Shown: positions 1-64,000 of the stretch, piece by piece
How positions within the stretch are numbered: the first letter of the stretch is position 1
Layout: the number at the start of each line of letters is the position of its first letter
Made by a program: the position numbers and the translations under genes
Source of the DNA: Plumapathes pennacea
Lineage: Eukaryota > Cnidaria > Anthozoa > Antipatharia > Myriopathidae
Assembly: GCA_964036295.1 (NCBI GenBank)
Contig: OZ038465.1
Span: forward strand, 22,440,331 to 22,504,330
DNA length: 64,000 nucleotides
Direction: 5' to 3'
Notes under the pieces: model-generated
Databases searched by the model: none
What the model was told of the DNA's origin: nothing
What the model saw: only the letters and a program-made list of their open reading frames with translations

Positions 1-69
1 TCGAGTTTTAAGCCATGAGAATGAATATTTTTGACACAAAAACGGATATACTTTCGGCAAAAAAACTTT

Positions 70-650
70 CCAAAACAGGTACAGTATGTGCGAGGCAACA
101 GATGTCATGTACAGTGTAAAGCATACATCATTGTTTACGGCTAAAGTTCGTCATGGCTTTGGTGTTCCGTTTTCGGCCTGGTATCTTCCCAGAAGTATTT
201 CGTGTTGCCACAGAAAATTCGTTGGGACTAAATAATTAGCGGCGACAGAGTTATTTGCAATCCTGTAGCGGTAGCCATTAAATATAGTCGAATCAATCAA
301 ACAGTTGTTTACGGCAATGACGGTGACCTTAAAGAACGCCAGCCAAAATTGTTCCCTAAAATCTAGTTTATCCGTTCGTGTTCCACAGAGCCAAACGGCA
401 TTCAGTTTGGTTGGCATACAGCTAACTTTCTACGCAAGCATTAACGTACAATTCAATCGACTAGATCTCAAGTCATTTGCGAAGTCACCTCACGCCATCA
501 CATATCACGTGGCAATGTGAGCCAATCACCGTGTGCTGATTCGTAACCCAGAGGAGATTATGAACACACGGCCTGTGGTTTTAAGCTCGTCGGGGCCACG
601 CCCCAACGAGCAAATATTTGATACCGCTGACCGCCCGCGGGCGCCCACGG
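70..650. repeat. Dispersed repeat, copy A
   Basis: This stretch resembles 59700-60222 in the same orientation. Both hold the motif gaggcaacagatgt, then a run ending in tatcttccc, then gtgctgattc, and both end in gcgagcaaatatt. No protein-coding frame is conserved between them; short ORFs across the segment do not match in the second copy. It is best read as a member of a non-coding interspersed repeat family. A small related piece (tgaaccaatcaccg) also occurs near 37490. Confidence 0.6.
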
Positions 651-2152
651 ACGCGTAATCGAATGATGTTTCTAGCCGGAGGGTCGCATGCAGGGTCTTT
701 TTGGTCGCATTTTTAATAGTGATTAGTGAAGGTGTAGTTTTGTTTGAGTAGCGGAAATCTGAATAACGGACCACTTTAAAATGTGCGAAAAAGTAAGCTT
801 TTGACAGGTCAAACAAATCTGGTTACAGATGTGAGCTCAGCAAAGCGAGCCGTGTAAGGAAATTGCCGCTAATAGTGCAGCTTTAGCCGAAATAGCTGTG
901 GTGTTTTTTTGAGTTCCACCAACGGATCCTGGCTTTAGTCCAATTAAACTTAAAAGCCGGAAAAGATGTGACAGCGTGACACTGCTATGTTGAAATGATA
1001 TGACAAAATGAAACTATGAACAGTTTCTGTTCGTATTATCTATTTATCCAGATTCTCTAAACAAACCGATCGTGAAAACCCATGAAAATCATACCAGAGA
1101 GGAAGACGAACTCCACTGATCAAAAACCAACGTACATAGTTATTAACTTAACCCCGTGGGAATAGCGTGTCGTGCAACGATTGTCTTATGCTAATTAATG
1201 GTTATCCAAGGCTTGCAACACTTTCCTCGTTTTCTGAGCCGCTGCTGCTTAAAAACACTGTAGTACCCGAAAACCTATCTAAGCTGACAAAAGCACGTTT
1301 GAAACCAATACAATAACCAAGAAAATCGGCCTGACAAAAGATTTCTCACGAGTAACCACACCAATAAAAACAAATACTCTGTTACTATTCAATCATAGCG
1401 GTTACTTGAGGTTACCCATGGTGTGAGCACAAATGATGTGTCTTGCGAAACTTTTCAACCGACTAAGCGTTTAAATCTGTTCTTGCTCGAAAGTTTGCGT
1501 ATTAAAGTGAAATGTGGCCACCACATGTAATTCACGGGTAACCACAGAGGTCTCACGTTTCTCTGGCTCAGTCTCCTTGCTTTTGTCGGTGTAATTTGAA
1601 ACTGCAGAAGGCGCACAATCTTGCATAAAATCTTCGATCAAACTCCAATTCAAAACGTTCAATGAAATCTACGTCTAATACGTTGCGTCCGCTTCACCCT
1701 TGTGCATCATTCAAACCGCGCAAAGTGACGGTTGGCCTTTGGACGTACATGTTTGATAATCATCAAATCAGAAACCAAACCGCGAACTCCTTATAAAGGG
1801 ACCATATAATAATATGCGGTACCTATTTTGTCAAATTTGGCAGAAAAATGTAAGTCTTCCCCGGCTGAAACGGATAGATTACGAATAAACTGATACACGT
1901 AGTGTCAGACTGTAGCACTAAACGATATTCTTGTGGCAAAGTTAACGCTCTACATTTATTGCTACGCAGCAAGGAAAGCAGCAGTCTATATTATTGACAT
2001 ACGATATCGTATATGCAGGAATATTTCACTTATTTTCACTTAAAGTACACAAGTTGCCATTTTACGTGTCTTTTGCTAATAATTCTGTTTGTGGGATCAC
2101 TAGAGGCAAGGTTACTTCATCAAAATACTAATAGATACTTTTAATAGGACCA
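651..2152. other. No gene recognised
   Basis: AT-rich sequence with only short ORFs (under 100 codons) that show no recognisable motif. No splice-supported exon was found. Confidence 0.5.
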
Positions 2153-5057
2153 CACTGTAAAATCAAAAGTGCTGATTCGACCCCAAAAATGGGGCCGAAA
2201 CGATGAGTCCAGGATGGCACCTTTTTTAGGTCTGTTTCAGCTCCATCATAATGGGGCCGTTTTGGCACCAGATTTTGGGGCTAATCTGACCCCTGTACTG
2301 GGGCCAAATTTGACCTTTGAGTGGGCTGAATTGTAATACTGGGGGGCTATTTTGGAATTCAGAAGTACCCAATCGGCCCCCAAAATTTTAGCCCTCTCAG
2401 AAATGGCCCCTTGAAAAATGGCTGATTCAGCTCCTTCACAGGTCGTTACAGCACCGTGTAGATCTAATTTACTGTTCCTGTTTTTTTCTTTAGCTCAGTA
2501 TATAACAAAGGTTGACTCAAGTATAGTACAGTAGATTTCAACTGTAACATTTTATTATATTCAAGTTGTTACAAGCTCATTTGGTAATTCGCCCTAAATT
2601 GAACCCCCTCTGTATGACTGATGATCACACAATGTGATCACAAAATTATAAGTGGAGACTCTAACACTGTTTCACCTAATTTTACAAGACATAGACTTCC
2701 AACCAGCACAATAGGTCTTAGTAATGTCATGGAACACTTGCCCAAGCAGCAACAAAAAAAAACAGCACTGTAAGCCTAGTGAAATCATTAAATACACAAA
2801 TAGTTAGGCTAAACGAGGATACATTTGAGCATTGACTAATTTGACTAGATATTTTGCACTGGCAAAGCATTGACAAAGGAAGTGACAGACACAAGTGTCT
2901 GTCTCCTACCAATTTCTAGCAAAATTTGTTCGAAAAAGGTCAGAATTGCTTTGCAATTGGTGTACGAAATATCGATTACATAAAAGCAGGCAAGCAACCC
3001 AAGAACAGCATCCATCATTTTATGCTGGGGAGTGTCGCACAGCACACTGCCCTCAATCACAATGAAGAGTAAATCCACATCAAAAATACCTTCCACCAGC
3101 ACAACTTGGGGCTGAATAAACTCACTGACACTTGCATCTACATCACAGTCAATCTGAAAATAAAAGGCAAAAGTGTAAGTACAATCATAGAAAAAAAAAT
3201 GCACAAAGCAGCATCTCAGTTACAGTCAAATTATGTGCGATTTATCTAGAACCTCCTAGAACAAAAATAAGTTCAATCCTACCGTAGTAGGTCACACCTT
3301 AAGTGGTCAGTTACCGGATGGTTGGAGTACACATTATGCAATATTCTTGTACTATGATAGTGCAAGTAACTGTATCAGGTGAACACCAATAGGCTCTTTG
3401 CATGTGGGGTCACATGACCCCAAATACATGACTGGGAAAACATCAACTCAGGCTGAACGAGTGTCAGAAATGGAAAGAGCACAAAAAAATATGCTGACAG
3501 ATAAAATTTCAGGTCCATATCATTTATATATCACAATTGGTGAAATGGGAAGTTGCGGGAGGGCATTAACTTGCCCTCCAGCAACTCTGTTCTTATAAAT
3601 CTTCTTAACATTCCTAAACAATGCCACCAAGTTTGATGTATAAATGCTACAAGATCTGATATTTCACCTGTCCGCATATTTTTTTATTTAAGTGTGAATT
3701 TACAAATTTTCACTGAGCATGCACAAGCAGAACTACATTGTACATGTATGTCCTCCCGTATAGGATTATGGTTAGAGTTAGGTTTAGAGTTAGATTTAGG
3801 TCTGATTATCATGTGCTAGAAAGAGGTAATTCGATTTTGTCACATCCAGTGTGTGGTGATACCTCAACTGTGTACAAGCAAAACTTACAAATCTGATGTG
3901 AAATTCCATCATGCATTCATCTCAAATACAGAACAGTGCATGTGAAAGAAAAATAGCATCAGAACTTATAATACTGTACTCACCGATTACATCTCTACTC
4001 TCCATTATTCTTCAGTCTTTCGACCATACATTCAAAATGTACGGAAAGGGACAGGTACTGTACGCAGCCTTCCACAAATAGTTCTAACTTTGAGTTGAAG
4101 GAAATGACTGTATACACTGATAACTTCGTCCTGCCAAAGGAGTGTTGGCCTTTGTAGATATACAAATAAGAATTCCTGATCACATTTATCCACCGAAGTT
4201 GGGGCTGCTGAACGCTGACGTTGTAATTGATGGCAGACTGACCTGACCGTAACTCCAACAGCCGTCGATCAACAAGTTCGACGTATATCCACACAGCTGC
4301 ATCCCTATTCTTTCTAAAAAAATGAACGTTCAACCGTTTCACAATACCGCACCACGCCACAGAAAAAACCGTTTGAACTGAATGGCGCCCGCGCTACTAC
4401 GCATGCCCATTACGCTAAACCGCACACACCGACAGTCGTCACAAACTCGTTCCCAGGGCCTTCAGCGTGAGGAAACTCTCAAACGAGAAACGAAACCCTA
4501 CCTTTTCAGATTTCTCTGGGTCATTCAAGTTTTGCTATTTGATGCAGTAGTGGATTGCGGAATTCAAAAAGTTGTTCTCAAAAATTTTGATCTGTAGCTT
4601 GAAGCGGTGATTCCCAGCCCAAGCGGTGAGGCCTGGGCGAGTGATGTCATAAGAGTTAGAGTGGGAATGGTATGACACAATTTCAGCCAGTTTCGGCCAT
4701 TGATGGCCAGTTGCAGCAGCAATTTATATCTATCATGCATGTCTGCTTCAGTGTGTACCTTCCTGTGATTTTTTCTAATGCAAGTTTTAACAATAAATTT
4801 CTGAGCAACAGAACTTTGTGGAATTAATTTTGGGGCCAAATCAGCCATTTGTATTTAGCACTTGGGGGTGTGGATGAATTGAAATCAAGGGCCAAATTAC
4901 AATTTAAGGGAGCTAAATTGGAAACAGGAAGGGTCAAATCAGTACCATGTAGAACTGTTTGAGCCCTTCTTGCTCATAACGGCCCCACTGTGGGCCATAC
5001 TGGCCCAAATGACTTTGGGGCCGAATTGGCTTTTGGGGCACTTTTGATTTTACAGTG
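2153..5057. mobile_element. CACTG-ended DNA element, probably non-autonomous CACTA-like
   Basis: The element starts CACTGTAAAATCAAAAGTGC at 2153 and ends with the exact inverse of these 20 bases at 5057. A 2-bp direct repeat (CA) flanks it on each side. About 300-500 bp at each end is filled with copies of a GGGGCC motif in both orientations (for example 2190-2420 and 4810-5035). This is the subterminal-repeat layout known for CACTA/EnSpm elements. No transposase catalytic domain is visible. The interior holds one exon-like remnant (2845-3153, minus). A second minus-strand ORF (3995-4360) is of unknown meaning. The family assignment rests on the termini and is inference. Confidence 0.65.
2845..3153 (-). 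pseudogene. Exon remnant of a transposon-associated protein of unknown function
   Basis: A minus-strand open frame follows a strong splice acceptor (ttttattttcag, exon from 3153) and encodes about 102 residues to a stop. It is hydrophobic, with a VVLVEG motif, then LLACFYVID, and an aromatic and leucine-rich tail (LTFFEQILLEIG). This C-terminal pattern is one I recognise from uncharacterised predicted proteins of invertebrates, often near transposons; I cannot name a function. It lies inside the CACTG-ended element and is probably the last exon of an element-borne or captured gene. No upstream exon was confirmed. Confidence 0.35.
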
Positions 5058-5180
5058 CAGTCAAAAACAATGGGAAAAGGTTTGGTTTTTCCTACAAATT
5101 ATTGGTCAAAACACCCCAGAACAGGCACTTTTTGAATGTCCGCGACGGAGTTGCCACTAAACATCCTCTTTGTGTGCCTA

Positions 5181-5433
5181 CAATCCTGGCCAAAAGTATG
5201 TGGGACACTCTGAACAAATGCTATTTTTCAACATTACTCTCCTTTAGATAACGAAAGCGGCTCTTTTTCCGAAAGGTAACCCTCCCCCCTGCCCCCATGC
5301 AATGCTGCACAAAGAGAGTGCACTTTGAGCACACTCAGTCAACATTGTCAGGGGGGAAGGGGGCGGGAAGAGGGAAAGTGTCATAATTTTTACATAAAAG
5401 GCTAAGTGACCCAAGACTTTTGGCCAGTCTCTA
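5181..5433. mobile_element. Tc1/mariner-like MITE, longer copy
   Basis: Starts at a TA dinucleotide with CAATCCTGGCCAAAAG and ends with a degraded inverse (cttttggccag) near 5433. The last 90 bp match the copy at 6722-6829. The interior holds a GC-rich run that the shorter copy lacks. TA target preference and this terminus fit the Tc1/mariner superfamily. Confidence 0.6.
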
Positions 5434-6721
5434 TAGCGCGAGTTAGTAAAAAATGCCATAACTTCTAAAAGATTTTATGTATTGCGGCCAAATTTGGATG
5501 GGTAAATTTTATAAACTTTGTACATGTATTTTCGATGTATTCACTGCGAAAAAATATTTTAGTACGAGTTTTCAGTGATATAAGGTGTTAATAGGGGCTA
5601 ATTTAAGAAAATGTCATAAATTGATGCGAGCATTAAGTAGCAAGTGTTATAACGAGCGTTCATTCAGAGAAGGCACCGACCGAAACATATTTTGATTTTT
5701 TATCTGTGTAGATGTATTTTTTTCTGAAAATTAAATGAAACTGGATACCTACAATAATATTACACCTAAGAAGCATGCAACGCACCTCCCCACTACCAAC
5801 GGGCTTGGTCAGATATTTAGCGGTGCACCTGTTACAATTCACCAATAATTCACAGCACGATTCACATTTGCGTTTATCATCATACTGATTACACTGAGAA
5901 AGAAAATGACTCCACTATACCTTCATGTAATGAACAAAATCTTACTTTACGTACTATAAAAATGTACGATCGTGAGCTACACGAATACTATGTTCGCACC
6001 GGTTCACCATTTCAACAGCTTATAAAAAAAATAATATTTTTTTTGTAGGTTATAACGATTCACCATTTTCAATTGTCTCAATTTTGGTAAATACTTTCAC
6101 AAAGTAAATGATAATGGTATATACGTAAACACCGTGATGAAGCTGTAGCAATCAATACAGAAACTAATAGTGTATAACTGTGTTCCTAGTGAAGCAGCCC
6201 GAAACGGTGAACCGTGAGTGTGAATCGAGCGGTGATTCGTGTGTGCTGAACCATATAAACATACCTAAGACTACGGCCGCAAACAACTCTAACCGCAGAA
6301 GACTTGGAAATTGCACAACCTCGCGCGATGTCGCGAAACGATCTATTTTCGTCGATTCGCAAGCAAATGGCCAGCCCTCTGCTCCACGGAAATTGTTTCT
6401 TTTCCTTCGTGAATCTCTGTTTTCCGTTAAATTTTGACGTCTACGTATCGTAAAAGAAACGATTAATTGATTTGAGGGTTTAATCCTCAGTTTTTAATCT
6501 TAAAAACCGTTACATTTAATTGTGACCGTAACATTTTTAATTTTACCGCGTCACGATCATATTGCCCAGCATTCACTGAAATGTTCCAACTGTTTTTTAT
6601 TAGCCAAGCTTTGTTCGAATATATACAAAAGGTCATAAACAACAACTATTTCAATTTCGGCATTAATGCATAAAATCCTCTAGAAGTTATGGATACTTTT
6701 ATTACACTCGCCTAATTCAGA
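5434..6721. other. No gene recognised
   Basis: AT-rich spacer. An 85-codon ORF on the plus strand at 6180-6437 has no motif, splice or composition support and is left uncalled. Confidence 0.45.
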
Positions 6722-6829
6722 CAATCCTGGCCAAAAGTATGTGGGACACCCTGAAAAAATGAGGTAGAGGTAAAGTGTCATAATTTTTACATAAAAGGCT
6801 AAGTGTTCCACGACTTTTGGCCAGGATTG
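6722..6829. mobile_element. Tc1/mariner-like MITE, short copy
   Basis: A 108-bp element with perfect inverted ends (CAATCCTGGCCAAAAG at the left, its complement at the right), followed by TA; the left flank reads GA, a probable mutation of TA. It is an internally deleted relative of the 5181-5433 copy. Confidence 0.7.
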
Positions 6830-6969
6830 TAGTTATCTTTTAAAAATTTACTTCTACTTTATTTTACTTGATAGTATATAAAACAAGCTTTCAGCAGATA
6901 CTTTACTTCTGGATGTACGCTTAGTACAGTCTTAGTTATGCCTGAGAGAACAATGTCCGAATATTTTGG

Positions 6970-7350
6970 GTAACCTCCGCTACCTTAAAGTAGGCTGATC
7001 GGATGAATGTTTAAACATGGTTGTTTGCACTTTTTGTGCATCGAATGTGCTCCTTGAGCATCGCCCATCCAAATAAAAAATAAAGAATATTGCGGTCTTG
7101 TATACAACCTGAGAAATTCCACAACTTAGAAGAGTACCGCAAGGTTATGGTTAAGAGCATAACCTCCGTTACCTAGATTTCTCAACGTCTTTGTATTCAG
7201 TCTTTGTTACGTTTTACGCGCTAATAGTTGTTTGGCCAAAGACCAAAGTGGGGTAGAAAACAGCGATTGAGAAGTTAATATACGGTAGATAAGAGACACG
7301 AAAGTCTGGAAACATAACCTCTGTTACCGGTGTTACCAATAACCTCCGTT
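6970..7350. repeat. Cluster of a 13-bp motif, TAACCTCCGTTAC
   Basis: Four copies, two with one mismatch, lie near 6971, 7161, 7317 and 7340. Related but weaker copies occur near 22296 and 22646. Their role is unknown. Confidence 0.4.
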
Positions 7351-7856
7351 ACAACAAATCAAAATCTGTGTTAATATAAACGGTGGAGTAACACAAACCA
7401 TTTGTAAAGTTATGATAACGTTGCGCAAACTTTTTCCTGTGGATTTCGCACCGTGTACAGCCTTTTCAGACCTCTTGTCTGCTTCACGTGGTTGTTATTA
7501 CGTGTAATCCCAGAGTTTTCTCCCAAAATCAAAGTGTTACGTGTTCTTTTGCTACGAAATTGATAACACAAGCAAGGTAAGCACGTTTACTTACTCTGTC
7601 CCTCTTTTTAAAGACTATAACCCATTAGGTTCGAAAAATAATCCCAATCAATGAACTTAACGATTCTGGTAACGGAAGTTGCGTCGGTCGGTTGAAGTGT
7701 CAGTATGTCCGGACTGACGTTTGGATACACATGAAACCCCTTCCATATCATGTTATACTTCCATGACGTTCTTAACTGAAGAAATAATCTTTCCTGGATA
7801 AAGACAGAGCTTATCTCAAAACTATATAACACCAAACGTCGATTACACGCTTTCTG

Positions 7857-8003
7857 CCCTAGATGCTCCCCAAAACGCGAGCAGAGATCCAACGAGCCTA
7901 TCGCCAGAGGAAACAACAACAGGAAGGGATAACGAAAGCGCCTAAAAAGACACGGGCTGAAATTCAAAGGCATTTCCGAAAATTTATTATACTGATAAAC
8001 TCG
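7857..8003 (+). pseudogene. Basic-peptide exon remnant (RAEIQR motif)
   Basis: The plus-strand frame from the ATG near 7861 encodes KTRAEIQRAYRQRK, a short linker, then a second KKTRAEIQRHFRK, then a stop. This basic amphipathic motif is one I know from the N-terminal exons of cnidarian DDE-transposase-like proteins, such as the family of the pseudogene at 21.1 kb. Only about 48 codons remain and no flanking exon is visible. Treat as an orphan fragment. Confidence 0.35.
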
Positions 8004-8099
8004 CATTAATGGATTTCTTTTATCTTACAGGCTAAAGTAGTTAATTTCTAACTAAACTGTTTGACCGATATGTGAGACTCGGTGGTTTGAGAGGCAAGT

Positions 8100-9590
<1,491 letters not shown>

Positions 9591-9599
9591 TGTTTGCCA

Positions 9600-10060
9600 C
9601 GCCTTTATTACAAAGTGTTGAGAAGTAATGCAAATACTAAGACATTTTGCTGAGGCGTTGCATTAAATATCTTACTCATAAACTGAATATGTAAAATAAG
9701 GAAACAGACATAGGTATGTCGGATGAAGCGGAAATAGGGAGATTATAAAAACTGAATGATGGCCTGGAAGATCCCGCTACGGACTTGTCAAGGCAAACAG
9801 TAAAATTCAAAGGCCTGTTTTTTAAGATTGTCCCGAATCTGATCTGGTCTTACACGCATGAAAGATGATGCCTAAAAAGTGTTTCGAATCTAAATAGGCA
9901 TTGTGTTTAAGAAATGGTGTCATTCGGCTAGTCCATACGCGCGTTCCAAGTACTGTTCAAACCTCAGGGGTGTCTGTATTCAATGTAATTGTGCGAAGGA
10001 ACAAAGTACACATTTTCAAACAAATCAAATACGAGCGCCAATGAGAGAAGGCCTTTGGCA
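9600..10060. other. Upstream spacer of the helicase gene, no gene seen
   Basis: One more diverged unit of the foldback motif (tatgtcggatgaagcgg, near 9715) occurs here. No coding frame is recognised. If the helicase-recombinase pair is a mobile unit, its left end should fall in or near this stretch. Confidence 0.4.
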
Positions 10061-10062
10061 GG

Positions 10063-10070
10063 TATATAAA
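10063..10070 (+). promoter_or_regulatory. TATA box of the SF3 helicase gene
   Basis: TATATAAA lies about 90 bp upstream of the first predicted splice donor (AAAG|GTAAGC at 10154) and about 220 bp upstream of the chosen start codon. Transcription would start near 10095. The spacing fits a canonical RNA polymerase II core promoter. Confidence 0.6.
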
Positions 10071-10288
10071 CTCTGATAGCATACTTCCCGGCCTCTTTTG
10101 GCACAGACAAGCAGACAGAACGGAGCTCCGTACATGTGTGTGTATTGAGCAAAGGTAAGCCAGCAACCAATGTCTGAAACACGACCGTGAAACACGCCCA
10201 GCCGTCCACGTGTTTGCCTCACATGATCTTGTTTTTAATTTTCTGCGTAGATTGGGCGTTGCCTTCAGACATAATAAATTGGTGGCTT

Positions 10289-13032
10289 ATGGCTTATGCA
10301 AGTCGACCTTGCAGACAGTTAAATAACAGTGCGATTCGCGGAGCTGCCCTCTGTCACATCCCTCCCGCTTTCGATGGACGTTGTTCGATAGTGACGGTAA
10401 AAGGAGTTTGGCGGGTAAAGGGTGGATCTCGCGCAATTGACGAAGCATGGAAACAAATATCTTCCAAAAGATTGGAATGTGACGAATCGATAAGCAAAGT
10501 TCGCGGAGTGGCATTCTACTACTCTGCCGTTTCAACTTTTGAATCTCAAAAGGACTCAAAGGCAAATGAAACAGAAGACCTAGATTCAAGTGAAGACGAA
10601 CAAGAGGAATCACCAAACTCGTCACAAGTGCTGGCTGGAAATTATGGAAAGAAGAAAAAGCTGCACCCAGCAGTAAGCTATTGGATTGCCATCCAGTCAC
10701 CAAATGGTGCGCCAGTGTCGCCTCGTGCGATCCATTCTGCTCTGACAAGATGCGAAATGGAAATATTCCCGCAGCGATCGTGCAAAACCTCTCTGCCAGA
10801 TATTGAAAGATCACAAGAATAGCTTTATTGGCGACTTGGTAGAGACCTCATACCATTCCTGCTACACACAGATCATCCAAAACATCAGTAATTGTGCTGG
10901 TATCGAGAACTACCTAATCGACAAATATCCAGTTGGAACTGACAAAGTTGTCCATCTTCATGTAGTGGACCAACAATTTTGCACCGCCATCTCCGCGGCC
11001 ACCAACGAAATGGCTAAAGCCGGACTACAGCTTCACAAGTTTTGCATCGCCACGGAGCATTCGAATCCTGCAGTGCCCAAATCATACAAGCCCCTTGCAG
11101 GTCCCACCACCATTCTGTGCAACGACATAGAAACGTTGATGAAGGCACTCGGATATCGTTGCCACCGAGGGAACATTTTCAGAAAAATCCCCGAGTCCAC
11201 TTGCACCTTCACATATCGGGGTAGCATGCGATCATTCTTGCACAAGTGCGCCGCAAACGATTCGCTGAAGGATAGAATGGTGCGCCACATGCCCAAACTA
11301 GTACCTATCTTGAGCGAACCCGACTGTGAGGTTCTGCCGACTATCAGCATCAATTATGACTTGATTGAAGTGTCCAATAGTTGGTTTTGGTGTTTCTCCC
11401 AGGGAAAATTTCTCAAAGAGGCAATCGCCAAGGAAATGGTTGGAAAAGTTAGCCCGAGGACGTTTATCAACTACCATCACGATAAACCCCAGGATCCGAA
11501 GTTTTTCAGAGAAATTCTCGAGAATAGCCTGGAAGAGTCGCACATATCTCGATTCTGTGCCGACTTTCTGCGCCTCTTTGCAGTCAACAAGAAAAATCAC
11601 AAGGAGAAAGTCCCTTGCCTAATTGGGGAAAGCGGCAGTGGAAAGACCAGTCTCTTTTTCCCAGTCTTGGCTATCGTCAAGCCGCAAGCGATCGCCAAAG
11701 TAACCAAGCAGAAGTGCTTCAACAAATCAATGATCGGTGCAGACACTCAAGTTATCTTCCTGGACGAAGCCAGCGAAACAACTATGGACATAGATGACTG
11801 GAAGATCTTAACCCAGGGAGGCTTTACAGCCCACGACTCCAAATACGCCAAGTCGAGGGGCTTTATCAACAGGTGTCCCATGCTAATCACCTGCCAAAGG
11901 GAAATGCACTTTGAAGATGAAGATCGCAAAGCCATGGATGCGAGATTGAACAAGTATTTCTTTAAGAGTCTTCCATCACTCAACCAACATGCGACAAAGT
12001 GGCTCAAAACTCATGCAATGGACTGCATCGTGTGGGCTCAAGAAAAGGCGTCTGCCTTGCGAGCGGGGGATAGCGATGATTGCGACCAGGTGTCCGAGTC
12101 CTCGTCAGACGAAATGCACTTTGGCGAAGAAGACGTCGCTGCCATTAAGGAAGGTGTCCGTTATTGCTGGCGCCCAAGAACCAGCCCACGAGCTCTCGAC
12201 AGGCGAAGGAAAGAGTCAAACAGTGGAAACTGAAGGGCAGCAGGAGAGCATCCAGGATGTCTTGGCTGAATGGGAAGAAGATTTTGATCTGGTTCGTTTC
12301 TACACAGAACTATCCAAGCGCCTCGATGCCTTGGGTGGCGAACGAAACTTAAGATGGCAGATCCTTGTAGCCATCAAGGCGAACTTTGAAGGATACCTCC
12401 GAAGGACGCGAGACGATCAACGTATGGGAGTTATGATGGCATGCAGGAACAGAGAGCAACACTTGCTCGACATGGGAGTAGCAGAGGACCTTGTCCAGCG
12501 AATTCCTGACAATCCAATGATGGCATATCCCGCAACTCTTCAACGTGCAGTCGACAGTTGCGTTGCCAAGATTAACACGGCCAGTTATGGACAGAGAGCA
12601 ATGCGTGCCAAACAAATATTCGAAGGTGTCTGGCTGCAGACGAAGGAACACGAACTGGTTCAACTGGTAAAAGATCTGGAAGGCTGCCACGAACTGGACG
12701 TCAAACAGGCCAAGGAGTACTGCCTGGAGGTTGCCAGCGACGCCCTGAGGGGACACCACCTATCTGAAGGCACTGATCCACAGCTTGGCCTTGAAGTTCG
12801 CAGGAGGTTATACCTGGAGAATGGCTGGATTCCCAAGGGTCAGGAGTCCCGCATTACGGATCTGCACACTCCTCCTGACATGGAAGAAGTCCCAAACGAA
12901 CCCAAGCTGCTTCTCACTCCACCAAGCAGCCGGCCCAAACGCCAGCGAAAGAGGAAGAGTGCCACGCAGATGTATACCGCGGGCAAGCAACAGAAAACCA
13001 TGCTCGATTTTTTGTTCAAAAGTCAGAATTAA
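10289..13032 (+). CDS. SF3 helicase (AAA+), NS1/E1-like, spliced
   Basis: Predicted nuclear DNA helicase of about 855 residues. Superfamily 3 helicases unwind DNA at origins in small viruses and mobile elements. Walker A is GESGSGKTS (about 11625-11651), Walker B is QVIFLDEAS (about 11748-11774), followed by a B-prime-type segment with TQGG and DSKYAK, and motif C PMLITCQ. Non-coding exon 1 ends at 10154; intron 10155-10250 (GTAAGC to TGCGTAG). The start chosen is the ATG at 10289, because the only ATG of exon 1 meets an immediate stop. Intron 10673-10799 (GTAAGC to TGCCAG) restores the frame exactly. Near 12150 the frame shifts once more: a 49-nt GT-AG intron (12154-12202) would fix it, but a frameshift is equally possible. 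An acidic stretch precedes intron 2. The C terminus is basic and ends in a PCNA-binding-like motif. Codon use is richer in GC than the flanks. The first 350 residues are unassigned. Confidence 0.8.
12154..12202 (+). other. Putative 49-nt micro-intron or frameshift site
   Basis: The reading frame changes by one base here. Removing GTGTCC...CTCTCGACAG joins codons in phase. An alternative 64-nt removal (12090-12153) also restores frame but has a weak acceptor. A real frameshift cannot be excluded. Confidence 0.35.
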
Positions 13033-13349
13033 GGGATGATTTAAGAGAATCGTGACTTATTATGTGTGTTTGACTAGTATTGCACACGAAAAATAAAAAA
13101 TAAAAAAAATGAAAAAATAAGTTCTAACCCGCTGGTATAATTTATTTATTATTAAAGTTTGCTCTTTGATCCACAATGTTATTACGTGCTATTCCCGTTT
13201 GAAAATTATCTATTTTTTTTTTACCTTTGCCAGTGCCTTTTCCTTTAACTGTATAAGACAGCAGTTGAAGCCATAAAATGACACCAAACAATCACAGTCA
13301 ATAAGAGTACATGCGTGCCGCAGTTGTCCAACTTTCATTTCATAAGAGT
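13033..13349 (+). terminator. 3' flank and poly(A) signal of the helicase gene
   Basis: AATAAA occurs at 13092-13097 in an A-rich run about 60 bp after the stop codon, a plausible polyadenylation signal. The rest up to the CACTA-like insertion is non-coding. Confidence 0.5.
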
Positions 13350-13398
13350 CACTGTGTCAAAAGAGGCGTGCACGGTGCATGACATTTGCCGATACGAA

Positions 13399-13421
13399 CT
13401 CGTATTCTTAAAGAATACGAG
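13399..13421. repeat. 11-bp perfect inverted repeat in the left subterminal region
   Basis: CTCGTATTCTT and its complement are separated by one base. Not shared by the right end of the element. Confidence 0.6.
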
Positions 13422-14711
13422 AGTGTCATTACGTTTCAGTGTTCCGAACATTTAACGTGTCATGGAAATGTCGGCACCGGACACGCTATGATTCGGACTT
13501 TTTCCCTATCACCGAATATCCGGATGTTGACACGTCTTTGATACTTCGCGTGTTTGGCTCCGGGAATGTCATGATATTGAACGACACGCAAAAATTACCT
13601 GGGAATCAAGCACCGGGCATTACACGACGCTTGGCGTGACTGCTAGAGCACGCTGTTTATATTAGCTGAATTTTGTACGTACTGGGAATCGTGTACGCCA
13701 AGAAATTACGCGACACGCCTCGTATCCCGCCACTGAAATTCCACAGTTCTCAAGTAATGAATGTGACGAATTCTTCTGGCTTTTTGCTTTACCTTGCAGA
13801 ATTTATATTACATTACGGCACTATTTTATTTCTGCAATGCATTCAGTTCTATATCGGCCTCCCTCTGCCATGTGTAGTTCAAAGCGAAACACCATGCAAT
13901 ACGTTCAGGTTAATCAGTTTTATTGCAAACAAGTATATCATAGGTCAATACATTTCTGTGCCGTTTTCCTACGGCTTCCCTCCTGTCAGGCAAGTTGTCA
14001 AGATGCTGTTGCCTCTTCGTCTCATAGTATCTTTAAATAGCACCTGAAAACATAAAGCGGGGCAACAGACATGAGACCTATATAACCCTGTACAAATTCC
14101 AGGTTATAGCGTCAGCTGTACAAATACCGCAAGCCGACGTTTATTTTATAATCATGTACTACACATATTCTATACAAAGACGTTATATTTGAGGAAAGAT
14201 GTTTGTAGAACTTACGCATTACAACGCTTTTTGGATAACTGTCATTTTCTTTTGAGAGCTGCTCGTACAGAAAGCCTAACTCTTTTATTGTGAGTGCTGT
14301 CAATACTAAATAGAAAAGACACACGCTGCATGTATGAACGTCAATAAGAAAAGGATATTATGAAGATAATTTTCAGGACTTTTTCATATACATACCCCTC
14401 GCTTTTCGTCCTCCTGTCGGTTATGCAGCATATGAACTTCATCCTAGTAATAACGGAGCAACCACAGATAAGAAAGCATGCTAAAATGCATTAACACGTG
14501 TCTAAAACTTATCAGAGCTTTTCACACCTCTTGTGAGTTTCCTGTTCTCTAATCTCATTATAATTAATACAAATTCCTGTTCCCTCACTACCTTCATTGT
14601 TCGACGGAGTCAGAGTCACGATAGGAATGATTACCTTCAAAGCTTTAGGAACGGGCCCATAGTGAGAGGATTCCTAATGCTGTAATGTGCGGCCATTGCT
14701 CAGTTCAGTTC

Positions 14712-15029
14712 TTATCTGCTTGATTTGGTCCTTGATCTTCGACATTTCTTTTTGGGACTCCTAGCCTTTCCCGCCATTTTCTGAATGTCGTTGTTCTGTC
14801 TCTTCAATAGGTCTGTCAGAGTCTGAGTTTTCCTTCTGTCCAAAAGTGCCTCTAACTCTTGACGATACGACAACATTTCCTTGAATTATCGGCGTCGTAG
14901 TTTCTCTGTTTGATGCCGAGCACGACCATTTGAAGCGGCAGGTACATTTGCGCGCCTAAATCTCGAAGGCCCAGAAGATCCGTTTTTTCGACTACTGTTC
15001 GATCCGAAAAAGGTGCCAGTGGATACCAT
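14712..15029 (-). pseudogene. Basic, coiled-coil-like coding remnant inside the CACTA-like element
   Basis: The minus-strand frame from the ATG at 15029 runs through a serine- and arginine-rich segment, one in-frame TAA (14886-14888), then a heptad-like stretch (LEALLDRRKTQTLTDLLKRQ) and a lysine- and arginine-rich tail to a stop at 14712. Composition looks coding rather than random. It may be a first exon of an element-borne protein. Family not recognised. Confidence 0.3.
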
Positions 15030-15789
15030 TTGAGCTTACAACGTCTGCAAAGAGGTTTTTTATCGCTAACAAAGAAAAATTACAAGGTCCGACCAAGAGT
15101 TACTGACTCAAAGTCCTACAGAGTCCAAAGGGTCGTATGTTAATTGTTTGACGATTATATGTATTGAAAGGAAAAACTTGACAGCTAAGATTGTCCAATC
15201 CAAGAGCGTCACGTTAATCCCTTAAATCTTGCGCCCGCATTTCGGAGTCTAGCGGTCACACTCAAAACCAGGCTGTAAACGGCCGCGCGGGAAACAGTGG
15301 CAGACGCGGGAACCTGCGACCTCGTGGAGAAGGCGGCGATGGGAAAGCAGAGGTTCAGTCGAGAGAATAAGAAAGATGAAAAGAGGCTAATGCGAAATAA
15401 GAGAAAGAAGAGGAAAAGACACTTTCGTAAGGCAAGAACTGAAGAATTAGAATTGATAGGCATACACAAGCAAACAGACTAAATCGTAACTTACATTAAT
15501 TATAACTCAGTATAAAATATCATTAACTCGTTGAAACTGCAGTGTTGTTATTTTCTCTCCAACGAAAGCTGAATGTTCGTGATTGTTAGTAAGAGACCGG
15601 AGTTACTTAGTCGTCAGGCATTTCCGTGCGTATTGTTTTACCGCCCATTAAACACAATAGATCCTGTGTTAGCACGAATAACGCAAAACCAGGTTATACA
15701 ACCTTGCCAAATAGATTTCTTCTCAGGGGGATTGGTGTTAGTTGTAGGGATTTTTTTTCAAACGTTGCACAAAAGCTCTTTGAATCTTG

Positions 15790-16222
15790 CCATGCCTTAA
15801 TTATTGGGTAAAGTTACTAAATGATTTAGCAAATTCTCTACAGTTCTTACATATCAAAGGCAATGTACAGAGGGACATCAAGGCTGATAACATATTGATT
15901 TCATTCCATAACAATAACTACCATGCAATTTTAATTGATTTTGGGAAATGTATCAGAGAATCACACGCGTCTATTAAGAAGCTCTCACTTTAAAATCAAG
16001 AATTGTACAAGAAACATCACCCGCAAAATTGCTCCTGAAATAGTTAATGGAACGCATCAGCTGCCAGTGACATTTACTCCCTTGGACAGATTTTTAGGTG
16101 TGTTGCTGTTAAGATCAGCTCTGAGCACTTGATGACATTAGCTGAGAAATGCATTAAATCAAGAACCTAAACGAAGGCCTTTGATTGCAGAAATTTGCAG
16201 CAAGCTTCAGGATTTAAATTGA
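15790..16222 (+). pseudogene. Protein kinase catalytic-domain fragment, frameshifted
   Basis: Remnant of a eukaryotic protein kinase lobe. A catalytic-loop match reads QRDIKADNIL, so the HRD-type histidine is replaced. A DFG motif follows (ILIDFGK), then APEIVNGTH of the activation segment, SDIYSLGQIF of subdomain IX, and a C-lobe helix ending EKCIKSR. The pieces lie in different frames with internal stops, so no kinase can be made. It sits inside the CACTA-like element and was probably captured from a host gene; the ATP-binding lobe is absent. Confidence 0.75.
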
Positions 16223-16229
16223 CACAATG

Positions 16230-17260
16230 GCACCCGCATTTTGGCAACTACAAAAATATTAACTTTTACGAAAGGTGTTTAACTATGCACGTGCTTTATG
16301 TTTTCATATGATCAATGCTCTTTCAATCGCCTGCTGGTCACGACTTCATTTCCTCCAGTTTTTTCTTATTTATTTTGTGGATTTCAGATTTATTTAGTGA
16401 TAAATGAGAGGAAAGCTCTTGTGTTGTCAAGATGTCCCATCTTTGGGCAACAGACTGTCAAGATGTCTCATCTTTAGGCAGTTAGTGGAATTCTCATTTA
16501 TCAATAAGCATATTAACATATGACGAGTTAAAAATGCGTTGTGATGCTGCAGTACTGTGAGAGGAAAGCTTTCTTCGGTCAGTTAGTGAAATCCTCATTC
16601 ACATGTAGCAATCCAGCTAATCCTTGGTCGCATAAAATACATCTTCAATTTGAAATTAAAAAATATACTTCAAAATATTTTGGATGCACCGAGCAGCTTC
16701 ATGAAGCACTAGCATAGTTAACTGTCCAAAACTAAAACAAATAATTATTTAGATTTATTATAGTTGATCTTGTAATATCCAGAATCAGTTATGGTGAACA
16801 TGTAGCACCAAAATTACAGATATACCACATGTGGGAGGCCTTTGTCTCTCACATCTGTTTGCCTGTGGCTTCATGATTCGTTCATGATCGTTTTCCCTCT
16901 CCTTGTCTTTCCGTTCGTAGCCTTCTCCCCCGTGGGAGTTGCAACTAAATGACATTCAAGGAAATATTAGGATGTATTCAAATTTTGTATACATAAATAA
17001 TTGCGCTCGCCTTGATCTCCCGTGCTGCCATGCGGCGCAAAACTGCAATTATCGCAATGGCGTCAGGAGAGTCTTTAGACTTCTACTTTACTGTTTCTAT
17101 CAAGTGTCAGTTTAATCCAACTGAAAACAATCAGGAAACATGGAAATAACTAAATTTACCACTTGATACACGACTAAATCGGTCTCAAAAAATATTTAAA
17201 CAGCCCCCTGACTTTGCCTAAACATTGAAAATTTCAAACTCAAGTTTACATTCTCCTTGG
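16230..17260. other. Interior of the CACTA-like element, no gene seen
   Basis: AT-rich, with a short tandem repeat of tgtcaagatgtc-type units near 16420-16480 and no supported coding frame. Confidence 0.4.
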
Positions 17261-17689
17261 CGTGAAGATTTACTGACATAAAGACGGACGTGCTTGTCAC
17301 AAAGTACTCGTCGTACGACACCAGATAACACGCCGGACACTTCGTGTAACAAAGTGGCATGAATCAGGCTCTTTGTGACACGCCACATGCGTAGACACCT
17401 CGCGTTCCCATTCCAAACACGCTAAGTAACTCGAGTATCAGGTTGCTCGACATGGGACTACACGCAACGTGCGAGTGTTGGGATACGTGACACTAACAGA
17501 CACTCCGTGTAGGGATGTGTCGTGAACTGGATTCTAAGTGACACTCCACGTGATAAGACACGCGGCATTCTCGTCCTTGACGCGCAGCGTGCAAACATAA
17601 TATCAATGACATGGATATTCCCGTGTACGCCGCTTTTGACACAGTGAGTTCATTCCTGTTGCCATGAAATCGACGCTCTTGCTGTCATA

Positions 17690-19720
17690 TTATGTGCTGG
17701 CTGTTTGTCTCTGTCGGAAACACGCAGACACGGCTCTCTTTTTAATCGAGTCAGCAGTTCTCCCCTGTTGAAAAATCAACTCCGGGTCCTCTAGAATGCA
17801 TTTCCATCTTCCGAACCCATGCTTTACGAGACCCTTCTTCAGGTATTTGTCTTCATAACTAGTGAAACGCAAACTTCTCTTGCGGTGACAAGTCGAGTCG
17901 GCTTGTGACAAGTTTGTTGGTCTTTTGTGATCAGTGTCAATTTTGTTATTACCAGTGCGGTCATTATTATTGTGGTCAATATTATTACCATGGTCACCAT
18001 TATCATTGTGGTCATTATTATTACCGTGATCACCATTGTCATTATGGTCATTATTATTACCGTGGTCACCATTGTCATTATGGTCATTATTGTTATCATG
18101 GTCATCATTATCATTATGGTCATTAGTCTCATTATTGTTATTACCTTTGTTGCTACTGTCATTATCGCGATCACCACTGTCGTTATCATCCACTTCGTCA
18201 TCACCACGGCCATCATCATCATCGTCGTCGTCAACACTGTCAGTGCTACTTGCTGGGTGATCACTATCACTGTCACTGGCCCTGCTCTCATGATTGCCCA
18301 CGTCGTTGTGCAAGTCCAAACACTTTTGCACCTCTCGCCCTGCTCTACATACCTCCTCCCCTCGCAGTTTTTGCATGCACGCTTGGGCTCTCGTAGCTAC
18401 GTCTCTCGACCTTCGCTTCTGATAGTGTAGTTTTGCGACATGAGAGCTGTGCTTTTGGTCTTCGCTGATCGCCTGTTGTTCGTTTGCGTCCAATCGACTG
18501 GCACTTTCCGTCTCGATGATTTGCCTGTAACGAGTCGGGTGAATATGCTTGCCTATAGCTTCAAACACTTGCTTTGACAACAGGTCGCAAAGCTTGCTGT
18601 ACTGCGTACCGTTGCGCGTCACCAAAAGATAATCGCACTTGGGTTTCAGCATTGGTCTCCCGTGTTGTTGGTACTGTTCGATCAACTCTAGATCGGCTGG
18701 CTCCAAGAGGAGAGAGTCGAACGAATATGTTTGTGCGGTCTTAAACATCTTCTGGTCTATGAAACCTCCATTATTTCTAGCCTTCTCTAGCATCTCGAGA
18801 GTCAAGTGCTGGTAAGTCATCGGACGAGAACCCTTCACTTTCACAAATAGGTACGTGGCCAAGAAGCGTGTCGCAAATGAAAGGTCGGTCGGAGAGACGC
18901 TCCTCGGTTCAGTTTTACAACGGTCCAGTACTGAAGTCAGTCGTGGCAGATGATAGGGTATTACCTTTGCCAGGTCTTCCAGTGATGCCCAGCAGCCCTT
19001 GGCTTCCAGATTCTCGATGTCAAGATCCCTAGCCCACTTGATTTTCCTCTTTTTGGCGATAGTCTTTCGCGCCCGCTTTATGTACACTTCGGTCATGGCA
19101 AAACTGCTGATGACGTTCGTTGACAGACCACTGACCTTCCGGTAATCCATAAGTTCGGACATGGCTTTGAGATACGTCAGTTGTGCGGAGTAGCCTATCT
19201 TTAGCTCGTCCTGCATGGCGTCGACGAATCTACACACGAGAGCAGGAGAACCAAGGCAAAAGTCGATGGTCTCTGCCGTCAATTCGTCGTCGTCATCTGC
19301 ACAGCAAAATCTCAGATATCGCAAAACTCTGTTTGCAGTTTGTTGTGCGTGCTTTAGGGGCTTTCCTCCACCAGTCCTACCACAAAGCCACTTCACAAAA
19401 TGTTCCCCTGCGATTGTAGAACAGAAATTTGATGGTGAATAGAACTCTTGCAGGCCAGTCGAGGACTCTGTTTGAAGTTCAGCACACTGCGTTCTTTTCC
19501 TCAACAATTTTGAGGGTTTCGTATCAAAGTAACTGTACCAGGAATGTCTGCTGCGTACATGTTTTCTGCAACCTCTGCGCGATAAAAATCCGTCGTGATC
19601 ACAGTGTGGCACAGGGCACTGGAACACACCATCTTCGTCTTCTTCCAAGTGGAGTCTCCGTTTGCAGTCTCTTGCGCCTTCTACATTAGCCCAGTTGATT
19701 TTTCTCTTCACTTTAGACAT
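17690..19720 (-). CDS. Tyrosine recombinase with C2H2 finger and C-terminal Myb domain
   Basis: Uninterrupted 676-residue protein predicted to cut and rejoin DNA as a site-specific tyrosine recombinase in the nucleus. The start is the ATG at 19720. A C2H2 finger spans residues 36-60 (C-x4-C-x13-H-x4-H). A helical core-binding-like region follows (about 100-250). The catalytic set is in order: Arg300 (KGSRPMTYQHL), HPTR at 395-398, His425 and the nucleophile Tyr434 (HSSHVAKLHY). The spacing matches the family: 27 residues from Arg to His and 9 from His to Tyr. Residues 490-590 are acidic and contain a 12-residue Asp/Asn/His repeat coded by a 36-bp minisatellite. Residues 618-668 form a single Myb/SANT domain. 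It converges on the SF3 helicase gene. Crypton elements also encode such enzymes, but with a different DNA-binding tail. No break is visible, so it may be active. Confidence 0.85.
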   Translation of the reverse strand: MSKVKRKINWANVEGARDCKRRLHLEEDEDGVFQCPVPHCDHDGFLSRRGCRKHVRSRHSWYSYFDTKPSKLLRKRTQCAELQTESSTGLQEFYSPSNFCSTIAGEHFVKWLCGRTGGGKPLKHAQQTANRVLRYLRFCCADDDDELTAETIDFCLGSPALVCRFVDAMQDELKIGYSAQLTYLKAMSELMDYRKVSGLSTNVISSFAMTEVYIKRARKTIAKKRKIKWARDLDIENLEAKGCWASLEDLAKVIPYHLPRLTSVLDRCKTEPRSVSPTDLSFATRFLATYLFVKVKGSRPMTYQHLTLEMLEKARNNGGFIDQKMFKTAQTYSFDSLLLEPADLELIEQYQQHGRPMLKPKCDYLLVTRNGTQYSKLCDLLSKQVFEAIGKHIHPTRYRQIIETESASRLDANEQQAISEDQKHSSHVAKLHYQKRRSRDVATRAQACMQKLRGEEVCRAGREVQKCLDLHNDVGNHESRASDSDSDHPASSTDSVDDDDDDDGRGDDEVDDNDSGDRDNDSSNKGNNNNETNDHNDNDDHDNNNDHNDNGDHGNNNDHNDNGDHGNNNDHNDNGDHGNNIDHNNNDRTGNNKIDTDHKRPTNLSQADSTCHRKRSLRFTSYEDKYLKKGLVKHGFGRWKCILEDPELIFQQGRTADSIKKRAVSACFRQRQTAST
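17950..18140 (-). repeat. 36-bp coding minisatellite in the recombinase gene
   Basis: About three and a half in-frame copies encode NDHNDNGDHGNN-type units in the linker between the catalytic and Myb domains. Confidence 0.8.
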
Positions 19721-19810
19721 CACTCTTGCAGACCAACTTGGAACATAATGATCCTAATGCTGCTTCACTCCGTTAAATAGCTACTAGCACATAATCATTT
19801 CATTTATAAC

Positions 19811-20075
19811 CTGACCAATAAACAACCTCAGTGTCGAACAAGTCTGAACAAGCAAGCAAAACCTTTGTGTCAAAGAGTCCCAGACGGCCGGACACGAGTG
19901 ATCTTGCCTTATTCTTGCCCGAACAAGAACCTACACTGCCTCGCACACTATTGATTCAACTATAAACTGACCAATAAAGAACGTCAGTGTCGAACAAGTC
20001 TGAACAAGTGAGCAAAACCTTTGTGTTAAAGAATCCCAGGTGACCAGGCACGAGTGATCTTGTCTGGACAAGAAA
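19811..20075. repeat. 156-bp tandem duplication upstream of the recombinase gene
   Basis: Units start at 19811 and 19967 (both ctgaccaataaa) and share gtgtcgaacaagtctgaac and cacgagtgatcttg. They lie 90-350 bp upstream of the recombinase start and could hold its promoter or a recombinase-binding site; nothing in the sequence decides this. Confidence 0.7.
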
Positions 20076-20079
20076 GTTT

Positions 20080-20560
20080 CAAAACTTCATACACTGTCTG
20101 AAACCGCGCAGAATAGCATTCATCAATCGGATGTTCAATAAAGTTGGCTTTCTCTGAGTTTTTGCAACTGAGGGATTTCACGAAGGACCGACCACACGTT
20201 GACTATGTGGCCATAAATAATTGGCGCATAGGCAACCATATCCGCTATATCCGTCTTATCCATCTTAACCGCTATGTAGCCTAAGAAAGTGAAGCGAAGT
20301 AGTGACCAGCTCTTAATTGATAAAGCAATGAAACTCTAAGAGGCTGTAATCACTGCTCTAATTCACTTTCACTGACTATTTATACTTTAGACACACAGCT
20401 TCAGTGAAAGTAAGTTTAAACGTTCTGAATCTCTGCCTAATAAAGTATCTATCTGCAAGTGTAAAGCAATAGTTTTATTGTGCGAGCAACAAGAACTACC
20501 CAGACTTACCGAAGTTCTATCCGAGACACATCAGAGACGATGGACCGATTAGTTCCGAAA
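20080..20560. other. No gene recognised
   Basis: Non-coding. Near 20240-20275 a short run (atatccgct...tccgtcttatccatc) resembles the unit of the 8.1-9.6 kb foldback arms. Confidence 0.4.
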
Positions 20561-20565
20561 CTCTT

Positions 20566-20905
20566 TGCCGGACTGTTTCGGGCCTCGAATCGGAACACAC
20601 AATCGGAACAAATCGTTCGTGGATCGTAATGTTCCGCAACATTAAAAATCATCGGGACCGTTTCGGTCCTCGGATCGGAACACCCAAATCGGAACAAATC
20701 GTTCGTGGATCGCAATGTTCCGAAACATGAAAAATCATCGGGACCGTTTCGGTCCTCGGATCGGAACATGAAAATCGGAACAAATCGTTTGTGGATCGCA
20801 ATGTTCCGAATAATGGAAAATCATCGGGACCGTTTCGGTCCTCGGATCGGAACACATAATCGGAACAAATCGGACACGGATCGGGACACATTAGTCCTAT
20901 GTGTT
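20566..20905. repeat. 86-bp satellite-like tandem repeat, four copies
   Basis: Units recur at 20651, 20737 and 20823, with a more diverged first unit near 20566. Each contains the palindrome GGACCGTTTCGGTCC and several cggaac/gttccg words. It precedes the DDE-type pseudogene. Confidence 0.85.
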
Positions 20906-21134
20906 CCGAAATATGAAAACTGGTCAGGATCACTGTGTTCCTCTTTGAAAAGGACCACAGTGTTCCCGATGCTTCATTGCAATCGGTCCAAATCGGACAG
21001 TATTTGTTCCGATAATAAAGAAAATTGTCGGAAACGTAACAAGAGAATATAGAGAAAGAAAAAAGCAAATAGATAGGAAAGGATATGAAGAAAATGAAAG
21101 AGAGCGGAAGCGGCGTGCATACATTCCAACGTCC

Positions 21135-22247
21135 TTGTTAGACGTAAAGGTGCAGGCACGTCTTCCGAATTTGCATGCAATAGTCCAGATGGACTTTGTC
21201 GAAAACTACACCTGCCAGTCCAACGGGGAGGTACAGCCGGCCTACTGGAATGCGTCAATGATAACGCTTCATCCATGCGTTGCCTACTTAAAGTCCACTG
21301 AGGGTGAGTTAAACCACTGTAGCAGAGCTTTTGTCTCAGATGAGCTTGGTCACAACTCTGCTACCGTATTTGCGATTATCAAGAGGCTGATGTCTGAAAT
21401 GAAGGAAACATCGCCAGGCCTTCAGCACGTACACTACTACACCGACAGCCCAACCTCCCAGTACCGCAACAAAGCAATGTTTCACATCGTTAGCCAGCTT
21501 GAAAAGCTTTTTGGTGTCACTGCATCCTGGAACTTCTTCGAAGCAGGTCATGGTAAAGGTCATTGTGATGGCGTTGGAGGGTCGGTGAAGCGCATGGCCG
21601 ACGAGGCTGTGCGATAACATAAGGCAGTCATTCAAGATGCTGCCGACTTCTTTGCATGGGCAAAATCTGGGCACATGGCAAAAAGTTCAGTTTCGTTCTA
21701 CTTTGTCCCAAAGCAAAACTGCCAGGCTGCCAACCAAGAAATACAGCGTTTCAGGAAAATCAAACCTGCTCCTGGGACACTGAAGCTTCACGCAGTTGCG
21801 GGAGATCCACAAGAGCCGGGAAAAATTATTGCAAGAGAAACCTCGTGTCATTGCGAACAGTGCTTTAACGGTGAATCATTTAACCGCGATTAACCATGCA
21901 AGTGGTCAACGCATATTCTGAAGGATCCCCAAATCCCAGGTGTGATTATACCAGCGACAGGTGACTGGATTGCCGCAGTTTACGACGATAAGTGTTACGT
22001 GGGCGAAGTCCTTGAAGTTGACAAAACTGACGGCGACGCCAACGTATCTTTTATGCATCCTTCTTCAAAAAATGTAGCCATGTTGAAGAAACCGAACCAA
22101 CCAGACGAGTTGTGGGTCATGTTTGGTTCGATACTTGCCATATTTGAGCCTCCATACCCCCACGGAAAAACGCACAGGCAGTTCAAGTTAAACAGTGATA
22201 TTGTGGACAACAATGAACAACTCTACACAAAATGGCTGGACCAGTAG
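21135..22247 (+). pseudogene. DDE-type transposase-like protein, C-terminal half, two stops
   Basis: One frame runs through 21135-22247 with only two in-frame TAA codons (21615-21617 and 21891-21893). It has an RNase H-like arrangement of acidic residues: QMDFVENYTC, YYTDSPTSQYRN and FFEAGHGKGHCDG. A lysine-rich linker follows, then a CHCEQC motif. After the second stop comes an SH3/Tudor-like tail (GDWIAAVYDDKCYVGEVL). This family is widespread in cnidarians in my recollection, and I take it to be a transposase, although the superfamily is not certain. The N-terminal DNA-binding part is not found upstream. Two nonsense mutations and no other visible damage suggest fairly recent decay. Confidence 0.7.
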
Positions 22248-22249
22248 GC

Positions 22250-23270
22250 AAATGTAGAGGACATGCACTACCTACAAATATTTTGAATGACTTCAATAAC
22301 CTCCGTCACAAAGATCGTTATCACAAAACAAATGATTAATTCGTTATTTGTGAGGTATAAACAGGATAATCATTTTACAAATATAAGATCACTCACACAG
22401 TAACGCTTTTAAGCACGCATACCTTTTGTAGGTCTGAAACAACCAACTGCTTACAAAATTTCATAATCTATTAACCATGGCTCCCTTATAGCAACATGAT
22501 TATTTCAGTTTACAATCAAAAGAGTTAGTACTTTTGCAACTTAGGTAGGTGAAAACACATGTACTTTACTCAGTGACCAATAAAACAGTCATTAATGTCA
22601 AACTTTTGAGTAAAGTCTTCAGTCTATTTTAAGGGAATTCGTGTAACTTCCGTTACCAAAACCATTACCTGAGAGATCCTCGATATCTCTTGAAGCAAAT
22701 TTTTGAAATCTTCTAGGGCTTTCTGAAAGCGTAAACAGTACCTCAAAGATTTTAAAACGCTATGAAATAATTTTTTTGCCACCCATATCGAAAAGGGAAC
22801 AGAAATCAAAGGCATTACATCGTGTTTTCTACTCAAAATTGTAAATTTGCTGAATGTCTCAAGTACCCATTACGACCAAAATATTGAAGTAAATACCCAG
22901 TTTTTTGTTTCGTAGCATCAATTATATATTGTTTTTGCTATAAAAGAAGACACATCGATGTTCCCTTTAACGTTACTGTGAAATGTGCGTAATTTAGCAA
23001 GTACTCTTTAAAAAATATGTGTATATTTTTAGTCCCACCTATATGTAATGAAATAACGATATTTTCTCGAATATAAAAGATTACATGAAAATTTTTCGTA
23101 CATTTCATCCAAATTTCATCTGGAATACCTAAGCTGCATGGCAGAAACTTCAAACATGAAATTGGTGCGACTTCATTTTGGTCGATTTCGCAATTCCTAC
23201 TTGTGTACTTTAAGCGAGAATGAGTGATTTTTGATTTGATGACTGCAGTCGATTTTCATTTTCCAAATTT
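22250..23270. other. No gene recognised
   Basis: AT-rich spacer. Short ORFs on the minus strand lack motifs. Confidence 0.45.
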
Positions 23271-23273
23271 TGG

Positions 23274-23332
23274 TTACAAAGCGTGCAAGGCAGTTTGGCC
23301 TAATTAGACCAAACTGCCTTGCGCGCTTTGTA
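23274..23332. repeat. Near-perfect 58-bp palindrome
   Basis: acaaagcgtgcaaggcag and its near-exact inverse form a hairpin with arms of about 25 bp and almost no loop. It could be a tiny snapback MITE. Confidence 0.75.
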
Positions 23333-23585
23333 AACAAAATGCTTTGCGCCCGTTTGAATCATAAATCACAGTACCTGCTGGACGGCTTTCTTTTCCACGT
23401 GGGAGTAATCTGTGCTTTTTATCCTGACCATACTACGTTTTAGTTTAGATTTTGGATTTGGTCCGTCGGTTTCATTGCTGTGTACACAATTTACAGGATT
23501 ACAAGCTGTAAGCTTTATCAAGGAGTTCATACGATCGCTCAGATTGGAGCGGAGATGTCGGGCTGAAGTGCGCAACTCAAGTTGC

Positions 23586-23648
23586 AGGTACTGGAGCGAC
23601 GCTAGGTCCCGGAAGGACTTATGCGCGAATCCCATCAGATGGTATTCG
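23586..23648 (-). pseudogene. Degenerate leucine-rich-repeat exon
   Basis: The minus frame reads KSFRDLASLQYL, the second half of a leucine-rich repeat, after an AG acceptor. It is 63 nt, three codons shorter than its relatives, and is followed by GCAACT in place of a GT donor. It lies beside the duplicated segment that holds the 24098-24169 exon. Confidence 0.4.
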
Positions 23649-24097
23649 CTTCTTTTTTTCTTACTTTTTTGCTTTTGCTATTACATTTTTAAATGCAATT
23701 GACGTATACAGCCTCGTCTTTCAAAGTATTTCATTATTGATTATCTGATGTAGAAGTATCCATTGCTTGCAGGGTTGCAGTGCTTAGACTATTACATTAC
23801 CTGTTTATCAAGTTGTTTACTACAATTGTACCTTTACTTTTAAGAATTAATACAATACCAGCTTTTGCTACACTACGTTTGGAAATCAAAGACTAACTTT
23901 TATTCCTTTGTGATTGGACTTTTAATTAAAATTACCACTTTTCTATTTTATAAAATCTTAAATATTTCGGAGAGTGCAGCGCCATTTAAAACTAGTGTTT
24001 AGGAAAGTTGACGATTGAAGGTGATAACCAGCATTCTATTTTATAAAATCTTCCGTATTAAATAGGTTTTGTGTAGCTCTCGCCCTTTGCTACTTGC

Positions 24098-24169
24098 AAT
24101 ATTTGAAGGCTTCCCAGATTTGTAAACGTTTCTTTGTTCAACGCCTCGAGTTGCTTATTATGCAAGTAC
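24098..24169 (-). pseudogene. Leucine-rich-repeat exon, decayed splice sites
   Basis: A 72-nt block coding one 24-residue repeat (YLHNKQLEALNKETFTNL...). Compared with the 31293-31364 copy, the acceptor CAG has become CAA and the donor is GCAAGT. No stop occurs inside the block. Probably non-functional. Confidence 0.6.
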
Positions 24170-24767
24170 TTGTCAGGCAAAAATAGAACTGTTTGCTATT
24201 GACGAACATCCCATATCTACCATAAAGTATATGCTCTTTGCTCCTAGACGTGATATAACTTACACACCTTAAAATTTAAAATAGGAATTGAACTGCAATA
24301 TTGTTTGACGGGGTTCGACTTAGTTTTCTTTGATAATCTACAGTATATAATACAGTTGGAATATCTTGCCACATATTCGACAACAGACACAAGTCTGTGG
24401 ACAGAAATAAGTACGACGCAGTTTGGGTAACACCAATGCGTAATCCTGGGTGGGCTAAGCTTTGCTTCAGCAAGTGTGGTCGTCGCCATAACAGTAATCG
24501 TATTCATTTGTGCGTTATATAACTCAATTTGAACAGTGACCATCGTCCCAGCCCCGGCCCATGCACACACACACGACACACAAATTAATTGAATTTTGTT
24601 TGTTAAAATACGTTTGACCTGTTTGGATAAGTTCTTCTCACGCAACATCTTTCTGGTGCTTTTATTCGTTTAGACTGTTCAACGACAAGTGACTTTTGAA
24701 ATACGGCTAATCTCAGATATTGAATAGGACCAGGCACTAGGCTCGACAGGACTCTGTACGACTATTA

Positions 24768-25821
24768 CACCTTTTTCTTTTCATTAGCGCAAAATACGCA
24801 TTCATTTACGTCTATCGACGATCAATAACGTTCATTTACGTCACGGTGCATTCATTTGAGAAAATATCACTTTCAATAACGATTTTTGCATAATCTGAAG
24901 CGTTCAATTGCATTTTCCGGAAATCATTAGCGTCTCTGGTCATTCTTTGGCAAACAACCAAAATTTTAATTTGCGTGATCATTCATATCATTAGCACCAA
25001 TCGAATAGTCAAGTGCGCGAATAGGCAAGCATTTTAACGATAATTATGTTCATTAACATTTTTAAACGTAAACAGGCATACAATAGCATTTCTAGGCAAC
25101 CATTAGTGCGTGCATGACAATCATTAATGCGCTCATAAAATCAATTGCACATTTTTAAAGTAATAAAAAATAGTGTCTTTTCCCAGGAAACATGTCTGGA
25201 TAGTTCTATGGATTACACTTTCGCAATGATAAGCCAAAGGTTACGTAGCTTTTTTTAAACAAAATGCCTATATAATGCACTGTACAGTTAATTTGTTGCA
25301 TACCTGTACATGTACGTATTCCGTTTAGCAAGCGCTGATACATGTACATGTATTGAGATTTTCAAGACAACCGTAGATATGCCACCAACAGAACACAGAT
25401 GGCTAGTAACTGATCATAAAACCCTCGCAAAAGAGACAAAAAAACACTATTTCTTCTTGAAAATACATTTTTGTTTAATGAATTTTGAAAATGTGCGATT
25501 GATTGTATGACCGCGTTAATGATTGTCATGCACGCACTAATGGTTGCCTAGAAATGCTATTGTATGCCTGTTTACGTTTAAAAATGTTAATGAACATGAT
25601 TATCGTTAAAACGATAGCCTATTCGCGCACTTGACTATTCGATTGGTGCTAATGATGTGAATGATCACGCAAATGAAAGTTTGTTGTTTGCCAAAGAATG
25701 ACCAAAGACACTAATGATTGCTGGGAAATGCAATTGAACCCTTCGTATTATGCAAAAATCGTTATTGAAAGTGATATTTTCTCAAATGAATGCGTATTTT
25801 GCGCTAATGAACAGCGAAAGG
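24768..25821. mobile_element. Long-TIR MITE with TTA(A)-like target
   Basis: Inverted arms of about 320-370 bp (24768-25137 and 25505-25821) flank a 370-bp centre. The arms share CATTAGCGCAAAATACGC near their outer ends and contain many CATTAxCG-type words. The paralogous segment B has no insertion: it reads tatcaTTAACGAG at 32033-32045, while here the element sits between ctatta and TTAACGAG-like sequence. This gives both element limits and a TTA or TTAA target. No coding capacity for a transposase. Confidence 0.8.
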
Positions 25822-26380
25822 TTAATTAACGAGCTACTCTACGAAGAATGTTACCCGAGACGAGTTGCAAAGCGTGTGTGTTCCTAGGGCCGAGTGCTAA
25901 GCACTTCGGTCTCTCACCAAAACTCTGGCTATTAAAATGGGAATGGAATCTCATTCCGGCTTGCATAAATCGTGAGCGAACACATGATTGACATCTTATT
26001 CTGTTTGCCGGCTGCTTTCCTTAGAGTTACAGCATCAATATTTCACGGCTAATCACCAGTTTACACATTTTATTTTTTGGAGCTACCACTTGGCAGTAGA
26101 GCGTAGGCATTATACTGAAAAAGAGCCTGAGATTTTCATATACACATTTTTTTTTTTAACTCAGTGTGCACAGTATTTTGATATTTTGGTGCTCTCTGCA
26201 ATTGTTGGTTTTGACTCTTTATGCCACTTTGCACTACCGTTGATGGAAATGTACAGTTCGTGGTGAAGTTCCTGGAACAGAATCCGTGTTAAGATCTGTC
26301 AGTGGCTACCTGGACTGCGGGATGTGAAACCGTCGTTTATCGCTAGCTGGGCACACAGAGCTGGGTGGCCCACAACTGTT

Positions 26381-26590
26381 ACGGCAAAAGAAAACAGCTC
26401 TCGGCAAGAGCAAATAATACATGGCAGGCTAAACACGGCAAAACAAAACAGTTCTCGACAAAAGCAAATAACCCACGGCAGGAGCAAATAGCTCAGGGAA
26501 AACCAAAACAGCTCTCGGCAAAAGCAAATATCGCAAGGCAGGAGCAAATAGCTCAAGGCAAAACAAAATAGGTCGCGGCATAAAGAAATA
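26381..26590. repeat. 54-60-bp minisatellite, about 3.5 units
   Basis: Units begin at 26381, 26435, 26495 and 26555 and share ggcaaaac, ctcggcaaaagcaaat and ggcaggagcaaatagctc. Long apparent ORFs on both strands are by-products of the repeat. Confidence 0.8.
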
Positions 26591-26599
26591 ATCAAATGA

Positions 26600-28270
26600 A
26601 TCAGAAAAAAACTGGAACACACATGACTTTCGCGATACACGTGTGATCATTCGCTGTGTTGTCTTTTCGACCCTTTGCCACTTCTACAATTGTGCAAGTT
26701 CAAATAATAGAAACGTACAGGCTGTGTTACTGTGAGCTTTTCTATATCTCTATAGCACTCATAGGACGCAAAGTTATCTTTTGGAAGTCGATGTGTCGGC
26801 TGTCTGGTGTGGTATGTCAGTGATGGTGTCATCAACAGTCATTTTATAAGTCTTCATTTTCCACAATCAGAATCCTGGCACACTCTATTCTCAAATTTAA
26901 ATAGCGCCCGGTAATGGTCAGTACTGTCGCTTAAGCATTTTAAGAGTGAATATTTCTAAGAATCGATCAAATCGAACTTTTCCGCAAAGATTGGATTTCC
27001 CTTATATTTTTCACATATAAGTAAGCCTTGGTAAGAAGCGAAGTAAGACAGAGTTAGTTTTCATAAATACTGCTTCCAGTAAAACAAGAAAGACGTTACT
27101 GACCCAAAATCCCCAAAATCGATTTTTGCTAAAGTAATATTTACCTAACATCATGTTCTCGTCATGTTTACCAAGAATTCACCGAGTGCCCCAAGTAAAC
27201 TCAATCAAACATCTGTTGGATGGGAACACTTTTGAAATATGGAGTTGCCTGAACAGCCGAAAAACAGCTCATTAGTAAAGCAACCTAGGAAGAAAACCCG
27301 CCTCTTTCGAAAGACTGTAATAGGATGGCACTCACCCTAACCCGTCCCCCCCTCCCTACTGTACATCCAAAATTAAACTACAATTCGAAAAATTAGGTTT
27401 TACAAAAAATGCCACTAGTTCGTTTTATCATACACTTACTTGCATGTGTGGGGAAAAGTAGGAACAGGACTAGCCTGGAAAGAAAAACTTTGCTTGCCTA
27501 AGCTGTGCCGCTCACAAAATTCGACGTAACCTGTTATTGTACTGTGTCTGTAAACATGTCTAAAATGTTAATACTTTTAAAAGGGGTAAAGCCAGCTTTT
27601 TGACAGGCTGACTGTGGCTGTCCATTGCCTGCTCAGAGCGGCCATGCCAACAAGAGATTTAATTGAGTGATTACAAGTGGTTACTTTACTAGAAATACAA
27701 TAGTCGCAGATATCCCCTTGTTCTGTAGTGGTTTTTCGGAAAGCGGGGTTTTTGTTTGTTTTCCGCTTGGAGATGATTTTGAAATATTTTCATAAACCAT
27801 GGTCGTATAGCGACGCCATCAATCGCCCACTAAAAGAAATCTTTGTCGCACGTCTGGTTTAGTTCAGACAACGTGAACAGTCTGCAATTTTCGTCGACAC
27901 AAAATTCGCTGAGAAAACTTTTACACGCAACTACAGAATACTCCCGAGACTTGAAAGCTAAGATCCACAACAGCAGTGAGCCAATTACTGCAAGCCCTTG
28001 CTAACACTGAGGATGGTCATAAAGAGTTAAAATTAGTTATGAAATGGTTTTTTAAACTCTGCTGAAAATTGTCCCCGAGCGAAGCGAGGGTAATAATCAC
28101 GACGCTAATGCAGCAAAATCGCCCTATTTGAAGACTCCAAGCGGGTCGCCAGCTCAATATTAGTTTGTTCGTGTGTCTGTTTGTCTGTTTGTCTGGCGTA
28201 CGACCTCGTCCCAGGGCCATCCGCGTTAAGCAACGACAAAGGATCGATCACGTGTCCCTCTGTAGTTTTA
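26600..28270. other. No gene recognised
   Basis: Non-coding by inspection; no exon with motif and splice support was found. Confidence 0.4.
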
Positions 28271-28274
28271 CTGT

Positions 28275-28505
28275 TAAATGTTGTCTAGGCAACATTTGAA
28301 AACTGAAAAACTGAAAAAGTCTCGTGAAACTCGTCTTCAAAAGAGAAGGGAACAAGCACGGGCAAGGCGGAATCCGTCTCGACAAAAGCCGACAATCCTG
28401 TTATGACCGAAAGCATGCATCATGAACAGATGCGTGCTGAAGAAACGACTCCGCAAAGGAAACGGCGCTTGAAAGCAAATCGGGAGCTTCAGACGCCGTT
28501 TTGAT
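28275..28505 (+). pseudogene. Basic RxRARR-type coding remnant
   Basis: The first frame encodes SRETRLQKRREQARARRNPS and then stops. Shifted by one frame from 28404, an ATG opens MTESMHHEQMRAEETTPQRKRRLKANRE. Both stretches match a basic repeat (R..RA.E...QR..RL) that I know from the N-termini of Helitron-like helicase genes and related cnidarian proteins. A single frameshift separates the halves. Nothing of a helicase follows. Identity is tentative. Confidence 0.3.
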
Positions 28506-28509
28506 CAGA

Positions 28510-29320
28510 TACTTATTCAGAAAGGACAAGCAATAAAGGTCAGTCAGTGGAAATCACCGTGACAAATATATTCTATCCCGCATCTTGTAACTCGATCACT
28601 TCAAGAATGTAATAAAATCTGTAATGCTGATCATTTTCCCTCTAAGTATTGTTTTAATACGCTTCTGTCGCCAGTTTCGACACCGTATTCGCTCAAAGCA
28701 ATCGGAACTTGGAGTTTTGAATGATTTAGTCAGATGTCTTATTTTTGTCTTTCAAGACTAACTGTAACAAATGCTGTAATCTAACGCGCGGTGATTGCAG
28801 CGAGAATCGTTCACAAGCCCTCTGAAGTATGACTAAGTCTGAAACCCGTGTATAATTTGAAGTAAACCGTTCAAGTTTTGCTTTGATTCTGGGAGAAATC
28901 ATGCTGTTTTGAGCGAGTTCACATACAAAACAATTCGAGCTCATTGAATATGCATGCCTGAGTCTGGCAGACTGTATGAATTAATTTGACGTGCCGACCG
29001 TGGGAAATACGTACTTCGTCACGCAATCGACTCTTTTTTTTTCAACGCAAAAGTATAACACACACCATTCTTTTTCTCCTTCCTTTGCGTATAGCACTTG
29101 ACTTCGAAGAAAAGATTGAGTCAACATTTTGGTAAAACAAAGGCTGCTCTTTTTGAGCAGTATCAAAGTAAAAGTCCCATCAATGGCAAAGCGAGGAGTA
29201 TCTGCGATTATCGTATTTCTAGTAAATTATTTTAGGTATAGTAGGGACATGCTTTGTTGGACGACCAGGCAGAGCGACTAATTTAGATGCACTGGACGAA
29301 AAATTGGATTTACACAACTT
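28510..29320. other. No gene recognised
   Basis: No supported exon; short ORFs only. Confidence 0.4.
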
Positions 29321-29389
29321 TACAACTCAAGTAAATATGTGGTAAATTTAGAGGTCTAAATTTTCAAAAATTTACGCACGAGGGAACAC

Positions 29390-29745
29390 TGCAGTAAATG
29401 TATAAATTTGCTAGCCCTGCAAAAGAGAAGTAAACCTAATCCTAAGTTCATATTTTCAACTGATAAACATTAAATTTGCTGAACCATGGTAAATATGAAA
29501 ATTGGTAAATAATTGCTATGATTTCACTTGGGGGCAAACATATTGCTGTAAATATTACATTTAGTCTGTAAACACATAAATTTGCTAGTCCTGCAAAGGG
29601 CAGTAAACCCAATCCAAGGTTCATATTTTCAACTGCAAACATCACATTTGTTGAACCATGGTAAATATGAAAATTGCTAAATATTTGCTTTAATTGTACT
29701 TGGGGGCAAATATATTGCTGTGAACTTTGAATTTACTCAAGGTTT
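29390..29745. repeat. 174-bp tandem duplication rich in GTAAAT words
   Basis: aaatttgctag...cctgcaaa recurs at 29404 and 29578; both units also contain tgaaccatggtaaatatgaaa and acttgggggcaaa. Confidence 0.8.
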
Positions 29746-29749
29746 GCTC

Positions 29750-30600
29750 TATTTTAAAATATGGTAAATATTGTAATTTTTTGCGCATTTAATTAAGCAA
29801 ACAATAAAGACAAAATATCATGTTTGCACTGGTCTCGTGTTATTGTTTACATAGGTATAGCAATATATTTTTTCTTTAAGTTTGCAATTAAGTGCAAATG
29901 CTATATTTTCACGTGAATTTTCAGCAACTTTACTCAATTACTGTAAACATGGAAATTGATTCAACTTTGCTCATAGTTATGTCATATGTACACGTCGCAT
30001 CACCTCTCTTTTTTCATTTAGCACTACTTCTCACTCTCTCGTGTCATACAACAAACAATTGGCACAAGGATTTAATCCCGACAATAACAACAATATATCT
30101 TATTACCGCTTCCTTCAGGGAATAAAATAAATGACGACCAAAACCGAGGAAGGCAAAATATGCCTTCCTCAAACATGCAACCGTGAGTTTACCTAAACTG
30201 CAGTAATAATAGCTCTGAAATACAACGGGACGACTGGAAATTATGAAAGCATGATAAAAGAAATGCGTTTTAAAAGAAGAAAAACAAATCATTAGTGAAG
30301 CATAGGGTAGATTAATCGTTTCAATGGTGCGTGTGGATACTTGCCACACCAAATTTGAATCCCAGCTTTTGTCGCGTTTTTAGGCCAGAAAACTTCTTTT
30401 CATTTGTAGTTGTTTGTAAACACTAAAAGAGCAAACCTGTTTTAATAAAGGTATTTATTCTATTCTATTCATTGCTAGATATTTGGTTGCTTCCTCAGCG
30501 GTTCTTTTACGTCCCTGCAGATCATACTATTTAGAGACGGGAACACCGTTTGAAGTGATCATCCGAGTCACGAATACAGAGCCAGAATTTTTTACCTAAA
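29750..30600. other. No gene; one 10-bp perfect hairpin
   Basis: GAGGAAGGCA (30146-30155) and its complement (30161-30170) form a hairpin with a 5-base loop. Otherwise nothing recognised. Confidence 0.4.
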
Positions 30601-30612
30601 TTTTCATTAAAC

Positions 30613-30680
30613 TTGAGCGTGGTTTGAACTCGCGGCCTCGGCGTGAAAGAGCCACCGTAGAAACGGCTATCGGCGTGCGC
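30613..30680 (-). pseudogene. tRNA-Glu-like pseudogene or SINE head
   Basis: The minus strand reads a GGCTCTTTCACGCCG anticodon-arm-like block and then GCGAGTTCAAACC, a good B box. The 5' half is poorly conserved and the acceptor stem does not pair, so it is not a working tRNA gene. It may be the head of a tRNA-derived SINE. Confidence 0.35.
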
Positions 30681-30875
30681 ATAATTGAGTGAAGCTTGTT
30701 GTGATTCCTGTGGTGAGTAACATTCACCCTAGTCTCCTTGCGTGATGAGGCAAATAACGACTGTGAGGGGCCTCTATTTACCCCTGCCAATCCCTATTTT
30801 AGAGCCGTAGAGACATGTACCTTGGGTATTTATTCGTATATTAGTTTTGTTAAAATTGCCAAGCTTTCCTACTGA

Positions 30876-32205
30876 ATTTTTAATGCACTTGACAGCCTGT
30901 GTTTTATCATTGATTATCTGGTTAGCAAGTAGCCATTGCTTGCAGGGTCGCGGTGTTTAGAATATTGCATTACTTTTTTTATCAAGTTGTTCACTGAAAA
31001 ATTGTACTTTTACTTCTAAGAACTAATACAATACCAATATAAGTGTTTTCTACGCTATGTTTGGAAATCAAGTAACATTTATTTCTTTATGATTGGGCTA
31101 AATTGCCACGTTTCTATTCTATGAAGTCTTGAATATTTCGGAGTGTGCAGCTCTATTAAAACTAAGTATTCAAGGTGTTTTCGTTTAGGATAATTGATGA
31201 ATGGAGTTAGTCACCAGCATTCTATTTCATGAAATCTTCCATATTTTAATATGAAAAATAGGAAGCGTGTAGTTCCGGCCCTTGATACTTACAGTATCCA
31301 AAGTCCTGTCAAAATTGTAAACGTTCCTTTGTCTAACGTCTCGAGCTGGTTATTTTGCAAGTACCTGTCAGGCAAAAATATAACTGTTTGTTTGCTATTG
31401 ACGAACATCCCACAGCTACCATAAAGTATATGCTCTTTGCTCCTAGACGTGATATAACTTACACACCCTAAAATTTAAAATGAGAATTGGACTGTAATAT
31501 TGTTTAACGGGGTTCGATCTAATTTCCCTCGATAGTCAACAATATATAATACAGTTGTAATATATTGCCATATTTTTGACGACAAACACAATTCTGCGGA
31601 CAGAAATAAGTACGACGATGTTTGGGTAGTTTATATCTTTTATATTGTGGGCCTTAAAGGCACAAATTGCTTGCTCGTGAGGTAAAAATTCAAAAACACC
31701 AATGCATAATCCTGAGTGGGCTAAGCTTTGTTTCAGTAAGTGTGATAGTGGCCATACAGTACTCGTATTCATTTGTGCGTTATATAACTGAATTTCAACA
31801 GTGGTCATCGTTCCCATTCCCGGCCCATTCACACACACACACACACTACACACAAATCAGTTGAATTTTGTTCGCTAAAATACGTTTGACCTGTTTGGAT
31901 AATTTCCGCTCACGCAACTTCTCTCTAGTGTTTTCACTCGTTTGGACTGCAACGACAAGTGATTTTTGAAATACGGCTTATCTCAGATATTGCATAGGAA
32001 GAGGCACTATGCTCGAAAGGACTCTGTACAAATATCATTAACGAGCTACTCTACGAAGTATGTTACCCGAGATGAGTTGCAAAGCATGATGAGTGTTCGA
32101 AAGGTCGAGTGGTGAGCACGTTGGTCTCTCCCCAAAGCCCGGCTATTAAAATGGAAATGGGATCTCATCTCGGCTCGCATGAATCATGCGCAAACACATG
32201 CTTGA
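30876..32205. repeat. Duplicated segment B of the leucine-rich-repeat gene
   Basis: Direct repeat of 23683-26000 without the MITE. It contains the best-preserved 72-nt repeat exon and ends in a tRNA-like stretch (aggtcgagtggtgagcacg) near 32100. Confidence 0.8.
31293..31364 (-). CDS. Leucine-rich-repeat exon with canonical splice sites
   Basis: Exactly 72 nt lie between a CAG acceptor and a GTAAGT donor on the minus strand. The block codes a single 24-residue leucine-rich repeat (YLQNNQLETLDKGTFTIL...) in phase 2, the one-repeat-per-exon organisation seen in LGR-type receptors and related genes. Leucine-rich repeats generally form extracellular or cytosolic protein-binding surfaces. Neighbouring repeats at 24.1 kb and 49.2 kb have broken splice sites, so the parent gene may itself be decayed or only this exon may be used. 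No membrane or signalling domain is visible in the window, so the function of the full gene is unknown. Confidence 0.6.
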
Positions 32206-32209
32206 AATG

Positions 32210-33195
32210 CTAATCTAAGGTTTCTCGCCTACAGTTGTCAGTCAACCGCCGTCCGTGTCGGATGCTCTTATGAGTTCTCTCTGTGAAATAAAATTGTTCT
32301 GTCCTTTGCCATTATACGTTTGAATTTGTAGAGTTCAGGACATGCCGTCGTAAATATAAGAATTCAGATGTGTTGAAATGATGGAGGAATGTGATGCTGA
32401 GGTTATCGGTATACGGAAAAGGCGAACGGCTGCAACTTCAAAATATAATTTCGATACAGCCGCCCAAGCCGACGGAACTGTACATGGAAACTTCACAAGA
32501 TCGCGAGAAAAATATTTCAGTTAATAAAATAAAGCCTGGATTAACGCTTACTCGGATCACCTGTGTCTCTGGTGGCATTTTGAGACATTTTAGCCAGCTT
32601 TGCTCGAAAGGGAAGCCGTGTGAAAACAATACGGCTGGAGTTTCCGATTGCCACTAGTTTTACCCCGAAGCCCGATAAATACGTTCAGAATGATTAGAAC
32701 TCCATCAAATCTCACAGAACACACCTATCAATAAATTTCCTGTCGATATTCCGTCCACTAAATTTCAAAATCGGTGAAAAAGTTGCCATGAAATGATTCT
32801 CCTAAGGCTCAACTTGATGTTGATCGAAAACTATAACCTTGGGCGCTTTTCAACCAATCGACGTTTCCTCCCTGCTGTAGAATGATTACTGGTCGCCATA
32901 TCGAGAAAAGTAAAATCAAGAATGCAAAGAGTCGTTGCAGAAGAGAAACGGAAGCTACAACTATCGCTGTACACAGTGACTGAAATTATTTAAAGTCTCT
33001 TAGCTATATTATGAAGTGGCTACACGGTACGCAGTTACTAAAATTATTCAAAGTCTCGAAGGTGGCAAAATATTTTGTGTACAAAAGCCCATGTGCAGAT
33101 AAACATCTTGTACAAGTAGTTTTTTTGTTTGTACCAGATGTTTATCTGTGCTTTTTGCAGCAAAAGGCCATATGACTGTAAGATATATTTCACTG
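32210..33195. other. No gene; one short snapback
   Basis: An imperfect hairpin (cagataaacatc and its complement, 33092-33151) is the only structure seen. Confidence 0.4.
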
Positions 33196-33199
33196 TTCT

Positions 33200-35658
33200 A
33201 TTTTTACGAAAAATAAAAGAGCATTTAAGAGCGACTTTTTTTTCTGACCGGGTGAGGAGTGGCACATCAGTCAAAATTCGGGGTTCTTTTTATATTGTCA
33301 ATAGATAACCTATGGTTTGCCAATTACTCTGGTATATTTAGTTTGTCTGGAAACTTTTTCATTTCGTGAAATTTTTGAAAAATCGCCATACCCCTCGAAA
33401 TGGCTAAAATGAAAGGATTTGGAGGACCACAAAAACCTTCGCACGCGACCGCGCAGCGAAACTCTACACATAAATGTCTTCATCTATTGATTAAGAAGAC
33501 ATCCACGAGCAATTTGAGCCTATAAATAGAATTATAGGTCAAATATTGAATATCTGGTGTCGGGGCAAAGACAGCCCAAATTTCAATGCTCGCAAATCTC
33601 AGTTTAGAGCACTTTTTCAAAAAATCATTTCTATGTCCGATATTACTCAGATTTGCACAAAAATTCGGTTGTAATATCTAGAATTGTTGTTTTTATCAAG
33701 AATATAAAAATTAGTTTGGTACTTTTCATTGCCTGAAAGAACTAACGCGGCTAATTTTGCCAAAATCACAACATCGACTTGTAAACAACGCACAACGATC
33801 AATTCACACTTTCGAATAAACTCGAATAAATCTTCGCCTACTACCTCAAACTTGGCACAAAACTCTGCAGGAGACCTTATAATAAGTTTAACTTTCAAAT
33901 ACCACCGGTTAACGATTGATTTATGTGGTTTTTTCCTATCAAAATGCCTCTTCAACTCAGTGGTCGACAAGCGCTAACTGATCGCTTCACTTTCTTTGCC
34001 AATTTACGCCTCATTTCGCTTTATTCTGCTACAATATAGCGCAAATATGTTTCCAAGGATGTCCCTGTCGCTTTAAGAGCTCTTTCTTGTAAAAAATGAA
34101 AGATTCATGCAGTCAAAACATACGCGCCGACGTCGCCGTGCGTTCGTTATTAGTGTCACGCAATCTTAAAACTTAGCGAGATATGTTTATTATATTTTAT
34201 AGTTACATTAATATCCCTTGTTTGATCCAAAAATATATTAACTTTGTTTTGTCATTATCGCTACCGGGAATGAAAATGCGACATGAAACTTTATTATTTG
34301 GGTATCAAAATGGCCAAATAATGAAAACAACAACAACGATAGAATTTGTACTTGAAATGATACATGAATACATATCTGGCCAAGAAATATCTTTATTTAT
34401 GTCTCTCGAGGGTTTTATCTGTTCGTGAAGCGCATGACTTATACAAATATTGCATTTATTCACCCATTCAGACACCCTCATGTTGTTGTTGTTGTGTTTT
34501 TTTTTTTTTTTTTTTTTTTTCGGCTCTAATAAGACCTCTTCTCAAATTTACATCACTAACAGAGATTCACATTTTAGTTTATTTACCGTGTTTTTCTTTC
34601 TATTCAGTGGCCGTCTTGTCTTGTTACTCAGTGCCGAGGGGAAAAAAAGAAAATGAAAGGACTCGTAAAGGCGGGGTCGGGCGGGGCAACTTCCGTTTTA
34701 CTTTTTCCCAACATACCAAAATGAATACCTTTATTGGTTGTAGAAGCAGCTGCCGTTAGGTGTTAGGAAAAGATAGCAACGGTGACATAAAGGTTTTAGT
34801 TTTTCAAAACAGATTTGGCAAATTGAGAAGCAGAGGCGAGTCTGTAATGGAGATAAGTTCTTTTTTCCTGTAATAAGGATATTTCGGGGCACAAAAAGGC
34901 GATGGGATAAGCGATGTTGAGACCGAAGTTGAATTGATATTAGCACGGGCATCGATATTTACTCCGCCGTCTGATATATCAAAATTGACGATTTGCGCTT
35001 CACACCGGCATTCTTTGCGAATTGGTTGGCGCAAAAGATCGCAGCGTTGCCGAGTTCCAGCGGGCCTATGCAGGCATGGTGAGAAGGGGAAATCGCGCAA
35101 GGCTGATCGCGGGTTCAACAAAGCGCTCTCTAGGGCAATCCTTCGCCGCACTGGTATATTTGTTGCCGCTGGTTCGGGTTCGTGCGTCAAGTCTTTTTTT
35201 ATAATTTGTTATCTGCTCTGATAGGAAATTCGTTTCCAAATCTGGCTTCATATCTTCTCTTTGGTACAATTAAAAAAGAAAGAACAACGGAAAATATAAC
35301 TTTAAGACTATCTGCAGTGCATGGTGTGCTTACGGTACATACTAAAACTATTTCAAGTAGACTACTGTAACTTTATATCACTTTGTACACGCTCGCTTTG
35401 ATTTATAATAAAAAAAAATGTGTGAATAGTTGGCGCGCCCAGGATAGGGTCCACGGGCCAACCTTTTTTCATATATACAGGGTTTTTAGCTTAAAAGTTG
35501 CTGCTTTTGGAATTTTTGATTTTTGATTTTTGATTTAATGGAAGGGCACTTTTCTCCCCAAGCCAGTTTATGACACAATTGTATGGGACGGTGGGTTGTG
35601 TTGGGACGGAGTGGAGTCTCAAAGGTGTAAAGTACAAATAATGTATTGGAGAAAATTG

Positions 35659-35740
<82 letters not shown>

Positions 35741-37065
35741 GGGGGGAGGGGGGAGCCCAAAATATATAATAATCCGTTTCTGGGTATGGGGGGGGGAGGG
35801 AAACATTTTGGGGATATTTTCTATAAAGTTGTCTTGCAGCTCCTAATGACGTGTATGGTACAATGTCGAGTCAGAAGAGTTACTTTTGCCTTTGTGCTGT
35901 TTTCATTACTCAGGCCATAACCATTCTATGTTTCCTGTTGCTTTCATTATTTGGCCACTTTGATACCCAAATAATAAAGTTTTATGTCGCATTTTCATTC
36001 CCGTTAGCGATAATGGCAAAACAAAGTTAATATATTTTTGGGTCAAACAAGGGATATCAGTATAACTAAATATAATAAACATATCTCGCTAAGTTTTAAG
36101 ATTGCGTGAAACCAATAACGAACGCACGGCGACGTCGGCGCGTATGTTTAGATTGCATGGCTCTTTTTTTTACAAGAAAGAGCTCTTAAAGCGACAGGGA
36201 CATCCTTGGAAACATATTTGTGCTATATTGTAGCAGAATAAAGCGAAACGAGGCGTAAATTGGCAAAGAAAGTGAAGCGATCAGTTAGCGCTTGTCGACC
36301 ACTGAGTTGAAGAGGCATTTTGATAGGAAAAAACCACATAAATCAATCGTTAACCGGTGGTATTTGAAAGTTAAACTTATTATAAGGTCTCCTGCAGAGT
36401 TTTGTGCCACGTTTGAGGTAGAGGGCGAAGTTTTTGTCCGAGTTTATTCGAAAGTGTGAATTGATCGTTGTGCGTTGTTTACAAGTCGACGTTGTGATTT
36501 TGGCAAAGTTAGCCGCGTTAGTTCTTTCGAGTAATGAAAAGTACCAAACTAATTTTTATATTCTTGATAAAAACAACACTTCTAGATATAACAACCAAAT
36601 TTTTGTGCAAATCTGAGTAATACCGGATATAGAAATGATTTTTTGAAAAAGTGCTCTGAACTGAGATTTGCGAGCATTGAAATTTGGGCTGTCTTTGCCC
36701 CGACACCAAATATTCAATATTTGACCTATAATTCTATTTATAGGCTCAAATTGCTCGTGGATGTCTTCTTAATCAATAGATGAAGACATTTAAGAACAGA
36801 ATTTCGCTGCGCGGTCGCGTGCGAAGGCTTTTGTGGTCCTATTAATTCCTTTCATTTTAGTCATTTTGAGGCGTAGAGGTTTTAACTTTTTTCTTGAAAT
36901 TCCAAAAATGTTTGAACAAAATAAATATACGAGAGTAATTGGCACACCATAGGCTATCTCTGGACAAAATATGAAGAACCCCGATTTTTGACCGATGTGC
37001 CACATTTTTCTCATTTCACCCGGTGTTTAGGAAAATTCGCTCTTAATTGCCTCTGTAACATTTTT
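33200..37065. mobile_element. 3.9-kb element with about 1.1-kb inverted arms
   Basis: The left arm (about 33200-34330) and right arm (about 35937-37065) are reverse complements over their whole length at roughly 90 percent by eye. For example, gttagcgcttgtcgacc (36286) pairs with ggtcgacaagcgctaac (33961). The 1.6-kb centre has a poly(T) run, a (GA)n microsatellite and no recognised gene. Short matching ORFs in both arms (33647-33970 minus, 36434-36616 plus) are the same non-coding sequence. A long-TIR transposon or an inverted duplication are both possible. Confidence 0.75.
35667..35734. repeat. (GA)n microsatellite
   Basis: About 34 GA dinucleotides, interrupted once near the right end. 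ORFs of Arg-Glu or Ser-Leu repeats here are artefacts. Confidence 0.95.
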
Positions 37066-37654
37066 CGAAATTTTTGGTCCCACAATGTGGGGTATTTGTC
37101 AGCACATTATATCCCAGGAAGTGGGGAAATAGTATTTCTGAATAGTATTAGTAAAATAGTATTAGTAGTTCTCAAGGTTCTGGATATCAGATTCTTCGTA
37201 CATTTCTGTACAGTTGTGCATAGTTATGTAGTTCATTGATAAGTTCATTGCATTTGCTTTCATCGCTTTCAATATGGCTTCCGAGGAACGGACCAACCCA
37301 AGCCAAAACCGCTCAATGAAATTTAGTGTGGGTCTACCGCAGCCGGCGTATGCGTTTGTAAGTAAGATGAGCGGTCCATAAAATAATCCACAGAGCCAAC
37401 TAAAGCAAGCAACTTGCTGTCTTCAAAATGGCGAAACTGCTCACCCGCCAAGTCACTTGATCACAACATCATCACAAATCACATGATAATATGAACCAAT
37501 CACCGCATGCAGATTTGTAACCCGGAAAAAAAATCGTTCCATTTTAAAGCTTGTGTCATCACAAGCAATTATGCATTATTTATACTGTCACAGCTCGTAA
37601 ACGTTCCAATAAGCCCTCACCCCCTTCTCTCTTTCTCCCTTTCTCTCTCTATAG

Positions 37655-38082
37655 CCTTGGTCACCTGGTCAAACGAGGTGCAAATCGACGCAAGTCGATG
37701 CAATTTTTAAACTTGCGCAGACTCTCGTTTATTTTGGCATCACCACCTTGCACAGACTTGCATCGAATTAGAACATGTTCACATTTTCAAGTAAGTTAGC
37801 GCACGTTCTTCCCCTAAAACAACGGAAAGCGCCTTTAGCAATACAAATATAAAGCCAAAAAGTAAAAATTGAAAGCCTTATCATTATAAGTTACAGCCCA
37901 AGCGAGACATCTGACTCGGATTCTGACTGAGAACCCTAATGAAAAAGAAAATGTTTTAACAAAACTTCCGTGAGCTTGCATCGACTTGCGCCTCGTTTTA
38001 CCACCCTTTTGCACGTCGATGAAAGTTTATTGTCAGGTCGAATTTGCACCGATTTGCATCTCGTTTGGTCAAGAAAGCCCCC
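37655..38082. mobile_element. MITE with TGGTCAAACGAG-type inverted ends
   Basis: Left ggtcaaacgaggtgcaaatc and right gatttgcatctcgtttggtc are inverted. gcatcgacttgcg-type words recur inside both ends. About 430 bp, no coding capacity. Confidence 0.65.
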
Positions 38083-38089
38083 CTCTCCC

Positions 38090-40050
38090 ACCCACCCCTC
38101 CGCTTTAAAAGTCAATTTTTAATTAAGCTCCTTGGAGAGGGGGGGGGGGGGCATTAGAGCATTTACGGTATTCGAAACCTGGTCGAAATTCAACTCATTT
38201 TGGAAATTATATGGCCCAATAACTTTTAGAAAATTTGAGAAAATTTCAGCCAACCACAATACGCGTGATTTGTCCTTTCATGAGATTTGGCATGGCCTTG
38301 GTTGTACCTGGCCTCCGCATGAATGAAAGTGCGACCACTGGCACTGACAAAAGCTTTTTCTTGTGGCAAAATTTACGCTCTACACTTAAAGGTAAATTTG
38401 TATACGTAGGTTGGCAATCAAGTTTTATTGAGAGATTAGGAAGCAATATAGAAGTAAGTCAAATCACATTTCGAGATAAAGAAATATTCACCAAGAACAA
38501 CACTTTAAAGTTGGCTGATTACCATAAAATAAGAATTTAAAATTCTTATCGATGTCAAATAGGAATAATAAACAAATGTAGTTTGAAAGGGTTTACGTTG
38601 GAATACCGACTTATCCACTATAAATTACACGAAAAATCACAACAGATTAATCAACTAGTCTTTGAAACAAATATGTTTGGATAAATATGAATCAATCTCT
38701 ATTAGAGTTAAGGAATGTATTGGAGTGTCAATGGAATAATAATAAGGCACTGCCCTACGTCCAGTACTGAGTTTTTCCAAGGGTTGAAATGTATCATAAG
38801 CAATCAGCAAATAGATTTAGCGCGTGGCAAAAATAGGTTTCACAACAAACCCGACTTGCAGATAAAAGATTTTCAGGTTAGGGGCTGGGGGGAGGTTGGG
38901 GCTCTGGATATCACATCCTTTTACTGAAGCCTCGTTGATGACACGTTTTTTGCAACCACTAACTATTAGTCTATCTATGTCAACGGCTTCACCAAAAACA
39001 AAGTAAAGCGAACGAGAAACCTGAAAAGGTCTGAAAAAGTTTGAAATCAACCTGTTCAGTGTCATTTGAGACTCCATGTTCTTAAAGGTGCAATGCTCGA
39101 GCTTGGGAATACTTTTTATGTACTTTATATAGTTATTGTTCAGGTATCTATATCTGAGTAGATTAACAATATTCTACTTCCATGTGCGGCAAGAGTACGA
39201 ACGGAATTGATTTTCTACAAAAAAGATGCAGATACAAGGCCAAGCAGTTTGACGGATGGCTGTAAACGGCCCGGATATTTTGCCATTGTAAGGGAGGCAA
39301 GCTTGGTAGTCGTAAAAGAAGTAAAACGATTTCTCAACAGCATCGACTGGCCAACCACAATCCCAGACGCCAATATTGTGTTAAAACTTAGATACTTTTT
39401 TACAAGGGATCAGCAAAATACAGTCGGTGGAAATCAAACAATGGATAACCGTGGAAATTTTCACTGTTTAGCGATTACGGAATTGTAGTTTCAAGGTCTA
39501 GGTTTTGACAAGACGCTCCGCTCGACGTACAACACAATAAAAAGTGGAATTTTCATACCGTATGAAGCCTGCGCTACACAGTGTGTGTTTAAAGTCATCA
39601 CAGACATATTGGACTAACGATCCTATAGTATTTTTGTACTTCAGATAAGTTGATCTAAAAAGTTGTCTCCAATGGTTGATTTTTTGTTTGGTTTGGAGAA
39701 TATTTAAAGTCAAAGTCGGGCGATGAGCTTTCCATGGAAAGCTTTTACGGCAAATAAATTATCTCGGGTTCTAAAGCAAAAACAGAAAAGCAGAGACACA
39801 CTTTTCAAAATGACATATCGGACTATGCTTGAGTGCAAACTTTCAACCCAATCCGTTAAAATCAAAATATATTGTTTCAGCTAATTTACATTGTATTTGA
39901 CGCATATGAAGTTCAAAGTTTGAAAGAGGCTTCAGTGCCATTCAAAAAGTTCTACGCTGCCTCTATACGTTGCAGCTGATGAAGTGTGTACATTGTTTAA
40001 CGGCATAAAATTATAAGGATTAATCATTTACTGATTTTCGTCTGGCTAAA
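38090..40050. other. No gene recognised
   Basis: Contains a poly(G) run near 38140. A 93-codon ORF at 39207-39488 has no recognisable motif. Confidence 0.4.
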
Positions 40051-42034
40051 CCAGGTAAATTTGAAAACGGAGTTTTCGTACGAAAATACCTAGACAGTTT
40101 TCCGTACACACTATCGCTTTCGAATCGTCCCTGCTGTCCATGCTAATACGCTGGACTGACCGAAAAGCGTGAAATCCCCGGATTGAGCATGCGCGTCATG
40201 ATCACATGATCATTATTGCGTCACGCGTTTTCGAAAAGCTCCGTTTTCACCGTCCACACTACAACATTAAACCAGAGTTTTAAAAAATGAACCTCCTGAT
40301 GAAAAGGGTCATTAAGATGAAAAACCAAAACGCTTTTATACGATCGTTTAAACGCGTTTAAAAATCGTTTGAACGCTTTAAAAATTGTCGAAACGCGTTT
40401 AAAATCGTTTAAACGTATCTTAAACGCAACAATTTTATTCTGTATAAACGCGAACTTGACTTCAAACAATAATTAATTTCATTATAGTAATTGTCAGTCA
40501 CATTTCAAGTGCTCGTGCATGAGCAGCCACTTGTGCTGTACTCCTTGCGTGAGATCTTTTCGTTGGGCAAATGCCAGCCCGCTGAGCATGTTTATGAAAG
40601 CGGGATATCAAGAGTTCGCAGCTTTAGTTGCTGTCTTGCTTTGGGGTCGTTGTGCTCCTTTTTTTTTTTTTTTGAGTTTTTTTTTTCAACAAAGCCATTG
40701 AATCGAACAAAAACTGCTGATACTTGCAACACGACTACACTCACTCAAAGATCACTCAAACCAGCTTATAGTCCCAAGATCATGTTCAATGTAACAATCA
40801 CTTGCCCAGCATACCAAGCTTGCTTTGAATTAGGTGTAGACGTATATTTAAAGTATGAATTTTTATGCACAACGTTTACTACCAGTAGACGAAGGATTTC
40901 TTATTTCACAAAAGGTATAACAATGAAAAAACTGATGTGATCTAAATTTGTACACCTGACCACTCCACACACAATCAAAGGTAAAACTTATGCAATATTC
41001 CCAGTCCCAAGATCGTGCCGTTCAAAAAAAAGAATAACCACTTGCCTTATCAGAACATTGAATACTAAGTTTAAGTTTGCCTTGGTATAGGTGTCTCTGG
41101 GGAGTTACCGATATCTAATTTAATAAATTTGTTCTGCTCTTCCAGATAGGCTATTCAGTGACAAAACTTAAAAGGGCTAATTATGAAAAGCAATTTTGTT
41201 TTCCTAAATCGGAAAATACGTAGTTTAAGCGTAACTATCCCACCTTACGTTCTCCGATGCCCCTACAGTGTATCGCATCCTTCTAACTGAACAAGTCCAG
41301 CATTTTGGGGGCCGTACAGTAAAAATTACATGTTTTAGAGCGAATTTTATCGTGCGTGCTTAACATGCTTCAATGCCATATTGTTTGTTTGCACCTGGCG
41401 ATCCCAGAACCCTTTATGTTTTGTGGGATAAATGGAGAGGGACTGGGAATCGGCAAATCATATATTAGGTCACGAGTGGTTTGTATAACGACAGTTGACA
41501 GTTCTAAGTCCCCTAAGGGGGAAGGGGGAGCTATGGAATAGTCATGACAAAAAAAAGTTAAACATAACATTTTACGAACGTGCTTGTCGGCTGGCAGTTC
41601 TTTAGCTTCGCGTTTTGCGCAAGGGCAAGCTGCCAAGTCAGTGCACGGCATATTGTGATGTAGTGGCGCCTTTGGAATTCAGTTTACAGACGTCAATTGT
41701 ACCATATGGGAGGAGGGGGGGAGGTGGGGAGGGGGAGAGGTGGGTGCCGCCCGAAACTAAAAATCTTTTCTCTAATGCAGACAAAGATGACCATATTTCA
41801 GACCAAAATGGGCCAATTTTGACCCTTAATTTTCAGACCAATTATTAAAATTTCATATCCTATTCCAGACCAAAGGCTCAAAAACCAATACCCTGTTTTA
41901 GATTAAAATGCTGAAAATGATACCCTTTGGGGCGGCACATACCTATATCCCATAAACATGGAGTAGCCCCTTTCCCCCCTCCTAAGCAGCTGTAACTGTA
42001 GAAATTCCGTCCAATCTAAACCCATCTACTTAAT

Positions 42035-42666
42035 TGTTATAGCAGAAAATTGGAATATCTTCCCGTGGTTTTGGAAGCAAATATATTAGTGAATTGGAGT
42101 TCTTTTGTTAACAATTGGAAGAGTTAGAATATATGTTTAATCAAGGTTTACGTTGTTGTTTACTGTGATTAACACTGAGGCCTTCCTCAGGAAATCTAAG
42201 TGATCTTGTTATTAATTGAAGATCCTGTTTTAGAAAATGAGCAACAGCAAGTGCGCACACTGTCGTAGGCGTGCCAGCACCTTCTCTTCCTTCAGATCTT
42301 AACTACAGCCAATCATATCTATTGGAATGTGTTAGTGTGATTTTAGAATAAGTGTAGTAGGTAAACAGAGGAGCCACTCGAGTGTTAACGACATCCTAGC
42401 GGAAAAGTCCATTCGGAAATGTGAGTTCCGAATGTAACTTTGAACTTGGCCTAACGAAAATCCATTTCCTATCCTTTGTGTTCTACTTTGGCCAGTGTGA
42501 AAAATATTAGGAAATCACTGGGACGACATAACACTTGTGGTGCATAAAAGCTGTCGGCTAAGAAAATAGTAGGATATAGTGAGACTTGTCCTTGAAAACG
42601 GAACATCGACGCTAAAGTACATTAAATGTGAGCTTCAATTCTAAAGTCTGTTATAGCCCCGTAACA
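42035..42666 (+). repeat. 5' LTR
   Basis: Starts TGTTATAG, ends CCCCGTAACA, preceded by TAAT. Confidence 0.9.
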
Positions 42667-43366
42667 GATTTGTGGCGGAGAACCGAGCATCGATCCTGGA
42701 AAAAGACCTTCGCAAGAGGACCTTCAAGGTATTTGAAACCACTTTCTTTTACACATTGATCTCTGTGAGTGTTCTGTGTTTTTAGTGAAAACCAAACCAA
42801 ACCGTATTCCATTAGAAATGATGTAGGTTAGAGCTCGGAAATAAGAAAAAAAGAAAAAGAAAAGAAAAAAAAAAGAGTGTTTGTTAGCGTAACAGCTTTA
42901 AGCTTTTTTTTCCCGAAAGTAAGTGTAAATGCGAGTCAAACTATTTGACTCTGTAGTATTTGTGCTGTTCGGTGTTCAATAATCGACCGATCGAGTTAAT
43001 TTGATGTCCTGGAAATTTTCGGGTTACTTGTCAGTTAATTTTTGTGCATTTTCGGCATTTTTGTGAGCTGCTCGAGGAGCATTTTGCTTTTTCTCGAATT
43101 GAATTGGACAACAATTCTTAGATCCTTTTGTGAGAGTTGAACAACCATTTTCTTTGTGGTCAAATTAAATACCAAGCAAGCTGTTGACTCGAAGCAATAC
43201 GAAAAAGACAGACTCGGCGAACCCAAAACCAAGTGGGAAAAAGAGTAAGTTTTGTGATTGCCCTCGACCGAAATTAACAGGTTCAAAAACTAAACCTAGC
43301 GACGAACCACGCCAGTTGATTGTACCAGAACTTACTTTACCCATTCAAATTTCGGAACAACCAGCT

Positions 43367-44227
43367 ATGGCACACGACGGTGAGGCACCAGCAACAGCAA
43401 CATTAATGGCAGACACGTACAAATTAATGTCAAAACAGAATGAAAAACTTTCCGAACAATGGTCCGAGCAAACCAAAGCTTTGACAAAATTGACGGAACA
43501 AATGATGCAGTCCTCATCAAATGCAACACCTAAGTACAATGGAGTCAAGTTTCCCACGTTCTCTGGAAAACCAAATGAGAATGTAGATGATTTTCTTGTC
43601 AATTTTGGTCGTGCGGCTGATTTTTATAATTGGCATGACGATAAAAGAACGCAGGCTTTTCCCTTACATTTGAAAGATAATGCAAACATTTGGTTTAATA
43701 CAACTCCCGGGTTGTCAGGCAAATCATATAATGACTTGGCAAATGCACTAAGAGAACAGTTTCACTCCGCTTCAGACAAATGGCTGTTGCGACAGAAATT
43801 AAATGAACGAAAACAGTTGACAACAGAATCTGTGGCTGAACACGCGGCAGAAATGAGACGAACCTGTCATCGCATAGAATTGCCACGTTCAGAGTGCGTT
43901 AATTATTTCATTCAGGGATTGCGACCTGAAATAAAGAATTATGTTGTCCTACAACGGCCTGAAACCCTAGAAGACGCAGAAAAACACGCCAAATTAAAAG
44001 AGTCTGTCCCAGAAAAGAAAACAGATGATAAAATTGACTATCTGATAAAAGTGATAACTCCACTGTTGAAACAAGCCCAAACTCCAACAGTGGCTGCCTT
44101 TGAACCTTATAGTGTTGCCCAACAAGCAAGGCCAAAGCCAGACAAACCTAATATCAATATGGAAGATATTGCTCAGATTGTATCACAACAGGTCCAACAA
44201 GAATTGAGACGAGCCAACAATAATTAG
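43367..44227 (+). CDS. Gag-like capsid protein of the LTR element
   Basis: Structural protein that would package element RNA. The open frame extends upstream to 43184, but the first in-frame ATG is at 43367. The core has the retrotransposon Gag pattern: KFPTFSGK, then DDFLVNFGRAADF, ALREQFHS and YFIQGLRPEIK. The frame stops at 44227, just before a stretch of Gln/Asn repeats and a CCHC zinc knuckle that lies partly out of frame (about 44300-44355). The nucleic-acid-binding tail is therefore cut off by a mutation. Confidence 0.75.
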   Translation: MAHDGEAPATATLMADTYKLMSKQNEKLSEQWSEQTKALTKLTEQMMQSSSNATPKYNGVKFPTFSGKPNENVDDFLVNFGRAADFYNWHDDKRTQAFPLHLKDNANIWFNTTPGLSGKSYNDLANALREQFHSASDKWLLRQKLNERKQLTTESVAEHAAEMRRTCHRIELPRSECVNYFIQGLRPEIKNYVVLQRPETLEDAEKHAKLKESVPEKKTDDKIDYLIKVITPLLKQAQTPTVAAFEPYSVAQQARPKPDKPNINMEDIAQIVSQQVQQELRRANNN

Positions 44228-44229
44228 CG

Positions 44230-46137
44230 TAATCAGAATCAGAATCAGAATCAGAACGGGAGATTTCAAAATCGGAATAGACGCACCTTCGATGGGCGCC
44301 CCATCTGCAATTACTGTAACGACAGGCCATGTTGCTTATGCTTGTCGCCAACGTTTGGGACAAAGAGACCCCAGACTCCCAAATTACAATTACGAACACC
44401 GCCAGCCCAATCCGAGATATTCAGGCCAACCTGAATATCGTCCAGCAAACCAAGCGGCGCCTTTAAACTCCCCTCGGTCTTGTTAGAACGGGAAACTAGC
44501 GAGGCCACTGTACATCGTAAACTTAATGGAAATATGACCGCCAAAGCAGAAACGCCACAAACAAACATAGAACCACTTAGTAATGAACCACTTAGTGATA
44601 GACAAATGCCTCAACGACAGGAAAGCCAAAATGATTTAGTAGCCCACGAGCCTGTAGTCCCGAACAGTCTCGTGAATTCAAAGGACAACAGTAAAGACAC
44701 TGAAGTTAAAGGATATCCAGCGAGATCTCAACAAATGCAAGAGAGAATGCGCAAGCGCAGAGAACTTGAAAAAATGGCCCAAACTAAAGGTGACAAACCA
44801 ATGTCCACAAATGTTAAATCACACATTTACACCTGTCATGCAAATTCCTGCCTCAAAGCCAAAAGTGCGTTTTGCTGAAGATGAATTAATAAATTGTTCA
44901 GAGGAAAGAACTCAAAGGGTTCTTCGAATTAACACTAGTTCCCTGATCACAACGGAAAATCATGTTAGGAGACCCGAAACTTTCACTATAACCGCAGAAG
45001 AACAAACGGAAGAACATTTTGAAACAATAATGCCGCAAGAAGAGAGTTTTGTTACTGAAAGAACTAAAATTGTGTTTGAAGAACCAAGCATTTCATGCAA
45101 AGAGATAAGAGTGGAAACTGGAAGAAATCAAAATCAAAGTCGACGAAAAAGTACCTGAACCGCTAAAACCCACCGTGGAAAATATTTATAGAGAAAACAC
45201 AAGGTCAGCCACGCTGAACCAATTTGAGAAAGTAATGTCGTATATGAAATTGATGAAATACATATCTGTTCTAATAAGGAAACCGCGTTTAAATTTAGAA
45301 GTCACAGAGGAAGCTGACCAAACAAATATAGTTAAAACCGGAATTCCAGATACCACTCAAAATGTGTCACACGAGATGACAATCCCAGTTGCAAATCAAA
45401 CACAAGAAGTTGCTAAACCAACAGCCCAGGATTCAGGTCACAAAACAATTAATGATGTTCAGACTGCTAAGACAATACAAAAACCAAGCGAAATAATTGA
45501 AATTGAAACCAAGACGGTAGATTTTGCCTTGAATACATCAAGTGGTCAGGATTGCATATCAAATGAGAATGAACAAACACAAGTGACAGGTACCGAGCAC
45601 ATTATTTCTTCAGATGACAATCCAAACACGATAGAGTCAATGACCGAGGCATGTCAAAATGCTATTCAGTTTTTGGAGTCTAACAGTAGTCTTTCAATAG
45701 GAGGTTCAATTTATCGCGCGAAATTTTCTTTCCTTGTTGACACTGGCGCATATGTCACTGCAACCAAGGCGGATGTGTGGCGCCAATTGCCACCGCCCAC
45801 GAAACACCCTCCAGAGCTTGCTCGTTTAAACATAGATCGAGTAACAACCACCCAAACAGCCCAAGTTCGGCAAGACGTAATTCATTTTCAGCCTAAGCCA
45901 TTTAACAACTTCTTAAAGATCCAATCCGCAGATGATCAACAGTTGGAAATTGTCCCATGCAGTAAGGCAAAACTGGAGAAGGACTATGATTCATGTCCCG
46001 CTTATGTTGTCTGCGCCTTTCTTTTTGTAATGGTTTGGAAGTCGGAAAAAGCAGGAAATTACACGGAAACTCTGCAAGCAACTCCTGAAGGCCTACAATT
46101 TGTACAAGTTGCCTTCCACACAAAATGGAGCACTTGA
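44230..46137 (+). pseudogene. Broken Gag-tail/protease frames of the LTR element
   Basis: Three overlapping frames (44480-44878, 44766-45158, 45175-46137) carry a Glu- and Thr-rich linker and then a retropepsin active site, FLVDTGAYVTA, with its Asp at 45739. The frames are separated by shifts and stops. Sequence beyond the active site does not show the second conserved protease motif and ends at 46137 without any polymerase. A protease fragment is clear; a functional enzyme is unlikely. Confidence 0.65.
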
Positions 46138-46139
46138 GG

Positions 46140-46713
46140 GGCTTTTGCGCAAACACGAACGAGAGAAATTATTGTACATTTCGTTCACATGGTCTATTAG
46201 CACACACGAAACAGAAATAATGACACCGCGCTAAAAGAATTATAACAACCGGACAACTTCTCGAATTATCAATGTACCAAACCTTGCCTGGTAAACAAAT
46301 ACCGTCCGCGAACACCCTTCTTGATTCACAGACAAACTAAGCCAATTGTATAATTTTAAAAGCATCTTTTCATGCGACTCACAAAAAAATGTTTTGCAAA
46401 CATATATTGTTCGCGCTTCATGTGCACAAGTAAGTTATTGCTGCACAAGTCAAAACTCGGTTGGTTAGATCGACCTTCCGGTTGCTAAGTGAACACCTTT
46501 GTAGCACATGCTGTTACTTTACATAAAATTATTCTCGCTACCAATTGCTCTGTAAACTTTATGCATAGTATTATAATGGTCAAAGGACAATAATCTAGTT
46601 AAGCATAAAAAGAGTACTTGTTTTAGTTATTATGGTTTGGTTTTCTTCTTTTAACCCTGATAATAAACTCACACTTCAACGATGCCACATATGATTGCGC
46701 CAGATACTGTTTA

Positions 46714-46745
<32 letters not shown>

Positions 46746-47608
46746 AACCTACCGATGGACCCTGCCACCAAAATGCAAAAATGATCTACTCTGATTTTAC
46801 TGGGTTTTCATAAACACGAGAACACCTTGCTGACGCACTAAAGCCTCGTTACAGCAAACTAGCAAAAGCCAAAGAAATCAGTCCAGTACGAAAGCTGTTC
46901 AACAAACCGAACTTTCATCTCAGAAGCGGCATGTTATACCAACAAACCGCCTGAACAATACCAATTACAACAACTGAACACTCTATAACAGCAAAAACGG
47001 GTCCAACGTCAAACCAAGGTCACAGGCACCTCTAAACCGACCCACTAAAAACAGCACAATGACAGCAAATGTGTTCTCCTATACTGGCGCAACCACAAGA
47101 TGGACATTATTACATGCAAGTCCCTGGACTTATACTGAATGTCTCGCGACATACCAGTCAAGCATTACCTGCGAATCCACGGAAACTAGAACTGAACATT
47201 TGCCATTTACTACTAACTTGTTCAACTTATATCACGTGTCGTATGTCAGTGACATACTACTGATTTGAAATTAATCTTTGTGAAATTCTTTGATCATTCC
47301 AGCATGTAACAAGTGACATGCTTTTTTAAGTACAGAATCAAGAAAAAAATTATTTTGTAAATCCTCACACATGTAGTAACATGCTTTCCTTCCTGAATAA
47401 TAATGTCATGTGATTGTTTATCGTGTACTTGTAAACTTTAAGACAGTCTTGAGCCTGTACCTTAATTAAATAATTAGCTAGATAATACGGTCAAGCTTGG
47501 CGTTAGCTGCCCAGTGCTTGTAACTACTCTCTGGAAGTCAACACATTTTCTTCCATATTCCTTTTTAGTTTTGTCCAACGGAGTCAACTCTTCGAAAAAG
47601 GGGGGTAA
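46140..47608. other. Non-coding 3' interior of the LTR element
   Basis: No polymerase, integrase or envelope frame. A (CTA)n microsatellite lies at 46715-46745 and the polypurine tract at about 47593-47608. Confidence 0.6.
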
Positions 47609-48238
47609 TGTTATAGCAGAAAATTGGAATATCTTCCCGTGGTTTTGGAAGCAAATATATTAGTGAATTGGAGTTCTTTTGTTGACAATTGGAAGAGTTA
47701 GAATATATGTTTAATCAAGGTTTACGTTGTTGTTTACTGTGATTAACACTGAGGCCTTCCTCAGGAAATCTAAGTGATCTTGTTATGAATTGAAGATCCT
47801 GTTTTAGAAAATGAGCAACAGCAAGTGCGCACACTGTCGTAGGCGTGCCAGCACCTTCTCTTCCTTCAGATCTTAACTACAGCCAATAATATCTATTGGA
47901 ATGTGTTAGTGTGATTTTAGAATAGGTGTAGTAAGCAAATAGAGGAGCCACTCGAGTGTTAACGACATCCTAGCGGAAAAGTCCATTCGGAAATGTGAGT
48001 TCCGAATGTGACTTTGAACTTGGTCCTAGCGAAAATCCATTTCCTATCCTTTGTGTTCTACTTTGGCCAGTGTGAAAACTATTAGGAAATCACTGGGACG
48101 ACATAACACATGTGGTGCATAAAAGCTGTCGGCTAAGAAAATAGTAGAATATAGTGAGACTTGTCCTTGAAAACGGAACATCGACGCTAAAGTGCAAATG
48201 TGAGCTTCAACTCTAAAGTCTGTTATAGCCCCGTAACG
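47609..48238 (+). repeat. 3' LTR
   Basis: Follows the polypurine tract; differs from the 5' LTR at fewer than 20 positions, including a 3-base gap near the end. The final base is G where the 5' LTR has A. Confidence 0.9.
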
Positions 48239-48849
48239 TAATAGTGGTTTCATCTTTACATCACAAGAAAATGCTATACTTGTTGCTATGCATGATCGCA
48301 AGTTTCAGTCAAATATTTACTGATGAATTGAAAGAACCCGCCTTTGAAACTTCACTAGTTTCCCCAAGAAACAAAGTCTTCACCCAGCCCCACAAGAATG
48401 ACATTTAATTTGCCCATTTGACCACGATTAAAACATTGACGAACGAGTAAAAACGCACCGTATACAAGATAATGAAAAACATTCTAATGACAAGTATTCA
48501 ATATCAAAGAATAAGAAACTTGTAATCGAACACGTCATAGGCATAATAACAGACCGCAATCTCAATACCATACGGTAATCTTATTACCAAAAAACGAACA
48601 AAAAAACGCGTGTAGTTTAAACGCGTTTAAAAATCGTTTTAACGCGTTTAGAAATCGTTTAAACGCGTCTAAATAACTCATAAAATCGCATTAAACGCGT
48701 TTTCGCTTTTTCACCTTAATGACCCTTTTATTAGGAGAGTCACAAGCATCCACTCCGAAGAGCGTTTTCGAAAATATCCGTTTTCGGTCACAGTGACCTT
48801 CCTGATCCTGATGCATGTATACTCGATCAATGATCGTACATTGTGTGAA

Positions 48850-49204
48850 ATACGTTTTTCCTCAAATTTGTAGACGTCTAAAATATTGCTAAAAAAACAC
48901 TCGAATACGTTCTTTGGTATACTTCAGCTTCAAATTGATTTTCTTTTGATACTGAATTGCTACCGACGAGCTATAGTCACCAGGGTGAGTTTCCAAGAAA
49001 AAAGAAATATAAACAGGACAACCAGAGTTTTAGTGGTTTTCCCATTTTGATAAATGTGGCCAAAGGTTTGAATTGTAGGTGTCAGTGCTGCTCAATTTTT
49101 GTATCCAAGGATATTTTTGTTTAAGATTATTGGAATTAATCACCATTATTATATTTCAATCAAGAAATTTTGCATACTGAAAAGGAACTTCCATCGATAC
49201 TTAA
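48850..49204. other. No gene recognised
   Basis: The right part, from about 49050, is a diverged copy of the leucine-rich-repeat duplication (segments A and B). Confidence 0.4.
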
Positions 49205-49276
49205 AATTCCTGAAGCCATAGTAGGTTTGTAAACGTTCCTTTCTCCAACACCTCGATCTGGTTATTTTCCAGGTAC
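49205..49276 (-). pseudogene. Leucine-rich-repeat exon, donor mutated
   Basis: A 72-nt block (YLENNQIEVLEKGTFTNL...) after an intact CAG acceptor. The donor position reads TTAAGT in place of GTAAGT. Same family as the exons at 24.1 and 31.3 kb. Confidence 0.6.
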
Positions 49277-49763
49277 CTGTAAAAGCGGGAGTAAATAGAA
49301 AATGATTTGATTGCTGTCACGAACAATACATAACTACTACCAAACATACGGCCTTGATTTCTCTTTTCGACAAATATGTGGTTATTTAAAGACTGAGGTA
49401 AAACCAGGCCTACACACCCTAAAGTATACTATCACCCAAAGATTGCAGAGATACTAGTTTTGCCTCAGTGCAGGCCCCAAGTGTTTGGATTAAACATCGT
49501 GTTTGATTCCAATAGACTCTACCACGTGAACTCTAGCCATCCTAATAGTATTTCTCTTCTATTGAATAAAGCATTCTTCACAAGAAGACGGAAACCTGCC
49601 AGTGTACTCAGGCCGGTCAAGTACAGTGCGCTGTATGTATTTGGCGCTAAATATACTATCTGGACTAGGAAATATTATGCAGAATTCCAACGTACATCGA
49701 CCGTTTCTGGTGTTTCCCTACTTGCCCATCACCCCGCAAGCAAATTTTGTTTAACCCGTTTAA

Positions 49764-50450
49764 GAGTGATTGTCTGAGAAAACCAGGCAGAGGTGAAAGA
49801 TGGGGGTCGGCCGATTCCCTTTAAACTTTCACCATTTAGTGTCTGTCCGAGATGATAAAGAATGATGGTATTTAGCGATTCTCCTGATGTTTCATTTCGT
49901 AGTTTGACCACCCCCCCTTGTTTTGGCCCTCGCCGACCCTGACGTCACGTGAAATTTATGCAAAGTTTGAAGCTCAATAAAATATATTTTGCGTCATTTC
50001 TGGGAACTCATATCGATTGTTCGTGTTGTTTACCGTCTATATTACGTTATTAACGGAAAATATCTCAACTTAATATAAAACTGAATTTTTCAGAGAATTT
50101 TGTAATTTCCTTCCGTTCGCGCAATTGTCTTAGGCCAAATGTGAGGCAATTTCGAAACCAATTTTCTCGAAGGTGCGGCGTTCCTTTCCGAGAATTTTAA
50201 GATAGTTTTCAAGCCCAACATCTGTTCTCCTAAAATCAGTAAACTCTAACTTGAGCCATTAAAATGTGTTTGCGTTAGGCGCGCTCGAAGTAAACAAACT
50301 GCCCGTGCTTTTCCAGACTGATTTCTTTATTTAAATCAATAAGAATCCCTCACCTCTCGAAACATATTGTCTAAAGAGAGTCTAAATTAAGTCTTGATAA
50401 CAAACTCGCGATTGTAACAATACAGGCATACAGGACTACCATCTACCGTA
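49764..50450 (+). repeat. Left terminal inverted repeat
   Basis: 687 bp, inverse of 57285-57953. Confidence 0.9.
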
Positions 50451-51404
50451 TTCTCGCATCAAATTAATTACGTACGGCATATTTTTACATGCGAAATTAT
50501 TCTCTTGTTTTCGTCACACACAATTAGAACTCGGCAACAGGCCTAAGCTACCAATTTTCAAATGTAAAGTATTCCCTTAATAACAATTATTGGGATCTGT
50601 AGCTGCAAAGGGTTAAATCTATCGATCACGTTACACTTAACGGAATCAACAAGCACTTGAGGTCACGCAAGGTTACGCAATGAAGCATTAATTATCAATT
50701 CAAACATTTTCACACTGCGGTACACGAGATCGCTAACTGTATGCAGTGAGTTCGTTTACGACTATCTAACTCAACTTGCAACATCTCCGACATAATGAGA
50801 AGATCAAAGCAGCGGGTATCCTACTAAACTGGTCCTACTAAAATGATCCAAGGGCACAGCAAGCATTTGTCAAGTTACACACACAATTGCAGTACAACTG
50901 TATTTAGAGTACCAAAAGGGCCGCCATGGATTATTGGCCACATGCTGCCGCTGGAAATTTTAAACTTTATGTAGGGTTTCGGGAACGACCTCTCCGGCGT
51001 TTATCTAAGGGCATTTTCCATGAATAAATACGCAGTAAAACGCATTAATCAGTCGACTAGCCAGACGAATAACTTGTCACAGAATACCTACAGTTTTTCA
51101 GAAAAACGAATCGCTGACACCACTGTGAATATATCAGCCAAGGAATATGTGGATATATTGGCCAAAGAATAATAAAAAATGTCTTCTGGCAACAAAAAGA
51201 TATTTTCTTTCTCGGATTTTACGTGTACACACGTACATATATCGCACTACTTCCCCGCGATCATTTTTGTAGTAACCATTACCCACCATATCTAGAGACA
51301 TTTCATTAAAACGTTTTCTTTAAGCTAATGAAATGTCTTTTCTCCAAAGATATAGAATATCTCGTGCCGTTTAAGTCACTAATATGCGGGCCACTTCGAC
51401 AATT
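50451..51404. other. Interior of the TTAA transposon, 3' flank of its gene
   Basis: Non-coding AT-rich DNA; nothing else seen. Confidence 0.5.
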
Positions 51405-54251
51405 TTAGTCGTTGAAACACCGGCAAGTTTTTACATATGTTTCTATGGGTGTGGTGTAGCTTTTCTTTCGCAGTAAGCTGCCAAAGGGTTCTGTGTCTAA
51501 TTGTTTACAGATTGATTGGAGCTCTACAATCTTCAATGAGCCCAACTTTGCTTCATGGACAAGTTGGCATATGTTTCTTACGCCGACAACAATCGGATGC
51601 TGGGGTGCAGCCACCTGTTCCATCACTTCGTTTCTTAGAGTCGCGAGCGTAGCCTCTGTCTCCTCAGCAGCAATGTCTTCTTCGTCTACTTGCTTCTGCG
51701 CTGCCGCTAGACGGGAGAACAGCTGGCTGATCTGTTGGGATGACCGCCATTCATCTGGATTGAAAAGCAGCTTACCGTCAACATCTTTCTCCAGTTTCAT
51801 TTGCCTGCTAGCCTGAACAGGATCGGCCTTATGCCCAATCCGGCTGCCCTGCTCGAATATGTTCACGAGGTATGTTTTCGTCTTATCAGTCATCCTTGAC
51901 GGCTTCTTTGTGCTTTTCAAGGCCCAGCCTTGCGTCTTACAATCTTCAACAGTACCAGATGGTGATTGAGCGTCCTGGTCGAAGGCTCTGACTGCAGTTT
52001 GCTGGCCCTTACCAGCCACTGTAACTCCAGTGACTCGGCTCGCCCATTTCTTGCGAATGGTGTCATATAATGACTCAGACTCAAGTTCTTGCTTGTGTTT
52101 TCCGGTGTCCATATAGGCATCTGCTTCCTGTTGTGACTTGAAAGTCAACACACAACAACTCTCTTGACAGGAATATATGTCTGTGCTTGTTTTAGAACTT
52201 TCTCCCACTACTCCTTTTCCTTTCGTCGGTTGTCCAAACGGCTCAATTACCTTCAGATTAGTGTCTGGTTGAGCTGACATCCGGAGGTCACGATATTTCA
52301 ATAGCCGACCTTGCCCAATGTCATACGCTCGCCATGATCGGATTCCGCTTTCTTCGCTGAATTGGAAATTGTTCAACAAGCTAATTCCTGGTATTTTGTT
52401 GTCTTTGACCACATCCTGCGAGATGTCTACTTCAACGACAGCAGCTCTGCATCCTTTCACACCTCCGTGAGACTCGAGGGCCTGCTTCATGTCCTCTGCA
52501 GTTAGGACGTCATGTTTCTCGTTCACCCACCTTTTGATGTGGGCCTTCATTGGGGCAGGCTTGCGGTCACAGATATCTTTGCCCGCTTGGGGGTCAGAGA
52601 AGTCGTAGCGCAAGACTTTTATACCAGAGCGCGCACTAATCTCCGGCAAGCTAAGAAGAAGTGTTCCGTTCTTGTAACAGCCAGCATTATCTAAGCGTAG
52701 GAAGGCTTGCTTAAGAATTGGATACTCTTCCTTCAGCGTTTTCAGAAGATGTTCGATGATGGACGCAACAGCGAAGCTGTTTTGGGTGCATGTGTTGAAC
52801 AGATGAACAAAACATTCAACTTGGAATTTCTCGGCAGTCGACCTGGTAATCACAGCACTAACGTGCCAACTTCGACCACGCTTGCCGAAAAACTCGCTCA
52901 TTTGTTTACGGTAATGATGCGGTAAAAATTTCATTGCCCAGTCCATCACTATCAAGCAACTTTCTTCATTGAGCTTGTCGAGTGCATCCTGCTTTGCCTC
53001 TTCTTGCTTAACGGAACGTAGCAGGTGTGCCTTCCAAGTGCTAATGTACTGAACGCACTGTTTGTAATCGAACATCATTCTCGCCTTCTTTTCCTCACTC
53101 AAACCAGAATCCTCTAATTCTCGCAAAATCTCAGTGATCACGTTCTCCAAGGCGTCACATCTCTCGCAGTTGGTTTTGTGATTGTGGCAACACTCTCCGC
53201 GAAGGTCAGGAGACTCATCGGAAGGATCACTAAGAGCGTGCACGGTGCAATGGTCTGTGCAGTCCTCGTCACGACCGATGTGCAACTTGTAGTCCGTTTT
53301 TAGATACCTTTTTGCCTCCTTGAGGGCCTTGATTTTATTCTCTACCCATCCTTCTTGAGCTCCATCTTCTTTGAGAGCTTGAACCACACCTACCAGATTT
53401 TCGAATGCCTGGGCGCCGGCTGAAGTGACGTTGTCGAGACCTTGAAGTGATTTTTGCTTCGACGCAGAACAGACATCGAGTATTCTGAAAAGTGAACGAT
53501 CACTAGCTGGCTTGAATGATTCTTGCTTGCAATAAGCAGCGTACCGCTCGATAACACGAGAGGGAATCAGTGTTCTTATTACTGCCGGTATGATGATATG
53601 CTCACCAGAGTCGAGTTTTAGATTCTTGGTTCCGAATGCCACATCCTGGAAAAGTTCTGGGCGGGCAATAAAATCGAGGAAGTGGTCAACTTTTGCAGCG
53701 TCAATTCTTGTGCGGAAGATGGGCTGTTCTGGGACGGGCTGGCCCTGACCTGTGTGGATCACGTGTTGCCGCGCCTGGTCAATGCGCCATTTTGAAAGCC
53801 CAGGTATCATTTGCTGGAGCTCGGCACGACTAAAATCGTTTGCAAAGAGCAACAAAATCTGTCTCTTAGTCTGCCATGATTCAGCCTCGTTATGAGCTTT
53901 AACCAATGCATCGATAATCTCAGAGTTATGATCGAAGTATTTTCTTTTCGAGGACCCCCCAGGATTTTGATTTTCTAACAGAATTGGTGCTTGACGCAGA
54001 GCGCTCCATATCTCGTTTTCTTGACCAGGACAGATAACGGAAAGCGTGGTAGTGATTGCCCCAGTAGCCTTCCGTATGTAGTACCGTTGTTGGGTATTTG
54101 AGATATCATCCCAGGAGGCGTTGAGGGTGGACAATAAGGGGCTGTACCGACCACTTGCGATACTGCCTACAGCCTCATTAAGAGATTTCCTATTCTGCTG
54201 CTGGTCTTCCAGTTCGTCAACCCAAATACTCACTTCTTGTTCATCAGAGCT
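51405..54251 (-). CDS. DDE-type transposase-like protein, main exon
   Basis: The open frame encodes 948 residues, from the acceptor (ctttttcag-type, exon from 54251) to a TAA at 51405. The first in-frame GTG at 54233 is not a true start. Counted from that GTG, a helix-turn-helix-like stretch lies at about 125-160. A Cys/His cluster is at 325-359 (CTDHC, CCHNH, CERC). Then come VMDWAMKF (Asp431), a GKRGRSWHVS strand, LRLDNAGCY (Asp515) and DFSDPQAGKDICDRK with further acidic residues at 544-556. This is an RNase H-like acidic triad layout, as in cut-and-paste transposases. The C-terminal 350 residues are polar with coiled-coil-like parts. It is unbroken, inside matching TIRs, so may be functional if spliced. 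Superfamily unassigned. Confidence 0.75.
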   Translation of the reverse strand, partial: SSDEQEVSIWVDELEDQQQNRKSLNEAVGSIASGRYSPLLSTLNASWDDISNTQQRYYIRKATGAITTTLSVICPGQENEIWSALRQAPILLENQNPGGSSKRKYFDHNSEIIDALVKAHNEAESWQTKRQILLLFANDFSRAELQQMIPGLSKWRIDQARQHVIHTGQGQPVPEQPIFRTRIDAAKVDHFLDFIARPELFQDVAFGTKNLKLDSGEHIIIPAVIRTLIPSRVIERYAAYCKQESFKPASDRSLFRILDVCSASKQKSLQGLDNVTSAGAQAFENLVGVVQALKEDGAQEGWVENKIKALKEAKRYLKTDYKLHIGRDEDCTDHCTVHALSDPSDESPDLRGECCHNHKTNCERCDALENVITEILRELEDSGLSEEKKARMMFDYKQCVQYISTWKAHLLRSVKQEEAKQDALDKLNEESCLIVMDWAMKFLPHHYRKQMSEFFGKRGRSWHVSAVITRSTAEKFQVECFVHLFNTCTQNSFAVASIIEHLLKTLKEEYPILKQAFLRLDNAGCYKNGTLLLSLPEISARSGIKVLRYDFSDPQAGKDICDRKPAPMKAHIKRWVNEKHDVLTAEDMKQALESHGGVKGCRAAVVEVDISQDVVKDNKIPGISLLNNFQFSEESGIRSWRAYDIGQGRLLKYRDLRMSAQPDTNLKVIEPFGQPTKGKGVVGESSKTSTDIYSCQESCCVLTFKSQQEADAYMDTGKHKQELESESLYDTIRKKWASRVTGVTVAGKGQQTAVRAFDQDAQSPSGTVEDCKTQGWALKSTKKPSRMTDKTKTYLVNIFEQGSRIGHKADPVQASRQMKLEKDVDGKLLFNPDEWRSSQQISQLFSRLAAAQKQVDEEDIAAEETEATLATLRNEVMEQVAAPQHPIVVGVRNICQLVHEAKLGSLKIVELQSICKQLDTEPFGSLLRKKSYTTPIETYVKTCRCFND

Positions 54252-54275
54252 CTGAAAAGACTGCGATGATGATAT

Positions 54276-54900
54276 TGTTACGGGGCACTTTCGTGGCGTA
54301 TCAGACTTTAATGGGGACTCGCTTCGTCTTTACTGGATCTTGTTTATTTCTGGACTAGCTCAGAGTGGTGTCACCAAGAGTGTTACCAAGAGTCGTACCA
54401 GAGGAAAGTCTCACCAAGAGTCGTAATCCCTAGATTTATGCTTACCAAGTGTTTGTCCGCCGAGCTAGGCCTAATTGGATTTCGCACATTGGAACAGGTG
54501 CAGAGTAACAGTTTTTGGATATTGTACAATGCGACCTGATTGACCTTTTGAAGCTCCGACATCTCAACACTTGGCTGGTTGCATTATTGATATAAGATAG
54601 TTCATACTAAAAGGTCTACCTGGGGTCAAGGACGCAACTGTAGTTGTACATCTGCTCTTCCAAAGAATTGGATATAATGGTTCCCTGATAGGTATTTGAC
54701 CAGGTAGACCCTTCAGCATTAACTATCGTAAATAACCTAATGGATGTTGATTCAGCAGGATTAATCTATTTCTACCAAGTAATGACTATTTACTTAGTAG
54801 TGGTACTTGGGCTCTTCCGAGTGTCAACAACAGAACTCTAATTCACTTAATTTCTTCGTTTCTAAACTACGGAAAGATTTGCTAGATTTATACTATAACA
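54276..54900 (-). repeat. LTR inserted in the transposase intron
   Basis: On the minus strand it runs from TGTTATAGTATAAATC at 54900 to GCCCCGTAACA at 54276, with a polypurine tract (aaaaaagggagtaa) just before it. It is clearly related to, but diverged from, the LTRs of the 42-48 kb element (shared gtgaatt.gagttct, ends and tract). Confidence 0.8.
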
Positions 54901-55250
54901 TTACTCCCTTTTTTACGAGAGTCGACTCCGTTCGACTAAAAAGATTTCGGGATGTATAGAGAAATGTGTTGACATTCAGAGTAGCGTGGGGTCACAATTA
55001 ACTGTCCAAGTGAATTCCTTTTTTTTATGATTATACTTTCTATTACTTCCGTTTGCAACCAAAAGTTCTTTTCAGGGTTGGCCAAAATGTTATTCCAAAA
55101 TTGCTCTCCGAAACCGTGCCGGTTTTCTCTTAACATTACCTCCCTGTGTAGTAATGTCGACTCCGGCGACTCAAAGGAGAGTGGAATCAATTTAGCAGAA
55201 AATTCGTCTGAAACAAGATAGTCTTGTGATTGCATACGCAAGAGTTGTTA
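54901..55250 (-). mobile_element. Internal 3' remnant of the same LTR element
   Basis: The first 110 bp on the minus strand match the region just before the 3' LTR at 47500-47608 (gtcaacacattt, acggagtc). A 101-codon frame (54936-55241) lies here; I do not recognise it. The rest of the element is missing. Confidence 0.5.
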
Positions 55251-55866
55251 GAGTGGGTAACGAGGAAACGAAGGCCATCTGTGATCAACAGGAACATAAA
55301 ACCATAATTATTTAAAATGATAGCTGAAAGCCCTCTTTTTCCGCTAAATGATAGTACGAAAGGCATGTTACATCGTTTACATGCCGGACAATCATACGAT
55401 TAAGTATATATATTATTTTGGCTAGCATGTCACTTGTTACGTGCTGGATTGGCACAAATTTACCTAATCAATTTTACATTATTTGGGTTATAATTTTTCA
55501 AAGAGTATGAGATTAACATACGATATGTGATTGATTCGACTGAGCCCCGCTGGGAAGCAAGGAACTGAAAACTAATTGACATCCTGCTAAATCAAAACGA
55601 TAATGGTAGTATGCGAAATCATAAATATTCGTATCTTATTGCTTACTGCTTATTTTATGTTTTCTTATGGTATTTTATCTGGTAGCGGCATCGGCGTTTT
55701 GTATGAAGAACCAGGTATATCTCGATTACCTTGGGGTTCCTGTAACATAAAAAAAACAACAGTTTTGTCACCAATCAGTTTGGAGCGGGTTTATACAATA
55801 GAATGACAAACAAGCACAGAAAAAAGGAAGAAAACTTTTTACGTCAGGATTCATAGATTAATTGAC

Positions 55867-55897
<31 letters not shown>

Positions 55898-56349
55898 CTG
55901 ATTGAGTGATGGATTGATTGATGGATGGATTGATTTAGTAATTGATTCATTGATTGAATGAATGATGATCGATTGACTAATTATTTCATTCTTCTTTTCA
56001 CTCATTTGATAGTTCGTCCCATCGTCTTTTCTTTTATTCGTTTTTTGTTCATACATTCTTCTTAAAAATAAGAATGCAAATACTTTCAATTGTTTTCTGA
56101 AAAATACTAACTTCTTCTTCAATAGCACTTTGGGAGGATTTTGTTTGAGTGTCCTCTGCAACAGTATGGAGGTTTACATCTTGCTTGGGTTCCCTGTGAT
56201 AAAGTTGAGGCGGCATGCGACACCGCGGAAAACAAATGTGAACACCACACGTACTAAACTTCACGTTCGGTTCCGTCGGCCGTAAATGTTATGTTGTTTA
56301 TATTCATAAAATGAGTCACATAAACTCTGTCAGTTAACATAAAACCAAC
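55251..56349. other. Intron of the transposase gene, with a (TGAT)n microsatellite
   Basis: An imperfect TGAT/TGGA run spans about 55857-55980. A further small exon is expected in this intron, because exon 1 ends with one leftover base while the main exon starts in phase 0; I could not find it. Confidence 0.45.
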
Positions 56350-56758
56350 CTGAACCGATGGGAACAACAACATTGTGTTGGTCAAAAATCGCTTCTGACA
56401 TCTCGGCATTTGCTCTCCGCGTTTGTGTATTACCCTTTCGCTGTCCCTTATGAGTTGGGTGGCAACACATAGTCCGTTTTCGGCCAATCCAGTCTGTTGT
56501 AAGTCTCTTACGATGTCTGGGACAAACAGTCATTCCGCTCTTCTCATCTTCACGGACATCAAATTTACCTGCTCTGTTAAGGATCAAGTCGACTTCGGTG
56601 ATCTTTGAACCTGTCGCGCCACGCTTACTTCCCAAACCAAGACTGACGAGATGCAATTCAATATCTCTTGTACAGGATAACAAGGGACAAATCCTCGAGC
56701 CAACACCTTCAGTACCACACGGCGAATCTACTTTCCAGTAAGAGCACTTAATCTCCAT
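56350..56758 (-). CDS. First exon of the transposase-like gene (Cys/His-rich N terminus)
   Basis: The ATG at 56758 opens 136 codons that end at a CAG|GTTGGT donor (56350/56349). Cysteines occur at residues 5, 14, 24 and 29, then CPRHRKRL (79-86), TMCCHPTHKG (97-106) and finally VVPIGSG. This Cys/His module followed by a PIGSG motif is one I recall from N-termini of predicted cnidarian proteins. It probably forms a zinc-binding DNA- or protein-contact domain. Same strand and same transposon as the main exon. Confidence 0.55.
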
Positions 56759-57284
56759 GGCTGAAACTAACGCATTGATGACAAATGGATTTGTGTTTGT
56801 TTTTGTTTTTGTTCAATTGTCTGTTACGTCACGAACATACCGGAAGTGCGGTATCAAGCTACTCTTGTCGTGGCAAGTTTCACGGGTATTTGATGCTGTT
56901 GTTTTTTGTTTTTGCTTTTTATTTTTAGTTACAATTATCAACAATAGACTACCGCCAAGAATTAATCTAGTATTATCGAAAAAATCGTTGCTACCGAGTT
57001 TCAAATGTAGCAAGAAGCGGAAATGCGTTCTGTTTTATCTTCACGCTTGTCAATTGTCAATTACCGTGACATGTTACGCTTAATAAAAACAAGTGGTAGT
57101 TTACACCGAAGAGCATTTTGAAATATTATTCCTGTCAAATACGTTATGCAAATACATTTTCAAGAGAACGTCTACCTCGAAGAGTTTGGATATTTTCATC
57201 AATATATATAAAAATAAAAAACCGCCGAGGAGCGCGCCTCACGTAAACACATTTTAGTGGCTCAAGTTAGAGTTTATACTGATT
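56759..57284. other. 5' flank of the transposase-like gene
   Basis: AT-rich and non-coding. Near 57225-57280 a block (gagcgcgcctcacg.aaacac) repeats one at 57425-57475 inside the right TIR. Confidence 0.45.
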
Positions 57285-57953
57285 TACGGTAGATGGTAGT
57301 CCTGTATGTTTGTATTGTTACAAGAGTTAATTTAGACTCTCTTTACACAATATGTTTCAAGAGATGAGAGATTCTTACTGATTTAAATAAGGAAATCGGT
57401 CTGGAAAAGCACGGGCAGTTTGTTTACTTCGAGCGCGCCTCACGCAAACACATTTTAATGGCTCAAGTTAGAGTTTACTGATTTTGGGGGAACAGATGTT
57501 GGGCTTGAAAACTATCTTAAAATTCTCGGAAAGGAACGCCGCACCTTCGAGAAAATTGGTTTCGAAATTGCCTCACATTTGGCCTAAGACAATTTCGCGA
57601 ACGGAAGGAAATTACAAAAATCTCTGAAAAATTCAGTTTTATATTAACTCGAGATATTTTCCTCTAATAGCGTAATTTAGACGGTAAACAACACAAACAA
57701 TCGATTTGAGTCCCCAGAAATGACGCAAAATATATTTTATTGAGCTTCAAACTTTGCATAAATTTCACGTGACGTCAGGGTCGGTGAGGGCCAAAAGAAG
57801 GGGGGGTGGTCAAACTACGAAATGATACATCAGGAGAATCGCTAAATACTATCATTCTTTATCATTTCGGACAGACACTAAATGGTGAAAGTTTGAAGGA
57901 AATCGGCCGACCCCCATCTTTCACCTCTGCCTGGTTTTCTCAGACAATCACTC
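57285..57953 (-). repeat. Right terminal inverted repeat
   Basis: 669 bp, inverse of 49764-50450. Confidence 0.9.
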
Positions 57954-58065
57954 TTAAATACGCTACTTTTCTGAGGCAGTGATATACATTTTCAGAAATG
58001 ACACTTCTTTGTGTAAATAATTTGATTTCATTGACTCAGCCATAGTTTAATTTCATACTTCATAG

Positions 58066-58314
58066 GTTGGTGATCTTGAGTCAGAAGACTTTGCTGTTTT
58101 TGCGAAGGCTCAGAGCCAGGAAAACTGGTACCCATGAGGAATACCAAATCACTCAAGACACATTTGCGTTTGAGACAGCTAAAAAGAAAAAGTTTTGGAT
58201 GTACACTATGATCCGAAAACAGCAAAACACTTGCGGGCAGCTGATATTGTGGAAGCCATAGATACATTCAATGGAGCCTTTCTGACAGTTGCTTGCACAA
58301 GTGATGTCTGTGAT
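58066..58314 (+). pseudogene. Exon remnant of an unrecognised gene
   Basis: The plus strand encodes VGDLESEDFAVFAKAQSQ and, in the same frame after several stops, LDVHYDPKTAKHLRAADIVE followed by about 20 more residues that end at a good donor (GAT|GTAAGT, 58314). The composition is strongly coding-like. No family recognised. Confidence 0.35.
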
Positions 58315-58319
58315 GTAAG

Positions 58320-59700
58320 TCAGATTTCTTTTGGTATACAGTAAATAACATGTTGTTTACTTCAACAACTCTTTCTCACCATGCTTGTTTTTGGAAAACA
58401 CATGTACAGGGTAGTGAACTATTTTTTCTTAGCAAATAATTTGTTACACAGCCTATTTCAAGACTGGCAGAATAAACTTCTTGCCCCACCTTTAAGCTGT
58501 GCCCAGGCCCTCCTTTCTCTTCCTTGAAGCGAAAATCACCACCTAATTTCTTTATTTTAAAGTGTAAGGCTTTATTTTTTGCAAGAGATGGAGATATTTA
58601 TGTCTTCAGTGAGTGCTGATTGCAGTGTATGATTCATTCATCCAGGTGAAGGATGCGATTACATAACAGAAATGGCAAAATAGCTCAATTTTACTAAGTT
58701 GCATGCCTTCAACATTTAGGCATTGGACAGCACGAAGATGTTAAATGGTGCTTCTCAGGTGTTCTTAGAGAATGGTGCCTGCAGTGTGTCTGAAGGATAT
58801 ATCTACACTAAAGGGCATTCCTAACAAAGGTGAGCACCAGTCATCAACCTGCTTACTATGAATTTGCATAAACCCATGTTGAGCATTGCCAAAAATGTAT
58901 CAGTGCGTTATGAAGAGAATAGAAAATGTGTATTGTGAGAAGTACAATGACAATTCAAATATTTTATTACTGCGTGTTCCAGTTCTTAGATTAAAATCTT
59001 GTGTCTGAATTTTACATCCAACATTTGGACTCTATTCCTCCAAAATGTAAAATGTCGTGTATGAATTTAAGACCAACTGGACTGGCCTTGCCAGTGAGCT
59101 CGCGGCGTGAGTTGGGTCGAGACCAGAATATAAAATGGAAAGTAGGGGACAAGAGCGGAACTCCCAAGAAAGACTTCCAATTTCTCACCATAAAAATATC
59201 ACACAGTATAGAGAACTTGGCTTTTGACACCTTGCTCTTTTGACACCTTGATTAAACTAAAAATTATTATTACAACACTCATACACTTGCTTCTTAAAGG
59301 TTGAGCGACCCTGCATCTTGAGAATGCGTGACTTATCTTTTTATGCACAATCGATCATGACAGTTTGACCTTGACTCATATTTCTAATCAGAGGCCACGA
59401 TTAATCCAGCCTTCGCTTCACTACTTATGTGTTTTCTTTTGTTAACTCAACACGTTTTTTTCTATGAGGCTTTCGAGTATTCGTGCTCTGTAACAAATAT
59501 AAAATTGAAAGCGAGGAATGTCACATGAGAGATGTTTACAATATTATTGCGCTTTTGTTCACAGTGTGTTCAGTCCATTTGTGCAAACTCAATCCTCAGA
59601 ATTATTTCGGTGTATTTTTCATTTCTGGTATTCACTGACCATTGCGAAACAAAGGCTACATGATCGAATGAAAGAAACACTTCAACAGGCAATGTACGAT
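58320..59700. other. No gene recognised
   Basis: Loosely repeated words (aaaatgt.gtgtatgaatttaa) near 59020-59070 recur at 60310-60400. Confidence 0.4.
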
Positions 59701-60222
59701 ACGCAGAAGAATTTTATGAGGCAACAGATGTTATGTACAGAGTAAAGCATAAAGCGTCATTGTTTTACAGCTAAAGCTCACCGTAGCTTTGGTTTCTGCT
59801 TTCGCCCTGTTATCTTCCCAAAAGTATTTCGTGTCGCCACAGAAAGTTTCGTCGGGACTAAATATTTATCGGCGACAGCGGTACCATCAAATATTTGTTT
59901 ACGGCTATTCTCAAAGCTTCCGCGTGAACGCGAGCCAAAATCGTTCCCGAAAATCCAGTTTATCCGTGCCTATTCCACAGAGCTAAATGGTGTTGAGTTT
60001 GGATGGGATGCAGTTAACTTTTACACACAAGTAACGAGCGATTCACTGGCCACATCTCGAGTTGTTTAGCAAAGTCAATTACCTCATCGCCCAGCACGTG
60101 ATAATATGAACCAATCACCGTGTGCTGATTCTCGACCCACAAAAAGGAAAAATAAATAAATAAAAATGCCCATTTTTAAGCTCTCGTGGACCCCAGACCC
60201 CCGCGAGCAAATATTCAGACTT
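59700..60222. repeat. Dispersed repeat, copy B
   Basis: Direct relative of 70-650; see that entry. Confidence 0.6.
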
Positions 60223-61266
60223 AATAACTCCAAGATGAACTATATTTGGTACTTGGAGTAAAATGTTCTGTTTAAAATTCTGACCCAACTTTTGGACTAG
60301 ATTTCTTCAAAATCTAAAATGTTGTGTATGAATTTCACCAATTATTCAGACTTTATTCAAGACTAAGAGTAAAATTTTGTGTTCGAATTTCAGACTCAAC
60401 ATTTAGGGTCGATTGAGTTTAATAGTTTTTGTGACGAATATCCATTTTGGCCGTTTAAGACTCCACACATGGCTGCTTTGTGAATATATTACATGTTTTG
60501 CTGCGCGCGAGCGTGACAGTTGTCAAAACGCTTCGGCTTATTGTACAGTGCCTGTTGAATTTTTTTTCCATTCGATCATGTAGCCTTTGCTTTCGCAGTG
60601 GTAATGGTGTACTAGAAATAAAAGTACTCCGAAATAATATGGAGCGTCAAGTGAAAAAACAATGTGGAGCATCAAGTGAAAAGAAATAAAGCACTCAAAG
60701 CTTGCATAGCATATGAAGAACATTAATGCATGGTGGAACATGGTGTTGTAGCAGCTTGACCTGAACAGTAAAAACAATTCTGAAATGGAAACTTCACAGA
60801 GCTAAAAAAATATCAGCAGGGTGGGGGGTTCTGATTAACACTTAACAATAAAAAATTCAGGCCCATAACACTTAACAAATATACCAGCTGGAAGCGTGCT
60901 CCGTTCAGACATAAAGCACGCAGCAAATGACGAGAGCACGAAAGAAATATAGGGAGAAACGCGAGCCGAAGGCGTAACATAGAACTTTTCCAGTCTTACA
61001 AATAGCTGTTTTTATTCATCAAAAATGTTGGAATGCTAACAGCGATTAAAAAACAGATTCTCCTAAAGGGCTCGGCGGTCCGAATTGTCAAGTCAGTACA
61101 GTTTCGCTTCAACTTTTCAACCAGCCCGTCTGTTGTATTTTCCCGTAGAACTTTGGACTACAAGTATGTGAAATCATACAGTCGGCTAGTGCATAAAATG
61201 CAAATTTGAAGGGAATCAACAAACGCTCCAGCGGGCGACTCGAAAATTGTGTGAATGAAAACTTAC

Positions 61267-61418
61267 CGATTTCTTGACTCTACCTCGTAGTACAATCATT
61301 TGAAGTCCGTCCGAAAATTCTTCAATCATTTTTTCAGTCACATCGTCGGAAATTATTTCTCTTGCATCACTACAAACACGTCTGTTTGTCTGTCTTCGGC
61401 GTTCATGTTCAGTGACTG
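61267..61418 (-). CDS. Exon of an unrecognised protein, better copy
   Basis: On the minus strand an AG acceptor (gtgaccag) opens a frame with RRVCSDAREIISDDVTEKM, then EEFSDGLQMIVLRGRVKKS, ending at a GTAAGT donor (61267/61266). Acidic start, basic end. No known domain recognised. The other parts of the gene are not seen. Confidence 0.45.
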
Positions 61419-61478
61419 GTCACGGCTGATCTTCAACTGAATGATTTGCTCTCTCCTTCCTTGTTGAAGCATTCAACT

Positions 61479-61685
61479 TCATTCAAACAACCCACTGATG
61501 TAATTGTGACTCCCAAATATTTTGTACTTAGGGACAGTGCTTAAACCGAGTCGCTTTCCACGACGCTGACAAGAAACTTGCCGTTCTTCGACATAGATTT
61601 TTCCTCTCCAAACTGTTGAAGTGCTTTTTGATGAGGTCACGTTCTTTACCGATTCACGGTGAACCGTACTAGCCGATGCCTTCAC
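61479..61685 (-). CDS. Possible upstream exon or small ORF, unknown
   Basis: A 68-codon ATG frame, basic and serine-rich (SKSTSTVWRGKIYVEE). It lies upstream of the exon at 61267-61418 on the same strand. It is not repeated in the second copy, and coding status is uncertain. Confidence 0.2.
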   Translation of the reverse strand: MKASASTVHRESVKNVTSSKSTSTVWRGKIYVEERQVSCQRRGKRLGLSTVPKYKIFGSHNYISGLFE

Positions 61686-61771
61686 TTAAAACCAAATTTT
61701 GTCTCGAAGTTGGGCATTGGTGACTCCATTCTCGCATTATTTTCTCTTTTTTTGCCAGAGGATGACGTAAG

Positions 61772-61990
61772 CGTGGTTTATAACTTATAAACCACGGGTA
61801 AGTGTGGTTTATACTCTGGGAAACCACGGTTTTCGACCAATCAGCGCGCGGCTTGTATCGTGACTATGTTATAATCAGAAATAAAGCACGTAGCAAGTGA
61901 CGAGAGCACGAAAGAAGTGTAGGGAGAAACGCGAGCCGAAGGCGAGCGTTTTTCCCCACTTCTTGATTCTTCAGTGCTTTATTTCTGAAC
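61772..61990. mobile_element. Snapback MITE region
   Basis: CGTGGTTTATAA with its complement forms a perfect hairpin at 61772-61796. Then agaaataaagcac (61878) pairs with gtgctttatttct (61975-61987), with aagaagtg and cacttctt inside. The nearby copy at 60915 keeps only the left part. Confidence 0.6.
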
Positions 61991-62346
61991 GGAGCACGCT
62001 TAAAGCTGGTTTATTTGTTTATAACATAAAACTTCTCCAGTTTTACAAATGGCTGTCTTTATTCATCAAAAATGTTGGAATGCTAACAGCGATGAAAAAA
62101 CAGATTCTTCTAAACCACTCGGCGGTCCGAATTGCCAAGTCAGTGCAGTTTCGCTTCAAATTTTTAACCAGCTCGTCTGTTCTATAAAATTAGACAACAT
62201 CTCACAGTAAAAAACTATGTTTTCCCGTAGAACTTTGGACTACAAGAGTACGTGAAATCATACAGTCGGCTAGTGCATAAAATGTAAATTTCAAGGGAAC
62301 CAACAAACGCTCCAATGGCCGACTCGAAAATTGTGTGAATGAAAAT

Positions 62347-62485
62347 TTACCAATTTCTTGACTCTACCTTGCAGTACAATCAATTGAAGTCTGTCAAAAA
62401 ATTCTTCAATCATTTTTTGTCAGTCACATCGTCGGAAATGCTTTCTCTTGCGTCACTACAAACACGTCTGCTCGTCTGTTTCGCC
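62347..62485 (-). pseudogene. Second, broken copy of the duplicated exon
   Basis: SDARESISDDVTDK is followed by a stop caused by a one-base insertion; the donor is weakened to GTAAAT. Confidence 0.5.
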
Positions 62486-62732
62486 ACAGGCAGCCCACAA
62501 GGTGTTACTAAGTCACGCCTGATCGGTCAAGGTCTGATGACGTCACGGCCGATCTGTTAATAAGGATTTGTATGGGGAGATTTTCAAATCACATTTTATG
62601 CGTGAACATAAAAAAATCTTTCTCCTCAAATTGGTCAGATAACATTACGAGTCCTTATTTACCGTTTAAGGTGACTTTCGAGGCGATTTGGCGCCGATTT
62701 AGCGATCTTTTTTGCGGTGATTGTTTATGTAC

Positions 62733-63051
62733 TGTAACGCTTGCCGAGGGCACAGAGTATAATAAACTCACGGGTCACTAATAGAACACTTTAATCACAA
62801 ACGGTCTGAACGCTACAAGCGACTCAGCAATCTCTCTCTCAAGTCTGAAGTAAACGTATAGTTATACACTTAAACAAAGGCTATACAAAAAGGCGAAACA
62901 ATAAAGAAAGGCTAGTTCACAGTGATAATCAAGTATTGTCCTGAACGGATATTCGAAAGATATCTGAGTTTTGACTTAATAGATTCAAGCACGAACTGTT
63001 ACTGTAATCAATAACTAACTAAACGCAACACAATGATCAGTGTTCGTTACA
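62733..63051 (-). repeat. 3' LTR of a Gypsy element
   Basis: 319 bp with ends TGTAACG and CGTTACA. The minus-strand polypurine tract (aaggagggagtaa) lies just outside at 63052-63065. The rest of the element runs off the right edge. Confidence 0.85.
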
Positions 63052-63149
63052 TTACTCCCTCCTTAGAGAAGATGCGTCCTCGCATCTGTAGTACACAAAA
63101 ACAACCAAACAAAAATCTAATGAAAGCTGAACAAATCGAACTGAACTAA

Positions 63150-64000
63150 TCAAACATCAGTGTCAAAGTCAATCATCCAGGCAGGTCGTCTGGCTTTGCG
63201 TCGTGGTCTCCCTTCTCTCTCTTGTGAACAGATGCGAGACCCATCTGCCTTCGCTTCGACTTCTGGTAAAAGCACTTCCGGGACAGACGGTACTGGATCG
63301 CTGGCTGGATCACTGACTGTGATGCTGTCTGGAGTTAACCAGCCGGGCGCGTCATGTCCATCGTAGGGCTTGAGTCGATCATGGTGTACGACCTTTGGCT
63401 TCGCGGGTCGCTCTGGATCCTGTATACGACGTCACTTATCTGCTTGGTCACCAGGTATGGGCCATCGTAGGGACGTTGTAATTTAGGACAGAGACCCTTC
63501 TTCCTCTGTGGGTTGTGCAGCCACACTGCATCTCCTTTCTTGTACTTGGTATGATTTCCTTGTCGGTGGTCATACTTCTTTCTCTGTCGATCTGTGGAAA
63601 TCTGCAGGTGTTCCCGTGCAAACTGGTGGACTCGCTCCATCCGCTCCTGCAGCTTCTTAGCATACTCCGTAGTGTGCTCTACTTCTCCATCCAGCTTAGG
63701 TGACTCGGGTCTTGTAAGCAATAGGTCAACTGGCAACAGTACTTCCCGGCCAAACATCATTTCATTCGGTGTAAAGCCAGTTGACTCGTGAACTGAGGAA
63801 CAATATGCCATCATCACTAAAGGCAAGTGAGAGTCCCAGTCTGCCTGGTTAGAGTCAACGAACATAGCCAGCATGCTTTCGAGCGTTAGGTTGAACCTTT
63901 CCACCATCCCGTCAGATTGTGGCCTCAGAGGAGTGGTCCTGGTTTTGTTGATGTCCAAGATTCTGCACATTTCCTGGAACAGACTCGACTCAAAGTTCGT
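63150..64000 (-). pseudogene. Ty3/Gypsy Pol, integrase C-terminal part, partial, one frameshift
   Basis: The frame enters from the right edge and runs to 63335. It contains the end of the integrase catalytic core, with the catalytic Glu in PQSDGMVERFN and the conserved ADWDSHLPLVMMAY and GFTPNEMMFGRE. A C-terminal domain follows (KKGDAVWLHNP, GPYLVTKQISDVVYRI). Near 63400 a one-base shift moves the end (HHDRLKPYDG onwards, to a stop at 63150) into another frame. This copy is therefore defective at its C-terminus. The polypurine tract and LTR follow at once. Confidence 0.85.

Follow-up and report, generated by a model that had tools for sequence, protein, structure and literature searches.

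A multicopy two-gene element pairing an SF3 helicase with a tyrosine recombinase in the genome of Plumapathes pennacea

Layout of the element and its two genes

The window, which is the whole 64,000-nucleotide stretch of Plumapathes pennacea DNA analyzed here (C4:22440331-22504330), contains an element of about 8.8 kb after subtraction of a nested CACTA-like insertion; searches for related sequences covered the 290-Mb genome in 24 contigs. Two genes converge in this element, an SF3 helicase gene on the forward strand and a tyrosine recombinase gene on the reverse strand, in agreement with what an earlier note had read from the letters alone. That note had placed the unit at 10063..19723, where both genes are indeed present, but the unit is larger and ends at 7970 and 21043. 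The main features, in window positions, are as follows.

7970..21043, + strand: whole element, lineage A copy, with ends common to copies that have differing flanks
10289..13032, + strand: SF3 helicase gene, lineage A, start set by the relatives P0121/P0122, frame broken
13350..17646, no strand: nested CACTA-like insertion, foreign to the element, with an AGT duplication at both sides, missing from the C2 and C3 copies
17690..19720, - strand: tyrosine recombinase gene, 676 aa, open frame from ATG, with a C-terminal TRF-like Myb domain
19784..20065, no strand: two direct repeats of 126 bp, lying upstream of the recombinase
20570..20943, no strand: right-end repeats with a spacing of about 86 bp, constant with the recombinase

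Both genes are GC-richer than their surroundings, as had been noticed before (0.489 in the helicase gene and 0.467 in the recombinase gene, compared with 0.397 in the part of the window that lies outside the element). Among 196 windows of 2 kb outside the element, none reached the GC content of the helicase gene and 6 reached that of the recombinase gene. The stop codons lie 4657 bp apart in the window copy, and the nested insertion between the two genes accounts for 4297 bp of this, so that the distance of about 360 bp predicted earlier for the uninterrupted unit is borne out. The insertion has inverted ends CACTGTGTCAAAAG / CTTTTGACACAGTG and shows the CACTA features of CACTG ends and a 3-bp target duplication, AGT, while the C2 and C3 copies have an empty site with a single AGT at this place.

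The recombinase gene is preserved, as the earlier note held, with an open frame of 676 aa. Its catalytic residues R, HxxR, H and Y are invariant in 15 sequences and all present in the window copy, and the recombinase fold is supported by VIA-align; catalytic residues and fold together place the element among tyrosine recombinase DNA transposons (Cryptons in the wide sense). The recombinase model had no match at E <= 0.001 in a Foldseek comparison with the PDB, an absence from fold lists that excludes no family. The protein N terminus is presumably zinc-finger-like, a label that comes from reading the sequence. We also observed that the closest solved structures to the C-terminal Myb domain are the telomere-binding proteins TRF1/TRF2, and one may ask whether this domain steers insertion. 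Searching the genome with the recombinase protein gave 67 match pieces, including 6 near-full-length ones without a stop, the window copy among them.

The helicase gene does not share this preservation, contrary to the earlier description. Its frame in the window is spread over three reading frames, with a 20-bp deletion near 10.80 kb and a 1-bp insertion near 12.15 kb relative to sister copies, and the gene is broken in all three lineage A copies. The SF3 helicase core is nevertheless present with Walker A and Walker B. The best match of the fold is the SaPI5 primase-helicase, the SF3 initiator fold being common to viral initiators, and reading the N-terminal region revealed no HUH motif. Where the function of an SF3 helicase with this fold is known, it is that of a replication initiator or primase-helicase. 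The helicase DNA query found 4 places in the genome; one of the sequences seen, at C3:6.83 Mb, is a fragment of the helicase with 88% identity, and the 30 kb taken there contains no recombinase.

In lineage B, the helicase on C8 contains a 136-bp GT-AG stretch just before Walker A (L056:5605-5740), likely an intron, which has no counterpart at that position in lineage A or in the relatives P0121/P0122. A GT-AG intron near 10.67 kb had also been considered for the lineage A helicase and was dropped, as P0121 and P0122 read through it. At least one copy has an open recombinase frame and a helicase frame that is open except for the one likely 136-bp intron; therefore, the family may have moved recently.

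Copies of lineages A and B were seen whole, the lineage B element lying on C8 (4718058-4727545, about 9.5 kb). Neither contains another frame of at least 150 aa except low-complexity or antisense ones; the open reading frame survey revealed no capsid gene or further large frame in these copies, and no reverse transcriptase frame was found in them. The description of a unit without polymerase or capsid genes therefore stands for these two lineages.

Other sequences were observed in and around some copies. In the C2 sister copy (L005, L006; 17.97-17.98 Mb), about 8 kb of other sequence interrupts the recombinase gene and itself contains more large open frames. Next to the C3 copy, L008:5814-9984 holds large frames resembling, by eye, a Helitron replicase-helicase. 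Finally, broken frames resembling a mobile-element protein cross the right end of the element at window 20949-22247 (+), and their first piece had no convincing Pfam match.

Ends, flanks, and insertion site

Aligning the copies revealed sharp left and right ends, the common ends that the earlier note had proposed to look for. The terminal sites in the window are the following.

7970..7996, + strand: left terminal site NCATTTCCGAAAATTT..., common to the left ends of C2 and other copies, predicted to be a recombinase arm
21014..21043, + strand: right terminal site ...GTCGGAAACGTAACAAG, predicted from the joined-end test to form a recombinase arm and the crossover

At the right end, GTAACAAG is exact in 10 of 14 loci and one base off in 3; the last is an old diverged copy, 75% identical, whose right end lies at the same place (the C3 locus is entered twice in this set, as L008 and L045). 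The 146-bp right-end query had 19 matches in the genome. Beyond the common right end, most of the 14 loci have flanks of their own; the exceptions are three pairs, L039/L040 and L048/L054, which look alike, and L042/L051, which have a common flank. Synteny with stable host neighbors, which would have spoken against mobility, was thus not seen. The left end consists of a triplet followed by NCATTTCC. Of 16 rows, 13 have AAG as this triplet and 3 have TAG; by type, 11 rows belong to lineage A, with nearly one flank in nine of these, and 5 to lineage B. In the window copy, the 3-bp AAG stands at both edges (7967-7969 and 21041-21043); several of the 16 left rows share a flank. One left flank has relatives (L057, L062) without the right flank, the right-flank query being only 52 bases and largely GA repeat, and with this short query no empty site for the element was found. 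The element is therefore a multicopy mobile unit of two genes with sharp ends and mostly unrelated flanks.

CATTTCC also terminates the unrelated left module of lineage B, where only this core of the arm is kept. When the two ends of the window element are joined, AATTGTCGGAAACG and CATTTCCGAAAATT are inverted at 12 of 14 positions around an 8-bp spacer containing AAG, a symmetry matched by 4 of 20000 shuffles and 1 of 20000 random pairs. Sites of tyrosine recombinases typically have arms of 11-13 bp and spacers of 6-8 bp, according to excerpts of PMC3212892.

Exchange of halves and the origin-like array

A convergent SF3 helicase adjoins the recombinase in 14 of 18 copies, counted from the recombinase side, and the other 4 lack enough sequence for the test: L048 (638 bp past the gene, no match), L053 and L055 (less than 400 bp), and L051 (interrupted gene). 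The 18 copies correspond to 20 loci, as two copies are each split over two loci, and weaker recombinase pieces were left out. In this genome, the two genes are thus not independent of each other. Orientation is convergent in all 14 testable copies, which carry four helicase lineages, A (3 copies), B (5), C (3) and D (3).

The two halves have very different degrees of conservation. Pairwise identity of the recombinase and right-end DNA among 11 copies is always 96.0-99.6%. Most other recombinase copies match the window DNA no further than the spacer between the genes, with a left limit that varies by copy (17646, 17656, 17657, 17676 or 17712), and translated searches showed that copies losing identity there still hold a convergent SF3 helicase, of another lineage. 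Top translated helicase pieces are 41-64% identical between lineages, and helicase-side DNA cannot be aligned but for short or weak pieces (B-C and C-D, 68-72% over 195-295 bp; A-D, 28-29 bp); B and D also share 88-91% over about 190-206 bp, located in the spacer. Two of the lineage C copies gave weak direct helicase matches (E about 1e-5), and these are 92-95% DNA-identical to a lineage C copy with a strong match. Moreover, one D copy has a recombinase half that is 98.6-99.1% identical to the B copies but 97.5% identical to the other D copy. On sequence comparison, near-identical recombinase halves joined to four helicase lineages indicate recent exchange of halves, which may have occurred through recombination within the short spacer that separates the two stop codons. 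Such halves beside very different helicase halves also suggest a self-copying DNA circle.

Upstream of the helicase gene lies a repeat array with the following parts.

8245..9753, no strand: whole array region, including weaker outer units at 8245-8508 and 9315-9753
8509..8723, + strand: left inner repeat array of three units spaced by about 70 bp, with a CGGATGGAG(C/T)GGA core, predicted origin part
8830..8989, no strand: (TA)n tract, center of the inverted arrays, predicted unwinding element
9017..9296, - strand: right inner repeat array of four units spaced by about 70 bp, inverted, predicted origin part

Lineages A and B, the two whose left modules were seen whole, both have an inverted array around (TA)n upstream of the helicase; the layout is alike and the unit sequences differ. 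In both, CGGA recurs every 9 bp, with two occurrences per unit in A and three in B. Doublets of the form CGGA-N5-CGGA number 7 in the window, 6 of them in the array region, against 0.65 expected, and 24 in L056 against 0.12 expected. The triple-CGGA pattern gave 48 genome matches, 40 of them in the left modules of five B copies; a reversed control gave 377 matches, so that the placing is informative and the count is not. For lineage C, an array was not seen in a copy read that ends early, and for lineage D there was none in the 1.5 kb at C11:8873200-8874700.

Judging by lineages A and B, the array appears to travel with the helicase and not with the recombinase. It changes with the helicase as an origin would with its initiator, a behavior that fits an origin. 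The origins of T-antigen and E1 likewise have short words repeated in inverted arrangement beside an AT tract. Two other readings of the array were considered. A foldback transposon as its source was rejected, given that lineage B repeats this layout at the corresponding place with other units; recombinase accessory sites are unlikely, given that the A and B arrays differ while the recombinase half is about 98% identical.

Related patterns also occur elsewhere. An inverted pair of triple-CGGA matches 1.3 kb apart (C1:5980158 and C1:5981442) lies outside the known copies and is possibly the array of a further helicase lineage. In addition, left ends with a lineage A type array, at about 90% DNA identity, occur at C6:20.28-22.69 Mb and C4:14.35 Mb (L018-L020, L023-L032), where neither the helicase DNA search nor the recombinase search had a match. 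They look like duplicates of one insertion, since the nine left ends compared have nearly one flank, and perhaps represent a non-autonomous derivative.

A predicted integrative replicon and its alternatives

We consider it probable that the family represents an integrative replicon with two genes in an animal genome, replicating by means of the SF3 helicase and the array and integrating by the tyrosine recombinase. The recombinase would cut the element out as a DNA circle, on which the SF3 helicase would start replication at the array beside its own gene, together with host polymerases. The recombinase would then reinsert the circle, its recombination partner, at AAG triplets. The terminal CATTTCC and CGGAAACGTAACAAG would act as the recombinase arms, with crossover at AAG, and the right-end repeats are candidate accessory sites that may serve the recombinase. 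The earlier note had proposed just such an excised circle, amplified by the helicase and integrated by the recombinase; the helicase-linked origin-like array and the recombinase-type core site in the joined ends support this proposal.

Bacterial integrative satellites and plasmids such as SaPI5 combine an initiator helicase with a tyrosine integrase, excise and replicate. Unlike them, the element resides in an animal host, shows no packaging genes and has a Myb domain on its recombinase. Helitrons join an HUH nuclease to another helicase type, and DIRS elements combine a tyrosine recombinase with reverse transcriptase. The element resembles the former in having a helicase and the latter in having a tyrosine recombinase, but it has neither a Helitron-type HUH/helicase enzyme gene nor a DIRS reverse transcriptase. 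With the replicons of papillomaviruses, polyomaviruses and parvoviruses (E1, large T, NS1/Rep) it shares the SF3 initiator helicase fold, whereas it has no capsid, moves by a tyrosine recombinase and showed no HUH motif on reading. By analogy, the element would work like an integrative plasmid with a replicon of small-DNA-virus type.

A Crypton-like recombinase transposon that does not replicate itself is unlikely but the most serious alternative; here the helicase would be an accessory in strand separation or repair, and the array would bind the helicase or control transcription. Known functions of SF3 helicases with this fold, which lie in replication, speak against it, as do inverted repeats around an AT tract that change with the helicase and fit an origin. 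In its favor, copies with a broken helicase exist, and excision and insertion would need no more than a recombinase, the mode proposed for Cryptons together with a circular intermediate (PMC3212892, in part). Both the element and the CryptonA elements of animals are DNA elements that have a tyrosine recombinase but lack reverse transcriptase, and the recombinase reaction is, by analogy, likely the same. However, animal Cryptons are described as having no terminal repeats in the excerpts of PMC3212892, while the element has defined ends at AAG and adds an SF3 helicase and an origin-like array. Moreover, neither GCR1_C nor DUF3504 was among the Pfam matches of 42 recombinases (E <= 0.1), which sets them apart from Cryptons by domains. 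In tested features, the element thus departs from Cryptons in the described sense.

A decayed or reduced DNA virus, with helicase and recombinase left over from a small-virus or polinton-like replicon after loss of its capsid genes, is distinctly improbable. The helicase fold is common to viral initiators, and polinton-like viruses and virophages can have both enzyme types, SF3 helicase and tyrosine recombinase, in one element (parts of PMC4642659, PMC12220804). They measure 14-40 kb, compared with about 9 kb here, and lineages A and B, seen whole, hold just two genes, with no capsid or polymerase gene. Capsid loss would also have to be old, as the layout is common to four helicase lineages, and IMG/VR scans with the helicase and recombinase alignments found the patterns in 32 and 23 stretches, respectively, with no relative confirmed among them. 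Two separate mobile elements, a recombinase-only transposon landing repeatedly just downstream of unrelated helicase genes, would account for four helicase lineages beside one recombinase half, but this is hardly credible given that this half has no fixed left end (the identity limit varies, and B and D share extra spacer), that the terminal sites and AAG sit at the outer ends of the whole unit, and that orientation is convergent in every testable copy.

Protein relatives with an organism given, among the matches listed, come from Oculina, Acropora, Montipora, Nematostella, Actinostola, Desmophyllum and Porites, all of which we take to be hexacorals. Outside the genome, P0004/P0121 are on contigs of equal size (15684) and P0027/P0134 likewise (81048), which may point to co-location; these come from comparing the best 120 recombinase rows with two helicase lists, also limited to the best 120 rows each (145 distinct contig sizes), using the longest contig per cluster. 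A search of the open-access literature, with subscription papers and repeat databases outside its scope, found no such element in animals.

In conclusion, our two-gene integrative replicon may belong to a wider class, a broader proposal to which we incline with less assurance. This would be a class of animal integrative plasmids with a small-DNA-virus-type origin and an SF3 initiator but no virus, mobilized by a recombinase, whose halves reassort like phage or plasmid cassettes and in which new origin/initiator pairs, in effect incompatibility groups, keep joining the same recombinase. Should the element turn out not to be replicated by the helicase, it would be classed more cautiously as a new type among recombinase transposons. 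The grouping of eukaryotic transposons follows the enzyme responsible for their movement, and a plasmid-like life without polymerase or capsid would stand apart. If the proposal is true, the replicons of small DNA viruses become linked to transposons, and the exchanged halves would provide natural helicase/array pairs for asking how an SF3 initiator picks its origin.
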